Source: Paracoccaceae bacterium
Lineage (GTDB): Bacteria > Pseudomonadota > Alphaproteobacteria > Rhodobacterales > Rhodobacteraceae
Assembly: GCA_033344815.1 (NCBI GenBank)
Contig: JAWPMR010000001.1
Location: forward strand, 606,136 to 670,135
DNA length: 64,000 nucleotides
Direction of reading: 5' to 3'
In this document: positions 1 to 64,000 of the stretch, piece by piece
Layout of the letters: each line of letters begins with the position of its first letter
Position numbering within the stretch: the first letter of the stretch is position 1
Notes under the pieces: model-generated
Told to the model about the DNA's origin: nothing
The model's input: only the letters and a program-made list of their open reading frames with translations
Database searches by the model: none
Translations under genes and position numbers: made by a program

Positions 1-802
1 GCACCGGGACCAGCACCGTGGATTTAGTCGTCCGGTCCCATACCAGAGCGCCCATTGAGCCAAGCTTCACTGCCACAGCGCCATCTGTGCGGTCCGCAAG
101 TTTGGCCAGCGCATCCGCCAGGCCTGCATCGGGGACAAGCGCGCGCAATTCGACCTCGCTCGGTAAAAAAGCATCCAGCCGTGACAGGATCGGACCGATC
201 TCATCCAGTGGGCGGGCTGCGAGTTGCCATCCCGGATCAGCAGTGACAATCGGCACCGCAGCGAACCGGTCGAGCATGGCCATCATGACGTCCGGCTGAC
301 TCGGCGCAAGGTGAACACCTTTGGTGTTCACCCATGTCTCCGGCACCTGTACGGGCATGAGGGGATGCAGATCGCGGAACTCCGAATAGCCGATCTCGTC
401 GTCATTCTGTCGTTCCGCGAGTAACAACCGCCATTGAGCAACCTGCCGACGCGTAAGGTGGTCACTGGGAAATCCCGCAGCAGAAAGAGCCTCAGGCGGG
501 CTCGTCAGGCCCTCATCGCGGTCACCGGCATCATCGTATATGAACCAACTGCACGCAGTGAGACGTTCGGAATACCAGGAGACACCCGCCAGATCGACGC
601 CCGCCGACTCCAGTTTGGCAAGTGTCGCCTTTGGATAACTTTCGACTGCAGCGCTTACAAGACCGATCCTGTGAGCCCAGATTGATGCGCCGACAGCTGA
701 AAAAGCCCCGTTTCCGCCTGCCAGTTCCAAGGCAACCCGACCTTCCGCCGAAACAACATTGTCGACCGTCAAGCCCCCGACCGTAACCAGATCGGGGGTC
801 AT
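1..802 (-). CDS. PfkB-family carbohydrate kinase (3' end outside window)
   Basis: Reads from an ATG at 802-800 and stays open to the window edge, so about 267 codons are visible and the C-terminus, where the family keeps its catalytic GAGD motif, is missing. The protein starts MTPDLVTVGGLTVDNVV and has a Gly-rich GGNGAFSAVGAS at residues 29-40, matching the first PfkB/ribokinase signature. Such kinases phosphorylate sugars or sugar-like compounds with ATP in the cytosol. Its start lies one base beyond the stop of the SIS-domain gene, so the two are probably co-transcribed. A PfkB kinase beside a SIS deglycase is the pairing seen for Amadori compounds (FrlD/FrlB, FraD/FraB). The actual substrate is inference. 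Confidence 0.82.
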   Translation of the reverse strand, partial: MTPDLVTVGGLTVDNVVSAEGRVALELAGGNGAFSAVGASIWAHRIGLVSAAVESYPKATLAKLESAGVDLAGVSWYSERLTACSWFIYDDAGDRDEGLTSPPEALSAAGFPSDHLTRRQVAQWRLLLAERQNDDEIGYSEFRDLHPLMPVQVPETWVNTKGVHLAPSQPDVMMAMLDRFAAVPIVTADPGWQLAARPLDEIGPILSRLDAFLPSEVELRALVPDAGLADALAKLADRTDGAVAVKLGSMGALVWDRTTKSTVLVPV

Positions 803-803
803 G

Positions 804-1916
804 TCAGACACCCAGCCGCGGGGCACCGAGACCGATGGCATCCCGTTCCATCGCGGCATGATACCCAAAGAGGTGCAGCGGCACGCTATATACGATCGGA
901 CGGGTATCTTCAGCAACATCCGGCAGATGCCAGGCGATGTCTGCAACTTCCGAAATCTCGGTTTCGCCTTCCGGCAAAAGCGCTACGCAGATGCCTTCGC
1001 TGGCGTGGCTCATGATTGCCGTCTCAAGTGCGCGCTCATGACTGGATTGGTCCGCAGCGACGAGGAACATCACGTCGCCCGCCTTCTGCGTCCGGTAATG
1101 ATGATATTCTTCCAGTGGGAAGGCATAGGCATGAATTGGAGCAAGCTCACGCAACTTGGCCGACCCGAATTCCGCCGGCGCCAAGTATGGCCCCGCGCCT
1201 GTTAACAACACAAGGTCCGCCGAAGCAAAACGCTTCGCCGCCTCGCGCGCAGGCTCAAAAAAACCATGGGCAACAGCGTCGACCTGATCGGGGAGCGCCT
1301 CCAGCGCCGCCCGTAGCACGCTTACGTCCTGCCCTTTGGCCTCAGCGACAGAAGCAGTCAATGCGAGTTTCAGGCTCATCGCCGCGGTCGACGACTGCGT
1401 CGGCCAGCCGCCTCGCGTGGCACAGATTTGGAGCGCGCCCGGAAACTCTTCCATGAGCGGCGAGCCAAGGGTATTCGACAGACCAATTGTGTAAGCGCCA
1501 CGTTCAGCAGCGCCTTTCAAGCCATCAATGACCGGTTCGGTTTTACCGGACGAGCTGAGGCCAATAACGACCGCCTCGGAATCAATGGTGTCGAGTCCAT
1601 AGGTTGCAAAATCAAATGCTTCGCTGGGTTCAGCCACTGCGCCAAGATAGCGCTCAATTGTTTGTCTAACGCCCACTCCAGAAACCCAACTGTCACCGCA
1701 GCCAACCATGACAACCCGGCGAATATTGCGTTCCGCCAGATCCTTTGCGATTGCAGCCAGCGGCTCAACATTCGCCTCCAGCGTCGCTCGGATCGCTGCG
1801 CCTTGCGTCATCATCTCGGTTTCGGTCAGTGCAACGCGCCGAAAACGCTCAGGATCGCCCGGGGCATCAGAGGAAGACTCCCGACGGATCTCTTTAACTC
1901 GCCGTTCGAAATTCAC
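804..1916 (-). CDS. Double-SIS sugar isomerase/deglycase-like protein (FrlB/AgaS type)
   Basis: A cytosolic protein of 370 residues with two SIS (phosphosugar-binding) domains. The first holds VVMVGCGDSW (residues 68-77) and the phosphosugar loop IGLSSSGKTE (118-127). The second begins near VLLTGAG and contains KLREL...EEYHHY, whose Glu257 and His272/273 correspond to the catalytic Glu and His of FrlB/FraB-like deglycases and GlmS isomerase domains. The GTG start at 1916 is chosen because GAGGAGGG lies 8 bases upstream; a TTG at 1985 in the same frame has no such site. The adjacent PfkB kinase suggests a kinase-then-deglycase route for glycated amines. An AgaS-like amino-sugar isomerase is the main alternative. 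Confidence 0.8.
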   Translation of the reverse strand: MNFERRVKEIRRESSSDAPGDPERFRRVALTETEMMTQGAAIRATLEANVEPLAAIAKDLAERNIRRVVMVGCGDSWVSGVGVRQTIERYLGAVAEPSEAFDFATYGLDTIDSEAVVIGLSSSGKTEPVIDGLKGAAERGAYTIGLSNTLGSPLMEEFPGALQICATRGGWPTQSSTAAMSLKLALTASVAEAKGQDVSVLRAALEALPDQVDAVAHGFFEPAREAAKRFASADLVLLTGAGPYLAPAEFGSAKLRELAPIHAYAFPLEEYHHYRTQKAGDVMFLVAADQSSHERALETAIMSHASEGICVALLPEGETEISEVADIAWHLPDVAEDTRPIVYSVPLHLFGYHAAMERDAIGLGAPRLGV

Positions 1917-2052
1917 GATAGCACCCTCCTCGCGTTTAAGATCAACAAAGCGTTGCGCACGATCCCGATATCGCAAATTCAGCAATCACTCGCATCGTGT
2001 TTCGATATCTGATACAGCATCATAAAATGCAAGTCGAATAAAAAGGCAAGCC

Positions 2053-2853
2053 GTGACCGACATTGCGAGTACACAGACTGTCAATTTACGCCAAGAGCAA
2101 ATTCTTGAGATTCTGTCTCACGAAAAAGTTGTTGACGTCGTGCAGCTTTCTGAGCAGCTGGGCGTTTCAGCAGTCACAATACGCTCGGATCTGGATACGC
2201 TGGATCGGCGCATGCTGCTCCGCCGGATTCGTGGCGGAGCTACCTCCGTGCAACCTGCACGTTTCGTGCGCCCTTTGGAATTGTCGAGCCAAAACTTCAG
2301 CGCGGAAAAAGAGAGGATCGGCGCGATGGCGGCGCGCATGGTACGCAATGGCGAGACAATTATACTCGACGCCGGGACAACGGCCCAGGCAATGGCTCTG
2401 GCCCTGCCGGAGGAACTGCGGGATGTCGTTGTCATTACGAACAGCCTCGAAATCGCGATATCCCTTGAAAAACATGATGGTGTCACGGTTATGGTGACAG
2501 GTGGCACCATCAAGCGGACGGGCCGAAATCCACACTCGCGCTCGCTGATTCCGCCGCTTGCCGGACTCCTGCTTGCACAGGTAAACGCGGATTGCGCCTA
2601 CCTCTGCTGCGCCGGAATTGATGCCACGCGGGGCTTCACAAACGCACATTTCGAGGAGACCGAAGTAAAGCAGGCGATGTTATCGGCCTCTCGCCGCACC
2701 GTGATGCTGGGAGATCACGGCAAGATCGGACATGTGGCGGGCGCCCGCATCGCCGCACTGCACGAAGTATCGACGCTGGTAACCGACAGCGCGGCCCCGC
2801 CTGCCGACGTGCATGCGCTTGAGTCGGCCGGGCTGAATGTCATACTCGCATGA
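2053..2853 (+). CDS. DeoR-family transcriptional regulator
   Basis: A 266-residue DNA-binding regulator. An N-terminal DeoR helix-turn-helix (about residues 10-65; RQEQILEILS then VVQLSEQLGVSAVTIRSDL) is followed by the DeoRC sensor domain with ILDAGTTAQAMALAL and the late CCAGID and VMLGDHGKIG motifs typical of the family, which senses sugar phosphates. It starts at GTG 2053 with an AAGG-type ribosome site. It is divergent from the SIS/kinase pair across about 135 bases and upstream of the ABC importer, so it most likely controls both. The effector is probably the phosphosugar handled by the SIS enzyme (inference). Confidence 0.9.
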   Translation: MTDIASTQTVNLRQEQILEILSHEKVVDVVQLSEQLGVSAVTIRSDLDTLDRRMLLRRIRGGATSVQPARFVRPLELSSQNFSAEKERIGAMAARMVRNGETIILDAGTTAQAMALALPEELRDVVVITNSLEIAISLEKHDGVTVMVTGGTIKRTGRNPHSRSLIPPLAGLLLAQVNADCAYLCCAGIDATRGFTNAHFEETEVKQAMLSASRRTVMLGDHGKIGHVAGARIAALHEVSTLVTDSAAPPADVHALESAGLNVILA

Positions 2854-3024
2854 TTATCCAAGCGCCGAATTATTCAGCGATCACGTGAGGCGTCGATCAA
2901 AGAACACGCAACCTGGAAACTTTCGAATCTTTTTCTTTACATAAATTTCGCAAAATATCGTATGATAAGGCGTTGTTGAGTCGTGGACAGAGATCCGCGG
3001 AAACCTTCTGACAGGGGAAATAAA

Positions 3025-4071
3025 ATGAATTTGAAAAGACGCACGGTTCTGGGTGGCCTCGCTGCCACCACGATACTTCACACACCCACGGTTCTGCGTG
3101 CACAGTCGCGCGAACTCGTCATGGTCGGATATGGCAACGAATCGGACGCCCCACTCATTGCTGCAGGCGAAGAGCTCGGGCGCCGCAACCCCGGTGTTTC
3201 ACTCCGTGTGATCGGCGGGCTTTCGACAGAGGCGCTTGCCCAGATCAAAGCGGCGCGCGGAAATTCGCCCTACGACCTCGCGGTGATGGGCTCGCCTGCG
3301 ATCGTCAATGCCCTGGCGGAAGACGTGATTGTACCGCTGGATTTTTCCAACATTCCGAACTCCGCAAATGTTGATCCACGCTATACGCCATACGGTTACG
3401 ACGTGGGTCAACCCATTTGGTTTGAGGGTATCGGCATTGCGTATGATACGTCCAAGATCGAAAACCCGCCAACGACCTGGGAAGCCCTCTGGTCCGGCGA
3501 GTACACCGGCAGGATCGGCATGTGCCGTCCGCAATCAAATCTCGGCCTGGGTGTATTGGCGGCAACCTGCGAAGCCTTTGGCCAGCCTCAGGATAACATG
3601 CAGTTTGCGCTTGAAAAGTGGGCGGAACTCGATCCGCTCGTTGGCCGCAGCCCGCCGCTTCTCCAGCAGATGATCGAGCGTGGAGAGGTGGATCTTGCCC
3701 CCTTGTGGCACGTCAATTCGGCTTTGGCGGCAAACTCAGGGCTTCCGATCGGATACGTAAAGATCGCAGGCCCGGGCCCGTTGATGCTGCCGACAAATAT
3801 CGTCCAGTTCATCAATACAGCGGAAGGTACCGCAGACCTCGTCACCCAGTTTGCCGATATCCTTCTGACCGAAGAAATCCAGAAAATGGCAGGCAGCGCG
3901 CCGATCTACTTTGGGACTGTGGTCGAAGGTATTCCCGTGGCCGCAGAAGCCGCCCCCTACGTGCCCTCCTCACCCGAAGAACTGGACGGCACGACCTCGC
4001 TCGAATGGAAGTCCTTTGCTCCGCTACGGGGCGAGACGGTTGAGACGTTTGATCGAATGTTTGCAACATGA
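3025..4071 (+). CDS. ABC transporter substrate-binding protein, spermidine/putrescine-type
   Basis: A periplasmic solute-binding protein of 348 residues, the first gene of a four-gene importer. The ATG at 3025 has AGGGGAAA a few bases upstream and gives the N-terminus MNLKRRTVLGGLAATTIL, a signal peptide with twin Arg (possibly Tat) and probable cleavage near LRAQS. The body has the PotD/AfuA-like layout (PPTTWEALWSGEYTGRIG, then LAPLWHVNSA). It overlaps the ATPase gene by 4 bases. Family members bind polyamines, iron or, in some clusters, opines and glycated amino acids; the neighbouring kinase/deglycase pair favours a glycated amine here, but the sequence alone does not prove it. Confidence 0.85.
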   Translation: MNLKRRTVLGGLAATTILHTPTVLRAQSRELVMVGYGNESDAPLIAAGEELGRRNPGVSLRVIGGLSTEALAQIKAARGNSPYDLAVMGSPAIVNALAEDVIVPLDFSNIPNSANVDPRYTPYGYDVGQPIWFEGIGIAYDTSKIENPPTTWEALWSGEYTGRIGMCRPQSNLGLGVLAATCEAFGQPQDNMQFALEKWAELDPLVGRSPPLLQQMIERGEVDLAPLWHVNSALAANSGLPIGYVKIAGPGPLMLPTNIVQFINTAEGTADLVTQFADILLTEEIQKMAGSAPIYFGTVVEGIPVAAEAAPYVPSSPEELDGTTSLEWKSFAPLRGETVETFDRMFAT

Positions 4072-5150
4072 AGCACGGGGCCACGGGTCCCTCGACGAAA
4101 GTTGCCGCCACGGCCTCTGTGCTCAGCATCGAGGCCGTGAGCAAGCGTTTCGGTGCAACAAAAGTGCTGCAGGAATGCTCCCTGGACATTGATGAGGGAG
4201 AAATCGTTACGCTCCTCGGGCCATCTGGTTGCGGCAAAACCACTCTGCTTCGCTGTATCGCTGGGTTCTGGGACGCCGATGGCGGCTCCATCGGGATTGA
4301 CGGCGAAGATATGGCGGACGTGCCGGTGAACCGCCGCCCCGTCGGTGTCGTTTTTCAAAGCTATGCCCTTTTTCCACACATGACGGTCGCGCAGAATGTA
4401 GGATATGCGCTCAGGATGAATGGCACACCAAAGGCGAGCGCCAAGGAAAAGGTCCTGGCGGCACTGGCCACCGTTTCTCTCACCGGTTTTGAAAATCGCT
4501 ATCCAGCGCAGCTCTCGGGCGGCCAGCAACAGCGTGTCGCCATAGCCCGGGTTCTAGTGATGGAGCCCAGAGTGCTTTTACTCGATGAGCCTTTCAATGC
4601 GCTTGACGCAAAACTGCGCGGATCAATGCAGATTGAACTGCGCCAACTGATCAAAACGCTTGGCCTGACCTCGATCTTTGTCACCCATGATCAGGAAGAG
4701 GCGCTGACCATGAGCGACCGGATTGCCGTCATGCGCGCTGGCCAGATTGAACAGGTAGACAGTCCGGACGAGATTTTTGATCGCCCGGCAACCGCATACG
4801 TTGCGGATTTCATCGGCATTTCAAATTTTTGGGATGCTCAATCGAACGCCGGACAAGTGATTTTGCCCGACGGGCAGTCGGTCGTTTCGGACATCGAAGG
4901 ACCCGTACAGGTCATGGCGCGACCTCACAACTTGCGCCTTGCGCCGCCGGATGCAGGCGACTGGACTGGCACGATTACGTTTCATCGCAATGTCGGTCCT
5001 TTGATTGAATACTACGTCCAAACGTCAACAGGCGAAACGCTGCGCATCGCGACGATGCGTCAAGAGCGCGGCCGGCCCATCGCCGACCATGCAAACGTCA
5101 GCATTAAAGTGATCGAGCCGGCCGATTGCGCGATCTATCCGCGCTCATGA
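4068..5150 (+). CDS. ABC transporter ATPase, PotA-like
   Basis: A 360-residue ATPase that energises the importer at the inner membrane. Walker A GPSGCGKTT is at 51-59, the Q-loop VFQSYALFPH near 94-103, the signature LSGGQ at 148-152 and Walker B VLLLDEP at 168-174, followed by the H-loop VTHDQEEA. The C-terminal 110 residues form the TOBE/MOP-like domain usual for PotA/FbpC. All catalytic motifs are intact. It overlaps its neighbours by ATGA on both sides, indicating translational coupling. Confidence 0.93.
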   Translation: MKHGATGPSTKVAATASVLSIEAVSKRFGATKVLQECSLDIDEGEIVTLLGPSGCGKTTLLRCIAGFWDADGGSIGIDGEDMADVPVNRRPVGVVFQSYALFPHMTVAQNVGYALRMNGTPKASAKEKVLAALATVSLTGFENRYPAQLSGGQQQRVAIARVLVMEPRVLLLDEPFNALDAKLRGSMQIELRQLIKTLGLTSIFVTHDQEEALTMSDRIAVMRAGQIEQVDSPDEIFDRPATAYVADFIGISNFWDAQSNAGQVILPDGQSVVSDIEGPVQVMARPHNLRLAPPDAGDWTGTITFHRNVGPLIEYYVQTSTGETLRIATMRQERGRPIADHANVSIKVIEPADCAIYPRS

Positions 5151-6079
5151 CCGATGCGAGGGTGACCCAAAATTACGCGGCACCACGTTTCGGTGAACGA
5201 CTGGCAGATGCACTTTTGTCAGGCCGTGGGATATGGCCTGCCGTTCCCGCGATTGCCGTGCTTATGATCGTCGCGGTGATCCCTTTTATTATTCTGTTAT
5301 CGCTCGGTTTTTCGGACATCGAGATTTCACGTGGCGACATCGTGAGCCAGACTTTCTCACTGGTCCATCTCTCAAACGCGCTCAGTGACCCGCTTTACTG
5401 GATCACCTTCCAGCGCTCGCTCAGCCTCGCCCTGACCACAACCGCGCTTTGCCTCCTCTTCGGTTATCCTGTGGCTTATCTTTTCCTGTCCGGGGGAAAG
5501 TGGACAAAACGGGTGATCCTCATTCTGACGATCGCACCGCTTCTGACGAGCGGCATTGTGCGCACCTATGCGTGGCTGGTCATCCTCGGGGGTCGCGGCG
5601 TTGTCAACCAGACGCTTATAGGGCTTGGCCTGATCGACCAACCACTTCGTATCATGAACACGCATTGGGCGGTTCTGATCGGCATGGTGCAGATCCATTT
5701 GCCCGTCATGATCCTGCCGCTGATCGCGGTAATGAGCAGGCACGACCGCGCAATCGTGGAGGCGGCCGAAAACCTTGGTGCCTCACGTCTTGCGACGCTG
5801 CGAACGGTCATCTTGCCGCTCAGTGTTCCAGGCGTTGGCACGGGGGCTGCACTTGTCTTTACGCTCAGCTATACAACTTTTGTTGTCCCGCAGCTGCTCG
5901 GTGGAGGCAACTATCTCAATGCGGCAACCATGATTTACGAGCAGGTCGTCTTTTCACTGGAGTGGTCCAAGGGGTCCGTCAGTTCCCTGCTTCTGATGGT
6001 AACTTGCCTGATTGTTCTGTTGTCTATCGCGCTCGTGACGAACCATTATACACGCTGGACGAAGGGACGCGATACATGA
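5147..6079 (+). CDS. ABC transporter permease, PotB-like
   Basis: An inner-membrane permease of 310 residues with six predicted transmembrane segments, the first at WPAVPAIAVLMIVAVIPFII. The EAA loop that contacts the ATPase reads EAAENLGASRLATLRTVILP in the second half. The start is the ATG overlapping the ATPase stop (ATGA). It forms the membrane pore with the next gene. The substrate follows that of the importer as a whole. Confidence 0.9.
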   Translation: MTDARVTQNYAAPRFGERLADALLSGRGIWPAVPAIAVLMIVAVIPFIILLSLGFSDIEISRGDIVSQTFSLVHLSNALSDPLYWITFQRSLSLALTTTALCLLFGYPVAYLFLSGGKWTKRVILILTIAPLLTSGIVRTYAWLVILGGRGVVNQTLIGLGLIDQPLRIMNTHWAVLIGMVQIHLPVMILPLIAVMSRHDRAIVEAAENLGASRLATLRTVILPLSVPGVGTGAALVFTLSYTTFVVPQLLGGGNYLNAATMIYEQVVFSLEWSKGSVSSLLLMVTCLIVLLSIALVTNHYTRWTKGRDT

Positions 6080-6891
6080 GGCGTCTGAGAAAGACATCAC
6101 TCGGCGATGCGCTGGGAATCGGGTTGATCTTCGTCGTGGCCGTTTTCTCCCTGGTGCTGCTCGTAGCGCCGTCGTTGATCGTTGTAATCATCTCATTCGA
6201 TACGCGCGCCTACGTCAGTTTTCCGCCCGAAGGTTTCACACTCAAATGGTATGGCGAAGTCTTTAAACAGGGTGAGCTTGTCGAAGCAATGCTCAACAGC
6301 CTGCAGGTCGGCGTTACGGTGACACTACTTTGCATTTTGCTGGGCGTACCTACCGCACTCGCCTGCGCGCGCGGACGTTTTCGTGGCACAACAGCACTAT
6401 CGGTGTTTGTCATGGTGCCGCACATGGTCCCCGGGATCGTGCTCGGCGTTGCAGTTCTTTTTGCAGGTGCGCTGATAGGGGTCTCGCCATCGATCTGGCT
6501 ACAGTCAATTTCAATCACTGTGTTTATTCTTGCCGTTATGGTGCGCACCGTCCAGAGCCGCCTGCTGCGGCTTGACCCTGCGCTTGAAGAGGCGGCCGCC
6601 AACCTGCGCGCGACGCCGTTCAACAGCCTGCGTACGGTGACTTTCCCACTTTTGATGCCAGCGATCCTTGCAGGCGCCGTCTTCACTTTCGTTGAAGGCT
6701 TCGACAACCTGTCGGTCGCGATTTTCACGCATGGTTTTCTGGACAGGCCACTTCCTGTAGAGCTTTTGTCGCTTGTGCAGTTTACATCGTCGCCGCTTGT
6801 TGCTGCTGTATCAGGGGTGCAGATCGTACTTGCCATTGTTGCACTTGTGATCGTCTCAATGGCGGTCGGCCTCGACAAGATAAATGAGTAG
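6076..6891 (+). CDS. ABC transporter permease, PotC-like
   Basis: The second pore subunit, 271 residues with six predicted membrane helices. The EAA loop EEAAANLRATPFNSLRTVTF is clear, as is the VAPSLIVVIISF first helix. The ATG at 6076 overlaps the upstream stop (ATGA). A longer frame open to 5449 has no PotC-like sequence before this point. It is the last gene of the importer; the next gene points the other way, about 105 bases later, with no obvious hairpin terminator in between. Confidence 0.9.
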   Translation: MRRLRKTSLGDALGIGLIFVVAVFSLVLLVAPSLIVVIISFDTRAYVSFPPEGFTLKWYGEVFKQGELVEAMLNSLQVGVTVTLLCILLGVPTALACARGRFRGTTALSVFVMVPHMVPGIVLGVAVLFAGALIGVSPSIWLQSISITVFILAVMVRTVQSRLLRLDPALEEAAANLRATPFNSLRTVTFPLLMPAILAGAVFTFVEGFDNLSVAIFTHGFLDRPLPVELLSLVQFTSSPLVAAVSGVQIVLAIVALVIVSMAVGLDKINE

Positions 6892-6996
6892 AAAATAAAC
6901 CGGCTGAGCCTGTGCTTCTTATGAGGAGTTGGTCTTTTCGGCTGTGTACGCAGATGCGATCAGGCGTTTGCAGGACAGTCACCGGAAACCGTGAAC

Positions 6997-7863
6997 TTAC
7001 CCTACGGCCAGATGCGGCTCGGCGAGAACAGCGGCGTAAATCTCTTTCGGAGTGGTCGCCCAGACTTCAGGCATCGCTGCAATTTCCGCAAGGGCTGCAA
7101 TCACTGGACGCGCACGCCACGGCTGGCCGGAAATGAAACTGTGCAGGACCACGCTCATGACCACCGGTCGCGTGCTCAGTGCAAACTCATGGGCCTCATC
7201 GAGGAGGGCCGTCGCGAAGGTACCGGGGTTCATTTGCCGTCCCACCATCGTGGTGCTGTCGTTCAATTCGGCAGCGTATGGTATCGAGAGAATGCGCCCT
7301 GCTGCGCTCATCAGCCAAACCGGCTGATCGTCGAGACGGAAATCCAGCACATACTTGTACCCGGCGGTTGTCAGGCTGGCCAAAGAGGTCGGCGTATGGG
7401 CCAGCCAGGGGCTCGACCAGCCATCCGGCAGCTCCCCCTCGTTTGAACCGATGCGCGCGCGCACGTCAGCGACATACTCGCGTTCCGCCTCACCTTTCAG
7501 ATCCGTAAGGCTGTCGGAATTCGATTTGCCATGCGCCACAAATTCGGCGCCCGCAGCGCGCGCGGCAGCAATCACCGCCGGAGCCTGGTCGTAAAGATCC
7601 GTGTTCAACAGCACCGCAGGCGGAATGCCTGTACGCGCAAGGCTGTCGAACAATCGAAACGCACCGACGCGATTCCCGTACTCGCGCCACGCCGCATTCA
7701 CCAGATCAGGGGCCGCACCACGGGGCAGAATATCCTCGGTCATGCCCTCATCAGGTCGGTAGCTCTCGACACCGACGGCCACCCAGAGCGCCACTTTCAC
7801 CCCATTTGGCCAGCGACCTTCGGGACGATCGGGTGTTGCGGAGTAGGTCCAGGGCAGCATCAT
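6997..7863 (-). CDS. Polysaccharide deacetylase-family hydrolase (PuuE allantoinase-like)
   Basis: A cytosolic NodB-fold protein of 288 residues, without signal peptide. The start MMLPWTYSATPDRPEGRWPNG, then VALWVAVGVESYRPDEGM and FVAHGKSNSDSL, resembles the PuuE/allantoinase-like branch of polysaccharide deacetylases, which open cyclic ureides, rather than chitin deacetylases. His in the FVAHG segment and in MSVVLHSFISG fit two metal or catalytic positions. It overlaps the amidohydrolase stop by ATGA, so it is the last gene of the operon running down from 13.0 kb. A role in ring opening of an imported amide is inference. Confidence 0.75.
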   Translation of the reverse strand: MMLPWTYSATPDRPEGRWPNGVKVALWVAVGVESYRPDEGMTEDILPRGAAPDLVNAAWREYGNRVGAFRLFDSLARTGIPPAVLLNTDLYDQAPAVIAAARAAGAEFVAHGKSNSDSLTDLKGEAEREYVADVRARIGSNEGELPDGWSSPWLAHTPTSLASLTTAGYKYVLDFRLDDQPVWLMSAAGRILSIPYAAELNDSTTMVGRQMNPGTFATALLDEAHEFALSTRPVVMSVVLHSFISGQPWRARPVIAALAEIAAMPEVWATTPKEIYAAVLAEPHLAVG

Positions 7864-9371
7864 CAGACTTCCTGTTTCAGCTTGCGGGAAAAGCCTAAAT
7901 CGATAGCCGCCGCGCGGTCGTGCATGGCGCGGTAGATGGGCACCAACTCGGCCACCTCTTCTGCGGCGCGGCGCAACACGGGTGCGATGCCGTCAAAGAC
8001 CACCCGCGCCTCGGCCAAAAGGGCTGTTTCGTCAATGCTGGTGACATGCCCGTTCTCAGCAACAACGCGACCAGCAACCATCGACAACCGAACGGAGGTG
8101 CCTTGTTCCACATGCACAAGCTGTCGTGGCAGGTCGTTCAGCGGCAGAAAGGCCAGTGTTGACAGATCCACAAGGATCAGATCAGCCGGTGCACCAAGAG
8201 CCAGTGTTCCAAGACCAGGCTGGCGCAACGCATGGCCACCGCCCTCGGTTGCCGCACGCAGAATCTGCCGGGCCGAGGGCCACAGATCCGGATCATCGCC
8301 AGACAAGGTATGGATCATGCCGGCTGCCTTCATCACGGACCACATATTTACCGCGTCATCAGCAATTGCTTCGTCCACGCCAAGCGAGACGCTGATCCCA
8401 CGGTCGAGCATGTCACGCAGTGGCATGACGCCGGAGCCGAGCCGCAAATTGCTGATCGGATTATGCGCAACATTGGCACCGGTATCGGCAATCAGGTCCA
8501 GATCCTGCGCATCCACCCAGATTGCATGAATGACCTGCATCCGCTCGGACAGCAGGCCAAGGTCATGGGTATATTGCACCAGCGACCGCCCGCCCAATTT
8601 CTCTTGACCAAGCACCCGTTGCAGCTTGGTTTCAAGCATATGCGCCAGAAAGGGCAGATCATGGGTGCGGCTCAGCGCGTCCAGAGCGGCAAAATACTCC
8701 GGGGTGACGCGTTGCGGCGCGGAACAACTGACCGCCGCGCTGATCCGCCCGTCTGCCGCCCCGTGCCACTGCGCGATGAGGTGATCATAGAGCGCTAGAA
8801 GAGCACAGGCCTGCAGTTTCGGCCGCCGCGCAAGGCTGGCATGGAACTGCTCCGGCGCGATGTCCTCCAAAAACGGCAACTTTTCGAATTCCGATAACTC
8901 CGGCTCATCCAGCGCCAGTTTCGCCCGCATTCCACTATCGGCATAAGCTTGCGCGACCGCGTCGATGATCTCGGGTGTCGGCTCCGGCACGAAAAAGCAA
9001 TCGTCCATGACCGCAGTCGTCCCGGTGCGCAGCATCTCGATACATCCAAGCATTGTACGCAGATAGGCTTGCCGGGGCGTCGGCCGCAACGTCTCTAAAG
9101 CGGGGCTCTCAAACAGCATGAACACCTCGAGCGGCAAACACGGCAGCCGCCCTTTCATGTGATTGACCGATGAATGGAAGTGAGCGTTCACGAGACCGGG
9201 CATCAGCAAATCACCCTTGCCATCGATCGTCGAAACACCCTCAGGCGCTGTAATGTTTGGCCGTATGACGGAGATCCTGCCGTCTTCGACCAACAGGTCA
9301 CAGGCAGCAGTCATGCCATCAGGATGGTCAAGGTCCAGCAGATGCACGTTGCGAAAGAGCGCGGCACTCAT
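7863..9371 (-). CDS. Amidohydrolase, AtzA/TrzN/8-oxoguanine-deaminase type (copy 1)
   Basis: A metal-dependent hydrolase of 502 residues. It has the N-terminal composite domain, then the metal-binding HxH in GLVNAHFHSSVNHMKG, the mid-chain His in FLAHMLETKLQ, the HNPISNLRLGSG motif and the late Asp in SLGVDE. This set defines the cytosine-deaminase/chlorohydrolase branch, acting on ring amines or similar leaving groups. ATGA overlaps link it to the deacetylase-like gene and the racemase-like gene. It is one of three such paralogues in the window (13249, 32839). The substrate is unknown; a deaminated or opened N-heterocycle fits the operon. Confidence 0.85.
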   Translation of the reverse strand: MSAALFRNVHLLDLDHPDGMTAACDLLVEDGRISVIRPNITAPEGVSTIDGKGDLLMPGLVNAHFHSSVNHMKGRLPCLPLEVFMLFESPALETLRPTPRQAYLRTMLGCIEMLRTGTTAVMDDCFFVPEPTPEIIDAVAQAYADSGMRAKLALDEPELSEFEKLPFLEDIAPEQFHASLARRPKLQACALLALYDHLIAQWHGAADGRISAAVSCSAPQRVTPEYFAALDALSRTHDLPFLAHMLETKLQRVLGQEKLGGRSLVQYTHDLGLLSERMQVIHAIWVDAQDLDLIADTGANVAHNPISNLRLGSGVMPLRDMLDRGISVSLGVDEAIADDAVNMWSVMKAAGMIHTLSGDDPDLWPSARQILRAATEGGGHALRQPGLGTLALGAPADLILVDLSTLAFLPLNDLPRQLVHVEQGTSVRLSMVAGRVVAENGHVTSIDETALLAEARVVFDGIAPVLRRAAEEVAELVPIYRAMHDRAAAIDLGFSRKLKQEV

Positions 9372-10090
9372 GTCCTCTTGCCCGCAATCAGATCGGCAAG
9401 CGACGCGGGCAGCCCCAAGGTCCCCGCCACCGGCACCGGGCGTTCCGGCAGTGTCTCACCTGTCGCGATCCGTTTCATGCACAGCGGAACGGCTGCTGCC
9501 GCGTCGCTTACTGGGATCGCTGCGCGCAGAGCAAGGCGCGCAGCCATACCCGCCACCACCGTGCCCAACAGAACCGCGACCTTAGCACCGCGACCGGCAA
9601 GGCGCGCAATCGCGTCAAGCACAGCCGCATCATGCGCCTTTGCGTCAAGATAGGCTTCGCGCGAGGCAAATTCGACAACCTCCCATGCGATCGGGTCGCG
9701 CCCGTACCCTGAAAGGAGACGCGCATAGAGCGGCTGGCTCGACGCCCCGAAACACACCACCCCAAGCGGCCCCCTGCCCGCCTGCGCCAACGCGGCTTCG
9801 GTCACCCCGACCACAGGCACAGGCAGCACTTCGGACAGAGCGCGCAACCCGGTATCAAAGGAGATCGCAAGGATCACGCCGTCCACACCTTTGGCATGGT
9901 CTGCCGCCAGTTGCAGGGCTGCATGGGCGGCGATCAGGTTTTCAGCCTCACTGGTGACAATGCGTGCGCCGAAAGCACCTGTAACGCCCTCAAATGTTAC
10001 CCCATCCGGTGCAATCCGCCGCGCTTCAGAGATAAAAGTCGCCGTAACCTCGGGCGACGTATTGGGATTAAGGGCGAGAATCCGGGTCAT
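9368..10090 (-). CDS. Asp/Glu/hydantoin racemase-family protein lacking both cysteines
   Basis: A 240-residue member of the Asp/Glu racemase superfamily, starting MTRILALNPNTSPEVT as hydantoin racemases do. The two catalytic Cys positions are changed: ILAISFDTGL has Ser77 where HyuA has Cys, and VLLGTVVAGMA has Thr177 where HyuA has LGCAG. It is otherwise intact and coupled by ATGA overlaps on both sides, so it is not an obvious pseudogene. Two-base proton-transfer racemisation is unlikely; binding or another chemistry is possible. Compare the normal copy at 41669-42316, which keeps both Cys. Confidence 0.8.
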   Translation of the reverse strand: MTRILALNPNTSPEVTATFISEARRIAPDGVTFEGVTGAFGARIVTSEAENLIAAHAALQLAADHAKGVDGVILAISFDTGLRALSEVLPVPVVGVTEAALAQAGRGPLGVVCFGASSQPLYARLLSGYGRDPIAWEVVEFASREAYLDAKAHDAAVLDAIARLAGRGAKVAVLLGTVVAGMAARLALRAAIPVSDAAAAVPLCMKRIATGETLPERPVPVAGTLGLPASLADLIAGKRT

Positions 10091-11367
10091 ATCAGGATGC
10101 CGGGAAAGATCGTGATCAGTGCCACAACCGAGAGGATGCAGAGACAAAATGGCAAGACCCCCACGATCACCGTACTGACATCACCACGCCCCCGCACCGA
10201 TTGCGTCACATAAAGGTTCATGCCGACAGGCGGTGTGATCAGTGCCAGTTCGCACATCAGCACAAGGAAAATGCCAAACCAGATGCTATCATAGCCGATC
10301 AACGTTACAATCGGCAAAATGATCGGGATGGTTGCGATCATCATTGCCAGTGCATCCAGAAAGCACCCCAGCACCATGTAAAGAACCACCAGCAGAAGGA
10401 TCATGGTCACGGGCTGGACATCAAATGACGACACAAACGTCGACACTTGCCCCGGCACACCAAGCACACCCAGAATGAAGTTGAGATAAAAGGCCGCCAC
10501 CAGGATCAGCAGAGTCATGCCCGTGGTGGTGACCGATGACAGCATCGCCTCGCGCAGCATGCTCCAGTTGAGCGTTCGGTAGAAAGCGGTCAGCGCAAGA
10601 GCTGCCATGACGCCAACACCGGCGGCTTCGGTGGGTGTGGCAAAGCCAAGATAGATCGACCCCATAACCAGAATGAAGATCACGATGGGTGGGACCAGAT
10701 CCACAAGCCTCTGACGGCGCTCCGACCATGGGGCCATGCGTTGCGGACGGCCTGCAATGGCCGGGCTGATGATGCAGGCAATCATGATCATGCCCATGAA
10801 AGCCGAGGCGAGCAATATGCCCGGCAAAATACCCGCCGTAAAAAGCGCCCCGATCGAGGTATTGGTTATTGCGCCGTAGATAATGAGGTTGATCGAGGGC
10901 GGGATCAAAATGCCGAGCGTCGCGCCCGAGGCCACGCTGCCTGCGACCCAGGCTTCGGCGTAGTTCTGGCGCCTGAACGTCGGGAAAGCCACTGTCCCGA
11001 TCGTTGCAGCGGTCGCGACCGAAGACCCCGAGATTGACGCAAAGACCGTCGAGGCGGCAATATTGGTGTGCAAAAGCCCTCCCGGCAGGGGACGGGTCCA
11101 GTCCGACAGGGCCCTGTACATGCGTTCGGTGACACCTCCACGCACAAGGATTTCTCCCATGAAGACGAAGAGCGGAATTGCCACCAGAAGGAAGTTGTTC
11201 AGTGTGCCCCACATCATCGTGCCAAAAGGCCGGATCATCGTGTCGCCAAAAAAGGTGTAAGCTCCGAGGGCTGCTACAAAGAAAAGAGCCGATGCGATAT
11301 GAAGCCCGATAAACAGCAAGAACAGTAAGAGCCCGAAGCCGAGGGCGGCCCCTTCAATCCCGAGCAT
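10087..11367 (-). CDS. dctM: TRAP transporter large permease (DctM)
   Basis: An inner-membrane protein of 426 residues with about twelve hydrophobic segments, starting MLGIEGAALGFGLLLFLLFIGLHI. It contains typical DctM stretches such as GTMMWGTLNNFLLVAIPLFV, FMGEIL, SGSSVATAATIG and the paired FxxxFPxxxPxxxxxx-like repeats. It moves the solute with sodium. The ATG at 11367 overlaps the small subunit gene by 14 bases, and its stop overlaps the racemase-like gene by 4. Upstream in-frame residues (to 11451) lie inside the small subunit gene and look non-coding. Confidence 0.92.
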   Translation of the reverse strand: MLGIEGAALGFGLLLFLLFIGLHIASALFFVAALGAYTFFGDTMIRPFGTMMWGTLNNFLLVAIPLFVFMGEILVRGGVTERMYRALSDWTRPLPGGLLHTNIAASTVFASISGSSVATAATIGTVAFPTFRRQNYAEAWVAGSVASGATLGILIPPSINLIIYGAITNTSIGALFTAGILPGILLASAFMGMIMIACIISPAIAGRPQRMAPWSERRQRLVDLVPPIVIFILVMGSIYLGFATPTEAAGVGVMAALALTAFYRTLNWSMLREAMLSSVTTTGMTLLILVAAFYLNFILGVLGVPGQVSTFVSSFDVQPVTMILLLVVLYMVLGCFLDALAMMIATIPIILPIVTLIGYDSIWFGIFLVLMCELALITPPVGMNLYVTQSVRGRGDVSTVIVGVLPFCLCILSVVALITIFPGILI

Positions 11368-11968
11368 CGTGGCTGTTCCTTTCTTTGGTGTCGACGTATT
11401 GCTCAACCTCTTCGGCCACCGAAGGGGATCCGTAGAAAAGGCTGACGGCACGCCGGTCCGTGAAGTAAAGCCAGATCGCGTGAGCCGATGTCAGACAACA
11501 GGTCAGCGCAAAGAAGATCATGCCCGCCAGCCAGATCGATTGCGGTACCCAGAGCGGTGTCTGCAGCGGCGTATTGGTGATAGCACCGAAGCGCAGTGTT
11601 TTTTCAAGCTCACCCCAGGCCTGCCAGGCCATGAAAACCGCAAACCCGGCAATCGTGATTTGCGCCAGTACATTAAGTGTGTCTCGTACCGCATTGGGAA
11701 AAAATCGAAAAAACAGATCGATCCTCGGATGCCCCCGCCGCATGAGGGTCAGCGCCATGCCCAGCGACCCGACGAAGGCCAGAACATAGCCGCCAATTTC
11801 ATCGGTACCCTGCACCGAGACGCCAAAGACGTCACGGCCGACAATGTCGATCGTGATGAGAACGGCCAGAAGCGCGATGGTGATGCCCGCGCCCAAGGCC
11901 AGCATTGTGCTGATGCGTTCGACCGCGCGCAAGACGCGCGGCCGTTCGGTTTGAACTGCGTTACTCAA
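11354..11968 (-). CDS. dctQ: TRAP transporter small permease (DctQ)
   Basis: An inner-membrane subunit of 204 residues with four predicted helices (first at LALGAGITIALLAVLITIDI, conserved R-D-V-F-G after it; GHPRID motif before the third region). It pairs with the large permease and the binding protein at 11961. The gene overlaps the binding protein stop by 8 bases. The C-terminal tail past about residue 170 is hydrophilic and variable, as usual for DctQ. Confidence 0.88.
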   Translation of the reverse strand: MSNAVQTERPRVLRAVERISTMLALGAGITIALLAVLITIDIVGRDVFGVSVQGTDEIGGYVLAFVGSLGMALTLMRRGHPRIDLFFRFFPNAVRDTLNVLAQITIAGFAVFMAWQAWGELEKTLRFGAITNTPLQTPLWVPQSIWLAGMIFFALTCCLTSAHAIWLYFTDRRAVSLFYGSPSVAEEVEQYVDTKERNSHDARD

Positions 11969-13004
11969 TGGTCAAGCCACGTGCCGCTCCCACGGTTTCG
12001 TTCCAGATGTCCTTACAGCCGGGATAGGACGCTTCACAGGTCTCGGCCCAGGCCGGAAGGATGGCCGATACGGAGATATCCGCGACCTTGTCCTTGTCGA
12101 CTGCGCTGACAGACACGAGGGACATGTCATAGGAGGTATAAATGCCCCCTTCCGGGCAGTCCCCGCCGGTGGAGCAGGCCTGCGCTGTCCCATTCGTGTT
12201 GATTGCCACGTCCCACAGGGCCGCCTCCATATCGGCCATGATGCCTTGGAAGGCGGCGCGGTCTTCTTCACTCAGGCCCTCAAGCCACGACAGATTGACC
12301 ATATGCGCCTGAACCGATCCCGAGACCGACAGGGGATACAGGTTTGTCGTGACCTCCGGCCATTTACCGGTGTTGGAAGAGGTCGGCGACGTCACGCCGC
12401 AGGTGGCGACACCACGTTGCAGCGCCGGATAGACTTCGGGGAAAGACAGGGTCACCGGCGTCGCCCCGAGGTTTTCCAAGAGCGTTGACATGGATGCTGT
12501 GAAAGACCGCACCTTCAGCCCGTCGAGGTCCGCGAGCGAGGTGATCTCGGCGTTGCAAAGAAACACCTGCGGGCCAAATGGCCAGATCGCCACTGCGGTC
12601 ACACCGAATTTTTCTGCCAGACGTGCGTTGAACACATCGCGGTAGGCATCCACGGCAAGCTTTAGGTCGTCCATGTTGGTCGACACGCCAATCAGGTCGA
12701 TGCCTTCCAGAAACGGATCGTCCTTGGCCACGCTGCCAACCTGGATGGTTGCCATTGCGAACGCGCCGTCACTGACCAGTCGCAGCCCGTCGGCTAGATC
12801 AATCCCCAACGCTTGAAATTCGCTGCGGTTCACGTCAAAGCCAGCCTCTGCCAGCGCCGTCATCGCATCCATCTCTGGCGGATGTTGTGCACGCTGATCC
12901 TGATTTTGTGAGACAAACTGCATCGCCTGTGCCGCCACGCCTGACGCCCCCGCAAGGGCAAGACCGGCCGCCATGGCTGAGGTCAAGAGTAAGTTGGTTT
13001 TCAT
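11961..13004 (-). CDS. dctP: TRAP transporter solute-binding protein (DctP)
   Basis: A periplasmic binding protein of 347 residues. The ATG at 13004 gives the signal peptide MKTNLLLTSAMAAGLALAGA with cleavage near VAAQA. The middle has the DctP hallmark LDGLKVRSFTASMSTLLENLG and FPEVYPALQRGVATCG, where Arg contacts a carboxylate in known members. The open frame continues upstream to 13508 but that stretch does not look like DctP. It heads the minus-strand TRAP operon. The ligand is probably a carboxylated or ureido compound; this is inference from the hydrolases downstream. Confidence 0.9.
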   Translation of the reverse strand: MKTNLLLTSAMAAGLALAGASGVAAQAMQFVSQNQDQRAQHPPEMDAMTALAEAGFDVNRSEFQALGIDLADGLRLVSDGAFAMATIQVGSVAKDDPFLEGIDLIGVSTNMDDLKLAVDAYRDVFNARLAEKFGVTAVAIWPFGPQVFLCNAEITSLADLDGLKVRSFTASMSTLLENLGATPVTLSFPEVYPALQRGVATCGVTSPTSSNTGKWPEVTTNLYPLSVSGSVQAHMVNLSWLEGLSEEDRAAFQGIMADMEAALWDVAINTNGTAQACSTGGDCPEGGIYTSYDMSLVSVSAVDKDKVADISVSAILPAWAETCEASYPGCKDIWNETVGAARGLTIE

Positions 13005-13248
13005 GTTTTTTCCTCTCTGGTGGTATAAGGGCAGCCCTGCCGCCCCGCATGTTGTCAGGGCCGCATGTCTTTGGCCCCATTGGTCAAATCTCCAGGCATG
13101 CCTGAGACAAAAACTGATGGTGTGATCGTATGCGGCAACGACGTTTCGTCGATGAGCGCTATGCTTCCACGCGTCCGGAGCAAGCGAGGTGCCTGCGTTT
13201 TGCGCATTTGGCATTTGATCGCCCGCAAAAAGTGCAGATCGCGCAGCC

Positions 13249-14760
13249 TCATAGGGTGCCTCCGATCCGTGCAGGGAACATATCGGCCGGAACTGGCGTG
13301 GCACAGCAGCGCTGGTAAATCTGTTCATAGGGAGCGCGCAACCGCGCCACGGAGGCTTCGGCCGCCGCGATGTCCGGTGCGAGCCGTTCCGCTTCCGCGT
13401 GTATCCGTTCGAGCACTTCGTCCTCGTCGATCTGAGTGAGCGCCCCGTCCCGGAGCACAATCCGACCATCGACCACCAGATGACGCAGACCGCGGCCCGT
13501 TTCCGCAAGGGTCAGTTGCTGTAGCGGCGCATTCAGAGGGGTCAGCGCGATTGACCGCGTGTCATAGAGCGCCAAATCCGCCTTTGCCTCTTCCTCGATC
13601 CGCCCGATATCCCTGCGACCCAACGCCCGCGCGCCGCCCTCTGTCGCTGCCCGGAAGGCCTCTTGCGGTGTGATCCAGCGCGTATGATCCGTGTCCCGCA
13701 GCGACTGCGCCAGCGCCGTCTGCGCCATCACTCGCAACATATCGACGGATTCGATTGAGCCACAGCCATCAGTCCCTAGCGACACATTGATGCCCCGGTC
13801 CAGCATCTCGCGCATGGGCATGAGGCCACTGCCAAGCTTGAAATTGCTGTTGGGGTTGTGCTGCACGCTTGCCCCGGATGCCGCGATCAGGTCAAGGTCG
13901 TCCGGACTGACCCAGACCCCGTGGATGAGCGACGTACCGGGTTTGAGAAACCCCAACCGTGCCAGATGCGCGACCATGGAACAGCCATAAAATTCGTGCC
14001 CTGTTACCACCTGAAGGCGGGTTTCCTGAACATGAATGATCACTGGCGTGCCGTTCTGATCTGCGAGGTCGCGCACTTGCAACAGGAAATCATCGCTGCA
14101 CCGCTGCGGGGCGGACGGGGCCACGATGAAAGCAACCCTGTGCGCGCTGTGATGGCGCCTTTTCGCAAGCTCGTGCGCGAAGCTCAGAACATCGGCAGGC
14201 GGTGTGGCTTCATTGGTCGCTAGTTCGGCCAGCAGATCGGGCGGAAAATGCTCGTCGACAAACGGCATTCCGCGGTAGAAGGGCTTGTCAAAGAGCGTAA
14301 TCCCGAGATGGGCGCGGATACCGATATCTTCATAGGCGCGAAACGCGGCCTCAACGTGATCTTCGCGCAAAATGGGGCTGACGTTCATATCGTCAACGAT
14401 CGTCGTCGTTCCTGTCCGTAGCGCTTCTATCGCGCCAATTAACGTGCGTAGATAAACTTGCTCGGGCGTCATGGGAATTGGCTTCAGCGGCCTGACAAGG
14501 TTCATCCAGAGCTCAAGCGGCAACCCGGAATAGCGGCCCTTCTGGAAATTCTCGTGGCTGTGATGATGCCCGTTGATATGCCCCGGAACCGCAAAGAGTG
14601 TGGTGCCGTCGATGACTTCGGCAGCACCAGGCTGGAGGCTGCCCGGTGCTGCGATCTTTTCGATCTTGGTGCCCGCAATAGCCAAATCGACGCGCAGCGG
14701 ATCTTGCGCAACCGCGTCGGGTCGTTTTGCCAGAACATTGCGGATCAACAGATCGGTCAT
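13249..14760 (-). CDS. Amidohydrolase, AtzA/8-oxoguanine-deaminase type (copy 2)
   Basis: A cytosolic metal-dependent hydrolase of 503 residues. It has HxH in GHINGHHHSHENFQKG, the His in VIIHVQETRLQ, HNPNSNFKLGSGLMP and the late Asp in SLGTDGCGS. The LELWMN stretch after HxH mirrors LEVFML in the 7863 copy and LDVFMI in the 32839 copy, so the three genes are close paralogues with probably different substrates. It lies between the TRAP operon (244 bases downstream) and the TctC gene (49 bases upstream) and probably belongs with the TTT transporter, which reads in the same direction. Confidence 0.85.
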   Translation of the reverse strand: MTDLLIRNVLAKRPDAVAQDPLRVDLAIAGTKIEKIAAPGSLQPGAAEVIDGTTLFAVPGHINGHHHSHENFQKGRYSGLPLELWMNLVRPLKPIPMTPEQVYLRTLIGAIEALRTGTTTIVDDMNVSPILREDHVEAAFRAYEDIGIRAHLGITLFDKPFYRGMPFVDEHFPPDLLAELATNEATPPADVLSFAHELAKRRHHSAHRVAFIVAPSAPQRCSDDFLLQVRDLADQNGTPVIIHVQETRLQVVTGHEFYGCSMVAHLARLGFLKPGTSLIHGVWVSPDDLDLIAASGASVQHNPNSNFKLGSGLMPMREMLDRGINVSLGTDGCGSIESVDMLRVMAQTALAQSLRDTDHTRWITPQEAFRAATEGGARALGRRDIGRIEEEAKADLALYDTRSIALTPLNAPLQQLTLAETGRGLRHLVVDGRIVLRDGALTQIDEDEVLERIHAEAERLAPDIAAAEASVARLRAPYEQIYQRCCATPVPADMFPARIGGTL

Positions 14761-14809
14761 CTCGTACTCCGGTTAGCGGACGCCCCGACGGAACGCCCGC
14801 TGCAAAAGA

Positions 14810-15766
14810 TCAATTCGAAGCGCCGACGAGTGCAGCAACTTCTGCCATCGCGGCGATCTCTTCGGTCAGAAGTTCACCAAACGCCTCGTGATCGGCGAAC
14901 TGGATTGACGAACCGATGCGACCGATCAGCCGCAGGAAGCCTTCGTCTGCCATCAGCGACTCGAACCCGTCAGACAGAGCCGCAACGACTTGGGGCGGTG
15001 TCCCTGCGGGTGCGAGCACACCGCGCCAGAACTGAAAAACCACATCATAGCCCGTTTCAGGACAGGCCGCGACATCCGGCAGTGCCTCGATGCGCGTTGT
15101 GTCCGTCACACAGAGCGGCACCAGCGCACCGCTTTCGATATGCTCACCGACGACGCTGATATCGCCTGCATAGGCCATTGTCTCCCCCCCCAGAAGACGC
15201 GCAATCGCGGGGCCGCCGCCACCGTACTCCACGCCGGTCATCTCTGCGCCGGTGCGCGCCTTGAGCAGCTCGAAAACCGTGTAGGTCCAGCCATTGAGGT
15301 TGTCGGAACTATAGACCAGATCGCCGGGATTGTCAGTGGCGTAAGCGACCATTTCCTCCATCGTGGCGAAAGGCGCATCGGCACGGGCCACAAACACCGC
15401 CGGGCTGTAGTTGATGCGCGCGACCGGCACGAAATTGTCAACGCCGTAGGGGAGATCTTCGACCTGTGGCCGCAACGAATTGATCGTCGGATCGCCAAAG
15501 AGCAGCGTCAGACCATCGGCGGGCGCATTGGCAACTTCGGTTGCGCCAACCGCGCCACCGCCACCCGCGCGGATCACAGAAATCAGCGATTGACCGAAAT
15601 GCGGCTCGGCTGCGGTGGTGATGATACCTGCGTGCAATGAGTGGGACCCGCCCGGTGGATAAGGTGTGACAAAGCGGATGGGTTCATCAAATGTTACCGA
15701 CTGCGCTGCCAGTGGTGCTGCGGTTGCCACAAGGGCTGTCGTGATCACGGTTGCAAAGAGTCTCAT
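14810..15766 (-). CDS. tctC: TTT transporter periplasmic binding protein (TctC/Bug family)
   Basis: A Bug-type solute-binding protein of 318 residues with signal peptide MRLFATVITTALVATAAPLA and cleavage near AAQS. The family's N-terminal YPPGGSHSL (ligand-binding loop, usually YPPGGxxD) is present, followed by VARINYSPAVFVARAD and YGGGGPAIARLLGGE. It lies 12 bases after tctA, so binding protein and permeases are one operon. Family ligands are small carboxylates. The Asp often seen in the PPGG loop is Ser-His here, hinting at an unusual ligand. Confidence 0.88.
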   Translation of the reverse strand: MRLFATVITTALVATAAPLAAQSVTFDEPIRFVTPYPPGGSHSLHAGIITTAAEPHFGQSLISVIRAGGGGAVGATEVANAPADGLTLLFGDPTINSLRPQVEDLPYGVDNFVPVARINYSPAVFVARADAPFATMEEMVAYATDNPGDLVYSSDNLNGWTYTVFELLKARTGAEMTGVEYGGGGPAIARLLGGETMAYAGDISVVGEHIESGALVPLCVTDTTRIEALPDVAACPETGYDVVFQFWRGVLAPAGTPPQVVAALSDGFESLMADEGFLRLIGRIGSSIQFADHEAFGELLTEEIAAMAEVAALVGASN

Positions 15767-15778
15767 GGTGGTTCTCCT

Positions 15779-17302
15779 TTATCGTTGGGAGTTTGGGTTA
15801 ATGGTTGTGGAAGATGGATCGGGCGCGCCTTTCCAGCCGCGCCAGGCAAAAAGCACAAGGATCCCGGCCAGAATGAGCAAAAGGACAAGAGACGGCGGTT
15901 TTTCGACAAAGATTGTCAGCGATCCGCGGGAGACAGCCAGCGATTGCCGCAATGAGTTTTCCAGCCCGGGCGCCAGCAGTATACCAATTACAAACGGTGC
16001 AATCGGCATGCCGACCTTGCGCATGATGTAGCCAAGTGCGCCACCGGCCAGCATGATCATGATGTCGAAAGCCGCGTTGTTGACCGCATATGCACCCGCG
16101 AAACAAAATGCGGCGACTGCTGGATAAAGCAGCGCATCCGGAATCAGCACGATCCGCTGCATGTAGCGAATGGCCCAGAGCCCTACGCACAAGAGCATGA
16201 CGTTCGAGACGATGAGAAAGGCAAAGATTGCATAGATGGTCTCTGCCTCGCGCGCGAACATGAGCGGGCCCGGTGTCAGCCCCTGCGCCATGAAAGCACC
16301 CAGCAGAACTGCTGTGATCGTATCGCCGGGGATGCCAAAAACCGTCATTGGGATAAGTGCTGCGGGGCACACTGCATTGTTTCCCGCTTCAGAGGCTGCG
16401 ACGCCCTCGGGCGCGCCCTTGCCGAACCGCTCGGGCGTTTTTGATCTGCGCCGGGCGATGCCATAGGAGACCCAGCAGCTAATTTCGGCCCCCAACCCCG
16501 GAAGCGAGCCGATGGCGGTGCCGATGCCCGTAGATCGCAGAATGGTGGGCATCAGATGGCGCAGCCCCGACAGCGGCAGCTTTGCCGCCGCGTGCGTGGG
16601 ATCAATGGCGGCTTGTGTCTGCCCGCGCGCGCCGGCCTCTGCGCGCAACAGGATTTCGCTCAATGCGAACATACCAATGAGCAGTGGAATAAGGGAGATA
16701 CCGCCGAGCAGGAAGGTCGTTCCGAAAGTGTAGCGTTGGGCGCCCGTCATCGGGTCTAGACCAATCAGCGAGACCAAAACACCAAGAACAGCGGCGATCA
16801 GACCCTTGAGCATATCCGTGCCGGACACCGCCGCCACCATCGTCAGCGCAATGGCATAAAGCAGCGTGAATTCCGGTGAGCCAACCTTGATGGCCACCGA
16901 GGCCAGCGGGGCGGCAACAGCAATCAGCACGAGGGTGGCCAGCAGATCCGCAATGACCGACGCGTAAAGGCTGATTTCCAGCGCCTGGCGGCCTTTGCCC
17001 GCACGCGCCATCGCGTGCCCATCCGCTGCCGTCGCCGCCGCCGCCGCCGTTCCCGGCGTGTTGATCAGGATCGCCGGGATCGAACCTGCGTAAATCGCCC
17101 CCTTATAGACACCAAGCAGAAACGGCAGGCCGATGAGCGTGTCCATCATGAAGGTAAATGGCGCAAGCACCGCCACTGCCATTGTCGCCGTCAAACCGGG
17201 TAGCCCACCCACAACAATCCCCGCCAGCAAGCCGGCAAGCGCGGTCAGCAGGACCAGAGGATCCGCCAAAAGGGAGAAACCTGATGCCAGATCCGCCAGC
17301 AT
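15779..17302 (-). CDS. tctA: TTT transporter large permease (TctA)
   Basis: An inner-membrane protein of 507 residues with about a dozen membrane segments. It shows TctA signatures: GLLAGIVVGGLPGLTATMAV near the N-terminus, AGSIPAILINTPGTAAAAAT, and FGIPGDTITAVLLGAFMAQGLTPGP in the second half. It couples proton or sodium flow to uptake of the ligand bound by TctC. The start at 17302 is immediately next to the stop of the tctB-like gene (17303). Confidence 0.93.
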   Translation of the reverse strand: MLADLASGFSLLADPLVLLTALAGLLAGIVVGGLPGLTATMAVAVLAPFTFMMDTLIGLPFLLGVYKGAIYAGSIPAILINTPGTAAAAATAADGHAMARAGKGRQALEISLYASVIADLLATLVLIAVAAPLASVAIKVGSPEFTLLYAIALTMVAAVSGTDMLKGLIAAVLGVLVSLIGLDPMTGAQRYTFGTTFLLGGISLIPLLIGMFALSEILLRAEAGARGQTQAAIDPTHAAAKLPLSGLRHLMPTILRSTGIGTAIGSLPGLGAEISCWVSYGIARRRSKTPERFGKGAPEGVAASEAGNNAVCPAALIPMTVFGIPGDTITAVLLGAFMAQGLTPGPLMFAREAETIYAIFAFLIVSNVMLLCVGLWAIRYMQRIVLIPDALLYPAVAAFCFAGAYAVNNAAFDIMIMLAGGALGYIMRKVGMPIAPFVIGILLAPGLENSLRQSLAVSRGSLTIFVEKPPSLVLLLILAGILVLFAWRGWKGAPDPSSTTINPNSQR

Positions 17303-17779
17303 CTAGAAAAACCCCGTTGGCAAGAGCACATTCAGCACGCCGCGGAACAAAGCTTCAATTGCGAGCGGCACCAACCCCGCCAGCAGGCACACTTGCAGCG
17401 GCCGCCGCTCTCCGAAAATCAAGCACAACAGGGCAATCAACGCCGCAGCAGTGACCAGAAATCCGAGCCAGAAGATCGCAACGCCGGACGCCCCGAGAAC
17501 CGCGCCCGCATATATCACCTTGAGCGGCACGGCGCTGCCAGAGCGCTTTGACGCAGCGTGGCTTTGCAGTGATCTCAAGACGATACCGACAGATAGGGCA
17601 AGCAGCAGCGACCCCGACCACAGCGGGAAAAAGGCGGCGCCGCGCGGGTTGGCAAACTGAGACCAGCCACTGGGCGCAACCTGAAAGGGGATCGCAAGCA
17701 ATGCTGCGACAGCGACGGCCGTACATATCACGCCAATCCAAAGATCAGACTGGATCAGGTCTGTTTGCTCTGATTGCAT
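17303..17779 (-). CDS. tctB: TTT transporter small permease (TctB)
   Basis: A small inner-membrane subunit of 158 residues with four hydrophobic segments (first LWIGVICTAVAVAALLAIPF). The C-terminal part reads AALIALLCLIFGERRPL and ends GVLNVLLPTGFF, as TctB proteins do. The ATG at 17779 is favoured because GGGGA lies about 9 bases upstream; two earlier in-frame ATGs (17788, 17809) are worse placed. It is the first permease gene of the tctBAC-amidohydrolase transcript. Confidence 0.85.
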   Translation of the reverse strand: MQSEQTDLIQSDLWIGVICTAVAVAALLAIPFQVAPSGWSQFANPRGAAFFPLWSGSLLLALSVGIVLRSLQSHAASKRSGSAVPLKVIYAGAVLGASGVAIFWLGFLVTAAALIALLCLIFGERRPLQVCLLAGLVPLAIEALFRGVLNVLLPTGFF

Positions 17780-17799
17780 ATGCGCCATTCCCCAGCATT

Positions 17800-17946
17800 C
17801 TGCATACAATTTAGAGATACCCCTTCGAATGCCGAAAGCAAATTCCTCGGTTGATTGCTAAATGAGTGGCGAATTTTTGATTTTCGCCGAAATTTTGCGC
17901 ATCTTCATGCATAAAATTTCATTGAGCTTTACTGTTTTGCATGCAA
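17800..17946. promoter_or_regulatory. Divergent promoter region with TGCAT palindromes, candidate GntR operators
   Basis: Between tctB and the decarboxylase-like gene lie TTGCATGCAA (17937-17946, a perfect 10-base palindrome) and CTGCATACAA (17800-17809, its near copy), plus ATGCAT near 17907-17912. FCD-type GntR regulators commonly bind short palindromes of this kind, and a GntR gene follows downstream. AT-rich sequence (AAATTTCATTG and similar) surrounds them. Binding is inference. Confidence 0.4.
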
Positions 17947-17981
17947 TATTTTCGAATGGATTGGAGTTATGGAGAATGCGC

Positions 17982-18776
17982 ATGACGAAGGCGTGGGCCA
18001 ATGAGCTGTCGCCTGCAGCGGCTTTAAAGATACCTGATCTGCGGATCGGCATGCTCGTGCCGTCCTCGAATACAGCGCTGGAACCCGCCACGGCGGCTTT
18101 GACCTTTCCTGTGTCAGATCGCGTTGGCGTGCATTTCTCCCGATTTGAAGTCACGCGGATCGCGCTTGATCATCAGGCTGACGCACAGTTCTCCATGGAA
18201 CCTATTCTCAAGGCAGCCAGGTTGCTTGCCGATGCCAAGGTTTCCGTCATCGCCTGGAACGGAACATCTGCCAGCTGGCGGGGCTTTGACACGGATGATG
18301 CTCTATGCAGGGAAATCGAGCAGTCAACAGGTTGCCCGGCGACCTCTGCAATTGTGGGGCTCAATTCCGCTTTGCGGGCATTTGGCACACGCCGCCTGGG
18401 ACTGGTTACGCCTTATACGGAGGATGTCGAGGCGGCGATCATCGCGAATTACGCGACAATAGGCATCGATATCGTGGCCGCTCGGCGCGAAAACCTGCAG
18501 GACAACTACAGTTTCGCCGATGTTCCGCCCGACAGGGTGGCCGAAATGTGCCGCGAGGTTGCGGCACAGGGCGTGGATGCCGTTGCGATTGTCTGCACGA
18601 ACATGCGCGGGCCCTTGATTGCGCCCCAGATCGAGGCAGAATTCGGGATTCCCGTGATCGATTCCATTGCCGTGACGCTCTGGGGGACGCTCAACATGCT
18701 GGGCATCGATTACAGCGTGCTGGCCCCTTTTGGACAGCTATTCAAGGTAACGTCCGATGACCCTGAGCGACTTTGA
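17982..18776 (+). CDS. Arylmalonate decarboxylase/maleate isomerase-family protein (single-Cys form)
   Basis: A cytosolic protein of 264 residues in the Asp/Glu racemase superfamily. The N-terminal LRIGMLVPSSNTALEPA is typical of the maleate isomerase/AMDase group. The first catalytic Cys is Gly94 in IAWNGTSASWRGF, while Cys205 in VAIVCTNMRG is kept. Arylmalonate decarboxylase has the same pattern (Gly74, Cys188). The ATG at 17982 is taken because GGAGA lies just upstream. The gene is divergent from tctBAC, a carboxylate importer, and overlaps the GntR gene by 20 bases. Decarboxylation of a disubstituted malonate is plausible but unproven. Confidence 0.75.
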   Translation: MTKAWANELSPAAALKIPDLRIGMLVPSSNTALEPATAALTFPVSDRVGVHFSRFEVTRIALDHQADAQFSMEPILKAARLLADAKVSVIAWNGTSASWRGFDTDDALCREIEQSTGCPATSAIVGLNSALRAFGTRRLGLVTPYTEDVEAAIIANYATIGIDIVAARRENLQDNYSFADVPPDRVAEMCREVAAQGVDAVAIVCTNMRGPLIAPQIEAEFGIPVIDSIAVTLWGTLNMLGIDYSVLAPFGQLFKVTSDDPERL

Positions 18777-19443
18777 CGCGACATCGGGCGGCACGGCAGC
18801 CCCGCTCGACCTGCACAGCCGCCTGATCGCCCAAATCCGCGACTTGATCGTCCGGGGCGCGCTGCCGTCTGGGGACCGCGTGCCAGAAGCGCATCTGTCC
18901 GAGACACTCAATGTTTCCAGAACACCCTTGCGAGAAGCCCTGAAAGCATTGTCTGTCGAAGGGCTAGTGACGCTGCGGCCAAATCGTGGCGCTGTGGTGA
19001 CACCGATGGATATTGAGGACCTGAAAGCGGTATTTGAAACCAAGGGTGTGATCGAGCATTTCATCGGACTGAATGCTTCCGACAAGGCATCGGATGAGGA
19101 CATCACGCACCTCAAGAGCATTCACGACCAGCTTGTCGCTGCAGAGATCGCACACGCCCGCGCCGACTATACCGAACTAAACGAACGTTTTCATCGACGG
19201 ATGGCCGAGTTGGCCGGCAACGCTGAAATCGTCGCGATCTACGAGCGGTTGCAAACCAAGGTTCTGCGCGCCAGATATCGGGTGAACGATGACCCGAGAC
19301 GTGTGAAAGCCTCGCTCGTTGAACATGAAGGCATCATGGCGGCCCTGCGCATCCGCGCGCGTTTCGATGTCGCGGACCGGTTGGTGCGCCATAACTCAGC
19401 AACTGCGGAAGCTGTCGTCTCCTGCGTTATGTCCCGGAATTAA
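18757..19443 (+). CDS. GntR-family regulator, FCD subfamily
   Basis: A 228-residue repressor-type regulator. A winged helix (about 20-85; LHSRLIAQIRDLIVRGALPSGD, then VSRTPLREALKAL) is followed by the all-helical FCD ligand domain (from VFETKGVIEHF on, with metal-ligand-type Asp/His such as RFHRRM). FCD regulators respond to organic acids. Its start overlaps the previous gene by 20 bases, so they share a transcript; it probably regulates the divergent tct operon and itself. Confidence 0.9.
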   Translation: MTLSDFDATSGGTAAPLDLHSRLIAQIRDLIVRGALPSGDRVPEAHLSETLNVSRTPLREALKALSVEGLVTLRPNRGAVVTPMDIEDLKAVFETKGVIEHFIGLNASDKASDEDITHLKSIHDQLVAAEIAHARADYTELNERFHRRMAELAGNAEIVAIYERLQTKVLRARYRVNDDPRRVKASLVEHEGIMAALRIRARFDVADRLVRHNSATAEAVVSCVMSRN

Positions 19444-19714
19444 CCGAAGGCGCCAGCATCTTGTCAAAAACCTCGCCGCCGCGCATCACGTCGACGGCCG
19501 CTGGAAAATTTGATGCGATCAAAAAGGCGTTGCGCAGCGCTCCTGTCAGGGGCCGTTTGGATCAGCCATGTGTCGCAGCTTCGGCGTGCGCCCGAACCCA
19601 GAGCGAAGCGACCGCTGGCACCCCGCGCGGCAAAAAAACTTTGGCGATGTCTTTGCCGATCCCTTTAGAACCACCGGCGACAATTGTGCTTTTTCCTGCA
19701 ATCCAAGTCAGCAT
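19441..19714 (-). pseudogene. Short-chain dehydrogenase remnant
   Basis: On the minus strand an ATG at 19714 opens MLTWIAGKSTIVAGGSKGIG, a textbook Rossmann nucleotide-binding start of an SDR (normally TGxxxGIG; here AGGSKGIG), and continues KDIAKVFLPRG. The frame stops after about 50 residues, and the following 130 bases hold in another frame the end of some enzyme (AVDVMRGGEVFDKMLAP). No Tyr-x-x-x-Lys catalytic region is present. I read this as two gene ends joined by deletion. Confidence 0.6.
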
Positions 19715-19764
19715 GGCGTTCCTTTCATTGGATGTTCTGAAAGCAAACAAGAGAGGAAGGCGCA

Positions 19765-20845
19765 GTGGCGCAATTGAATTGTTGTCATCGGCAATGTGAT
19801 TACCTTGACTGCCTCAAAATGGGCGAAAATTGCAGATACTGCCGGAATACGCTACCAGAACAATTTCATTGTGCGACTGAAAACCGGCCTTCAAAGCAAT
19901 TGTTTAACTGGGGTTTATCCGATACCGCCGAGGTCACTTTGTTGACCGTTTCTGAAAACGCTACCGTCATCATCCGCGATCCGGCACACACGGCCACGGT
20001 GATCCTGCGGATGCATCGACTGAGTTTCCATACCGTCGATGAAATCAGCTCGGAATTGGAATGGACTGAGGCTCTGCGAGCGGCAGCTGCAGGGGAAACT
20101 ACTGCGACGATTCCGACCGAAACGGAGGATCACATTGCCACTTTTGATGACGGCATCAAGACACGTCACCGTTTTGCTTTCGCTCTTACGAAAGGGACGC
20201 AACCTAAAGCCGTTGCGGATATGGTGCCCGGTTTCGCGAACTTGGGACAAATTTCTACCCGGCTCCATGCGCATACCGAAAAGTGGCAAGTCCCATCCGG
20301 ATTCACCCGCAAGACCTAAGATTTTGAGGCTGCCTTCGGGCCCAACACCCACTGGGGACCATGACGGAGTGCCTTGGAGCTGACGCCGCGTGGCGCAGAT
20401 GTCTTGCAAACGGCCCTCGACCGGCTTGCCACCCGGCTCAACACCTATGACAAGGCCTCGGGAAGGTTCGGATTGATCTAAGTCGATCTGCGCCTTGCCT
20501 ATTTGCCATCCCGCCGAGGTGGTCTAAGGCGGATCGATTTCAACGACTGCGGATACTCCTGGTTCATGTATGAGGTCGCGGCGGCGATTTCGTTTCTTAA
20601 GCAAACTCCCATCGTGCCCGATCTGCAGACCGCCTGGCTACAGGGCTAACGGGAAACTCGGACGCTCTCTGCCGAAGTCGTTGCCATGTTGCCTGATTTT
20701 GTGTTCTTGTGTCGCATCTTGCTGTCTACATGTACTGCCAGCGTCCAAGCGACCGAAACGACCCGTAATGCCGGTATGGAATGCTATACAGACTGCTCAA
20801 TCGTGATTGCGCAAACCTATCTCGGGCTATCATCAGCGGGGTTCG
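19765..20845 (+). pseudogene. Broken aminoglycoside-phosphotransferase-family gene
   Basis: One frame from 19765 to 20319 carries an APH-family N-lobe (LTVSENATVIIRD, VILRMHRLSFHTVDE, then LHAHTEKWQ and GFTRK). The next blocks follow in shifted or interrupted frames: FGPNTHWGP, ALDRLATRLNTYDKASGRFG, DLRLAYL, then RIDFNDCGYSWFMYE and PIVPDLQTAWLQG. The order is that of an intact choline/aminoglycoside-type kinase of about 350 residues, but in-frame stops and frameshifts separate the pieces and the catalytic HxDLRxxN segment reads VDLRLAY. It is therefore dead. In related bacteria such kinases sit beside a class III aminotransferase, as here. Confidence 0.8.
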
Positions 20846-21925
20846 ACCGATCCTCACTACTAACGCCTTTCGCCAGGAGGACTCCAGCTGTGCCGCACTG
20901 AACCGGCGGCTGTCCAATTTCCGCGCGGCCTCCCTGCTCTTTTACCGTGATCCCATCGAGATGGTGGGCGCTAAGAAGGCAACAATAATGTCCCGATATG
21001 GCCGTCGCAATCTGGATTTCTACAACAATATCCCCTCGGTTGGGCACACCCATCCCAAGGTGGTGGAGGCGGTTCCGCGCCAGATTGCGACGCTCAATAA
21101 CAATACGCGCTATCTGGTCGAGATCGTTGATACCTACCTTGAAGCACTGAAGTCGCGGCGGCCGGACAGCCTCGGCAATATCGTTATGACCGGCTCCGGC
21201 AGCGAGGCGAATGATCTTGCACTCCGTGTTGCAAAGACGGCCACAGGCGGCACCGGCGTTGTAGTGTCCGAGGCTGCTTTTCATGGCTCCACTGCGCTCA
21301 CCACTGTTGTCTCCTCGTCTGCGCTTAAGCAAAGCACCCTTCCCGGCTGAGTTGTTGCCATAGCGCCACCAAGTGCAACGCGGTACCGCAAAGACATTGC
21401 GGGCGGTATCTTCGCCGACCCGTCAGGGTGTTTGGCAGCCGCCGAAAAAGCGATGCGCAAGTCCCGTGGATTGTTCATCGCCGACAAAGTGTAAGCAAGG
21501 CTCGGGCGCACCGGCACGAATTCTGGGGCTTTGGCGGGCACAGGCTGATCCCGGATATCGTCACCAGGGGTAATGGTTTTCCGAAGGCTGGAATAGCATC
21601 GCGCCCAGACCCCCTTGCGGCTCTTTGCATTGATGTTGGCGATTTTCACACCTTTGGTGGCAATTTCGTGGCCACCGCTGCTGGACTCGCGGTGCTTGAC
21701 GGCATCCCCGAGGAAAATCTTATGAAGAATGCGCAAGATATGGGCGCACCTGATCGCGGAAGTGCAGGGTTCAGGCACAACCAATGGGCAGCGGTGGGGT
21801 GATGATCGGTGCGGAGGGGCTCTATAGCGCCGCGCTGAGGATCCGCCCGCCTCTCTGTCTGACACGAGAAGAAGCTGACTGCTTCCTCAAAGCCTTTGGG
21901 AAATCACTGCGCCAACTGTCGTTTA
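20846..21925 (+). pseudogene. Broken class III aminotransferase
   Basis: From about 20850 the sequence encodes FYRDPIEMVG, LDFYNNIPSVGHTHPKVVEA, TGSGSEANDLALRVAKT and AAFHGSTALT, the N-terminal half of a PLP-dependent class III aminotransferase; the frame ends at 21350. Later blocks lie in other frames: EFWGFGGHRLIPDIVTRGNG, FHTFGGNFVATAAGLAVLDG, and finally LYSAALRIRPPLCLTREEAD. The stretch that should carry the PLP lysine (MGKPMGNGFP) has lost about five residues, leaving VTRGNGFP. Multiple stops, frameshifts and loss of the active-site Lys make it a pseudogene. Confidence 0.85.
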
Positions 21926-22844
21926 TTCATGCTCGAAAAATGGCACATGAAACCAGTGATGTCGCATTTGAATTCCAGATCTCCAAATCTGATGCGATGA
22001 CAGATGGAAGTTCGCACAACCTGAAGATCAGGCAAATATCCCATTCTGTAACTTTTGCCCTTGCAGGTGCTCGCAAGTTTGAGGTGCATGCGATGCGCCC
22101 CAGCACCGATATTCATTGCTCCAACGGCCTGGCACGGCGGCCGAAAGGCATTGTCGAGATCGAACGCGCAGGATCATGTGCATCGACCCGCGCAGGCATT
22201 GCCATTCATGACGGGAAATCCGGCGCAGGCGCGCGGTCGATCGCGCCAATCCGATCATGCTTGATAGGAATAGAAACGGGCCTGTTGGTCCATGATTCAT
22301 CTCCAGCAAGACAGTGCCGAGGTGATGCGTTGTCATAGTATACCCCCAACAGTTGACCTCGACGCGGAAAGACCGCAGATCCATGACGGGCGCGAGCGGC
22401 ACGTCAATGCCGGGAACTACTTCGGTGCGGTCAGGCCAGAATGCGCAGCAACCGGACGTCCCTTGCGACGTGCAACAGTGCCCACCGACTGGGTCACCGT
22501 TTCCCGAAAAGATGCATAAATCGGCTGGATATGAATCCGAGAGACAGCCATCGGCGAGTCAACTGAATGTTGACGATCCTGTCTTAAACGGCAGCCTTCT
22601 AAGCGCCAGATACGATCCGCGAAACGCGCCTTTGCTTGGGTCGATGACGACAACAAGCGCTTCTGCGACAAGCTCATCATATGTCGTGCGTGATAGATCC
22701 AGCTATGAACGCTTTGGATTTCCCAACTGACGGCGAAAAAAATTGGGACACTTTCGGCAATGGCCGGACCCATCAAGCTGAGAGAAACCACGGCTGGAGG
22801 CTACAGTTTAAGCGTTGGATTTCTTCATGTTGGTTTTTTGGATT
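21926..22844. other. Decayed or non-coding DNA, no recognisable gene
   Basis: About 900 bases without a gene I can support. Short minus-strand stretches look coding in flavour (for example LVVVIDPSKGAFRGSYLALR around 22600-22660 and PLAPVMDLRSFRVEV near 22370-22400) but are separated by stops, and I do not recognise the family. This continues the decay seen from 19.4 kb and ends at the stop of the ABC permease gene. Confidence 0.5.
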
Positions 22845-23606
22845 TCAAGAGAGTTCTTTTCGCGTCGCCCAGCCCGTCATGCGTCGTTCCAAAAGGGCGA
22901 AAATGGCATAAAGCGAGACCCCCATCGCGGCGAGCACCATCAGACCGGAAAACACCAAGGGCACGTTGAACTGCGAGGAGGCGATCAGCATCATGTTTCC
23001 GACCCCCTTGTTGGAGGCAACGGTTTCAGCAATGACAGAGCCAACGAAACTCAGCGTGATTGCCACCTTGAGTGCTGCAAAGAAGTAAGGGAGCGAGCGC
23101 GGCAGGCCGACATTCCACAGGATTTCCCATCTGCTCGCTTTGAGAGACCGCATAACATCTTCCAACTCGGGTTCAACGGTCGCGATGCCGGTTGAGACGT
23201 TCACGACGATGGGAAAAATGCAGATGATCATCGCCGTCAGGATTGCGGGCACCGTGCCAGCCCCGAACCACAGGACAAAGATCGGCACAACGGCGACCTT
23301 TGGGATCGAGGAGATGCCAACCAAAAGCGGATAGGCCGTGTCGTAGGCAAGCTTTGATGACCCGATCAGCACGCCCAGCGACAAACCGATCAGCACGCCA
23401 AAGAAGAACCCAACCAGTGTTGTGTACAAAGTCTGCCAGGCATGCGGCGCAATTGCCGGCGCAAATTGCAGGAATGCTTCCATTATTCGGCTGGGGCGAG
23501 GCAAGATCAGTTCTGAGATCCCTGCAGCAAGGCAAAACACTTCCCAAAGGACAAAGACGCTTATGATCAGCGCTGTAGAGGCGAGTTTTTGTCTGCGCGG
23601 GTTCAT
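22845..23606 (-). CDS. ABC transporter permease, SsuC/ThiX-type
   Basis: An inner-membrane permease of 253 residues with about six helices (first ALIISVFVLWEVFCLAAGI). It has the BPD-type loop EPELEDVMRSLKASRWEILW and VGLPRSLPYFFAALKVA that docks to the ATPase. It overlaps the ATPase gene by 4 bases. It is closely similar in layout and wording to the permease at 30745-31584 (PHAWQTLYTTLVGFFFGVL compared with IHAWQTLFTTLVGFFFAVL), so the two importers are paralogous. Confidence 0.9.
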   Translation of the reverse strand: MNPRRQKLASTALIISVFVLWEVFCLAAGISELILPRPSRIMEAFLQFAPAIAPHAWQTLYTTLVGFFFGVLIGLSLGVLIGSSKLAYDTAYPLLVGISSIPKVAVVPIFVLWFGAGTVPAILTAMIICIFPIVVNVSTGIATVEPELEDVMRSLKASRWEILWNVGLPRSLPYFFAALKVAITLSFVGSVIAETVASNKGVGNMMLIASSQFNVPLVFSGLMVLAAMGVSLYAIFALLERRMTGWATRKELS

Positions 23607-24418
23607 GCGGCGGCCGCTTTTGCACCAACTGGAGCGTGCACGATCAATTGTCGCAGGTCTTGAACCAGTTGTACAAAGTTAGGCTCAAAAGTGACATCAA
23701 TCGAGCGCGGCCGCGCAAAAGACACCTCCCGGTTTTCCAGAAGGCGGCCGGGTCGAGCACTCATCACGCAAATCCTGTTTGCCAGATAGGCCGCTTCGCG
23801 AAGGTCATGTGTGACCAGCATGACCGTCGACTGTCGATCGAGCCACAAGTCCTGCAAGGTTTGCCAAAGTTCCTCACGGGTAAACTGATCCAGCGCACCA
23901 AAGGGTTCATCCAGCAGCAGCAAGTCAGGGTCGTGCACCAACGCACGGCACAGGTTCGCCCGCTGCATCATGCCGCCAGACAATTGCCAGGGGCTTTTGT
24001 CTGCAAAATCGATCAGACCTACCTGCTGCAGCAAAGCATCAACCCGATCCTGGAATTCGGTGCGCCGCTTGGCCCGAAAGTCCTGCTTGAATGGCGCAAC
24101 GATTTTGAGGGGCAACATGACGTTGTCCCGTACGGTCATCCACGGCAGCAGCGATGCGCTCTGAAAGGCCATGCCGACGCGCATCGGTGTTGCGCCGAGC
24201 TCTCTTCCGCCAAAGAATATGTGGCCTTGGCTGGGTTTGAGTAATTCGCCCACCAGCTTCAGAATCGTCGATTTTCCGCATCCTGATGGGCCTACAAGAG
24301 CAACAAAATCTCCCTGCTCAATGGTCAGATCCGTTGGACACAGCGCTTCAGTCTCGTCCGCCCCAGCGCCATAAGTCACACCCACACCTTCCAATTTGAC
24401 AAACTCTGAGCTACTCAT
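23603..24418 (-). CDS. ABC transporter ATPase, SsuB/TauB-type
   Basis: A 271-residue ATPase with intact Walker A (GPSGCGKSTILK), Q-loop (AFQSASLLPW), signature LSGGMMQRANLCRAL, Walker B LLLLDEPFGALD and H-loop VTHDLREA. The start MSSSEFVKLEGVGV at 24418 overlaps the allantoinase-like gene's stop by 8 bases; 15 further in-frame residues upstream look like read-through of that gene. It energises the importer with the permease downstream and the binding protein at 26629. Confidence 0.92.
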   Translation of the reverse strand: MSSSEFVKLEGVGVTYGAGADETEALCPTDLTIEQGDFVALVGPSGCGKSTILKLVGELLKPSQGHIFFGGRELGATPMRVGMAFQSASLLPWMTVRDNVMLPLKIVAPFKQDFRAKRRTEFQDRVDALLQQVGLIDFADKSPWQLSGGMMQRANLCRALVHDPDLLLLDEPFGALDQFTREELWQTLQDLWLDRQSTVMLVTHDLREAAYLANRICVMSARPGRLLENREVSFARPRSIDVTFEPNFVQLVQDLRQLIVHAPVGAKAAAA

Positions 24419-25832
24419 GCTGTCCCCCTGCCCCAAGTATATGCGCAAGGCTTTGATCCACATTGCGGGGGCGCGGTGCAGGCATGGATTGAATATCCGT
24501 AACTTGTGTGCCGTGACCCGCCATCCCTTCGCACATGGCCCGGTCCCGCTGGACGAATACGCCCCTCACCAGCGTATGAACCGGCGCACCCACGGTCTTG
24601 CGCCCCTCAAACGGCGTGATCTTGCCACGGCTGTGCAGGCGGCTTGCGGCGATCACCTCTTTCCGCGCCAGATCAACGGCGGCAATATCGGCCAATGCCC
24701 CGACAGCAATGCGCCCCTTTGCCGGCCACATGCCAAAAGCCCGTGCCGGATTTGCCGAGGAAATCTTCACATAGTGTTCCAGGGTCATCCGCCCAGCCGC
24801 GACTTCGCTCAACATAAGCGGCATCTGCGTTTCCACGCCGGGAAATCCACAATCGGCTTTCCAGATCACGTCGTTTTGCTTTTCCTGAGGCGTATGCGGG
24901 GCATGATCGGTGGCGATCATATCAATGACACCGCTTTGCAGGGCGTCCCAGATCGCCACGTTGTCCTTGACCTCGCGCACCGGAGGGTTCACACGGATCA
25001 CACTTCCCAGCCGATCGTAGTCGCCAGAGTTCAGGAACAGGTAACAGGGGCAGGTCTCGCCTGTGATCTCGACCCCGCGCGCCTTGGCCTCTGCCAGCGG
25101 GCGCAACTCTCCGGCGGAGGAAATATGCAACACATGGATGCGTGCGCCTGTCCATTCCGACAGGATGGCAGCCCGGGCGACGGCCTCGACGGCGACAACC
25201 TCTGGTCGGGCGGCAATGTGATAGAGCGGGTCATTCAGCCCTGCCGCCTCCAGCTTGGCCTGTCGCCACGCCATGATTGAAGCGGTCTCGGCATGCAGCG
25301 ATATCCGTAGACCGGAGCCTGCGATGATCTCAAAGCCTTCCAGCATTGCCCCGGTCGACGGCGACGGCAGATTGCCAAAAGTATTCCCCATAAAGCATTT
25401 GAACGCATTTGCGCCCGCCGCGATCAGTCCCGGCAACTCGTCTATGTTGTCCTCGGCCAGAAGACCGTAGATGCCGAAATCAACGCAGGCTTTCTTCGCG
25501 AAATCCTGCTTTTGTCGGAACTCGGCAACAGAACGTGTTGGCGGATGGGTGTTGGGCATTTCGAAGACGGTTGTGACCCCCCCCATCGCCGCGGCCCGCG
25601 TGCCGGTTTCCCAGTCTTCCTTGTGGGTGTACCCGGGCTCGCGAAAATGCACATGCATATCGATGGCGCCAGGGATCAAGTGCAGCCCGCTCACATCGAC
25701 CACCTCTGCGGCGTCCCCCAGCGAGCCCGACGCGCCAATGGCGCTGATGCGCCCGGACTTGATGGCCACATCTGCGACATCTCGCGCGGTTTCGTTGACC
25801 ACAGTTCCGCCCGTCAAGATTAGATCCGTCAT
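24411..25832 (-). CDS. Cyclic amidohydrolase (allantoinase/dihydroorotase-like)
   Basis: A cytosolic binuclear metal hydrolase of 473 residues. Metal-site motifs are complete: GAIDMHVHFREPG, the Lys for carboxylation in AFKCFMGNTFG, His in ISLHAETAS and VLHISSAGE, and Asp in IDMIATDHAPH. MPNTHPPT and the overall length are closest to allantoinase (AllB) and dihydropyrimidinase-like enzymes. The start at 25832 overlaps the SDR stop (ATGA). The linked NMT1-type importer suggests an imported ureide or hydantoin-like ring as substrate. The last 40 residues are variable. Confidence 0.85.
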   Translation of the reverse strand: MTDLILTGGTVVNETARDVADVAIKSGRISAIGASGSLGDAAEVVDVSGLHLIPGAIDMHVHFREPGYTHKEDWETGTRAAAMGGVTTVFEMPNTHPPTRSVAEFRQKQDFAKKACVDFGIYGLLAEDNIDELPGLIAAGANAFKCFMGNTFGNLPSPSTGAMLEGFEIIAGSGLRISLHAETASIMAWRQAKLEAAGLNDPLYHIAARPEVVAVEAVARAAILSEWTGARIHVLHISSAGELRPLAEAKARGVEITGETCPCYLFLNSGDYDRLGSVIRVNPPVREVKDNVAIWDALQSGVIDMIATDHAPHTPQEKQNDVIWKADCGFPGVETQMPLMLSEVAAGRMTLEHYVKISSANPARAFGMWPAKGRIAVGALADIAAVDLARKEVIAASRLHSRGKITPFEGRKTVGAPVHTLVRGVFVQRDRAMCEGMAGHGTQVTDIQSMPAPRPRNVDQSLAHILGAGGQHE

Positions 25833-26623
25833 AGTGCTGCCCATCCTCCGTCTACTGGCAGATCGACCCCTGTCAGTTGTCGCGCCCGGTCGGACGCAAG
25901 AAACAGCGTCGCAGCTGCCACGTCTTCGTCGGTGCTGACCCGTCCAAGGGCGTAATCTGCGGCGTGCCTTGAGGCGGCGTCCTCAAGGGATATACCATGC
26001 TGTTCAGCGACTTGCGGTACAACCTTGTCACGGAACCTAGGGCCGTCCACCATGCCAGGGGCCACCAGATTGACGTTGATGTTATCCGCGCCAAGCTCGA
26101 GCGCAAAGCTCTTGGTCATCCCCCTGAGACCCCATTTCGAGCTGGAGTAGGACATCCGCATCGCACGTCCCCGCATCCCGAATGTCCCGCCCACATTGAC
26201 GATCTTGCCACCACCACCCGCCTTCATGACTGGGGCAATGGCATGGATCAGGTTAAAAGGCCCGAGCACGTTCAAGCGCAGGATCTCGTCGAACTCGTCC
26301 GGCGTTGTCTCCAGCCCTGTCTTGCCAATTGGCCCGGTGCCACCCGCAACGTTGACGAGCACATCGATACGGTCGCCGAAGGCCGCGAGCGTTTTGGCCA
26401 CGGCCGTGTCGACGGAACTGGCCTGCGTGACATCGCATGCAAATAACTCCGCCTTCACACCTAAATCCCGCGCGGCCTGGCACACAGGACCGATCGCCGT
26501 TGTATCCCGCCCGAAAAGCGCCAGATGCGCGCCCTCGCGGGCGAAACCAAGAGAAATCGCGGCGCCCATACCCTTGGCTGGACCAGTGATCACGGCGATT
26601 TTGTCTTTGAGTTCAAGATCCAT
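25829..26623 (-). CDS. Short-chain dehydrogenase/reductase
   Basis: A cytosolic NAD(P)-dependent oxidoreductase of 264 residues. The cofactor motif TGPAKGMG is near residue 14, the NVAGG motif in the middle, and the catalytic Ser-Tyr-Lys is carried by RMSYSSSKWGLRG. The C-terminus has SDRARQLTGVDLPVDGGW. It is intact, unlike the SDR remnant at 19441, and sits between the binding protein and the amidohydrolase genes (gaps of 5 bases and an ATGA overlap). The oxidised or reduced substrate is unknown. Confidence 0.9.
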   Translation of the reverse strand: MDLELKDKIAVITGPAKGMGAAISLGFAREGAHLALFGRDTTAIGPVCQAARDLGVKAELFACDVTQASSVDTAVAKTLAAFGDRIDVLVNVAGGTGPIGKTGLETTPDEFDEILRLNVLGPFNLIHAIAPVMKAGGGGKIVNVGGTFGMRGRAMRMSYSSSKWGLRGMTKSFALELGADNINVNLVAPGMVDGPRFRDKVVPQVAEQHGISLEDAASRHAADYALGRVSTDEDVAAATLFLASDRARQLTGVDLPVDGGWAAL

Positions 26624-26628
26624 TTTGA

Positions 26629-27666
26629 TTAGAGCAGCTTGTAGATCCGCTCGTCTTCTGCCGGCAGAAAGGCGTTGGAATAGATCTCCTCCGGCGCCGG
26701 TGTCCGTGGCAGGCCATTGGCCTTTACCACCAGATCGATGGCTTTTTTGAAACGGTCAGGGTCCACATTGCCAAGGCCAGTTTGCGCAAGTTCGGGATGG
26801 TTCATCTCGTCCTGCAGCGTGGCAATCAGGCGTTCCTTTTCGATCTCCTTGTTGATCAGCGGTTCGCGAGATGCGACGGCATCAACCGCAGCATCCAGAT
26901 CGGCCAGCGTATCCTTGACGCCTTGGTTAATAGCCCAACACATGCCTTTGACCATTTCAGGGCTTTCCGCGGCCATCGCCTTGGGAATGATCAAACCGTT
27001 GGAATAAAGATCCATGCCGTAATCACCATATGAGATAAACCGGATATCCTCATCCGGGTTCATGCCCGACAGTTTCGCAGAGAAACGGATCGTGTTCACA
27101 TAGCCGAAGACGCCTTCGACTTCCTTGTTCTTCAGCATCTGTTCCCGCAGGTTCGATTTGAAGTTCATTATTTCGATCCCGCTCGCGTCCAGTTCCGCCA
27201 CATTGGCGAAGGCCGGGAACAGCTTGAGCGCGCCATCATTGGCAGACCCGCCCAGCAGACGGCCCTCCAGATCAGCCGCTGTTTTGATGTCAGAGTCCGC
27301 CAGCACAGCAACCGTGAAGGGCGGTTTGTTGTACATCTGGTAGACACACAGTGGCGCTTCGTCGGGTTCTGTCCCCGCCAGCCGGATCAGCGCGTTCACA
27401 TCGCCAAAGCCAACATCGTAGGCACCACCAGCCACATGGCCAACTGCCGCGCCAGAACCATTGCCCTGGTCCATTGTCAGGTCTATGCCAGCTTCTTCAA
27501 AATAACCGTTATCCTTGGCCAGAAAGAACCAGGATTGCGGCCCCTGATACCGCCAGTTCAAGATCATTTTGATCTCGGTTTTGCCCTGCGCCAGGGCCGG
27601 GGCCGCCAATGTAGACAGGGCCGTGGCACCGGCAAGTTTCGTGAATTTGCGTCTTGAGATATTCAT
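26629..27666 (-). CDS. ABC transporter substrate-binding protein, NMT1/THI5-like
   Basis: A periplasmic binding protein of 345 residues. The N-terminus MNISRRKFTKLAGATALSTL is a strong Tat signal (SRRKFTK), with cleavage near ALAQG. Hallmarks of the NMT1/SsuA family follow: LNWRYQGPQSWFFLAKDNGYF, EEAGIDLTMDQGNGSG, and YGMDLYSNGLIIPK. The family binds formylaminopyrimidines, riboflavin, sulfonates and related small molecules. It overlaps the cysteine-hydrolase-like gene by 4 bases. A paralogue without Tat motif is at 31639. Confidence 0.9.
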   Translation of the reverse strand: MNISRRKFTKLAGATALSTLAAPALAQGKTEIKMILNWRYQGPQSWFFLAKDNGYFEEAGIDLTMDQGNGSGAAVGHVAGGAYDVGFGDVNALIRLAGTEPDEAPLCVYQMYNKPPFTVAVLADSDIKTAADLEGRLLGGSANDGALKLFPAFANVAELDASGIEIMNFKSNLREQMLKNKEVEGVFGYVNTIRFSAKLSGMNPDEDIRFISYGDYGMDLYSNGLIIPKAMAAESPEMVKGMCWAINQGVKDTLADLDAAVDAVASREPLINKEIEKERLIATLQDEMNHPELAQTGLGNVDPDRFKKAIDLVVKANGLPRTPAPEEIYSNAFLPAEDERIYKLL

Positions 27667-28457
27667 GGTTCAACTCCCGTTGGGTTTTGTGGTGAAATGG
27701 CTGCCAGAATGTTACGAGACATTGCCGCAAAGCCGTGGAGCAGCCGCATGAGGTATTGGATTGCGTTAGCCAAGTGAGGCGCGGAAACGGTTGCAATGGC
27801 GTCTTGGACCAGCACCGCGTCAAAGCCTTTGGAACGGCAACCTGCAACAGTGGTAAAGCCGCGTTGATCGAGATTGATACCGCGGAAAAACAATGTCTTG
27901 ATGTTGAGCCGCCTCAGGATGCGGTCCAAAGGAGTGTCGCAAAAACCCGCAAGAAGATCCTGGCCGACTGACATGCCCCCTGCGTTTATTTGCAAGGCAG
28001 GAGCCGATTGCTCACTCCGATTTTCGTCGAACAAGACCCGCCTCGGGTCGCTGTTATCTCCATCCCATCGTCGCGCTTGGCAATCGGATGCATTGTCCAC
28101 CACTTTAGAGGACAGAATGACGCCATCGGGTCTGGTGACCCAAGCGACATGAATGATTGGCACGCCAGCCGTGCGGAATGCGCGCCTAACGGCAAGTGTT
28201 TGACCAATGACGGTAGGAAATGTCGTCACCTCCAGACCACAGGCCGTGGCGAAACATCTATTCTCCGTCAGAACGTCTTTCTGCATGTCGATGTTCAACA
28301 TGGTAGATCGGGACAGACCGGCCTGGATGGGAAGATGGTTGGTTGAGATGGAGACCAGCCTCTGGCGCCATAAGGGCCTTATCAAAGGCTCAGCATCAGC
28401 GTCGTCGCGCAACGACCACTTGTCATCATGTCCCTTTTTTCCTCGACGTTTCATCAC
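27663..28457 (-). CDS. Isochorismatase/cysteine-hydrolase homologue lacking catalytic Cys and Lys
   Basis: The fold is recognisable: TMLNIDMQKDVLTE with the first catalytic Asp (57), HVAWVTRPDG, LDRILRRLNIKTLFFRGIN and the C-terminal DAIATV. But the nucleophile position, normally DQC, is LDQRGFTT, and the Lys expected before the NR-S-A-F stretch reads FDENRSEQ. So two of the three catalytic residues are gone. The start is also uncertain: family-like sequence begins near residue 39 (TNHLPIQ) without a start codon, and the first ATG adds about 35 odd residues. It may be a young pseudogene or a non-catalytic homologue. Confidence 0.6.
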   Translation of the reverse strand: MMKRRGKKGHDDKWSLRDDADAEPLIRPLWRQRLVSISTNHLPIQAGLSRSTMLNIDMQKDVLTENRCFATACGLEVTTFPTVIGQTLAVRRAFRTAGVPIIHVAWVTRPDGVILSSKVVDNASDCQARRWDGDNSDPRRVLFDENRSEQSAPALQINAGGMSVGQDLLAGFCDTPLDRILRRLNIKTLFFRGINLDQRGFTTVAGCRSKGFDAVLVQDAIATVSAPHLANAIQYLMRLLHGFAAMSRNILAAISPQNPTGVEP

Positions 28458-28564
28458 AGCTCTCCGAGACGTGGGCTAAGGGTGCGCATTTCAAGCGTTG
28501 CTGTCTTGTGCTATTTTTTATCCATGGCGTTGCTGAAAACCAAACGCCGCTATAGCTTGACCAA

Positions 28565-29476
28565 ATGAAGCACCTCACAACCTTCCGTGTCATTGACATG
28601 ATCGCGCGCACCGGATCCATTCGGGGTGCTGGCGAACAATTGGCTCTGACCGCCTCGGCGGTTCAGCGGCGGTTGCAGGCATATGAAGAAGAAATCGGCT
28701 TTCAGATCTTTGATCGCAAATCGCACGGTGTCGAATTGAATTCAGCCGGTGAGCTTGTGCTCTTGCATATTCGTGAAACTTTCGCCGAAACGAGCAAACT
28801 CAGCTCGCGCCTTGCCGACCTGTCGGGCATGCGACGCGGTGACGTGCGCATAGGATGCAGTCAGGCGCTTGTGCCATACTTCATGTCCCGTCACATCAGC
28901 GCCTATCAGGACAACTTTCCAAATGTGAATTTCGAGGTTGTGGTCCTGGAACATCGCGCCGCGCAAAAGGCACTGATCGAACACACAATCGAACTTGCCC
29001 TGGTCTTTGGCGCGACGGATGTGCCGGAATTCAAGACCCTGTTGGGCGTCCGACAGCAACTGGCTGCGGTGATGGCGGCAAACCATCCGCTTTCCAAGTC
29101 CGAACAGTTGCGGTTGCGCGAGTGTTATCGATACAAGGTGGCGCTTCCCGGTTTGGGCTTTGGCAGCCGCACCATGATCAATGCGGCGCTTCAGGAAAAG
29201 TCCTACGCCCGCGCGCCAGAGCTTGAAAGCAACTCTTTTGAATACCTGAAATCCCATGTTTCCAACAACATGGCGGTGACTTTTCAGATCGAGATCGGTG
29301 CACCACTACCCCCGATCAAGGATCAGCGATTGACGGCGCGGTTGATAGATACCCGGGATGTCGCAGCTGGGACACTGTGGATGGGTCAATTGGCCGGGCG
29401 CAGTCTTTCGGTTGCGGCCTCGCGCTTTGCCGAACAAATCGGGCGCGACTTGTCCAACCGGTATTTGCACATTTAG
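28565..29476 (+). CDS. LysR-family transcriptional regulator
   Basis: A 303-residue regulator. The N-terminal helix-turn-helix (about 1-60; TFRVIDMIARTGSIRGAGEQ, then SAVQRRLQAYEEEIG, FDRKSHGVELNSAGE) is classic LysR, followed by a substrate-binding-type domain starting GDVRIGCSQALVPYFMSRHI. It is divergent from the operon 22845-28457 across about 107 bases and upstream of the second NMT1 importer, so it probably controls one or both. An ATG at 28565 follows ACCAA rather than a strong ribosome site. Confidence 0.9.
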   Translation: MKHLTTFRVIDMIARTGSIRGAGEQLALTASAVQRRLQAYEEEIGFQIFDRKSHGVELNSAGELVLLHIRETFAETSKLSSRLADLSGMRRGDVRIGCSQALVPYFMSRHISAYQDNFPNVNFEVVVLEHRAAQKALIEHTIELALVFGATDVPEFKTLLGVRQQLAAVMAANHPLSKSEQLRLRECYRYKVALPGLGFGSRTMINAALQEKSYARAPELESNSFEYLKSHVSNNMAVTFQIEIGAPLPPIKDQRLTARLIDTRDVAAGTLWMGQLAGRSLSVAASRFAEQIGRDLSNRYLHI

Positions 29477-29923
29477 GCAGAACTTGCACATCGCGCCGCG
29501 CCAATATTTCTTAAAGGACGTGGAAACACTTAACACAGGTCACACCCGCTCTCTGGACGGGCACAACTGCTGCCGGACCAAAACGCTGCGATGTGTGTGG
29601 ATGCTTTCTGATCGACCGCTGGATGACCTACACGGTCTTTTCGCGAGGGTTCATCATCGTCATCCCAATCGTGTAAACCCTGCTGGTGACGAAAAACCAG
29701 GCGCTTTTCCTCTGGTCAAAATGGCCTGTTTGAGTAAGGGCCTGCTGATATCAATCCGTTCGAATTGATTTGCCCGCGGCGCAGTGATGGTCCCGGGCGC
29801 GGCCAACCAAAAGCTGCTCAAAAAAGCATCACTTTCAAGGTCGAGGCGGTACTATCTGGAAATTCACCTTAAACATCTGGACGTTCAACTGTGTTTCCGC
29901 AGAGTCGTTGGAAAGACAGCGGG
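29477..29923. other. Intergenic region, no gene recognised
   Basis: About 450 bases between the LysR gene and the ABC ATPase. All frames are interrupted and none looks like a known protein. No clear hairpin terminator was seen. It may carry the promoter of the importer at 29942, and some of it may be decayed coding sequence. Confidence 0.4.
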
Positions 29924-29941
29924 ATGTTTGGGGATCTCAGA

Positions 29942-30748
29942 ATGAAAGACGCGGCAATAGCCGAAACGCTGATCGACATTTCCGATGTCGACATCGTCTA
30001 CAGCGGCGCAGAAGGCGGTGTCGAGGCTCTCAAAGGAACGACGTTTTCCGTGCCCAAAGGCGGTTTTGCGGCGGTGGTCGGGCCGTCAGGCTGCGGTAAG
30101 TCTTCATTGATGCGCTTGGTCACGGGTCTGATCCCACCCACGCGCGGCAATGTGAAAGTAGCAGGTCAGGTCGTAGATGGCCCGCTCAAGATCAGCGGTA
30201 TGGCGTTTCAGAACCCCACTTTGCTGCCATGGCGGACAACCCTGGACAACGTGATGCTACCGCTTGAAATAGTGGAGCCGCACCGCAGCAGGCTGCGCAG
30301 TCAAAAGCGGGAGTACGTGGACCGCGCAATGGCGCTTCTGGCGTCGGTCGGATTGGCGGATTTTGCCGACAAGTCGCCTTGGGAGTTATCCGGCGGGATG
30401 CAGCAACGGGCCTCTCTCTGCCGTGCGCTGATTCACGAACCGGAACTCCTGATGCTGGACGAACCCTTTGCGGCCTTGGATGCGTTCACGCGCGAAGAGT
30501 TGTGGGGCGTCCTGCAAGAGCTGTGGATGGAGCGTAATTTTACCGTAATCCTCGTCACCCATGACCTGCGTGAAGCGGTCTATCTGGCGGACAAGATACA
30601 CGTGATGTCGGCGCGTCCGGGCCACATCGTAGCCACCCGGGATATCAACATGCCTTTTCCCAGAACGCTGGACGATACGTTCAAACCCGAATTCGTCGAT
30701 GTCGTACACGATCTGAGGGCACATATTTCACGCGAGAGGCAAGCATGA
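29942..30748 (+). CDS. ABC transporter ATPase, SsuB/TauB-type (second system)
   Basis: A 268-residue ATPase with intact Walker A GPSGCGKSSLMRLV, Q-loop AFQNPTLLPW, signature LSGGMQQRASLCRAL, Walker B LLMLDEPFAALD and VTHDLREAVY. ATG 29942 has GGGGATC upstream; ATG 29924 in the same frame is an alternative. It overlaps the permease start by 4 bases (ATGA). Together with the next gene and the binding protein encoded convergently at 31639 it makes a second NMT1-type importer. Confidence 0.92.
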   Translation: MKDAAIAETLIDISDVDIVYSGAEGGVEALKGTTFSVPKGGFAAVVGPSGCGKSSLMRLVTGLIPPTRGNVKVAGQVVDGPLKISGMAFQNPTLLPWRTTLDNVMLPLEIVEPHRSRLRSQKREYVDRAMALLASVGLADFADKSPWELSGGMQQRASLCRALIHEPELLMLDEPFAALDAFTREELWGVLQELWMERNFTVILVTHDLREAVYLADKIHVMSARPGHIVATRDINMPFPRTLDDTFKPEFVDVVHDLRAHISRERQA

Positions 30749-31584
30749 GCGATGTAAAACCCAACGGGACCCAGACCCCGCGCGCAACCATCACTGCGGC
30801 CAGGCTGGTCGAAATGTTTGGCCCTTGGCTGATTGCTGTTCCAACGCTGATTTTGTGGGAATTATACGTTCAAATCTTCAACGTGCCGAAATTCGTTCTG
30901 CCCGCCCCCAGTGCGATCATTGCGAGCCTCTGGACGTGGGCCCCCGTGATTGCAATCCATGCGTGGCAGACTCTCTTTACAACGCTCGTGGGATTCTTCT
31001 TTGCCGTATTGGGTGGGCTGCTTATGGGTGTCGCTGTGGGCTGGTCACGCCTGTTGTACCGTGCCCTTTATCCGGTGTTGATTGCGTTCAACTCGGTGCC
31101 AAAGGTCGCCATCGTTCCGATCCTCGTCATCTGGTTCGGGATTGGCACCGTGCCTGCGGTGATCACCGCTTTTATGTTGTCCTTCTTTCCGATCGTCGTG
31201 AATGTCGCGGCGGGGCTGGCCACAGTCGAGCCTGAGCTGGAAGATGTTCTGCGCTCTCTGGGTGCGTCGCGAAAGGACGTGCTGATCAAGGTCGGGCTAC
31301 CACGGTCGGCACCCTATTTCTTTGCCTCGCTCAAAGTCGCGATCACGCTTGCACTGGTGGGCTCGGTGATTTCGGAAACCATCGCTGCGAATGCGGGGAT
31401 TGGATATCTGATGTTGAATGCCAGCTCTCGTTTTGACGTCCCCCTGGTCTTTGCCGGTCTGGTGGTGGTGGCGATTATGGGCGTGCTGATCTATGAGGTC
31501 TTTGCCTGGATTGAAAGACGCACAACCGGGTGGGCCACGCGTGGCCAGACGCAGGTCACGACAACCGCAGCCGGAGGTGGTTAG
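30745..31584 (+). CDS. ABC transporter permease, SsuC/ThiX-type (second system)
   Basis: An inner-membrane permease of 279 residues with about six helices. The ATPase-contact loop is EPELEDVLRSLGASRKDVLI, followed by KVGLPRSAPYFFASLKVA. It is strongly similar to the permease at 22845-23606 throughout, with a longer hydrophilic N-terminus. It ends 7 bases or fewer before the hairpin at 31591. Confidence 0.9.
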   Translation: MSDVKPNGTQTPRATITAARLVEMFGPWLIAVPTLILWELYVQIFNVPKFVLPAPSAIIASLWTWAPVIAIHAWQTLFTTLVGFFFAVLGGLLMGVAVGWSRLLYRALYPVLIAFNSVPKVAIVPILVIWFGIGTVPAVITAFMLSFFPIVVNVAAGLATVEPELEDVLRSLGASRKDVLIKVGLPRSAPYFFASLKVAITLALVGSVISETIAANAGIGYLMLNASSRFDVPLVFAGLVVVAIMGVLIYEVFAWIERRTTGWATRGQTQVTTTAAGGG

Positions 31585-31613
31585 AAAAAAGGCGCCCATA
31601 AATATGGGGCGCC
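31585..31613 (-). terminator. Rho-independent terminator for the 31639 gene (convergent site)
   Basis: GGCGCCC (31591-31597) pairs with GGGCGCC (31607-31613) around a 9-base AT-rich loop. Read on the minus strand, the stem is followed by a run of six T. It sits just after the stop of the minus-strand binding protein gene and immediately beyond the plus-strand permease stop, so it may separate the two convergent transcripts. Confidence 0.75.
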
Positions 31614-31638
31614 TCCATTAGTTTCGTTTGAACCGGCT

Positions 31639-32685
31639 TTACTGGTGACGTGCTTTGGCCACGTCCGGAATCTGTCGATCTGCCAGCGGCGGCAAGAAAG
31701 ATCCGTCAAAGTAATCATCCATGTTAGGCTCAACCGCGATATCGAAAGCAGCCGCCACCTGTTTGGCCGCGGTCTCATACCGCTCCCGGTCCACGACGCT
31801 GATGCCGTTCTCCAGAACACTTGGGGTCAGCAGCGCGAGTTCTTCGGCCAGATACCAACGCGCTGTTTCGATCTCGACGTCGATCAGCGGCTCTTGTGCC
31901 TTGAGCAGTGCAATCCCCGCGTCAGGGTCTTTGAACATGTCGATCATGCCCTTCACTGTCGCGGCAACGAACCCTTTGACGGTTTCGGGATTCTCAGCCG
32001 CCCAGTCTTTGCGCACAATGATCGAGGAGCTGTAAGGCTTCAGGCCATACTGGGCCATCGTGAAATAGGTTACGTCTTCTTTGGCTAACCCTGCCTGCTC
32101 CATGTTCAGAACCGTGGTTGTGGAAAAGCCGAAGGTGGCATCCGCCTGCCCCTGAATGACCATTGAATCGCGCAAAGACGGCTCGACAAAGAGATATTCG
32201 ATGCCATCCGGGTCCAATCCGTTCAACTCTGCAAAAACCGGCCAAAGCAACACTGTTGCAGCGTTTTGTGTCGCCGAGACTTTCTTGCCCATCAAGTCTG
32301 CCGGTGTTTTTACGCCGTTCTCAGCCGTCGAAATCACGCCAGTCGGGGACTGATCGTTGATCACCAGTACCGTAATCACCTGGTCATCCGGGTTCTCGGA
32401 GTTGAATTTCAACAGGCTGGTGCCTTCCGCAAACCCCATCGGATAGGCTTTGGCCGCGATCTTGGAAATGGTGTCGCCGGATCCGTAGCCACGGTCGAAC
32501 GTCACTTTCAGACCAGCCTCCTCATAATATCCGCGATCCAGCGCCAGCAAGAAAGGCCCGTGCATCCCTTGCCATGCCCAGTCAAGCGAGAAGTTAATCT
32601 CGGTCAAGTCTTCCGCCGCGGCCGCGGTCTCCACTCCCAGTGCCGCCACGCTCATGGCGGCTGCGCCCAGTAAATTCTTTAGCAT
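31639..32685 (-). CDS. ABC transporter substrate-binding protein, NMT1/SsuA-like (second system)
   Basis: A periplasmic binding protein of 348 residues with a Sec signal (MLKNLLGAAAMSVAALGVET, cleavage near AAAAED). Family features: FSLDWAWQGMHGPFLLALDR, YYEEAGLKVTFDRGYGSGD, then YGLKPYSSSIIVRKDWA. It is clearly paralogous to the protein at 26629 but carries no twin-Arg motif. It is transcribed towards the ATPase/permease pair at 29942-31584 rather than with them, which is unusual for an importer; co-function is inferred from proximity. Confidence 0.88.
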   Translation of the reverse strand: MLKNLLGAAAMSVAALGVETAAAAEDLTEINFSLDWAWQGMHGPFLLALDRGYYEEAGLKVTFDRGYGSGDTISKIAAKAYPMGFAEGTSLLKFNSENPDDQVITVLVINDQSPTGVISTAENGVKTPADLMGKKVSATQNAATVLLWPVFAELNGLDPDGIEYLFVEPSLRDSMVIQGQADATFGFSTTTVLNMEQAGLAKEDVTYFTMAQYGLKPYSSSIIVRKDWAAENPETVKGFVAATVKGMIDMFKDPDAGIALLKAQEPLIDVEIETARWYLAEELALLTPSVLENGISVVDRERYETAAKQVAAAFDIAVEPNMDDYFDGSFLPPLADRQIPDVAKARHQ

Positions 32686-32838
32686 TATCGTGCTCCCAAG
32701 TGTTTCTACGTCAAACGCATATATCTACGCATGATCAGCACGATGATGATCAGCGCGATGGTATATCATCTGGCTTGGCCGCAGTGTTCCGCGTCTCAGC
32801 GGGCAGTTTGTCAGCAGTCTGACCAAATTTAGGTCACT

Positions 32839-34338
32839 TTAGAGTCGCGCAATCCTGCAAGGACCACAGTCAACCGCATGAACGCGCTTCACCATCGACA
32901 AGATATCAGGGTGCAAGGCCGCCGCTTTCTCCAGCAGGTCTGAACTGTCTGTCACCAGCCGTGCCGCAATCTCGCGGGCTTCCTCCAGTATCGCTTCGCG
33001 ATCAACGCGGGTGGGTTTGCCATCTGCGATCACCTGTTCCCCTGCGACATAGACATCCGCCACGCCAGCACCGGTCTCGTAATGCACCAATTGCGTTTGT
33101 GGCTCTCCCAGAGGCGTCATGGTCAGCGCGTTCTGGTCCAGCAAAACCATATCCGCCGCTTGTCCCACCGCCAGCATCCCGCGTTGCCCTTCTGCCCCCA
33201 ACAGACGCGCCCCGTTCACCGTCGCCATGCGGAGCAAGGGTCCGGCGGTCAGCCAACGGCTGCTGTCGGTTTCGGTGACCCGGTGCAAAAGCGCAGCCAA
33301 GCGGGTCTTTTCAAACATCACCGCATTGCCAGCGTTCAAACCATCTGAACCAAAGGCGACGGGCACTCCCGCCTCGGTCAGCTTCAGCAAAGGCTGGACG
33401 CCCGAGCCGAGGATCAGATTGCTGGACGGGTTATGCACCACAGTCGTTCCAGCCGTAACCAAATGCTCCAGATCTTCATCGGTAAACCAGATGAAGTGCG
33501 CGAAAGAGCTGAGCGGCCCGGCCAGACCACACTCCGCCAGATAGGCCACAAAGCCACGCGGATCTCTTTGCTTGGACATCGCCCATTGGGTTCGCGCCTC
33601 AAGCAGATGGGTGTGATTGCCGATCCCATGATCCATGCAAAATGCCCCTGCCCTGCGCAGTAACGCATCAGAACAGCGTTGCGGGCTGTCGGCACCCAAC
33701 ATTATCGTCACCAAGGAGTTGTCTTTCCAACGCGACACAGCTTCGGCCACAATCTCGAAATAGGCATCATGGGGTACCGGATCGGAAGGCAGAAACCCGA
33801 GCTTGTGAGTATCAGGTCTGTCTTCTTCAAACGGCAGTGTTTCCACAAAGGGCAAATCGGAGAACATAGGCGCAACAGCGGCCCGCATCCCCACATCCGC
33901 ATAAGCTTGACATATCGCATCCAGGGCGTCCGGCGTATGTGCCGGTCGATGTGAGCAATGATCAAGACACCCCGTGGTGCCCGTCGACACCATTTCAATC
34001 GCCCCGAGCATCGCGGAAATATAGGCATCGCGCGCAGAGCGCTTGCCCGCGCCGGCAATTGCATTGATCATGAAGACGTCCAGAGGCACCGCATCGACCG
34101 AACCTTTGAGCAAGGCTCCGTAACTGTGCACATGCCCGTTCACCAAGCCTGGCATTACAACGCGCCGCGCGCCATCGACACGGGTTACTTTTGTGCCTTC
34201 TTCCGGCGTGAAGCTCCCCTTTTTGCCAACCGCGACAATCCTATCCCTGTCAAACCAGATGTCGCCCTCTTGGATGACCGTTTGATCGGCGTCCAAAGTG
34301 ACCAGGGTCGCGCCGTCAATCCATGTCAGCTTTGCCAT
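32839..34338 (-). CDS. Amidohydrolase, AtzA/8-oxoguanine-deaminase type (copy 3)
   Basis: A cytosolic metal hydrolase of 499 residues. The HxH motif is in GLVNGHVHSYGALLKG, the mid-chain His in HTHLLEARTQ, then HNPSSNLILGSGVQP and the late Asp in AFGSDGLNAG. The ATG at 34338 has GGAGAAG 7 bases upstream; 17 earlier in-frame residues lack this. It reads away from the hydantoin operon, sharing the 34.4-34.65 kb promoter region with it. Deamination or dechlorination-type hydrolysis of a ring substrate is the family chemistry; the precise substrate is unknown. Confidence 0.85.
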   Translation of the reverse strand: MAKLTWIDGATLVTLDADQTVIQEGDIWFDRDRIVAVGKKGSFTPEEGTKVTRVDGARRVVMPGLVNGHVHSYGALLKGSVDAVPLDVFMINAIAGAGKRSARDAYISAMLGAIEMVSTGTTGCLDHCSHRPAHTPDALDAICQAYADVGMRAAVAPMFSDLPFVETLPFEEDRPDTHKLGFLPSDPVPHDAYFEIVAEAVSRWKDNSLVTIMLGADSPQRCSDALLRRAGAFCMDHGIGNHTHLLEARTQWAMSKQRDPRGFVAYLAECGLAGPLSSFAHFIWFTDEDLEHLVTAGTTVVHNPSSNLILGSGVQPLLKLTEAGVPVAFGSDGLNAGNAVMFEKTRLAALLHRVTETDSSRWLTAGPLLRMATVNGARLLGAEGQRGMLAVGQAADMVLLDQNALTMTPLGEPQTQLVHYETGAGVADVYVAGEQVIADGKPTRVDREAILEEAREIAARLVTDSSDLLEKAAALHPDILSMVKRVHAVDCGPCRIARL

Positions 34339-34432
34339 ATTCTTCTCCGGTGCGTGGTCCAAGGGATCATCAAGAGGGAGCCAGACCATTTCAACGTGCC
34401 TGAGCGATATGCATCAAAATCACCTTTTTAAT

Positions 34433-34453
34433 TGAATGATTGCAAACCATTCA
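34433..34453. promoter_or_regulatory. Inverted repeat TGAATG-N9-CATTCA, candidate operator
   Basis: TGAATG at 34433-34438 and CATTCA at 34448-34453 form a perfect 6-base inverted repeat with 9 bases between. It lies between the divergent amidohydrolase (start 34338) and hydantoin-operon (start 34653) genes in otherwise gene-free DNA. No matching regulator is encoded nearby. The spacing suits a dimeric helix-turn-helix protein; function is inference. Confidence 0.3.
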
Positions 34454-34652
34454 GGCCAGACCCCGGTTCCATACCCTGTTGACGCCCAAAAATGCGGCAA
34501 ATTCCCCGGTCTGGGTTTCCAAAGCCCCCTGAACATTCTGGACGCTTGAAATAAATCCTCGTCACATGCCTGATCTCTTGGTATCCAAAATGGCATGCCA
34601 TCCTCGTGCGCCTGTCTCAAAAAGCAGAAATTAAAAAAACCGGGAGTTAAAC

Positions 34653-35489
34653 ATGAAAATCACAAAAATATTCGCTTGCGCTCTGGCCGTCCTGGCTGTG
34701 TCCGGGCCTGCCATGTCTCAAGACGTATACAAAGTCGCGCTCGACGGCACGTTTGCGCCGCATGCCATGCCAAAACTGGATGGCGGGGTCGAAGGCTTCA
34801 ACGTTGATCTGGCTGCCGCACTTGCTGAACAAATGGGGACCAAGTTCGAATTGACAGCCGCGCAATGGTCCGGCCTCTTGCCCGGCATGCAGGCGGGCAC
34901 CTATGATTTTCTGGTCGCCCCCACAACAGTCACCGAAGAACGCAGCGAAAACATGCTGTTCTCCGAAGGATATCTGAACACGGACTATCAATTCGTTGTC
35001 AAGGCAGGGACGGATCCGGTGGAGTCGTTGGAAGGTTTCAAAGACAAGACCATCGCCGTGAACAAAGGCTCTGCATACGACAAATGGGCGCGTGGTCTGG
35101 AATCTGAGATCGGCTGGACGGTTGAGTCCTACGGCACCAATACCGACGCAGTTCAGGCCGTTCTGTCGGGTCGCGCCTTTGCAAATGTTGCGGGCAATAC
35201 GGTGTCCGCATGGGCCGTCAAACAAACCCCGCAACTGGAACTGTCCTATCTTCATTCAACCGGCCGTGTCTTTGCAATTCCTTTCCCCAAAGCCAGCGCG
35301 GAATTGCGGGTAAAGGTTGAAGGCGCGCTAGAGTGCCTCAAGAGCAGTGGCAAAATTGCCGAGCTGTCCGAGAAATGGTTTGGTGTCACACCAGCTGCGG
35401 ATTCCGCCGCGATGACGGTCTATCCGGGATTTGGGATCCCTGGCATGACCGGGTATGATGAAACCGCAAACACCCAATCGTGTTCCTGA
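34653..35489 (+). CDS. ABC transporter substrate-binding protein, polar-amino-acid family 3
   Basis: A periplasmic binding protein of 278 residues with signal peptide MKITKIFACALAVLAVSGPA and cleavage near AMSQD. Family-3 features include VEGFNVDLAAALAEQMG, PTTVTEERSENMLFSEGYL, and the late SGKIAELSEKWFG. A GGGAG site precedes the ATG. As first gene of the hydantoin operon it probably binds hydantoins, N-carbamoyl amino acids or related amino-acid derivatives. A hairpin directly after the gene may raise its mRNA level relative to the membrane parts. Confidence 0.9.
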   Translation: MKITKIFACALAVLAVSGPAMSQDVYKVALDGTFAPHAMPKLDGGVEGFNVDLAAALAEQMGTKFELTAAQWSGLLPGMQAGTYDFLVAPTTVTEERSENMLFSEGYLNTDYQFVVKAGTDPVESLEGFKDKTIAVNKGSAYDKWARGLESEIGWTVESYGTNTDAVQAVLSGRAFANVAGNTVSAWAVKQTPQLELSYLHSTGRVFAIPFPKASAELRVKVEGALECLKSSGKIAELSEKWFGVTPAADSAAMTVYPGFGIPGMTGYDETANTQSCS

Positions 35490-35497
35490 TCGCAACG

Positions 35498-35523
35498 TGC
35501 CCTGCTCCAGGCGGCGCAGGGCA
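35498..35523 (+). promoter_or_regulatory. Intercistronic hairpin after the binding-protein gene
   Basis: TGCCCTGC (35498-35505) pairs with GCAGGGCA (35516-35523) around a 10-base loop. There is no T-run, so it is more likely an mRNA-stabilising or attenuating stem than a full terminator. Such stems after the first gene are common in ABC importer operons, where far more binding protein than permease is needed. Confidence 0.55.
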
Positions 35524-35531
35524 TCGCGACG

Positions 35532-36296
35532 ATGGCGCGGCGAGACACTAGAATGCCACCCCCAGACGCGCTTCTCTCAATCGCGGGCCTGCACCTGAAC
35601 TATGGCGCGTCTGAAATCCTGCGCGGCATCGATCTGGACGTGGGCTGTGGCGAGACGACCTTTGTGATCGGGCCATCAGGATCAGGCAAAAGCAGCCTGC
35701 TGCGCTGTTGCAACCGACTGACGGAACCAACGGCAGGGCAGATATTTATTGAAGGGCAGGATATTACTTCCAAAGGCACAAATCTCAATGAGGTGCGCCG
35801 CCGCATCGGCATGGTGTTTCAGTCCTTCAATCTTTACCCCCATCTGTCGGCTTTGGGGAATGTCAGGCTGGCGCTGCAAAAGGTGCTTAAGAAATCCCGC
35901 AAGGAAGCCACTGAAATTGCTCTGGCGCAACTTGATCGCGTTGGTCTTGCTGATCGCGCACGCCACTATCCTGCGCAACTGTCTGGCGGACAACAACAAC
36001 GCGTCGCCATTGCGCGTTCCCTCGCCCTAGAGCCGCGTATCATGCTCTTTGATGAACCGACCAGCGCGCTTGACCCGGAACTTGTGGGCGAAGTGCTCAA
36101 GGTTCTGGCAACTCTCAAAGACGAAGGGATGACCATGGTCGTTGTCAGCCATGAGATGCGGTTCGCGCGCAGCGCGGCTGACCGGGTGGTGTTCATGGCA
36201 GATGGTGCAATTGTCGAGTCCGGCCCGCCATCGCAGATCTTTGACGCTCCTTCACACCCGCGCACACAGCAATTCCTGCTGCAAACTGCCGAGTGA
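35532..36296 (+). CDS. ABC transporter ATPase, GlnQ/HisP-type
   Basis: An ATPase of 254 residues (247 if the second ATG at 35553 is used). Walker A GPSGSGKSSLLRC, Q-loop VFQSFNLYPH, signature LSGGQQQRVAIARSL, Walker B IMLFDEPTSALD and VSHEMRFARSAADR are all intact and of the amino-acid-transport (GlnQ) kind. It couples with the two permeases that follow 8 bases later. Confidence 0.92.
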   Translation: MARRDTRMPPPDALLSIAGLHLNYGASEILRGIDLDVGCGETTFVIGPSGSGKSSLLRCCNRLTEPTAGQIFIEGQDITSKGTNLNEVRRRIGMVFQSFNLYPHLSALGNVRLALQKVLKKSRKEATEIALAQLDRVGLADRARHYPAQLSGGQQQRVAIARSLALEPRIMLFDEPTSALDPELVGEVLKVLATLKDEGMTMVVVSHEMRFARSAADRVVFMADGAIVESGPPSQIFDAPSHPRTQQFLLQTAE

Positions 36297-36303
36297 GGGT
36301 CGC

Positions 36304-36987
36304 ATGACACGCTCCGAGAGGTTCCTTGATACTTTTTTCAATGCCAACGTCATGCAGCAATATCTGCCTGACATCGTCAAAGGTTTCTTTGTGACCTGTC
36401 AGGTCGCTGTTCTGGTGGTTCTCACCGGGCTGTGCCTCGGCCTGATACTGGCGATCATCCGCAGCTATCGCATCCGCGTATTGAACATTGTTATCGTTCT
36501 CTGGGTGGACTTGCTGCGCGCGCTGCCACCTCTGGTGCTCATCCTTCTGCTGTATTTCGGCCTGCCCAATGTTGGCGTCACCCTGTCGGGATACATGGTG
36601 CTTTGGCTGGTGCTGTCGCTTGTCCTGGCCGCCTTTGCGGAGGAGATTTTCTGGGCTGGCATCCTGTCGGTTGACGATGGCCAATGGCATGCCGCACGGT
36701 CGACGGGCATGGGTTTTCTGACCACGCTCATCTATGTCATCCTACCTCAAGCCGTGCGCCTGACGATTGCACCGTTGACCAACCGAACTATCGCAATTAC
36801 CAAGAACACGGCCCTTGGTATGGTAATCGGTGTCGGCGAGCTGTTGAACCAGGCCACGACGGCGCAGTCCTTTGCAGGCAATGCCACGCCTCTGATGATG
36901 GCAACCGTCGCCTATCTGATCCTGTTCGTTCCGGTCGTTTATCTGGGCCGCTGGATCGAGACCCAATTCGCCTGGAAACGCGCCTGA
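36304..36987 (+). CDS. ABC transporter permease, HisM/GlnP-type (first)
   Basis: An inner-membrane permease of 227 residues starting MTRSERFLDTFFNANVMQQY, with about five helices. The GFFVTCQVAVLVVLTGLCLG entry segment and the loop GQWHAARSTGMGFLTTLIYV, followed by ILPQAVRLTIAPLTN, are typical of amino-acid permeases. Its TGA overlaps the ATG of the next permease (TGATG). Confidence 0.9.
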   Translation: MTRSERFLDTFFNANVMQQYLPDIVKGFFVTCQVAVLVVLTGLCLGLILAIIRSYRIRVLNIVIVLWVDLLRALPPLVLILLLYFGLPNVGVTLSGYMVLWLVLSLVLAAFAEEIFWAGILSVDDGQWHAARSTGMGFLTTLIYVILPQAVRLTIAPLTNRTIAITKNTALGMVIGVGELLNQATTAQSFAGNATPLMMATVAYLILFVPVVYLGRWIETQFAWKRA

Positions 36988-37652
36988 TGGAGGCGTTGAT
37001 ACATCAATTCTTCAACCTGGAAATCATGATCAAGACATGGCCTCTGATGGTCAAAGGGCTTGGGCTGACGGTCCTGCTCTGCCTTGCAGTTATCCCCATG
37101 GGTCTGATCGGCGGGCTTTGCGTTGCATTGGCCTCAACGTCCTCAATGCGCCGTATCCGCTGGCCCTTGGCGGTCCTCGTGGATATCTTTCGCGCGGTGC
37201 CCCCTCTTGCGCTGCTCATCTTTATTTCGGCAGGATTGCCATTTGCTGGCATCCGGCTCAGCCCCTTTGCAGCAGTCTGCGTCTCGTTCTTCCTGAACAA
37301 TTCGGCCTACTACGGTGAAATTTTCAGAGCAGGTCTGGACTCAATTGGCTCGGGACAACGCGAAGCCGCTCGTTCCACCGGATTGAGCGCTTTTCAAACA
37401 CAGGTTTTCGTTGTTCTGCCGCAGGCTATCCGCAACGTATTGCCCGATTTGGTGGGCAATTCCATCGAAGTTGTTAAACTGACCTCGCTCGCCTCGGTCG
37501 TGGCATTTGCTGAATTGCTTTACAGCGCCGAAATGGCCCGCTCCGTGACCTATAACGCCTCGCCGATCGTTATGGCGGCTGCGATGTATCTGGTGCTGCT
37601 GTGGCCCGCCGTGCGTCTGGCCAGCCGGTTGGAGCACAAACTGAATGCCTAA
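36987..37652 (+). CDS. ABC transporter permease, HisM/GlnP-type (second)
   Basis: The partner pore subunit, 221 residues. ATG 36987 is fused to the upstream stop. Features: MVKGLGLTVLLCLAVIPMGL, VDIFRAVPPLALLIFI, then GQREAARSTGLSAFQTQVFV and VLPQAIRNVLPDLVGN. The hydrolase gene follows after 9 bases, tying the transporter to hydantoin metabolism. Confidence 0.9.
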   Translation: MEALIHQFFNLEIMIKTWPLMVKGLGLTVLLCLAVIPMGLIGGLCVALASTSSMRRIRWPLAVLVDIFRAVPPLALLIFISAGLPFAGIRLSPFAAVCVSFFLNNSAYYGEIFRAGLDSIGSGQREAARSTGLSAFQTQVFVVLPQAIRNVLPDLVGNSIEVVKLTSLASVVAFAELLYSAEMARSVTYNASPIVMAAAMYLVLLWPAVRLASRLEHKLNA

Positions 37653-37661
37653 AGAGGAGAC

Positions 37662-38597
37662 ATGCACATGCGTGAAGTCGTGACCGCCGCCCTGCAAATG
37701 GGACCAATCCAGAGGGAGGAAAGCCGCGCGGAAGTTGTAGCGCGCATGATTTCGCTTTTGGAGCAAGCCCATGCCGCTGGTGCGACGCTGGCCATCTTTC
37801 CCGAACTTACGCTTACCACGTTCTTCCCTCGCTGGTACATGGAGGATCCTGCCGAGGTCGATACGTGGTTCGAACGCGAGATGCCGGGGCCAGCGACACA
37901 GCCGCTTTTTGACCGGGCGCGCGACTATGGGATGGGCCTGTCTCTGGGGTATGCGGAACTGACGCCGGAAGGGCGGCATTTCAACACCTCGATCCTGACT
38001 GGCACAGATGGCACGGTTATCGGCAAATACCGCAAGGTCCATTTGCCGGGCCATTCAGAATTAGACACGGAACGCGCCTTTCAGCACCTTGAAAAACGCT
38101 ACTTTGAACCAGGTGATCTGGGCTTTCCTGTCTGGCACGCCCATGGCGGGTTGATGGGGATGTGCATTTGCAATGACCGGCGCTGGCCCGAGACCTATCG
38201 CGTGATGGGCCTGCAGGGGGTGGAAATGGTGATGCTGGGCTATAACACGCCGTCAGTGAATTCGCAGATGTCTGCAGAAGGCCCCTCGGATCGGTTGTTC
38301 CATCACCGCCTATCCGTCCAATCAGGGGCCTATCAAAATGCCACCTGGGTTGTCGCTGTGGCAAAGGCCGGTGATGAGGACGGCCATCAGCTCATCGGAG
38401 GCACCGTGATCGTTGATCCCAACGGTAAAATCGTTGCTGAATGCGACAGCGAGCAGGATGAGATGATTGTGCATGCCTGTGATCTGGATCTATGCACCTT
38501 TGGTAAATCAACGATCTTTGACTTTGCTCGACACCGGCGAATTGAACATTATGGTTTGATCACTGAACGCACTGGCGCGGAACCACCCAAAGCTTGA
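37662..38597 (+). CDS. N-carbamoyl-D-amino-acid hydrolase
   Basis: A nitrilase-superfamily enzyme of 311 residues that splits N-carbamoyl-D-amino acids to the amino acid, CO2 and ammonia, the second step after hydantoinase. The Glu-Lys-Cys triad is visible: IFPELT (Glu48), GKYRKVHLPG (Lys125) and GMCICNDRRWPE (Cys170). CNDRRWPETYRVMGLQGVE and the His-rich HLPGHSE segment are specific to the D-carbamoylase branch. It follows the permease by 9 bases and precedes the flavin-reductase-like gene by one base. Confidence 0.9.
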   Translation: MHMREVVTAALQMGPIQREESRAEVVARMISLLEQAHAAGATLAIFPELTLTTFFPRWYMEDPAEVDTWFEREMPGPATQPLFDRARDYGMGLSLGYAELTPEGRHFNTSILTGTDGTVIGKYRKVHLPGHSELDTERAFQHLEKRYFEPGDLGFPVWHAHGGLMGMCICNDRRWPETYRVMGLQGVEMVMLGYNTPSVNSQMSAEGPSDRLFHHRLSVQSGAYQNATWVVAVAKAGDEDGHQLIGGTVIVDPNGKIVAECDSEQDEMIVHACDLDLCTFGKSTIFDFARHRRIEHYGLITERTGAEPPKA

Positions 38598-38598
38598 T

Positions 38599-39228
38599 AT
38601 GTTTGTTGATTTCACCAAAACTGCGCCACAAGAGCGATACAAGCTGCTGACGGCGACAGTCATTCCCCGCCCCATCGCGCTGGTTTCAACGCAAGGTACT
38701 GACGGCACCCTGAATGCCGCACCTTTCAGCTTTTTCAATGTCTTTTCGGAAGATCCGGCTCTCGCCGTTCTCGGTTTTGAGGACCGGCGCGACAACGATC
38801 GTCTCAAAGACACGACCCGCAACATCAAAGAAACCAACGCGTTGGTCATCAACCTTGTCGATCATGCGCTTGGCCCTGCCATGGCTGCCTGCGCCACCGC
38901 GCTTGATCCGGGGGAAAGTGAGTTTGGTTTTGCCGGACTGACACCCGCCCCGTCGCACCACATCAATGTTCCCGGCATTGCTGAAGCGCCGGTCCGACTT
39001 GAATGTCGTCTATTCGAGTTGCGCCAGATCACCGAGCGACGCCACCTTTGTATCGCTGAGATCCTTGCCTTGCACGCGCGGGAGGGCATCATTGACCCGC
39101 AGAGTTTTTACGTAGATCTTGCCGCCTATCGCCCTTTGGGAAGACTGTTCGGCAACAGCTATTTTGATGTGACCCAAAGTTTTGACATCCCGGTGCCACC
39201 GCGCCCTGAAAAAGAGCCATCCATATGA
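38599..39228 (+). CDS. Flavin-reductase-like (FMN-binding split-barrel) protein
   Basis: A cytosolic protein of 209 residues. YKLLTATVIPRPIALVST and LNAAPFSFFNVFSEDPAL are the FMN-binding split-barrel signature of the flavin reductase-like family, and KDTTRNIKETNALVINLVD follows as expected. Such proteins occur in amide and N-heterocycle operons, sometimes supplying reduced flavin, but no partner monooxygenase is encoded here. Its role in the operon is unclear. It overlaps the DapA-like gene by 4 bases. Confidence 0.85.
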   Translation: MFVDFTKTAPQERYKLLTATVIPRPIALVSTQGTDGTLNAAPFSFFNVFSEDPALAVLGFEDRRDNDRLKDTTRNIKETNALVINLVDHALGPAMAACATALDPGESEFGFAGLTPAPSHHINVPGIAEAPVRLECRLFELRQITERRHLCIAEILALHAREGIIDPQSFYVDLAAYRPLGRLFGNSYFDVTQSFDIPVPPRPEKEPSI

Positions 39229-40172
39229 CCCTCTGCGAGGCCACCTCCGGCGTCTACGTCATTTCAGCAACGCCGTTTCTTGCAAGCGGAGAAATCGACT
39301 ATGCCAGCGCTGACCGTCTCGTCGAATTCTACCTCTCCAAAGGCGTCAGTGGCCTGACGATCCTCGGCATGATGGGCGAAGCCACCAAACTTTCTTTTGA
39401 GGAAGCCAGCACATTCGCCGCCCATATGCTGACCCGCGTGAACGGCCGTGTGCCGGTTCTCGTCGGGGTGTCAGCAGCCGGGACGGGAATGCTTGCTGCG
39501 CTCAGCCGCGACGCGATGGACAAAGGCGCGGCAGGTGTGATGATTGCTCCGCCGCGGGGTATTGCGACAGATGATGCTCATTACGGTTACTACGAACAAT
39601 GCTTTACTGCCCTTGGACCGCACATCCCGGTCTGCCATCAGGATTTCCCGCTTTCGACCGGCGTACATCTGTCCGCCGCGCTTTTCACCCGCATGGTGGC
39701 GGATTTCGACCAGCTTGTGATGCTCAAGCACGAAGACTGGCCGGGCCTGAACAAACTCTCTGCCGTGCGCCAAATGGCGAAGGATCAGGGCACGCGGCGG
39801 GTATCCATCCTATGCGGGAATGGTGGTGTCTTCCTCCCCGAAGAAATGCAGCGCGGCGCTGATGGTGCGATGACCGGCTTTGCCTATCCCGAGATGCTGG
39901 TCACGGTCGTGAACCTGTGTAACACGGGCCAGGTTGACCGTGCGTCGGATATTTTTGACGCTTTCCTTCCGATCATCCGGCTTGAACAACAACCGGGTGC
40001 CGGCCTTGCCATCCGCAAGGAAATCCTACGCCGGCGCGATGCCATGACATGCAATGCACCGCGGTTGCCCGGGCCCAAGCTCAGCGCTTTGGATATGGAT
40101 GATATTACACGGCTTACCACTCGTCTGGAAAGGCGGTTGGAAGAGCTCAACGTCACGGAATTCACGCTATGA
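39225..40172 (+). CDS. DapA/DHDPS-family aldolase-like protein with altered Tyr
   Basis: A TIM-barrel protein of 315 residues of the N-acetylneuraminate lyase/dihydrodipicolinate synthase family. The GMMGEATKLSFEE stretch (normally GxTGE) and the Schiff-base Lys in LVMLKHEDWPG are present. The catalytic Tyr region, normally YNxPxRTG, reads VCHQDFPLSTG, so the Tyr is missing. It could still perform Schiff-base chemistry (retro-aldol or hydratase) on an amino-acid-derived keto acid. Stable co-location with hydantoin genes suggests a role in the fate of the product; this is inference. Confidence 0.8.
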   Translation: MTLCEATSGVYVISATPFLASGEIDYASADRLVEFYLSKGVSGLTILGMMGEATKLSFEEASTFAAHMLTRVNGRVPVLVGVSAAGTGMLAALSRDAMDKGAAGVMIAPPRGIATDDAHYGYYEQCFTALGPHIPVCHQDFPLSTGVHLSAALFTRMVADFDQLVMLKHEDWPGLNKLSAVRQMAKDQGTRRVSILCGNGGVFLPEEMQRGADGAMTGFAYPEMLVTVVNLCNTGQVDRASDIFDAFLPIIRLEQQPGAGLAIRKEILRRRDAMTCNAPRLPGPKLSALDMDDITRLTTRLERRLEELNVTEFTL

Positions 40173-40196
40173 CCAATATCGAAAGGGGGCGCTGAC

Positions 40197-41657
40197 GTGT
40201 CAGATTACGACCTTGTCATCAAGGGCGGGCTTGTCGCCAACGCCTGTTCCAGCTTCACCGCTGATGTAGGGATCATCGACGGCAAGATCGCCGCACTTGG
40301 TCTCGGCCTTCAGGGCCGCGAGACCATCGACGCGCGCGGCAAATATGTATTGCCCGGCGGAATTGAAACGCACTGCCATATTGCACAGGAATCCGCCACC
40401 GGGGCAATGACAGCGGATGACTATTTGAGCGGCAGCATCTCTGCGGCTTTTGGCGGGAATACGACCATCGTGCCCTTTGCCGCGCAGCACCGGGGCCAGA
40501 CCATTGCCGATGTGCTGAAAACCTATGACAACCGGGCCGCACCGAACTCGGTGATCGACTATTCCTACCACCTCATCGTCTCGGACCCGACGGACACCGT
40601 TTTGCATGAAGAGCTGCCCGCTGCCTTTGCCCGCGGCATCACCTCATTCAAGGTTTTCATGACCTACGACAAAATGATCGTTTCGGATGAACAGATGCTG
40701 GATATCCTCGTCATGGCGCGTGACAACGGCGGGCTGACCATGGTGCATGCAGAAAACAACGCGCTCATAAAATGGATGGTCCAGCGGTTGATTGAGCGTG
40801 GCTACGATGCGCCAAAATATCACGCTGTAAGCCATCCCGCCGCTTCCGAGGTGGAGGCGGTGCGTCGAGGCATCGCATTGGCGTCCTTTGTCGAGGCCCC
40901 ATTGCTTTTTGTTCATATCTCAACAGACGCTGGCGCGCGTGCCGTGGCAGAGGCCCGAATGGATGGGCGCATGATTTTTGGCGAGACCTGCCCGCAATAC
41001 ATGTTCCTGACTGCGCAGGATCTTGATCGACCTGGTGCCGAGGGCGCAAAATTCTGCTGTTCGCCGCCGCTGAGGGATCTGCAAACGCAAACGGATATGT
41101 GGCGACATCTCAACGCCGGCACTCTGCAACTCTACTCTTCCGACCATGCGCCATATCGCTTCGACAAAACCGGCAAGCTTTCGGCAGGGGACAATCCGGC
41201 CTTCAATAGCATCGCAAATGGTATGCCGGGCATCGAGTTGCGCGCGCCGCTTCTGTTTTCAGAAGGCGTACAGAAAGGGCGTATGTCGCTGAGCACTTTT
41301 GTTGCGCTGACGGCAAGCAATGCTGCCAAACTTTTCGGAATGGACGATCGCAAAGGGACCATCGCCATCGGTTATGACGCTGATATCGCGATCTGGGATC
41401 CCGGCAAGGTAACCCAAGTGACCGCCACTGGCATGCATGACAATATGGACTACACCCCCTTTGAGGGTTGGCAATTGCAGGGTTGGCCTGTCAGCGTGAT
41501 CAACCGGGGGCGCATGATCGTCGATGGCGGGGAGCTGAAAGCCAAACCGGGCGATGGTCAGTTTCTGGCGCGCAAACCATTTGATTCCACGGGCTTCTTG
41601 CCGCCCCGTGCGCCCGAGATGCACGCGGACACCAATTTCGGCGCACATCTTTTCTAA
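40197..41657 (+). CDS. hydA: D-hydantoinase/dihydropyrimidinase
   Basis: A binuclear metal hydrolase of 486 residues that opens hydantoins or dihydropyrimidines to N-carbamoyl amino acids. Metal-site features: IETHCHIAQ (HxH), Lys in ITSFKVFMTYD for carboxylation, His in MVHAENNALI and LFVHISTDAG, and the Asp in YSSDHAPY. The AQESATGAMTADDYLSGSIS segment is hydantoinase-like. It starts at a GTG. The racemase gene lies 11 bases downstream and the carbamoylase upstream, giving the complete three-enzyme hydantoin pathway. Confidence 0.9.
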   Translation: MSDYDLVIKGGLVANACSSFTADVGIIDGKIAALGLGLQGRETIDARGKYVLPGGIETHCHIAQESATGAMTADDYLSGSISAAFGGNTTIVPFAAQHRGQTIADVLKTYDNRAAPNSVIDYSYHLIVSDPTDTVLHEELPAAFARGITSFKVFMTYDKMIVSDEQMLDILVMARDNGGLTMVHAENNALIKWMVQRLIERGYDAPKYHAVSHPAASEVEAVRRGIALASFVEAPLLFVHISTDAGARAVAEARMDGRMIFGETCPQYMFLTAQDLDRPGAEGAKFCCSPPLRDLQTQTDMWRHLNAGTLQLYSSDHAPYRFDKTGKLSAGDNPAFNSIANGMPGIELRAPLLFSEGVQKGRMSLSTFVALTASNAAKLFGMDDRKGTIAIGYDADIAIWDPGKVTQVTATGMHDNMDYTPFEGWQLQGWPVSVINRGRMIVDGGELKAKPGDGQFLARKPFDSTGFLPPRAPEMHADTNFGAHLF

Positions 41658-41668
41658 GGGCTCTCACG

Positions 41669-42316
41669 ATGAAACGTATCCTGGTCATCAACCCAAACTC
41701 GAACCAAGCTGTCACGGATGGTCTGGCCGCCGCGCTCGCCCCCCTCGCGATTCCGGGCAGGGTCACGATTGAATGCGCAACACTGACAGAGGGCCCCTTT
41801 GGCATCGAAACACAGCTTCACGCGGATTCAGTATTGCTGCCCCTCCGGGAGATGATCCTGCGCCGCGACGATGCCGATGCCTATGTCATCGCCTGTTATT
41901 CTGACCCCGGCTTGGCACTGTGCCGCGATGCAACACCAAAACCGGTCTATGGCATTCAGGAAAGCGGACTGTTTGCCGCCCTGCAGCGCGGCGACCGGGT
42001 TGGTGTCATTGCATTGGGGCCCAAATCTATCGCGCGCCACCTGCCCTACATCCGCGCGCTGGGACTGGAGGGGCGACTTGCGGGCGAACGCGCCTTGCAC
42101 CTGACGGTTGCAGAAAGCGAAGACGACGCGGCCTTTCCGCGTGTTCTTGAGGTCGCGCGTGACCTGATCGAGATTGATATGGCCGACACCCTGTTGCTGG
42201 GCTGTGCAGGGATGGCCGGTCACAAGTTGAAGCTGTCGCAATCCACGGGCATCGCGGTCACCGAACCAACGCAAGCCGCGGTGGTCCAGGCATTGGGGTC
42301 CGTTCTGCTAAGCTAG
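41669..42316 (+). CDS. hyuA: Hydantoin racemase
   Basis: A 215-residue Asp/Glu racemase-superfamily protein. MKRILVINPNSNQAVTD is the typical start; both catalytic cysteines are present, Cys76 in VIACYSDPG and Cys179 in LLLGCAGMAG. It interconverts D- and L-5-monosubstituted hydantoins so that the whole racemic pool reaches the D-specific hydantoinase and carbamoylase. It is the last gene of the operon; no hairpin terminator was found in the 60 bases after it. Confidence 0.9.
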   Translation: MKRILVINPNSNQAVTDGLAAALAPLAIPGRVTIECATLTEGPFGIETQLHADSVLLPLREMILRRDDADAYVIACYSDPGLALCRDATPKPVYGIQESGLFAALQRGDRVGVIALGPKSIARHLPYIRALGLEGRLAGERALHLTVAESEDDAAFPRVLEVARDLIEIDMADTLLLGCAGMAGHKLKLSQSTGIAVTEPTQAAVVQALGSVLLS

Positions 42317-42813
42317 CAGTGGGAAGGATTCTTGCTTGCACCCATGACGAGAAGCTCGAGTCTTTTGAAGCAACAGGCGATTTCTTTCCCTACGCGGACT
42401 GCATAGCGTGTCTTTTTGAAATTGATGCGTCGTCACTGTCGTTCGGATCGACCGTTTTCCTCGGCCTACCTTCCTCCACAGGGACAAAAACATGTAGACA
42501 AGGACCCCGATGCGCCTGCCTTGGCAGAAAAGCGCGGCAACGACTGAAGAACCTTCGTCCAAAGGCACCAAAATCGGATCACATGGACATCGGAGTTGGC
42601 CGCCATATCATCCGAAATCAAACCCTGTCGCCCCTAGGTCAAGCTAATCCATGACCTTGGAAATCGGTGTCCACCCCGGTCCAGATGCAGCCAGTTCCAC
42701 TGGCTGGCCAACCGCAACGGGTGCGGCCTCATATTGCCATATCTCGACCTCCGCCATGATTTGGCTGATCTCTCCCATGTCCCTAATCGCCTCGGAGGGC
42801 GTGTGTTACGCAA
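42317..42813. other. Gene-free stretch before the IS remnant
   Basis: About 500 bases in which open frames are short and show no family resemblance. The DNA may be the decayed flank of the IS3-family remnant that starts at 42814. No repeat ends or terminator were seen. Confidence 0.35.
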
Positions 42814-43282
42814 AAAATTGCCTTCATTGAGGAACACCGCGATCAAAGCGGAGTCGCGTTGATGTGCGGCGCCCACTTTCATGATCATCTGGCTGTGGAC
42901 CATGATCCTGAACGAGCCTCGGATCACGTCAAGCAGGAGGCCTGGCTGCGCGATGCGTTAAAGCGGGTTTGGGAATAAAAACTGTCTGTCTGAGGGGCGC
43001 GCAAACTGTGGTATGCGATGAAACGGGCAGGCTTTGGTATGGCCCGCTGTACCGTTGAAAGGGTGATGCGCGACATGGGTATTAACGACGTTCAGCGCGG
43101 CAGACAGGCCAAAACCACGCACGGTCAACCTTCTGGATTCGGCCTCGTACACGGCGAACTCGCCTTTTCGCGTATCAGGATCTGGCCCGCTCTGGGTGCC
43201 CGATTTTACAGGCCTGTCGCCATGGCGCGGATTTGGCTATGTGGCTTTCGATATCGACAGTTTTGCCTACCGGATCGTTACC
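42814..43282 (+). mobile_element. IS3-family transposase (OrfB) remnant
   Basis: In shifting frames the sequence reads IAFIEEHRDQSGV, DPERASDHVKQEAWLRDALK, then after a stop GARKLWYAMKRAGFGMARCT and VERVMRDMGINDVQRG, and finally DFTGLSPWRGFGYVAFDIDS. This is the order of the OrfB N-terminal HTH_21 part and start of the integrase core of IS3-type elements (typically VYGARKVW, CTVERLMR, TYVxTWxGF). There is a stop codon and a frameshift, and the rest of the DDE domain is missing. No inverted ends were found. It is inactive. Confidence 0.75.
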
Positions 43283-44446
43283 TGAAAGGCGGCGACGTCC
43301 CACACCCGGTTCGTCCCCGATGCTTAGGATCAGGGCAATTACGCCCGCCGCCCTGCTGAACAGCGCCTGCCCCCCTCTGATCGCGGCTGCCTGTATGTAT
43401 CGATCAACTGCTTCGAAAGGCTGCGCACTGCTGTGGAGAAGCCTTGTGACGTCAGCCCTGGTGCTTCATCGAACACCGCGCTTGCCAAAACGACATTCGG
43501 TCTGTTCTGAACCAGGTCATCATTCGCGGGAGAGAATGGAAATCCAAAACCGAAATCGCCTGGTAAACGCGCAAATGGGGTTATGGGGTCAGCATATACC
43601 AAGCTAAAATGTCTCCAGCAAAACCGCAGGGGGGGCGGAGTTCAACACTTGAGCGAACGCTTGGAGTTACCCCAATACCTTTTCTCTGTTGTGGCTCGAT
43701 AACCTTGCTCAGCGGAAGTTCCATCTCAGCTGCGAAGAATTTGGGGATTGAAAATCGCACCCAAAAGGATGTTTACAGCCGCTCGAGTTTTTTGCTTACG
43801 CCCGATATCCCGCAGCAAAACCCTGCGACCTTGGCAAAACCCCCTTGCCTGAAGGTCTTGCTTCGCTTTTTTCCGCCAAGCTCGGCGAGGTTTGGCAAAA
43901 CTGTTTGCGACGCGCTCGAAAGATCCTTCCTCCCATCAAGAAAAATGATTGCGTTGCGCCGCTTATTGCAAGTTAGCGATTTGCCTTTTGTTATATTATA
44001 AAGTAACCTAAATGAAAGTAAGTGGAGCGTACGTGACATGGACACACAGGTTGAAAAACGACAATCCAAAGTCTTGGGTGTTCAATCCAAACACCAGGAA
44101 AATATGATGTTTGCGGGCAAATGAGAGCGCATCAACCGAGCGTTTCGCCCCGCACCATCCTACGCGCGGCTTTATTGCCCGCGGCTCAGGCGCGCGCGCG
44201 TAAACCCAGGTCAATCATGTCTTGGGTAATGTACAGTTACGCGCATCGCATCGCTGATCCATCTCTTTAAATCAACCAAACCTACCCAGCTCATGCCGAG
44301 CACGACGGCGCGCCATTTCGTCAGGCACAAACTTCTGTCTACTCCAAGTCAACCTTACATATCGCACATCACTTCGTCGAAATACATGGGTCCTGCAAAT
44401 ACTGCGCCATATGAAATCAAACCGAAATATCCAAAGGATTACAGAA
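43283..44446. other. Gene-poor region upstream of the zrg-like operon
   Basis: About 1.16 kb without a gene I can support on either strand; small open frames here resemble nothing I know. It contains one notable site, the GTTA-type inverted repeat at 43990-44007 listed separately. The left third may be decayed flank of the IS remnant. Confidence 0.4.
43990..44007. promoter_or_regulatory. AT-rich GTTATATTA-TAAAGTAAC inverted repeat, candidate Zur-type site
   Basis: An imperfect 18-base palindrome (7 of 9 pairs match) with GTTA and TAAC ends, reminiscent of alphaproteobacterial Zur boxes, which have a GTTATA-rich palindrome. The first gene downstream on the plus strand is the zinc-binding ZrgA-like protein, but it starts 440 bases later, far for an operator. 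Assignment is tentative. Confidence 0.25.
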
Positions 44447-45085
44447 ATGAAATCACTCTCACTTCTTGCCCTGCTCTCTCTCAGCGCTTCACCGGTTCTG
44501 GGCGGCGAAACGCGCCAACTTGATGCTCATGAACACGGTGTGGGTCAGTTGGATATCGCCATTGAAGGTACGCGGATTGAAATGGCGTTGCACGCGCCCG
44601 GCGCTGACATCGTCGGTTTTGAATACGCAGCGCGCTCGGCAGAGGACAGAGCGGCCGTCGACGCCGCTGTTGCCATCCTGGCCCGGCCGCTGGATCTGTT
44701 TGTTCTTCCCGGGTCCGCCGGGTGTAGCGTGGTGGCCGCTTCGGCCGAGTTGGAAAGTGAGGCCGCTGAGCATGAAGAACACGCCGGTCACGAGGGTGAA
44801 CACGGGCATGACGATCATGATGAACATGCGCACGACGATGAACACGGGCATGATGATGAACATGCGCATGAGGACCATGAGGAGGCTGCCGGGCACACCG
44901 AGTTTCATGCCGAGTATCAATTGAATTGTGCCGATCCTGCTGCCATCTCCAACATAGGTTTCGTGTATTTCGAAACATTTCCAAATGCTTTGGAGCTGGA
45001 AGTTCAAATCATAACAGAGCGGGGCGCGCAGGCGTTCGAAGTCATGAAAGATGCACCGACGCTGGATCTTCGCGGTATGTTCTGA
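44447..45085 (+). CDS. ZrgA-like (DUF2796) periplasmic zinc-binding protein
   Basis: A secreted protein of 212 residues with signal peptide MKSLSLLALLSLSASPVLGG. After it, DAHEHGVGQLDIAIEG is the DUF2796/ZrgA start. A His/Asp/Glu-rich stretch at about residues 105-160 (repeats such as HDDHDEHAHDDEHGHDDE) is a strong zinc-binding low-complexity segment. The C-terminal domain has FHAEYQLNC and GFVYFETFPNALELEVQ. With the ABC pair and DUF3299 genes that follow, it matches the zinc-regulated ZrgABCDE uptake system described in Vibrio. Zinc capture in the periplasm is the likely role. Confidence 0.85.
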   Translation: MKSLSLLALLSLSASPVLGGETRQLDAHEHGVGQLDIAIEGTRIEMALHAPGADIVGFEYAARSAEDRAAVDAAVAILARPLDLFVLPGSAGCSVVAASAELESEAAEHEEHAGHEGEHGHDDHDEHAHDDEHGHDDEHAHEDHEEAAGHTEFHAEYQLNCADPAAISNIGFVYFETFPNALELEVQIITERGAQAFEVMKDAPTLDLRGMF

Positions 45086-45098
45086 TATCCGTCCCGGC

Positions 45099-45800
45099 GT
45101 GCAAACCCCAACACCGATCGTAAGTCTTGACGACGTCCGTTACCGCTGGCGGGGACAGGATTCCTTTGGCCTGTCCATACCGAAAATGAGCATAAAGACC
45201 GGAGAAACGGTCTTGTTGCTCGGAGAAAGTGGTTCGGGAAAATCTACGCTTCTGTCTTTGATCTGTGGAACAATCACCGCGCAGTCAGGCACTGTATCAG
45301 TGGCCGGAACAGACATTTCCGAGTTACCTGCCGGCAAGCGCGACGGGTTTCGTGCAGAACAGATTGGCCTGATTTTTCAGCAGTTCAATTTACTGCCTTT
45401 CGCTGCTGTTTTAGATAATATCCTGCTGCCTTTGCGCTTCGCTCCGGGCCGGCGCAAGCGCGTGATGTCGCCAGATGAGGAAGCGGAACGGTTGTGCCGA
45501 GATATGGGGTTACCAGAGGAAATCATGACCATGCGTGCTGGTGAATTGAGCGTGGGACAGCAACAAAGGGTCGCGGCGGCCCGCGCCTTGATTGGCACTC
45601 CGCCGCTGATTATTGCCGACGAGCCCACCTCTTCGCTTGATGCGGCAACGCAAAGCACCTTCCTGAATTTGTTGTTCACTCAGTCGCGCGGCAATGACAC
45701 GACGTTATTGATGGTCAGCCACGATGCAAGGTTGGCGGATCAGTTTGACCGCGTCCTGCAGATGAAAGACATCGCTCAGGCCGGGCACACGAGCGCATGA
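45099..45800 (+). CDS. ABC ATPase, LolD/MacB-type (Zrg system)
   Basis: A 233-residue ATPase. Walker A is GESGSGKSTLLSL, Q-loop FQQFNLLPF, signature LSVGQQQRVAAARAL (one change from LSGGQ), Walker B LIIADEPTSSLD, and VSHDARLADQFDR. The GTG at 45099, 13 bases after the zrgA-like stop, gives the expected N-terminus VQTPTPIVSLDDVRYRW. It overlaps the permease gene by 4 bases. It belongs to the class that powers FtsX-type permeases. Confidence 0.9.
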   Translation: MQTPTPIVSLDDVRYRWRGQDSFGLSIPKMSIKTGETVLLLGESGSGKSTLLSLICGTITAQSGTVSVAGTDISELPAGKRDGFRAEQIGLIFQQFNLLPFAAVLDNILLPLRFAPGRRKRVMSPDEEAERLCRDMGLPEEIMTMRAGELSVGQQQRVAAARALIGTPPLIIADEPTSSLDAATQSTFLNLLFTQSRGNDTTLLMVSHDARLADQFDRVLQMKDIAQAGHTSA

Positions 45801-47047
45801 TATTGCGGCTGGCACTTGGCTCGCTGATCGCGCGCGCTCTGACAGTTGCGATGACCATTCTGGCGATTGCCTTGTCTGTCGCGTTATTCTTGGGTGTGGA
45901 AAAAGTACGCACAGGCGCCAAAGCAAGCTTTGCGGATACAATTTCCGGCACCGATCTTATCGTTGGCGCGCGGTCCGGATCGGTACAACTTCTGCTGTAT
46001 TCAGTTTTTCGAATTGGCAATGCCACCAACAACCTCAGTTGGGAAAGCTATTTAGACGTTGCGAACCGGCCAGAAGTGGATTGGATCGTCCCAATTTCAC
46101 TGGGTGACAGCCACCGTCAGTTTCGCGTGATGGGCACCACAGTCGAATATTTCGAGCGTTATAAGTACCGTTCAGGCAGATCACTGGCATTGCGAGAGGG
46201 GGCTGTATTTTCAGACCTGTTTGACACTGTGATCGGCGCTGATGTTGCTGCGACGCTCGGATATGATATCGGGGATCCGATCGTGGTCTCACATGGCATT
46301 GCCTCCTTCAGCCATCATGACGACCAGCCCTTCCGCGTATCGGGTATTCTGGAAAAAACCGGCACGCCCGTGGATCGCACCGTCATCGTCGGCCTGCGCG
46401 CCATCGAGGCCATCCATGTCGATTGGCGCAGTGGTGCCAAAATTCCGGGCCAATCCACGCCCGCTGAGGCAATCCGTCAAATGGATTTGCAACCACAAGC
46501 CATAACAGCAGCCCTTATTGGCGCCAAAAGCCGCCTGCAGGTGTTTGGGTTGCAAAGGTCGATCAACGAATATCCGCTGGAACCGCTTCTCGCGATTCTG
46601 CCCGGCCTCGCGCTGCAGGAGTTATGGCAAATTGTTGGCATCGCCGAAACGGCCCTCATTGCCGTCTCAGGAATGGTGGTGGTGACCGCTCTGATTGGCA
46701 TGATGGCTACGATTTTTTCCAGTTTGAACGAACGGCGCCGGGAAATGGCAATTTTTCGGGCCATGGGCGCGCGACCGCGGGTCATCGTCGGGATGCTGGT
46801 TTTGGAGGCCGCCGTCATGGCGACTGTTGGCGCGCTTTTGGGTTTCGCGCTGCTTTATGTCGCCCTTTTCGTGTCTCAGCCGATGGTGGACCGTGCCTTT
46901 GGCCTTTGGTTGCCCATCGATGCGCCAAGCATGCGCGAATTATGGGTGCTCCTCGGTGTAACCACAGCTGGCGCAATTGTGAGTTTGCTACCGGCGCTGA
47001 GGGCCTATCGAATGTCGCTCGCGGATGGTATGCTCGTGCGAAACTGA
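45797..47047 (+). CDS. FtsX/MacB-type ABC permease (Zrg system)
   Basis: An inner-membrane protein of 416 residues. One membrane helix near the N-terminus (LTVAMTILAIALSVALFLGV) is followed by a large periplasmic domain, then three helices in the C-terminal third, with the FtsX motif SSLNERRREMAIFRAMGARP before the last pair. This is the FtsX/LolC layout. With the ATPase it probably drives a metal-linked process across the envelope with the ZrgA-like and DUF3299 partners. Confidence 0.88.
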   Translation: MILRLALGSLIARALTVAMTILAIALSVALFLGVEKVRTGAKASFADTISGTDLIVGARSGSVQLLLYSVFRIGNATNNLSWESYLDVANRPEVDWIVPISLGDSHRQFRVMGTTVEYFERYKYRSGRSLALREGAVFSDLFDTVIGADVAATLGYDIGDPIVVSHGIASFSHHDDQPFRVSGILEKTGTPVDRTVIVGLRAIEAIHVDWRSGAKIPGQSTPAEAIRQMDLQPQAITAALIGAKSRLQVFGLQRSINEYPLEPLLAILPGLALQELWQIVGIAETALIAVSGMVVVTALIGMMATIFSSLNERRREMAIFRAMGARPRVIVGMLVLEAAVMATVGALLGFALLYVALFVSQPMVDRAFGLWLPIDAPSMRELWVLLGVTTAGAIVSLLPALRAYRMSLADGMLVRN

Positions 47048-47063
47048 AAAGAGGGTCCCACAG

Positions 47064-47579
47064 ATGAAAATCTCACGCCGCAGTCTTTTGACGACAGCAG
47101 CCGTCGGCGCCCTACTCCCCCGCATTGCGCGCGCTTCTGGCCCGCGGCAAATTGGATGGGATGAATTGATCCCGCCAAACGTCCCCTATTCGGAGATCAT
47201 TGGCGAAGGCGAAGTCGACGAACAAAACGACTATTGGCGCCCATTGTTTGATGAAAATGCGACCAAACTGAACGATGCGCTCAACGGAGCATATATCAAA
47301 ATGCCCGGGTATATCATCCCATGGGATGTGACGTCGGCAGGGATCACAAGCTTCATTCTGGTGCCCTATGTCGGGGCGTGCATTCATGTCCCGCCACCGC
47401 CGGCGAACCAACTTGTCTTTGTGACGACACAGACCCCATGGCCGAGCGACACTTTGTGGGAAGCCGTCTGGGTCACGGGCAAAATGCAACACGAATTTCT
47501 GTCCACAGAACTGGCCGACATTGGCTATACGATGCAGGCGGATGCGATGGAAGTTTTTGAATGGGATGAAAACGGATGA
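47064..47579 (+). CDS. DUF3299 protein, Tat-exported (first copy)
   Basis: A probable periplasmic protein of 171 residues. The N-terminus MKISRRSLLTTAAVGALLPR is a Tat-type signal (SRRSLL). The DUF3299 core follows: KMPGYIIPWD, ITSFILVPYVGACIHVPPPP, ANQLVFVTTQ. The VGACIHVPPPPANQ segment contains Cys and His that could bind metal. It overlaps the second DUF3299 gene by 4 bases. Function is unknown; members are found with Zrg-like ABC genes. Confidence 0.85.
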   Translation: MKISRRSLLTTAAVGALLPRIARASGPRQIGWDELIPPNVPYSEIIGEGEVDEQNDYWRPLFDENATKLNDALNGAYIKMPGYIIPWDVTSAGITSFILVPYVGACIHVPPPPANQLVFVTTQTPWPSDTLWEAVWVTGKMQHEFLSTELADIGYTMQADAMEVFEWDENG

Positions 47580-48064
47580 ATCGCAGAACGCTGATGAGGG
47601 GTTTCGGGATGCTCGGCTTGATGCCCGGCACCGCTTTCGCTGATGCCTATCTTGACCTGAATTGGGCTGACCTAGTTCCCGAAGGGGAGAGCTTTATCCC
47701 CCCCTCCCTGCGCGGCGTCATTGATCACAGCTCCTCCAGCCTCATCAGCGAGCAACCCGAATCAAGCGGCCTGCGCACGGATTGGAACGGTCAAATTGTG
47801 CGTTTGCCGGGCTACATCGTGCCCATTGACTACTCTGGCACCGGTGTTACAGCCTTTATCCTGGTTCCATTTGTTGGCGCCTGTGTGCATGTTCCGCCAC
47901 CGCCAGCCAATCAGCTGGTGTTTGTAACCACAGAAAAACCTTACGAAAGTTCGGGCCTGTTTGAGGCTGTCAACGTCATTGGCATGTTTGGGACTGCCTC
48001 GATGACCACGCAATTGGCAGAGATCGGATATGCGCTGTCTGCAGATGAGATCGAACCGTTTTGA
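47576..48064 (+). CDS. DUF3299 protein (second copy)
   Basis: 162 residues, with a shorter hydrophobic leader (MNRRTLMRGFGMLGLMPGTA). The core RLPGYIVPIDYSGTGVTAFI, LVPFVGACVHVPPPPANQLV matches the first copy closely, so the pair arose by tandem duplication, with differing N- and C-termini. It is the last gene of the five-gene operon. Confidence 0.85.
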   Translation: MNRRTLMRGFGMLGLMPGTAFADAYLDLNWADLVPEGESFIPPSLRGVIDHSSSSLISEQPESSGLRTDWNGQIVRLPGYIVPIDYSGTGVTAFILVPFVGACVHVPPPPANQLVFVTTEKPYESSGLFEAVNVIGMFGTASMTTQLAEIGYALSADEIEPF

Positions 48065-48861
48065 AAGCTGAGTTTAAGACTGTGATCAACCGGGCGCTCA
48101 CAAGGTTTTCATCCCGTCGTTAAATTGAAAGTCGTTTGCAGACCTTGCCGAACTCACAGTGCACGGACCAAATGAGATCATTTCACCACACGCTCTTTTA
48201 ATATGATCTCGTCATTCCCAGCTTGTCTTCACCCGCAATATGGGTCGTTAGTTGCGTCCAATCTCATGCTCTGCTGAGGGAAAATTCGCAGCAACGTGTT
48301 GAATTTGCTGCCTGAACCCCCGCGGAGCAGATTGACCGCGTTTTGTTCGGTGGCAAATAGGTTCGAAGCGCAGTCTCAGCCGCTTGCAGAGAGTTCTTTT
48401 CGGGCATGGAGACTGAACCTTGACGAGTTGTGCCGCAGGCGAAGCTTAAAGCTGGCATCGTTGGGTCCGGACCATCCGGCGGTCCGTAAACAGTATGCGG
48501 CAAAGGCCCCCCCAACACATCGGGACTGGCGCCACCTCCCGATATGCACACCTGAACGGGCCCTTAAACACCAAGTCTTGTCCGGGCGAAAATCTAATTT
48601 ACAAAGCCGCTGTGCGAGACCAGTCACGAAAGAAACTGATACGACCAGAGCGCTTGACGCCCGATACAAAAGTCAAAAATCTCGGAAAACCTTCAACGTC
48701 GATGCAGCTGGTTCATCTCGAAGTCGTAAGGACACAAGGAACCTTCAATCCCAATGTCGGACACTTTTTCCCGGACATGTGTGGAGCCTTGTTACCGACA
48801 CGCGTGAAAGCGGCACGCGTGCGGCTGTCGATCTCAATGAGAACTAACGCGCGATACTGCC
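48065..48861. other. Intergenic region between convergent operons, no gene recognised
   Basis: About 800 bases between the DUF3299 gene and the terminator of the puc operon. Frames open for up to 180 codons exist on the plus strand but have Arg/Ser-rich sequence resembling no family, and no ribosome site. I see no other structure. Confidence 0.4.
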
Positions 48862-48895
48862 AGCAAAAACACGAGCCGCGTTTTCTGCGGCTCGT
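48862..48895 (-). terminator. Rho-independent terminator of the puc operon
   Basis: ACGAGCCGC (48871-48879) pairs with GCGGCTCGT (48887-48895), a perfect 9-base stem with a 7-base loop. On the minus strand it is followed by GTTTTTG. It lies 57 bases beyond the stop of the repeat-protein gene, the last gene of the puc operon. Confidence 0.8.
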
Positions 48896-48951
48896 AACTG
48901 ACATTTGACAGGTTGGCCGGCAACGCTTTTTCCGGCCGCAAGACCTTGGGC

Positions 48952-50004
48952 CTAACGCTTGACCAGCGTCGGCAGGCCAAAGAAGCGCGAAAAAGAAAAC
49001 CCTTCGGCTCCATCTGCCTCTGCTCTTTCGGCGTGTTTGATCACAAGCGGCAGTATGAAATCAGCCATGCGTCCATGGCGCGGAATGGCCGACTCGTTAA
49101 ATGGCTTGCGTTTGCTGATCAAAGAGATCGGGAAATTGGCCATCCGTGCATGTCTGGGGAAAGCGAACTTGTCGGTAGGCTTGCGTTTGCTCAACAGCGA
49201 GATCGGAAAATTGGCCATCCGCGGTCCCTTGGGCATCAATGAGTTGGTGCCCGTTTTGCCATTGATAAGATGCGGAAACGGCCAGTTTGCCATCCTTTGA
49301 TGACGCGGGATCAGCGACCCGGTGTAGGGTTTTCTCTTGCTCAGCAATGGGATCGGAAAATCAGCCATCCGTGCATGACGCGGAAAGGCGAATTTGTCGG
49401 AAGGCTTGCGGTCGCTCAGCAGCGGGATGGGAAAATTGGCCATCCGCGCATGTGGTGCAATGGCAGAACCCGTGTAGGGTTTGCGGCGACTAATCAGAGG
49501 AATTGGCCAATTTGCCATATGCGCATGCCGCGGCTCGAGCAGTGACTCGGCAAAAGGCTTGCGTCGGCTGATCAGCGGGATTGGCCAATCGGCCATGTGA
49601 ACGTTCGTTGCGTAAGGATCTCTGCGTCTGGACAATATTAACGGGTGGTCCTGCAATATGCTGACGCTTGGCGCCACCGGATCCTCGACATAGACCTCTT
49701 CGACCATCTCACCCAGATCTGATGCACCCATCTGTGTCATCACATCACGAGCGGTTTGCGCAACGCTCAGCGGTTTGAAGCCCGCCCGCACCAGCAGAAC
49801 TGCGCCCCCCTTGGACAAGCGTTTTTGATAGGCTTTCGCGGTATCAACATCCACATCTGCGGCTGTCAGATCACCCGTGACGCCGTCTGCGTTTTCATAG
49901 AGCGCCACAATTCTCTGGGAGAACCGTCTCCGATACACCAGCTCGTTTCGTACCGCTCGGGCCTTTTCCGTGCTATCGAAATACCGTGTGATTACCTTCG
50001 TCAT
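48952..50004 (-). CDS. PucE-like protein with eight 25-residue repeats
   Basis: A protein of 350 residues, last gene of the puc operon, overlapping pucC by ATGA. The first 110 residues form an alpha/beta-looking domain (MTKVITRYFDSTEKARAVRN; GGAVLLVRAGFKPL; then MGASDLGEMVEEVYVED). From residue 137 to about 325 runs a strict repeat with Met at 137, 163, 188, 213, 238, 263, 288 and 313, unit (R/H)MA(N/D)(W/F)PIPL(I/L)SxRKP followed by a variable linker. No membrane segment or signal peptide is obvious. It resembles the PucE/PucDE-type accessory proteins of Rhodobacter puc operons from memory; it probably aids LH2 assembly or stability (inference). See findings. Confidence 0.8.
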   Translation of the reverse strand: MTKVITRYFDSTEKARAVRNELVYRRRFSQRIVALYENADGVTGDLTAADVDVDTAKAYQKRLSKGGAVLLVRAGFKPLSVAQTARDVMTQMGASDLGEMVEEVYVEDPVAPSVSILQDHPLILSRRRDPYATNVHMADWPIPLISRRKPFAESLLEPRHAHMANWPIPLISRRKPYTGSAIAPHARMANFPIPLLSDRKPSDKFAFPRHARMADFPIPLLSKRKPYTGSLIPRHQRMANWPFPHLINGKTGTNSLMPKGPRMANFPISLLSKRKPTDKFAFPRHARMANFPISLISKRKPFNESAIPRHGRMADFILPLVIKHAERAEADGAEGFSFSRFFGLPTLVKR

Positions 50005-51461
50005 GACACCTCCACCGGGTTTGTGTTTGCGTTTGAATGCTCAGGACCAGGTACGCACGTCTCCGGCTGATTTCTTCGCTTTTTCATGTTTCTGACAAAA
50101 GGCATCGCCACCGCAATTGCCGATATCAAAAACACAATCTCTATTGTGAATACTACATTGTAGGGCGTTTCAGATGTGTTTCCAGACGCCCCCTGAAAAC
50201 CGATGATGACATCGCGCAAAATGCCTGCCAGCGCGATTCCAATTCCGGCCGATGTCGCCTGTACCGCGCCCCATGCGCCCAAGGCCAGCCCAATGCGTTC
50301 TTTGGGCGCAGCGCGGATTGTCGCTGTCAGCGTTGCGTGGCCAAACAACCCCGCCCCTATCCCGGTCGCCAAAACCCCCATCAGGAACGCGGGGATGCCG
50401 GCCCCTTGAGAGGACAGTATGATCGCAGCAAAACCCGGCACGCCGATCGCCGCACCATAGATCCCGAACCAGGCAGGTGACCCGTTCTGAGCCAGCCCAC
50501 GAGACGCAATACCAAAGCCCAACAGCGTTCCAGCCGCAAAAAGCGCCGTCAGCTTGGTTGTATTCGCAACGGAAAGACCAAGCGCCTGACCTCCGTAGGG
50601 CTCCAGCAAAACGTCCGCCATACCGAAACCAAAAGTGCCCAAGCCAATGACAATCAACAAGCGCAACATGCCTTTTGATTGCATCAGGAGTTTCCATGCA
50701 TCGGAAAAATACATCGGCTCGGCCTGCTTCATCATGCGCGCGCGCTCTCTGTCACGCGGTTCCTGCTGCCACATGGCGTACATGTTCAAACCGACCGTCA
50801 CAACCGCGGCCCCTTGGATCACCTGCGCCAAACGTCCCGCAGAAAAGGTTTCCAGCAGTGCACCAAAAATCAAAGCGCTGACCACCATACCAACCAACAG
50901 CATGACATACATCAAACCGACAACTTTTGGCTGGTCTTGCTCTTTGACAAGATCAGTTGCCAGAGCAAGACCAACGGTTTGCACCATATGCACGCCAGCC
51001 CCGACAAGGAGAAAAGACAGGGCGGCGGAGATGTAACCGAGCCAAAGAGGCGCGTCGGCGGCGTAGCCATAGCGCGATAGCACCAACAGCGCAAAAGGCA
51101 TGATGGCAAAACCACCAAATTGGAAAAGCGTGCCCTTCCAGATATAGGGCACACGGCGCAGCCCCAGTGCAGAAACATGCACGTCGGATTTGAATCCGAT
51201 CAACGTTCTGAATGGGGCAAAAATCAAGGGGAGCGCCAACATAAGCGCAACAAGAGAGGCAGGGACCGACAATTCAACGATCATCACACGGTTCAACGTG
51301 CCCACCAGCAAAACCAGTGCCATACCAACAGTGACCTGAAACAGGGACAGCCTGAGCAGGCGTCGCAGCGGCACTTCGGCTGTCGCCACATCCGCAAACG
51401 GCAGATACTTGGGGCCAAGGGCCGCCAATTTCCGCGTGGCAAAGGCGCTGTAGTCAAACAT
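50001..51461 (-). CDS. pucC: PucC, light-harvesting-2 assembly/BCD-family membrane protein
   Basis: An inner-membrane MFS-like protein of 486 residues with about twelve helices. PucC/LhaA features: LGPKYLPFADVATAEVPLRR near the N-terminus, FAPFRTLIGFKSDVH, LGLRRVPYIWKGTLFQFGGF, and HATLTATIRAAPKERIGLAL. PucC is needed for high-level LH2 formation, probably by bacteriochlorophyll delivery or assembly. The ATG at 51461 is chosen; an in-frame start at 51503 adds 14 residues. A hairpin separates it from pucA. Confidence 0.93.
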   Translation of the reverse strand: MFDYSAFATRKLAALGPKYLPFADVATAEVPLRRLLRLSLFQVTVGMALVLLVGTLNRVMIVELSVPASLVALMLALPLIFAPFRTLIGFKSDVHVSALGLRRVPYIWKGTLFQFGGFAIMPFALLVLSRYGYAADAPLWLGYISAALSFLLVGAGVHMVQTVGLALATDLVKEQDQPKVVGLMYVMLLVGMVVSALIFGALLETFSAGRLAQVIQGAAVVTVGLNMYAMWQQEPRDRERARMMKQAEPMYFSDAWKLLMQSKGMLRLLIVIGLGTFGFGMADVLLEPYGGQALGLSVANTTKLTALFAAGTLLGFGIASRGLAQNGSPAWFGIYGAAIGVPGFAAIILSSQGAGIPAFLMGVLATGIGAGLFGHATLTATIRAAPKERIGLALGAWGAVQATSAGIGIALAGILRDVIIGFQGASGNTSETPYNVVFTIEIVFLISAIAVAMPFVRNMKKRRNQPETCVPGPEHSNANTNPVEVS

Positions 51462-51522
51462 TTCTTTGATCAATTTCCGTTCATACCGCGAAACGCAGTA
51501 CAAACGTCCTCAATTGAGAAAC

Positions 51523-51557
51523 GATTGGGCCCGGCAACTGATGCTACGGGCCCGATC
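51523..51557 (-). promoter_or_regulatory. pucA-pucC intercistronic hairpin
   Basis: GATTGGGCCCG (51523-51533) pairs with CGGGCCCGATC (51547-51557), 11 base pairs with one G-T, 13-base loop. It begins 2 bases beyond the pucA stop. In purple bacteria a stem here protects the pucBA mRNA and limits read-through into pucC, giving the large excess of antenna peptide message; this site has the same placement. Confidence 0.75.
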
Positions 51558-51559
51558 TT

Positions 51560-51913
51560 TTATTGAGTAATGACCGAGTGTGATCCGGAACCAGCTGCCG
51601 TGGCGTGAACCTCTGGCGGCTGAAGAATCGCTTTGACGGGCGTGCCATCTGACATGATGATTGTCACCTCACGCGCGTCCTGTCCCGATGGCATGACATA
51701 TGTGGCTTTCGCCGCGTTCATGTCCGTGTCACTCAGGATCGCCGCAGATTGCTCCCCCGATCCCAGTTCGTTGCCTGACAGGAAGTCAGAAACCCAGGTG
51801 GTGTTGCTGAGAACCGCCACGTGAACCGCGAAGGATCCGATTGCCACAGCGCTCAGGAAGATCGGAACGCCTACGGTCGGCTTCACAACGAGCCACATCT
51901 TTGCATTATTCAT
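51560..51913 (-). CDS. pucA: PucA, LH2 alpha polypeptide with C-terminal extension
   Basis: The alpha antenna peptide of the peripheral light-harvesting complex, 117 residues. Residues 1-48 are classic (MNNAKMWLVVKPTVGVPIFL, membrane helix about 13-36, His31 for bacteriochlorophyll, Trp40). Positions 44-45 are Phe-Leu, where B800-850 proteins have Tyr-Tyr or Tyr-Trp. Residues 52-117 form a hydrophilic tail (GSGEQSAAILSDTD, then REVTIIMSDGTPVKAI) absent from ordinary 50-60-residue alpha chains. It follows pucB after 12 bases and is followed by the hairpin at 51523. Confidence 0.93.
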   Translation of the reverse strand: MNNAKMWLVVKPTVGVPIFLSAVAIGSFAVHVAVLSNTTWVSDFLSGNELGSGEQSAAILSDTDMNAAKATYVMPSGQDAREVTIIMSDGTPVKAILQPPEVHATAAGSGSHSVITQ

Positions 51914-51925
51914 GACGTGCCTCCT

Positions 51926-52081
51926 TTATCCGAGCCAAGGGGTCGCAAACGCGACCAGAATGTGAGCCAGTAGCGCTATTGCGCCAAAAACGCGCGTGCC
52001 ATCAATAAGATAGCTATGCACCTCTTCTGCCTCGTCGAGCGTCAGGCCTGTTGGCCAAACTTTGTCGTCACTTTCCGCCAT
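51926..52081 (-). CDS. pucB: PucB, LH2 beta polypeptide
   Basis: The beta antenna peptide, 51 residues: the N-terminal [20 protein letters not shown] segment, His22 (near the B800 site) and His40 (ligand of the long-wavelength bacteriochlorophyll), 18 residues apart as required, and C-terminal ATPWLG. One membrane helix spans about 30-48. The ATG at 52081 follows GGAGG (read on the minus strand), and starts further upstream give no LH2 sequence. It is the first gene of the puc operon, with PpsR-type operators 100-150 bases upstream. Confidence 0.94.
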
Positions 52082-52183
52082 ATTCCGTCCTCCGTTAATT
52101 GACGTAATCAGACGTACTCGGGAATTCATTTGCCTTTGCCCGAGAGGTCTAACCTTAAAGAACGCACACTGTACCTGACAATG

Positions 52184-52201
52184 TGTCACGGATTAATTAC
52201 A
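52184..52201. promoter_or_regulatory. PpsR/CrtJ-type operator, TGT-N12-ACA (proximal)
   Basis: TGTCACGGATTAATTACA matches the TGT-N12-ACA consensus of PpsR/CrtJ, the repressor of photosynthesis genes in purple bacteria. Its centre is about 110 bases upstream of the pucB start. With the second site 8 bases away it forms the tandem arrangement known from CrtJ-controlled promoters. Confidence 0.7.
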
Positions 52202-52209
52202 ATCACAAC

Positions 52210-52227
52210 TGTAAATTTAACCTTACA
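52210..52227. promoter_or_regulatory. PpsR/CrtJ-type operator, TGT-N12-ACA (distal)
   Basis: TGTAAATTTAACCTTACA matches TGT-N12-ACA exactly. It starts 8 bases after the end of the proximal site (52201), the spacing known to support cooperative CrtJ/PpsR binding. The pair lies between pucB and the usp gene, so it could also affect the latter, although usp is more than 600 bases away. Confidence 0.7.
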
Positions 52228-52851
52228 CTGCAGAAACGCGTTCACAGTTTCGAAATCCGACGATCAGAAAACGCCTTCCCGATCCATTGGGCAAGAAGTG
52301 ATGAGCAAACAGGCCCTAGGTCCAATTCAGCTTCTGTGATTTGGCATGAAGGTCTCAGGCTGGAGATTCCCAAAATCGACAGATCGAACCTAAACTATTG
52401 AATTCATGTTATCCTTTAGGAGGAATTGTTCGACACTCCAGAACTCTTTGTTCGAAACTGTCGAATGCGTAATTCCAGAAGTGTAACGCCGCTCAACAAA
52501 CGAAGCACATGTCCCGCGTTCGCCGTTTTGTCCGCCAAAACGCACGCCCCGCATAGCATCTCCGCTCACGCAAGTGGCGCAAAACGAGCGATTCTTGCGC
52601 TTGCGGCTGAAACTTTCAGCCCTTTTGCGGCACATGAAACTAGTCACTTTTCCTGCATATTTATGAAAAAAAGGGGATTCCTCCGTTCAAAAGCAAATTG
52701 AAGGCGGAAAAACCAACCACTTTAAGTAAAATGTCCGGAACGCGACCCGTGACATCTTTGAACCGGATTCCAAAATTTGGTTTGCCGAAAAACACGTATG
52801 CGTTGAAACTGATCCGTACAACGGAACAAAAAACTAAAAAAGGGACAGAAA
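52228..52851. other. Long upstream region between pucB and usp
   Basis: More than 600 bases with no protein-coding gene I can support; one 91-codon plus-strand frame (52426-52701) shows no family resemblance. It contains TTGTTCGA twice (52426-52433 and 52448-52455, start points 22 bases apart) and, near 52815, a small stem TCCGT-ACA-ACGGA just before the usp ribosome site (AAAAAGGGACAG). The distance suggests a complex regulatory region. Confidence 0.4.
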
Positions 52852-53289
52852 ATGACCACTAAACTGGTGATTGGCTTGGATGGGCAAGGGTCAGGTGACC
52901 GCGCCGTATCCTATGCCAGAGATCTGGCGGAGAGGATTGGAGACTGTGAGCTTTTGGTCGCTTATGTGATCGAATGGTCGCCGTATTCTTTTCAGACGGC
53001 AGAGGAAAACGCGCAAAGACACAAACGGCGTGAAGAAGAAATCTCGATGGCAAAGGAGCGGATTGTTGATCCTGCGGTGACCGGCCTCACCGAGGCGGGA
53101 ATGAAAGCGTCGGGCATCGTGCGCCACGGCGATGTCGCCCAGACACTCAACAGCATCTGCGAAAAAGAAGGTGGGCATCAGATTATCGTGTGCCGGTCAT
53201 CAGAGGGTGGTTTTGCCACACGTATTTTCGGCAGCTCGACAGCCAACCTTGTCATGAGCGCAACCGTGCCAGTCACGGTCATTGGATGA
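52852..53289 (+). CDS. Universal stress protein (UspA family)
   Basis: A cytosolic Rossmann-like protein of 145 residues. MTTKLVIGLDGQGSGDRAVS is the UspA start (usually D-S-x-x-S), and the C-terminal ATP-binding region reads IVCRSSEGGFATRIFGSSTA followed by TVPVTVIG, consistent with the G-2x-G-9x-G(S/T) ATP motif in slightly altered form. It is separated by only 14 bases from the AGCS symporter gene, so they are probably co-transcribed, perhaps stress-coupled amino-acid uptake. Confidence 0.88.
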   Translation: MTTKLVIGLDGQGSGDRAVSYARDLAERIGDCELLVAYVIEWSPYSFQTAEENAQRHKRREEEISMAKERIVDPAVTGLTEAGMKASGIVRHGDVAQTLNSICEKEGGHQIIVCRSSEGGFATRIFGSSTANLVMSATVPVTVIG

Positions 53290-53303
53290 AAGGGACAAAA
53301 ACC

Positions 53304-54854
53304 ATGAAATTGTTTAACAGAGCTTTGCTCGCCGCCATGGCGACCGGAGCCGCATTGCCTGCTTTTGCGCAGGAAGCGATGTCGCTGGATGAAAAGGTAA
53401 ACCAAACCTTTGCCCAGTTCACCGGCCCTTTTGTCAGCCTGATTTTCGCCCCCCTGCCCGGCACCAGTTTTCCCTGGATCGTGTTGTGGTTGGTTGTGGC
53501 GGCTTCTGTCTTCACCATCTACTTTTCGTTTGTGCAAGTGCGTTACTTTTCGCATTCGATCTCGCTTGTGAAGGGCGACTATTCTGACCCGGATGATGCC
53601 GGTGAAGTTAGTCACTTTCAGGCGCTTGCAACGGCGTTGTCCGGGACCGTTGGTCTGGGTAACATTGCCGGGGTCGCCGTCGCTGTCGGCATTGGCGGTC
53701 CAGGCGCCACTTTCTGGATGATCCTCGCGGGTCTTCTTGGAATGGCTTCCAAGTTCACAGAATGTACGCTGGGCGTGAAATATCGCAACGAATACCCGGA
53801 TGGGACCGTTTCCGGTGGCCCGATGTATTACATCTCCAAGGGCTTTAAGGAACGCGGACTGCCGGGCGGTGGTGCATTGGCGATCCTGTTCTCTGTGTTC
53901 TGTATTCTGGGTGCGCTCGGGGGCGGTAACATGTTCCAGGCCAATCAGGCACATGCGCAGATCTCCGGTATTGTCGGTGACTATCCCGGTTGGATCACAG
54001 GCATCATTTTTGCCGGCGTCGTTTTTGCGGTGATCGTGGGTGGTATCAAATCCATTGCGAACGTCACAGAAAAGGTTGTTCCCTTCATGGGCATCCTCTA
54101 TGTCGGCGCCGCGCTGGTCATCTTGCTGGTCAACTATGACCAGATTGGCTGGGCTTTTGGTCAGATCTTCGCAGGCGCTTTCACGGGTCTCGGAGTTGCG
54201 GGCGGATTTGTCGGCGCGTTGATCCAAGGCTTCAAACGGGCGGCGTTCTCGAACGAAGCCGGTGTTGGTTCCGCGGCCATTGCGCACTCTGCGGTGAAAA
54301 CCAAAGAGCCGATCACAGAAGGTTTTGTGTCTCTGCTTGAGCCGCTCATCGATACAGTTGTGATTTGTACAATGACGGCTTTGGTCATCACCATCTCCGG
54401 TCAGTTGATCATCGACGAGGCAACAGGTCTTTATGCGCTGAACGAAGCGGGTTCCGCGATTGCCACGGTTGGCGACACCAGCGGTGTGGCTCTGACCTCT
54501 GCGGCATTTGCCTCTGGCATCAGTTGGTTCCCGTATGTACTGGCGATCGCGGTTGTGCTCTTTGCCTTCTCCACGATGATTTCGTGGTCATACTACGGGC
54601 TCAAAGCGTGGACCTATCTCTTTGGCGAAGGGAAAGCTTCTGAGCTGACATTCAAGGTCATTTTCTGCATCTTTATCGTGATCGGTGCGGCGGCAAGCCT
54701 TGGTCCTGTCATTGACTTCTCGGATGCGGCGATCTTTGCCATGGCTGTTGTGAATATCACGGCACTTTACTTCCTGATGTCGATTGTGCGGGAAGAACTG
54801 GCGTCCTATTCCGCACGCCTCAAATCTGGCGAAATCAAGAAGTTCGCTCACTAA
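53304..54854 (+). CDS. Sodium:alanine/glycine symporter (AGCS family)
   Basis: An inner-membrane symporter of 516 residues. The start at 53304 gives MKLFNRALLAAMATGAALPA, a signal-like leader unusual but seen in proteobacterial AGCS proteins. Core features are ALSGTVGLGNIAGVAVAVGI, GPGATFWMILAGLLGMASKF, VSGGPMYYI, NVTEKVVPFMGILYV and FSNEAGVGSAAIAHSA. It brings in alanine, glycine or similar amino acids with sodium. It follows usp after 14 bases and ends 8 bases before a hairpin. Confidence 0.92.
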   Translation: MKLFNRALLAAMATGAALPAFAQEAMSLDEKVNQTFAQFTGPFVSLIFAPLPGTSFPWIVLWLVVAASVFTIYFSFVQVRYFSHSISLVKGDYSDPDDAGEVSHFQALATALSGTVGLGNIAGVAVAVGIGGPGATFWMILAGLLGMASKFTECTLGVKYRNEYPDGTVSGGPMYYISKGFKERGLPGGGALAILFSVFCILGALGGGNMFQANQAHAQISGIVGDYPGWITGIIFAGVVFAVIVGGIKSIANVTEKVVPFMGILYVGAALVILLVNYDQIGWAFGQIFAGAFTGLGVAGGFVGALIQGFKRAAFSNEAGVGSAAIAHSAVKTKEPITEGFVSLLEPLIDTVVICTMTALVITISGQLIIDEATGLYALNEAGSAIATVGDTSGVALTSAAFASGISWFPYVLAIAVVLFAFSTMISWSYYGLKAWTYLFGEGKASELTFKVIFCIFIVIGAAASLGPVIDFSDAAIFAMAVVNITALYFLMSIVREELASYSARLKSGEIKKFAH

Positions 54855-54862
54855 ATCACAAT

Positions 54863-54889
54863 CCCAAGGCGGCACTACGTCGCCTTGGG
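54863..54889 (+). terminator. Hairpin after the AGCS symporter gene
   Basis: CCCAAGGCG (54863-54871) pairs perfectly with CGCCTTGGG (54881-54889) around a 9-base loop, 8 bases after the stop codon. There is no T-run after it, so termination strength is uncertain. The next gene is convergent, so the stem may serve both transcripts. Confidence 0.55.
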
Positions 54890-54987
54890 ACCCTCATACC
54901 AACCGTGACTTCTGCTCAGTTTGGTGTTCATATTTTCGATGCGCTGAATGGCCTCTGCAGATCAAACTTTTGCAGCGTCGCAGAAGC

Positions 54988-57900
54988 TTACTTGGCGTAG
55001 CCGGCAACCACCTGCAAAAGCTTGAAAGAAGTTGCGGCATCATGCTCGACGACTGCCAGAAACTCTTCCGCACCCAGTCGAAGCGCTTCCAGATCAGTCT
55101 GGGCGCGCATGCTCAAAGCACGCGGGACATTTCTGATAAGACCCAACTCTCCAACCAGGCTCCCTGGTCCAACTGTGGAGACATGGGTCTCCTCCGCCTC
55201 TGATTTAGGTTTGTACAACTCAGCTGATCCCGCAAGGATCACATATGCCCCATCGCTGGGCGCATCGTTCTGGTTGAAGATCACATCCCCTGCTGACGCC
55301 TCAAACCATTTCGCGCCAAAGGCCAGCAATCGCAATTGTTTACGACTCAGCCCGGAGAAAAGGGGTGTTCCCTCCAACGCTCGCCGTTTTCGCAATAGAT
55401 CAGCCTGCGCTGCGCCGTCCTGCACGCCATTTTCTGCTGTCTGCGCCGTGATCATCCGACCTTGACGGATTTCAAGAAAGACGTCGAAGTCCTCGGAATC
55501 CTCAAATTGATCGGCAAGATGAATAATTGTGGTATCAGGCAACAGGTCGCGCAGCTTACGATAAACGTCACGCTTGGCCTCGGGATCAAGGCCACTGAAC
55601 ATCTGATCAAGGATCAAAATATCGGGGCGCTTGATCGCAGCCCGGCTTAATGCGAGCGGTTCGGTCAAAATGGCTGGCAAGCTTTGGCCGGATAACGACA
55701 AAGGCAGATCATACATCAAATCAAAAACGGCTGGTTTGAAACCTTCTTCTTCGAGAATGTCTGATACGATCTTGCGCAGATCATCCGCACGCGCGCCGGC
55801 ACCTTCCGAGATCTTGCCATACAATGCGTTCTCGAGGACCGATAGTCCGGGAATTATCCGGTCAGCGCCCAATGGGACGTAGAGAGCACTTAATTGATCC
55901 TGAATCTTTGCAGTATTTGAACGGCGCGCCTCCAAGATGCGTTGCTGCATGTCCTCACTGAACGCCGGGCCAATTTGCTCGGCTGAAATCAAGGCCGGGA
56001 TGGTCAGGAGCATGTTTCTGTCTGCATCGCCAAGTACGGTTTTGGAGGCGGAGTCGCGGGCGCGCAATACCTGGACAGAACGTTCATATAAATCTGGATC
56101 CAATCCCAGTTTTCGAAACAATGGATGCCCGGTACCATCCGCGCCAAAGGTCTGCGATAACAGATCAATGACGTCTTGGGAAACCTGCAACAGGCTTTCT
56201 TCCAAACCACATGTGCGAAAATAGTCAAACAGATCAGTATGTGCCGCAAGTTCCCTTTGCGTCATGCTCTGTCGCATCATGGCAAAAAAAAGGTTGCTGG
56301 TAACAGGAAGGGCCGGATTGTAGCGTTCAGGATCAAATCTGAAGACATGACGGTCCAGGCCCGCCGCAACAACAGCTGACCAGATTTTGGGGCGTAGTGC
56401 GATCAACCCGGCATGCAGCCTTGAACCCGTGTCGGCATCCATTTTCTGGTCCAAGGCACGTCGGTAAAGGTCCCCGCCCTGCCCGATGCTATCCAACAGC
56501 GAAACGCCCCAATCTCGTAACGCCTGATCATCCTTCAGGCCGGCAAGAGCCGGATCCAGCCATTTGGCATCGGGGGAATCGACGCTGTTGCCCGCGGCAT
56601 GTGCTTCCTGACTTCTTCGCAATTCGTCCTTGGAATTTTCGCCGGTGGGGCGCTGTTTCAAGGGCATCATGACATTGTCGCCAAAGCTGCCCCTGAACAG
56701 CCCGGGGCGCTGGTTTGCCAGACCGATGCGGGCAGCGATGACCGATTGATGCAGGGATGCTAGGTTTCGATCACCAAGCGTCACCTTGCCTGACACCGGC
56801 AAGACCTCCCGGGTCAGAACTTCTGTCAAAGCGCGCCGATCCTCTTCACTTGGGGCAAGGACAGCCACCAAGTTACCTGGCTCGAACCGCGCCGTTATGC
56901 CATCCAGAACCGGGTTTCCATCTGCATCTTCCAATTTGATTTCATCCAGAATGATGGACTCGTTCAATCGCGGGATCACATCGGGTACATCGGTCATCAA
57001 ATCCGCATCAATGATGCCCGACGGGGCGAATTTTTCGGTAACTGTTTCCCAACGCAGTGCCATATCCTGCGCTTGATTGTAAAAGGTCAGCAACTCTTTC
57101 CAAGGTGAGGTCAAGTCTTTGTAGGCAGCCAATGCCGCAACCAATGCGCCAAGCGAAACAGCCCCCTGTATGACCAGATATCCGCCAACAGAGAAAAAGA
57201 AGAATGGTGTAAGCTGAGCGATGAAGTTGTTGATGAACTTCATGAAAAATTTCTTTTGGTAGATTTGCAGGCGGATGTTGAAGACACGCCCCAGACGATC
57301 GCTCATCACTGCAAGCCGATGGCGCCAACCACCATGAATGCGCAAATCCGCGGCACCAGCAGCGCTCTCACCGATCAATGCCGCAAGCTGGCGCACCTCC
57401 TTGATACGCTCTTTGTTTATCAAATTGATTTGACGCTGCAGCATCGGGATTAACCAGGCCTGCAGGGGGATCAAAGCAACCGCTGCGAGCCCAAACCAGA
57501 CGCTCTGCAAGAACAAGAACAACAGAATGGTGATCATCTGGCCCGCCTGCAAAACCGGCTGGGTCAGCGCGTCCCCCATCATGCCACCCATGGGTTCGGT
57601 TTCTGCGGTTATCATCGTGACCATCTCGCCTTGAGAGGTACGTCGGAAATAGGATTGCGGAAATCGAAGCATCCGCGAAATCAAACCGTACCTCAGGCGC
57701 CGCAACATCCGCTCCGACAAAACGCCTTTCATGGTGTTGATTCGCATTTTTAGCAGTCCGTGCATCAGCACACAAAGCAGAAACACGGCGCACAAAAGCA
57801 TCAGAAATCCGACTTGGGTGAATTCCAGTCCCAACACATCAATGCGTGCGGATTGGGAGCCAATCGCGTCATTGATAATGCGTTTGGGCAGTTCCAGCGT

Positions 57901-58014
57901 CAGATACAGGAAAGGAAACAAAGTGCTGGTGAAGAGCAACAAGATCAGCTGGTCGCGCTTTGAGTACTTCCAAATAAATTGAAAGAGAGTCTTTTCGATG
58001 GTCCGCACCCCCAT
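54988..58014 (-). CDS. ABC-exporter-like protein with degenerate NBD, large insert and C-terminal cNMP-binding domain
   Basis: 1008 residues from the ATG at 58014 (GGGAAA upstream). Residues 1-320 form an ABC exporter transmembrane domain with about six helices. The nucleotide-binding domain starts near 355, but the Walker A site reads VAVLAPSEEDRRALTEVL (383-400) with no Gly-Lys-Ser/Thr. The Q-loop (ANQRPGLFRGSFGDN, 433-447) is recognisable. About 320 extra residues separate it from a signature-like SLSGQS (773-778); Walker B is ILILDQMFSGLD with Gln804 where Glu is usual. Residues 883-985 are a cyclic-nucleotide-binding domain with GELGLIRNVPRALSM. It is probably an atypical or non-hydrolysing member; partner and cargo unknown. 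Confidence 0.85.
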   Translation of the reverse strand: MGVRTIEKTLFQFIWKYSKRDQLILLLFTSTLFPFLYLTLELPKRIINDAIGSQSARIDVLGLEFTQVGFLMLLCAVFLLCVLMHGLLKMRINTMKGVLSERMLRRLRYGLISRMLRFPQSYFRRTSQGEMVTMITAETEPMGGMMGDALTQPVLQAGQMITILLFLFLQSVWFGLAAVALIPLQAWLIPMLQRQINLINKERIKEVRQLAALIGESAAGAADLRIHGGWRHRLAVMSDRLGRVFNIRLQIYQKKFFMKFINNFIAQLTPFFFFSVGGYLVIQGAVSLGALVAALAAYKDLTSPWKELLTFYNQAQDMALRWETVTEKFAPSGIIDADLMTDVPDVIPRLNESIILDEIKLEDADGNPVLDGITARFEPGNLVAVLAPSEEDRRALTEVLTREVLPVSGKVTLGDRNLASLHQSVIAARIGLANQRPGLFRGSFGDNVMMPLKQRPTGENSKDELRRSQEAHAAGNSVDSPDAKWLDPALAGLKDDQALRDWGVSLLDSIGQGGDLYRRALDQKMDADTGSRLHAGLIALRPKIWSAVVAAGLDRHVFRFDPERYNPALPVTSNLFFAMMRQSMTQRELAAHTDLFDYFRTCGLEESLLQVSQDVIDLLSQTFGADGTGHPLFRKLGLDPDLYERSVQVLRARDSASKTVLGDADRNMLLTIPALISAEQIGPAFSEDMQQRILEARRSNTAKIQDQLSALYVPLGADRIIPGLSVLENALYGKISEGAGARADDLRKIVSDILEEEGFKPAVFDLMYDLPLSLSGQSLPAILTEPLALSRAAIKRPDILILDQMFSGLDPEAKRDVYRKLRDLLPDTTIIHLADQFEDSEDFDVFLEIRQGRMITAQTAENGVQDGAAQADLLRKRRALEGTPLFSGLSRKQLRLLAFGAKWFEASAGDVIFNQNDAPSDGAYVILAGSAELYKPKSEAEETHVSTVGPGSLVGELGLIRNVPRALSMRAQTDLEALRLGAEEFLAVVEHDAATSFKLLQVVAGYAK

Positions 58015-58319
58015 GCATTTCCCGGGCCATAAGCATCTACGCACCTGGACCTGACACAGCATAGCGCAACAATTAAATTAAGCGAAATCCGAATGTTACT
58101 TCTACCATGGCGCGAATTTCCGACATTCTCTTGGCCGCATCATCCAAACGGTACGGGGAGGCTAATTGCCATGTTTGCGCGTGCCAGGTTTGAACAAACC
58201 CAAGCCAAACCGGGTCTAAATCGACTGTTTGATTTGTCGACATTAAGTCGAGATCTCGCCCGATCTTTGCCGCAGTCGTCTGTCACAACAAAGCATGCAA
58301 TTCAGGTGAGGATTATAAA

Positions 58320-58517
58320 ATGTCGGATAGTCGGCGAACGGAAAATGAAGGTCGCGCGCAGTTGTTTGAATTGCTGCGGCAAAGACATCAAGCTGATATG
58401 ACAACTGAACGTATGCGCAATATCCAAACCCATGACGTCACTTCAGATGCCTTGGCGGTTTTGCAACGTGCCGCTCTGACGTCGTTGCAGGCGGATCATC
58501 AGACCCACCTGCAATAG
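58320..58517 (+). CDS. Small hypothetical protein (65 aa)
   Basis: An ATG at 58320 preceded by AGGTGAGG at good spacing opens 65 residues: MSDSRRTENEGRAQLFELLR, then MTTERMRNIQTHDVTSDALA. The sequence is hydrophilic, apparently helical, with no known motif. It is convergent with the Cache-like gene, 5 bases from its stop. The ribosome site argues that it is real; nothing else does. Confidence 0.5.
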   Translation: MSDSRRTENEGRAQLFELLRQRHQADMTTERMRNIQTHDVTSDALAVLQRAALTSLQADHQTHLQ

Positions 58518-58521
58518 TGTT

Positions 58522-59094
58522 TTAAAAGAAAGCTTCCGCGTTCAAGCCGATGGTCATCGCGCCGACAACTTCGCCTGTTGCGGGGTCTGTCAAAGCGATG
58601 GAAACCTGGCCCTGGTAAGCCTGCGTGCTTTCGTCAAGTTCGATTTCATCCACGAAAATGGACCCTGCACCAGCACCGTAAGTCTTGGCGTGCTTGTCTT
58701 CATCGCCCTGCCAGTAATCCGAGGTAATGTCGCTGGCAGCAACATTCAGCCCAACGGCGTCCATGACGAAGATTTCGGTGATACGGCCACCGGATGCAGC
58801 AACCTGCTCGCTGAGGAATGCCGACAGCGGCTGGCCCATGACAGCGCTGATCAAAGGCTGGTTCGCCGCACCGACTTCAGCACGCCACTGAGTGTCCCAC
58901 TCTTCAATTTGAGCGGCACTGACGCCAGAAGTTTTTGCGTTTTTAGCATTGATCGCGTCGATCACCTGCGCATCCTGCGCCCATGACATGATGTCGGATT
59001 CGACGAAGGCTTTCATAGCCGGGGGAGCATCGACGGCGTGAACAATACTTGCCGCGACCAGCAGGGGCGCGGACATAAGAAGCGTGCGGAACAT
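58522..59094 (-). CDS. Secreted Cache/PDC-like sensor-domain protein
   Basis: 190 residues with a Sec signal (MFRTLLMSAPLLVAASIVHA). The body has EEWDTQWRAEVGAANQPLIS, then ITEIFVMDAVGLNVAASDIT, SDYWQGDEDKHAKTYG, and ends SIALTDPATGEVVGAMTIGL. FVMDAxGxNVAxSxxTSDYWQGD is typical of single Cache/PDC ligand-binding domains that usually sit in chemoreceptors or sensor kinases, but no kinase or membrane anchor follows. The ATG at 59094 has AGGACT upstream. It is a stand-alone periplasmic sensor-like protein; partner unknown. Confidence 0.75.
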   Translation of the reverse strand: MFRTLLMSAPLLVAASIVHAVDAPPAMKAFVESDIMSWAQDAQVIDAINAKNAKTSGVSAAQIEEWDTQWRAEVGAANQPLISAVMGQPLSAFLSEQVAASGGRITEIFVMDAVGLNVAASDITSDYWQGDEDKHAKTYGAGAGSIFVDEIELDESTQAYQGQVSIALTDPATGEVVGAMTIGLNAEAFF

Positions 59095-59185
59095 ATCCAG
59101 AGTCCTTTTGTTGAAATTGGTGCGCCCGAACGGCGTTACCACTGGCGGCAAAGTAGGCACGATAGTTTTAATGACAGGTAAAAGG

Positions 59186-59908
59186 TTACACAGGCCCACG
59201 GAAACCTGTCGCCACCACAAACTTCTCTGAACTGTCAGATCGAGAGGCAGGCGGCTTGATGTTCGCGACCTTTGTGAAGCGCTGTTTCAACAGCTTTTGC
59301 AATTCCCCTTCCGCACCGCCTGCAAGGACCTTGGCAACAAATGTGCCGCCTTCTTCCAGCACATCAAACGCAAAATATGCGGCGGCTTCACAGAGGGCGA
59401 TGATCCGCAGGTGATCGGTTTGTTTGTGACCTGAACTGCTAGCAGCCATGTCAGACATGACCACGTCCGCCTTGCCATCCAGCAAACCCTTCACTTTGAG
59501 ATCTGCGTCATCCTCCATGAAGTCGAGCACGTGTAACGCGCAGCCCGCAATGGGTTCCATTTCCTGCAAGTCTATCCCCAGGATTGTCCCGACTGCCTTC
59601 CCCGAGCGCTCATTCAAAGCATTGACGCGTTTGACGGCGACCTGACACCATCCCCCCGGAGCCGCCCCAAGATCCACGACACGCGCGCCCGGCACCAGAA
59701 AGCGGTATTTGTCGTCCAGTTCCATGATCTTGAAGGCCGCCCGACCGCGGTATCCTTCAGCTTTCGCACGCTTGACATAGGGATCGTTCAATTGCCGTTG
59801 CAACCACCGCGTGGAGCTGAGCTTGCGCCCCCGGGCCGACTTGACCTTCACCTTCAATTCGCGTTGGCCGCGCCCTGATGTGTTTTTGCCCGTGGGGGTC
59901 TTTCCCAT
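59186..59908 (-). CDS. rlmE: 23S rRNA (uridine-2'-O)-methyltransferase RlmE
   Basis: A cytosolic SAM-dependent methyltransferase of 240 residues that modifies U2552 of 23S rRNA. It has the SAM motif [28 protein letters not shown] with the catalytic Asp, and [14 protein letters not shown] with the catalytic Lys; the family's substrate Lys lies in the N-terminal region [13 protein letters not shown] basic N-terminal tail ([20 protein letters not shown]) is an alphaproteobacterial extension. Its start overlaps the ppx stop by ATGA. Confidence 0.93.
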
Positions 59909-61023
59909 CAGAACTCTCCGTCTTCCAACACGCCATCCGCGCTCATCTGGGCATATAACAGGCCTTCGCGCAAACCGCGATCCGCTACGGACAATCGATC
60001 CGTGGGCCAGCACCGCATCAATGTCTGCAAAATGGCGACCCCTGACATAATCAACGCCTGTCGATCCTGACCGATCCGCGGGTCTGCCCGCCGCCCGGCC
60101 GGTCCAAGCGCCAGATAAGACCTGATGACACGGTCGATCTCTTCGCTGGTCATATGCAACCCGTCCACTTTCGTGCGGTCATAGCGTTTGAGACCTAAAT
60201 GGCTCGCAGCCACCGTCGTCACGGTGCCCGATGTACCGACAATTTGGAATTTCTCATGCGGCTGTGTGTCGTGATACGGGGCAAATCCCCCAAGGTTTTC
60301 CTCAAAGAACCAACTCATCAGTGCGAAACGCGCGGCATCGTCTTCGACATCGTTGAATTGTTCGCGCAGTGTCGCAACGCCCAACGGAACTGAAATCCAA
60401 TCCACGACCCGCGCCGCCGGGACATCGGGAAGGGCTTGCTGAAACCCGCTGTTCAGCCGCATGATGGCTTTGGGTCTTTCGCGCGCGGGCACATCCTTCA
60501 GATCGATCCAAACCAATTCCGTGGAACCGCCGCCAATATCCACAACCAGAAGGTTTTCAGTGGATTTCCCAACCAGTGGCGCGCAGGAAACCACCGCCAG
60601 TTGCGCCTCTTCCTGTGGCTTGATGATATCCAGCCGCAGACCGGTTTCACGCTGCACACGCTTTATGAACTCTTCTGCGTTCAAGGCCCGTCGGCAGGCT
60701 TCTGTGGCCACAAGACGCATGCGGCGCACTTTGTTACGTCGCAGCTTTTGCTGGCAAATGCGCAATGCTTGTATGGTGCGCGTCATGGATCCGCGCGACA
60801 AACGCCCGGTCCTCTCAAGCCCCGCGCCCAATTGCACGGTTTTCGAGAAACTATCGACCACATGAAAACCTGTGCCCTTGGGTTGGGCGATTAACATGCG
60901 GCAGCTATTCGTGCCCAGATCAAGTGCAGCATAAAGCTCACCGGATCGGGGTTGAACGGGCGCGGGGCTCAGAGCCTGCTGCTTTTCGAGCGCGCCCGCA
61001 CCTCTGGGACGCTTTGGCGCCAT
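59908..61023 (-). CDS. ppx: Ppx/GppA-family exopolyphosphatase
   Basis: An ASKHA-fold phosphatase of 371 residues. [16 protein letters not shown] (first phosphate loop), [32 protein letters not shown] (second loop) and [13 protein letters not shown] are the family's conserved blocks. It hydrolyses polyphosphate or pppGpp in the cytosol. It lacks the long C-terminal HD-like domain of some homologues. It forms a two-gene unit with rlmE, a common alphaproteobacterial arrangement. Confidence 0.9.
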
Positions 61024-61321
61024 CTTGTGCGCCTTTCATTACGAGTTGGAATTAAACTAGTCTCTGGCAGGGCTTGGCGCAAGCGGCAGCATCAAATCAC
61101 ATCTTCTATTTGTGTGCTGAAAAAACACGGGCAGCGCGTTACGCCTTGTCAGACAAGGCACGCGGCATTTCGCGAGTACCCCAACTGATGTTTCTTGAGG
61201 TTCATCTTGGATTAGGTTGCGTGCTTTGCGTCGCGGAAAGATGTTGTTTTGTCGAAAACCGGCCTCGAAATCAGATTTGATGTCGTTAGACAGTTTGGAA
61301 CGGATCAAAGGGAATCAGTTC

Positions 61322-61618
61322 ATGCCAGACGTCACGATTGTATATTGGCGCGATATTCCGGCGCAGGTCATTGTTGGCAAGGGCCGCCGGGGCTCCAAAC
61401 GCCCCCTGCCCGAACGGTTTGAGCAGGCGATTGATCGCGCAGCCATGAAGGTTGGCGCGGAGGACACGGATGCTTATCTTGCAGAGTGGCGCAAGGCAGC
61501 CCCTTTTTCCGTAGAAGGCGATGCTGAAGCTGTCGCAGATGCGCAAGCCGCGCGACTGGATGCAGAATATGACCGCGAGCGCATCAAGGCGCTGATCAAC
61601 AACGATGGCTGGGCCTGA
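61322..61618 (+). CDS. 'Virulence factor' family small protein of the one-carbon cluster
   Basis: A 98-residue protein starting MPDVTIVYWRDIPAQVIVGK, with GRRGSKRPLPERFEQAIDRA and AEWRKAAPFSVEGDAEAVAD. I recognise this as the small 'virulence factor' domain protein commonly encoded just upstream of the MetF-like gene in Rhodobacteraceae. The ATG at 61322 has AAAGGGA upstream. No signal peptide or catalytic motif is visible. The function is unknown; the fixed position points to one-carbon metabolism. Confidence 0.75.
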   Translation: MPDVTIVYWRDIPAQVIVGKGRRGSKRPLPERFEQAIDRAAMKVGAEDTDAYLAEWRKAAPFSVEGDAEAVADAQAARLDAEYDRERIKALINNDGWA

Positions 61619-61665
61619 CCCTGACCAGACTATTCGACACCCTTTTATCCCGAAAGGACCACCTG

Positions 61666-62592
61666 ATGGCCTTGTTGAGTTTCAAAAAGAAAGACGCAGC
61701 CCCCGCCACGCCCGCCGACCCTGTGGTCGAAGCATTTTTGCGTGACTATTCCATTGAGGTGATGCCGCGCACCGCAGAGAAGGTCGAAAACTTCCGCGAC
61801 CTGCTCCCCGACGGCACACGGGTCTACGTCGCCCATATTGAGGGGACGCCAATTGAAGACATGGTGGCCACGGCAAAACGCCTGAATGCGGATGGTTTTC
61901 CCGTCATGCCGCATTTTCCGGCGCGAATCATAAAGGACAAAGCCACGCTTGCCGATTGGATTGCGCGCTATCAAGGCGAAGCGGATGTCAAGCAGGCGCT
62001 GTTGCTGGCGGGGGGCGTTGAAACACCGCACGGTGATTTCGACAGTTCGATGCAATTGATGGAAACCGGTCTCTTTGACCAAGCCGGTTTTGAGCGCCTG
62101 CACGTTGCCGGGCATCCCGAAGGCAATCGCGACATTGATTCTGATGGGTCCATGCAAAATGTGACTGCCGCATTGCAATGGAAAAATGACTTCCAGAGCC
62201 GTACGGATGCGAAAATGGCAATTGCGACGCAGTTTGCCTTCGACGCAAAACCCATCATTGCCTGGGCGGATAATCTGGCGGCGGAAGGCATCACCCTGCC
62301 CGTTCACATAGGTATTGCGGGGCCCGCCAAGCTGCAAACACTGATCAAGTTCGCCATTGCCTGCGGTGTGGGACCCTCTCTCAAAGTTCTGCAAAAGCGG
62401 GCGATGGACGTAACCAAGCTGTTGATGCCCTATGAACCTTGGGATGTCGTGGCACAACTTGCCGCGCATAAAGCCGCCAATCCGGACTTCAACATCAGCA
62501 ATGTGCATTTCTTCCCGCTTGGCGGGATCAAGACCAACGCCACATGGGCCACCGACAACGGGGGGCCTGACGCCGCCCCTGCAAATGCCTGA
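61666..62592 (+). CDS. Methylenetetrahydrofolate reductase-like protein
   Basis: A cytosolic TIM-barrel protein of 308 residues of the MetF family. MALLSFKKKDAAPATP is followed by DYSIEVMPRTAEKVENF, VYVAHIEGTPIEDMVATAKR, and late blocks LPVHIGIAGPAKLQTL and VHFFPLGGIKTNATWA. The AATQFAFDA-like TQFAFDAKPI motif supports a MetF-type fold. It is a divergent MetF that in this group is encoded with the corrinoid methyltransferase below, probably for oxidising methyl groups from betaine-type compounds or for serine/formate one-carbon flow. An AAAGGA site precedes the ATG. Confidence 0.85.
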   Translation: MALLSFKKKDAAPATPADPVVEAFLRDYSIEVMPRTAEKVENFRDLLPDGTRVYVAHIEGTPIEDMVATAKRLNADGFPVMPHFPARIIKDKATLADWIARYQGEADVKQALLLAGGVETPHGDFDSSMQLMETGLFDQAGFERLHVAGHPEGNRDIDSDGSMQNVTAALQWKNDFQSRTDAKMAIATQFAFDAKPIIAWADNLAAEGITLPVHIGIAGPAKLQTLIKFAIACGVGPSLKVLQKRAMDVTKLLMPYEPWDVVAQLAAHKAANPDFNISNVHFFPLGGIKTNATWATDNGGPDAAPANA

Positions 62593-62607
62593 TCCAAGGA
62601 CTGCTTC

Positions 62608-63690
62608 ATGACCAAGACCATCGTCGAATCAAAATCCAAGACCGCCATCATCGGTTTTGATCAGCCGTTCTGCGTGATCGGAGAACGGATCAATCCCACG
62701 GGTCGCAAAAAGCTCGCGATGGAACTCGAGGCGGGGGATTTTTCCACCGTTGAGGCGGACGCGGTGGCGCAGGTCGCCGCTGGTGCCACGGTGCTCGACA
62801 TAAATTCGGGAGCGGTTTTCACCAACAAGATGGCCCAAGACAAACGCTACGCGGATAATAACTTTGTGGAACCACCCTTGATGAAGGAACTGGTTGAACG
62901 TGTGCAAGCCATCGTCGATGTGCCGCTGTGCATCGATAGCTCCGTGCCTGGTGCGCTGGAATCAGGTTTGGCCGCCGCTGAGGGTCGGCCCCTTCTGAAC
63001 TCTGTCACCGGCGAAGAAGAGCGGCTGGAGCTGGTATTGCCGCTTGTCAAAAAATACAATGTCCCTGTGGTTGCGATTTCCAATGATGATACCGGGATTT
63101 CCGAAGATCCTGATGTGCGGTTTGCAGTAGCCAAGAAAATCGTCGAACGCGCGGCGGATTTTGGCATCCCTGCTCATGACATTGTTGTTGACCCGCTTGT
63201 TATGCCGATTGGCGCCATGGCAACTGCTGGCCATCAAGTCTTTACTCTGGTTCGACGGCTACGCGAAGAACTGGGCGTCAACACGACATGTGGCGCATCC
63301 AACATCTCCTTTGGACTGCCAAATCGACACGGGATCAACAATGCCTTTCTGCCTATGGCCATGGGCGCTGGCATGACATCAGCAATCATGAATCCGGTTG
63401 CTCTGCCAGTGCCCGTCGCCAGAATAGAGGCCAAGAAACTTGAATTGCAGGCCGCTGGCGTGGTCTTCCCGGAGGAAATGGATCTGGAGCTGTTTTGCCA
63501 GTTGACCGGTTTGGGCTCCACGAAATCACGACCCGGCAAGGAAATGGAAGCCATTCGAGCGGCCAATTTCCTGACCAATAATGACCCCCATGGCGGGGCG
63601 TGGATCGCCTTCAACAAAGAAGCGCCCAAACCCGGTCAGGAAGGGCGTGGACGCGCCGCGCGAACCGGCGGGCGCCGCAGACGCGCTTAA
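62608..63690 (+). CDS. Methyltetrahydrofolate:corrinoid methyltransferase
   Basis: A pterin-binding (dihydropteroate-synthase-fold) protein of 360 residues. FCVIGERINPTGRKKLAMEL, GATVLDINSGAVF, PLCIDSSVPGALESGL and NTTCGASNISFGLPNRHGIN are the blocks of the MtgA/MtvA/AcsE-type folate methyltransferases. It transfers a methyl between a corrinoid protein and tetrahydrofolate. The C-terminal 20 residues are Arg-rich. It lies 15 bases after the MetF-like gene. The corrinoid protein partner is not in the window. Confidence 0.88.
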   Translation: MTKTIVESKSKTAIIGFDQPFCVIGERINPTGRKKLAMELEAGDFSTVEADAVAQVAAGATVLDINSGAVFTNKMAQDKRYADNNFVEPPLMKELVERVQAIVDVPLCIDSSVPGALESGLAAAEGRPLLNSVTGEEERLELVLPLVKKYNVPVVAISNDDTGISEDPDVRFAVAKKIVERAADFGIPAHDIVVDPLVMPIGAMATAGHQVFTLVRRLREELGVNTTCGASNISFGLPNRHGINNAFLPMAMGAGMTSAIMNPVALPVPVARIEAKKLELQAAGVVFPEEMDLELFCQLTGLGSTKSRPGKEMEAIRAANFLTNNDPHGGAWIAFNKEAPKPGQEGRGRAARTGGRRRRA

Positions 63691-63719
63691 CCGCTAAAAA
63701 GCTTTGTAAATTTACCCAG

Positions 63720-63746
63720 CCCCAATGCGCAAGCCTTGGGGTTTTT
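63720..63746 (+). terminator. Rho-independent terminator after the methyltransferase gene
   Basis: CCCCAA (63720-63725) pairs with TTGGGG (63736-63741) around a 10-base loop that can extend slightly, followed by TTTTT (63742-63746). It lies 30 bases after the stop and ends the one-carbon operon. Confidence 0.8.
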
Positions 63747-63925
63747 CTTGTGGTTAGAGGCCGCAAAACCAAGAAAACCAGGCCCTTGCAGGCGATCGGC
63801 AAAAAGTTCTCGGCTAGTAACGCTGTCTTAACGGACTGCGCTCTACAACCTCTCTTATTCAATTAGGCAGCCGATGTGGAGAGAGCGATGCACCTGCAAA
63901 GATCTTGTTATTTAAGGGCGGCATT

Positions 63926-64000
63926 ATGAGTGATCCAATCACCCTCGCTCCCCGTCTCGATTTACCTGCGGCTTCCGCTTTGATGACCACTCTGAAGGAT
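63926..64000 (+). CDS. Start of a probable STAS-domain protein (truncated by window end)
   Basis: An ATG at 63926 preceded by AAGGGCGG opens 25 codons to the window edge, starting MSDPITLAPRLDLPAASALM. LxxxLDLPAASALMTTLK fits the beginning of STAS domains (anti-sigma antagonist fold) such as those placed upstream of chemotaxis genes in Rhodobacteraceae. With only 25 residues the call is provisional. Confidence 0.5.
   Translation, partial: MSDPITLAPRLDLPAASALMTTLKD

Follow-up and report, generated by a model that had tools for sequence, protein, structure and literature searches.

A repeat protein encoded at the end of a bacterial puc operon and its possible relation to the LH2 gamma subunit

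LH2 is usually treated as a complex of alpha and beta subunits only, and the gamma subunit as an oddity of one genus. In Rba. capsulatus the gene for PucE, which we take to be a 14-kDa LH2 gamma protein, presumably lies downstream of pucC. Multivalent linkers such as CsoS2 and EPYC1 consist of disordered arrays of short binding units; as generally described, they have an array type similar to that of the protein analyzed here, although their partners differ.

According to the sections consulted of the report on Rps. palustris, LH2 gamma forms an extended, undulating ribbon close to the cytoplasmic side; it surrounds six of the nine alpha/beta pairs, its serines act as ligands to six additional bacteriochlorophylls, and the authors regarded its occurrence as limited to Rhodopseudomonas (PMC9618040). 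A peripheral antenna with a single peak at ~800–806 nm is described, in the consulted part of a review, for R. litoralis, R. denitrificans, D. shibae, Roseicyclus mahoneyensis and Rubrimonas cliftonensis, and the alpha motif of these species is given as F44-L45 (PMC12654162). The puc operon of D. shibae appears, in the consulted part of a further paper, as Dshi_2897-2900 under the control of PpsR (PMC10890935). The open-licence literature, judged mostly by titles and the first parts of abstracts, yielded no description of the repeat-protein family treated here. We have analyzed a member of this family encoded in a 64,000-nucleotide stretch of DNA from a Paracoccaceae bacterium (the window) and compared it with its relatives and with gamma.

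The repeat protein and its gene

The gene is the last of the puc operon, behind pucB, pucA and pucC, as the original prediction had placed it (Table 1). The motif TGT-N12-ACA, which we take to be that of PpsR, occurs nine times in the whole window.

Table 1. Features of the puc operon and of the repeat-protein gene, in positions of the window
Feature	Position	Strand	Basis or remark
Repeat-protein gene, 350 aa, last gene of puc operon	48952..50004	-	ORF listing
Head (N-terminal domain), residues 1-108	49681..50004	-	structure prediction
Degenerate leading unit DHPLILSRRRDPYATN, residues 119-134	49603..49650	-	by eye from translation
Unit 1, residues 137-162 (26 aa)	49519..49596	-	
Unit 2, residues 163-187	49444..49518	-	
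Unit 3, residues 188-212	49369..49443	-	
Unit 4, residues 213-237	49294..49368	-	
Unit 5, residues 238-262, position-specific variant MANWPFPHLINGKTGTN	49219..49293	-	
Unit 6, residues 263-287	49144..49218	-	
Unit 7, residues 288-312	49069..49143	-	
Unit 8 core, residues 313-327, variant MADFILPLVIK	49024..49068	-	
C-terminal motif FSFSRFFGLPTLVKR, residues 336-350	48955..48999	-	by eye
pucC (PUCC family, 470 bits)	50001..51503	-	Pfam; overlaps repeat-protein gene by 4 nt
pucA, LH2 alpha, F44-L45	51560..51913	-	
pucB, LH2 beta	51926..52081	-	start by eye at internal ATG; listed ORF reaches 52189
TGT-N12-ACA, PpsR-type site, upstream of pucB	52184..52201	.	
Second TGT-N12-ACA site, upstream of pucB	52210..52227	.	

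In the translated ORF (minus strand), residues 137, 163, 188, 213, 238, 263, 288 and 313 are Met, with spacings of 26, 25, 25, 25, 25, 25 and 25, and a self-comparison of residues 112–350 at lag 25 matched 78 of 214 positions, compared with a maximum of 33 at any lag from 10 to 60 in 2000 shuffles. The eight repeats were therefore recovered with the Met positions and spacings originally claimed for them, whereas their description as strict holds for units 1–4, and nearly for units 6 and 7, but not for the variant units 5 and 8. Units 1–4, 6 and 7 resemble one another closely, with FPIS instead of FPIP in units 6 and 7; the deviations of unit 5 (WPFPHLINGKTG) and unit 8 (FILPLVIKH) sit at equal positions across 63 aligned relatives. 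For the first 16 residues of units 1–7, identity is 75% at the equal unit place between proteins compared with 63% between places within one protein, so that every unit place is partly distinct. The His preceding MA shows little or no variation at residues 160, 185, 210, 235, 285 and 310, and the Ser at the YTGS place varies across units, being F in some. By eye, the C-terminal FFGLPTLVKR resembles the array motif and recalls the FGLPLLSK units of the 16-residue clade described below.

The head has a predicted alpha-beta fold (pLDDT 78–93 in 10-residue blocks), and AlphaFold predicted no order for the array modelled alone. Net charge is +25 for residues 111–327 and 0 for the head. No Pfam or NCBIfam family matches the window protein at E ≤ 1, and a Foldseek search with the whole model gave no match at E ≤ 0.001; a PDB search with the long-form profile returned a single match (E 2.9), which was taken as chance. 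The predicted fold of the head is similar to those of YflT (PF11181) and PII-like proteins, and YflT gave weak profile matches in relatives (2/13 and 3/31) and none for the window protein. Long-form relatives (P0001 and others) bear the public NCBI name 'PucR family transcriptional regulator', a family to which the window protein has no match. Comparison with the L002 relative gave dN 0.183 and dS 1.31 (0.157 and 1.257 for the repeats alone), so that the gene encodes a real protein under purifying selection.

Unit number and occurrence of the family

An initial search of proteins yielded 391 relatives (E ≤ 0.001), the best 120 of which were listed. These best 120 of 391, the window protein and 43 proteins of the 25-residue type from named loci (length ≥ 320 aa) make up 164 full-length 25-residue-type sequences, and eight units are present in all 164 by an alignment occupancy that scores degenerate units as present; because the proteins of some named loci are identical to listed matches, the 164 are not independent cases. 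A plain text pattern applied to the best 120 relatives found eight units in 90, seven in 20, nine in seven and six in three. Random variation of the repeat number, which the original prediction had named as evidence against itself, is thus not seen within the 25-residue clade (eight in 164/164). After a related head, sister clades have 15-, 26- or 16-residue units, the periods being 25 in the window protein, 26 in clade B, 32 and 16 in clade C, and 15 in some relatives. The unit numbers of these sister clades are about 3, about 7 (both by eye) or 12–13, the last being the number in most full-length proteins with 15-residue units. Since unit number differs in this way between sister clades, the suggestion that eight units reflect the ring number is not supported, and the rule of eight units for eight ring subunits was rejected. 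At L043 and L045, 25- and 15-residue units are mixed within one array; these are possible intermediates in array evolution.

Among the 394 Rhodobacteraceae genomes of our family sample, 48 matched the long-form profile and 163 contained a pucC-like gene (E ≤ 1e-100); listed pucC-like matches with less than 57% identity are presumed to be LhaA. A census covered 58 regions, 54 of them around listed pucC matches of at least 57% identity; two rows were left out, L140 (no family gene, no pucA found) and L152, whose contig ends at pucC and whose genome has a family match on another contig. A family gene directly follows pucC in 45 of the 52 usable loci, in every case on the strand of pucC and with its start -60 to +150 nt from the pucC stop. 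By type, twelve are 25-residue, two 15-residue and 31 classed short, a class that includes at least one long form clipped by a contig end (L120). The other seven loci are without a family gene, and their genomes have no long-form-profile match elsewhere either. At L046, L061, L062 and L158 pucC is in pieces and the family gene is broken or shortened too; these broken genes may be assembly faults, and L158 contains masked or unknown bases. At L132 / L093 (G235:C83) a long 25-residue form and a short form stand in tandem after one pucC.

Stand-alone long forms account for 11 of the 62 named loci (the neighbours of six were viewed). Homologues outside puc contexts, which had originally been held to speak against an LH2 role, thus exist in form, but in 10 of the 11 genomes an LH2-type pucC lies elsewhere (at least 66% identity), the remaining one having only a 51% match. 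The alphas of those ten genomes read FL in nine and YL in one, and an adjoining family gene is missing from three of their ten puc operons. Within 350 nt upstream of the 11 stand-alone genes there are five PpsR-type sites, in four genes, compared with 0.53 expected. Plasmid records gave no match.

Wider samples of 385 class-wide and 398 phylum-wide genomes contained seven array-tailed matches outside the family Rhodobacteraceae (tails judged by eye), all seven of which adjoin LH2 genes: pucA/pucB at L180, L181, L182, L184, L188 and L195, and only a 57% pucC-like gene at L196. The strand is opposite to that of pucBA at L180 and L181. Matches at L183, L185–L187, L189–L191 and L202 were set aside, being by eye general YflT-type proteins without an array. 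A clade-C-profile match in another class (L201), a 540-residue frame of PLFSRFPIPLHRLFGVFRDALSFVI-type repeats with neither a head nor a puc neighbour within about 1.5 kb (3.3 kb region), was taken as unrelated. Three clade-C proteins (P0260, P0279 and P0359) are assigned to genomes of Myxococcota, a hint of transfer together with photosynthesis genes. It is close to certain that the repeat-protein gene belongs to LH2.

A chain of relatives leading to gamma

Gamma (RPA1495; PDB 7zcu chain S) and the repeat-protein family have in common a repeat array tied to LH2. With the clade-C proteins of the family gamma shares a 16-residue period and a G-x-P-L-(I/L) core. Gamma, however, is a chain of 97 residues and six units in which no head was seen and which lacks a basic character (-2 in 91 residues); in the window protein a head precedes a basic array of eight 25-residue units, a period that differs from gamma's of ~16.

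The clade-C (16-residue-type) protein of L188 adjoins puc genes, and a phmmer search with it against 177,635 PDB sequences gave LH2 gamma as the best match (E 0.0062; next 0.8). With A5, a profile of three clade-C members, gamma was not recovered from PDB. Gamma residues 4–94 were then compared with 360 family proteins, the 120 listed for each clade search (for clade C, 120 of 338): among the clade-C proteins, 4/120 matched at E ≤ 0.01 and 18/120 at E ≤ 1 (best 9.7e-5), and in clades A and B 0/240 matched at E ≤ 10, including 0/120 for the closest relatives of the window protein. Reversed controls gave 0/360 at E ≤ 10 (clade C 0/120). A gamma search of 17 genomes of the family of L188 had the L188 gene as its sole match at E ≤ 0.01.

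With hhalign, the head domains scored 99.9 (A-B), 98.1 (B-C) and 94.7% (A-C), compared with 0.65 (A-C) and 2.5 (B-C) for reversed controls, and the array tails 97.3 (A-B), 95.5 (B-C), 59.7 (A-C) and 31% (gamma-C, E 5e-4), compared with 0.1 or less for reversed-C controls; a window-type tail profile scored 0.6% against gamma. Column permutations of gamma scored as high in 1/1000 cases for the L188 tail, 22/1000 for L182, 235/1000 for L184 and 93/1000 for the window, and in 5/1000 for the sum of the four tails; other permutations did so in 23/500 for the window tail, 11/200 for 40 homologues and 201/500 for a 15-residue tail. Because the window protein's own figures are 23/500 and 93/1000, direct homology between its array and gamma, which by eye had seemed to lie in PLIxxxxxYxGxS, is not claimed. 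The window protein resembles gamma through the intermediate clade C, which has a related head, and not by a direct match.

We give a probability of about 0.57 to the reading that the window protein is an accessory LH2 subunit that works like Rps. palustris gamma, with an added head. This reading is drawn from the chain through clade C (the L188 match in PDB, the 4/120 matches and hhalign), the overlap with pucC, the 45/52 census loci and the 7/7 outside loci adjoining LH2 genes, the charge of +25 in the array, and the four loci in which the gene and pucC are broken together. Against it stand the missing direct match to gamma, the permutation figures for the window tail, the 40 homologues, the 15-residue tail and the tails of L182 and L184, the failure of A5, the non-basic character of gamma, the lack of predicted order in the array, and the variation of unit number and length between clades. 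Docking along an antenna ring, proposed at the outset, has thus become the best-supported idea by way of the 16-residue clade, but without a gamma match of the window protein itself; judged from the sequences of this chain, the odds lean somewhat towards a ribbon subunit. In such a subunit the folded head of about 108 residues would lie in the cytoplasm, and the 25-residue array would, as its relatives suggest, bind LH2 as a ribbon; more speculatively, the units might hold extra bacteriochlorophyll and help to give the high-800 spectrum.

An assembly factor that partners PucC, its array gathering nascent alpha/beta pairs or tethering PucC and being absent from the mature antenna, would fit the start that overlaps or closely trails pucC in 45/45 loci, the joint breakage with pucC in four and a disordered multivalent array serving as a scaffold; we nevertheless consider it unlikely, for the chain leads to gamma, a structural subunit, stand-alone copies are distant from pucC, and a fixed unit number with position-specific units exceeds the needs of loose multivalency. 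A linker between rings, in which one array would span several rings of LH2, or connect LH2 with RC-LH1, and so organize antenna domains in the membrane, is improbable, since gamma follows one ring in the sections consulted (PMC9618040), even though the array is long and basic and the 15-residue clade has 12–13 units compared with the six per ring of gamma. A role in regulating puc expression or in sensing stress, based on a PII/YflT-like head, has the database name in its favour and is very improbable. Neither a PucR nor a helix-turn-helix domain was found in the window protein (Pfam and NCBIfam, E ≤ 1).

Alpha motif, single-peak antennae and neighbouring genes

R. litoralis has the eight-unit form (P0055). 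In the census, the alphas at loci with a family gene comprise 41 FL and four others, and those at loci without it no FL and seven others; the named set, which overlaps the census, contains 42 FL, four YL and one misread among 47 alphas, its sole 'GP' alpha (L043) being a misread alignment. The 55 rows of a pucC tree (the 52 census loci plus L182, L184 and L188) divide into 44 with the gene and no donor, four with gene and donor, none with neither, and seven with a donor and no gene (Fisher 1.6e-6). On this tree the gene changes independently just twice (sign test, median p 0.5), and the link to the alpha motif is therefore a clade-level association, not proof. Outside the family, alpha reads YW at two gene-bearing loci (L181 and L195).

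As a bolder and doubtful extension of the accessory-subunit reading, the gene might encode the missing subunit of the single-peak, high-800 LH2 (~806 nm) of Roseobacter-type bacteria, a ribbon that encircles the ring with one bacteriochlorophyll per unit, and Rps. palustris gamma might be a head-less offshoot of a wide family. LH2-wrapping ribbons may be more widespread than reported. If so, an extra LH2 subunit, with a related head and interchangeable arrays, would be common in puc operons of the window's family and of other families of its class, and the gene would be a concrete, deletable candidate to account for the single-peak high-800 antennae that marine aerobic phototrophs possess and that still lack an explanation.

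Elsewhere in the window, positions 44411-48064 encode consecutively a His/Asp/Glu-rich protein (DHDEHAHDDEHGHDDEHAH), an ABC ATPase and an FtsX-like permease (by eye), and two DUF3299 proteins (Pfam), perhaps a metal-handling locus.
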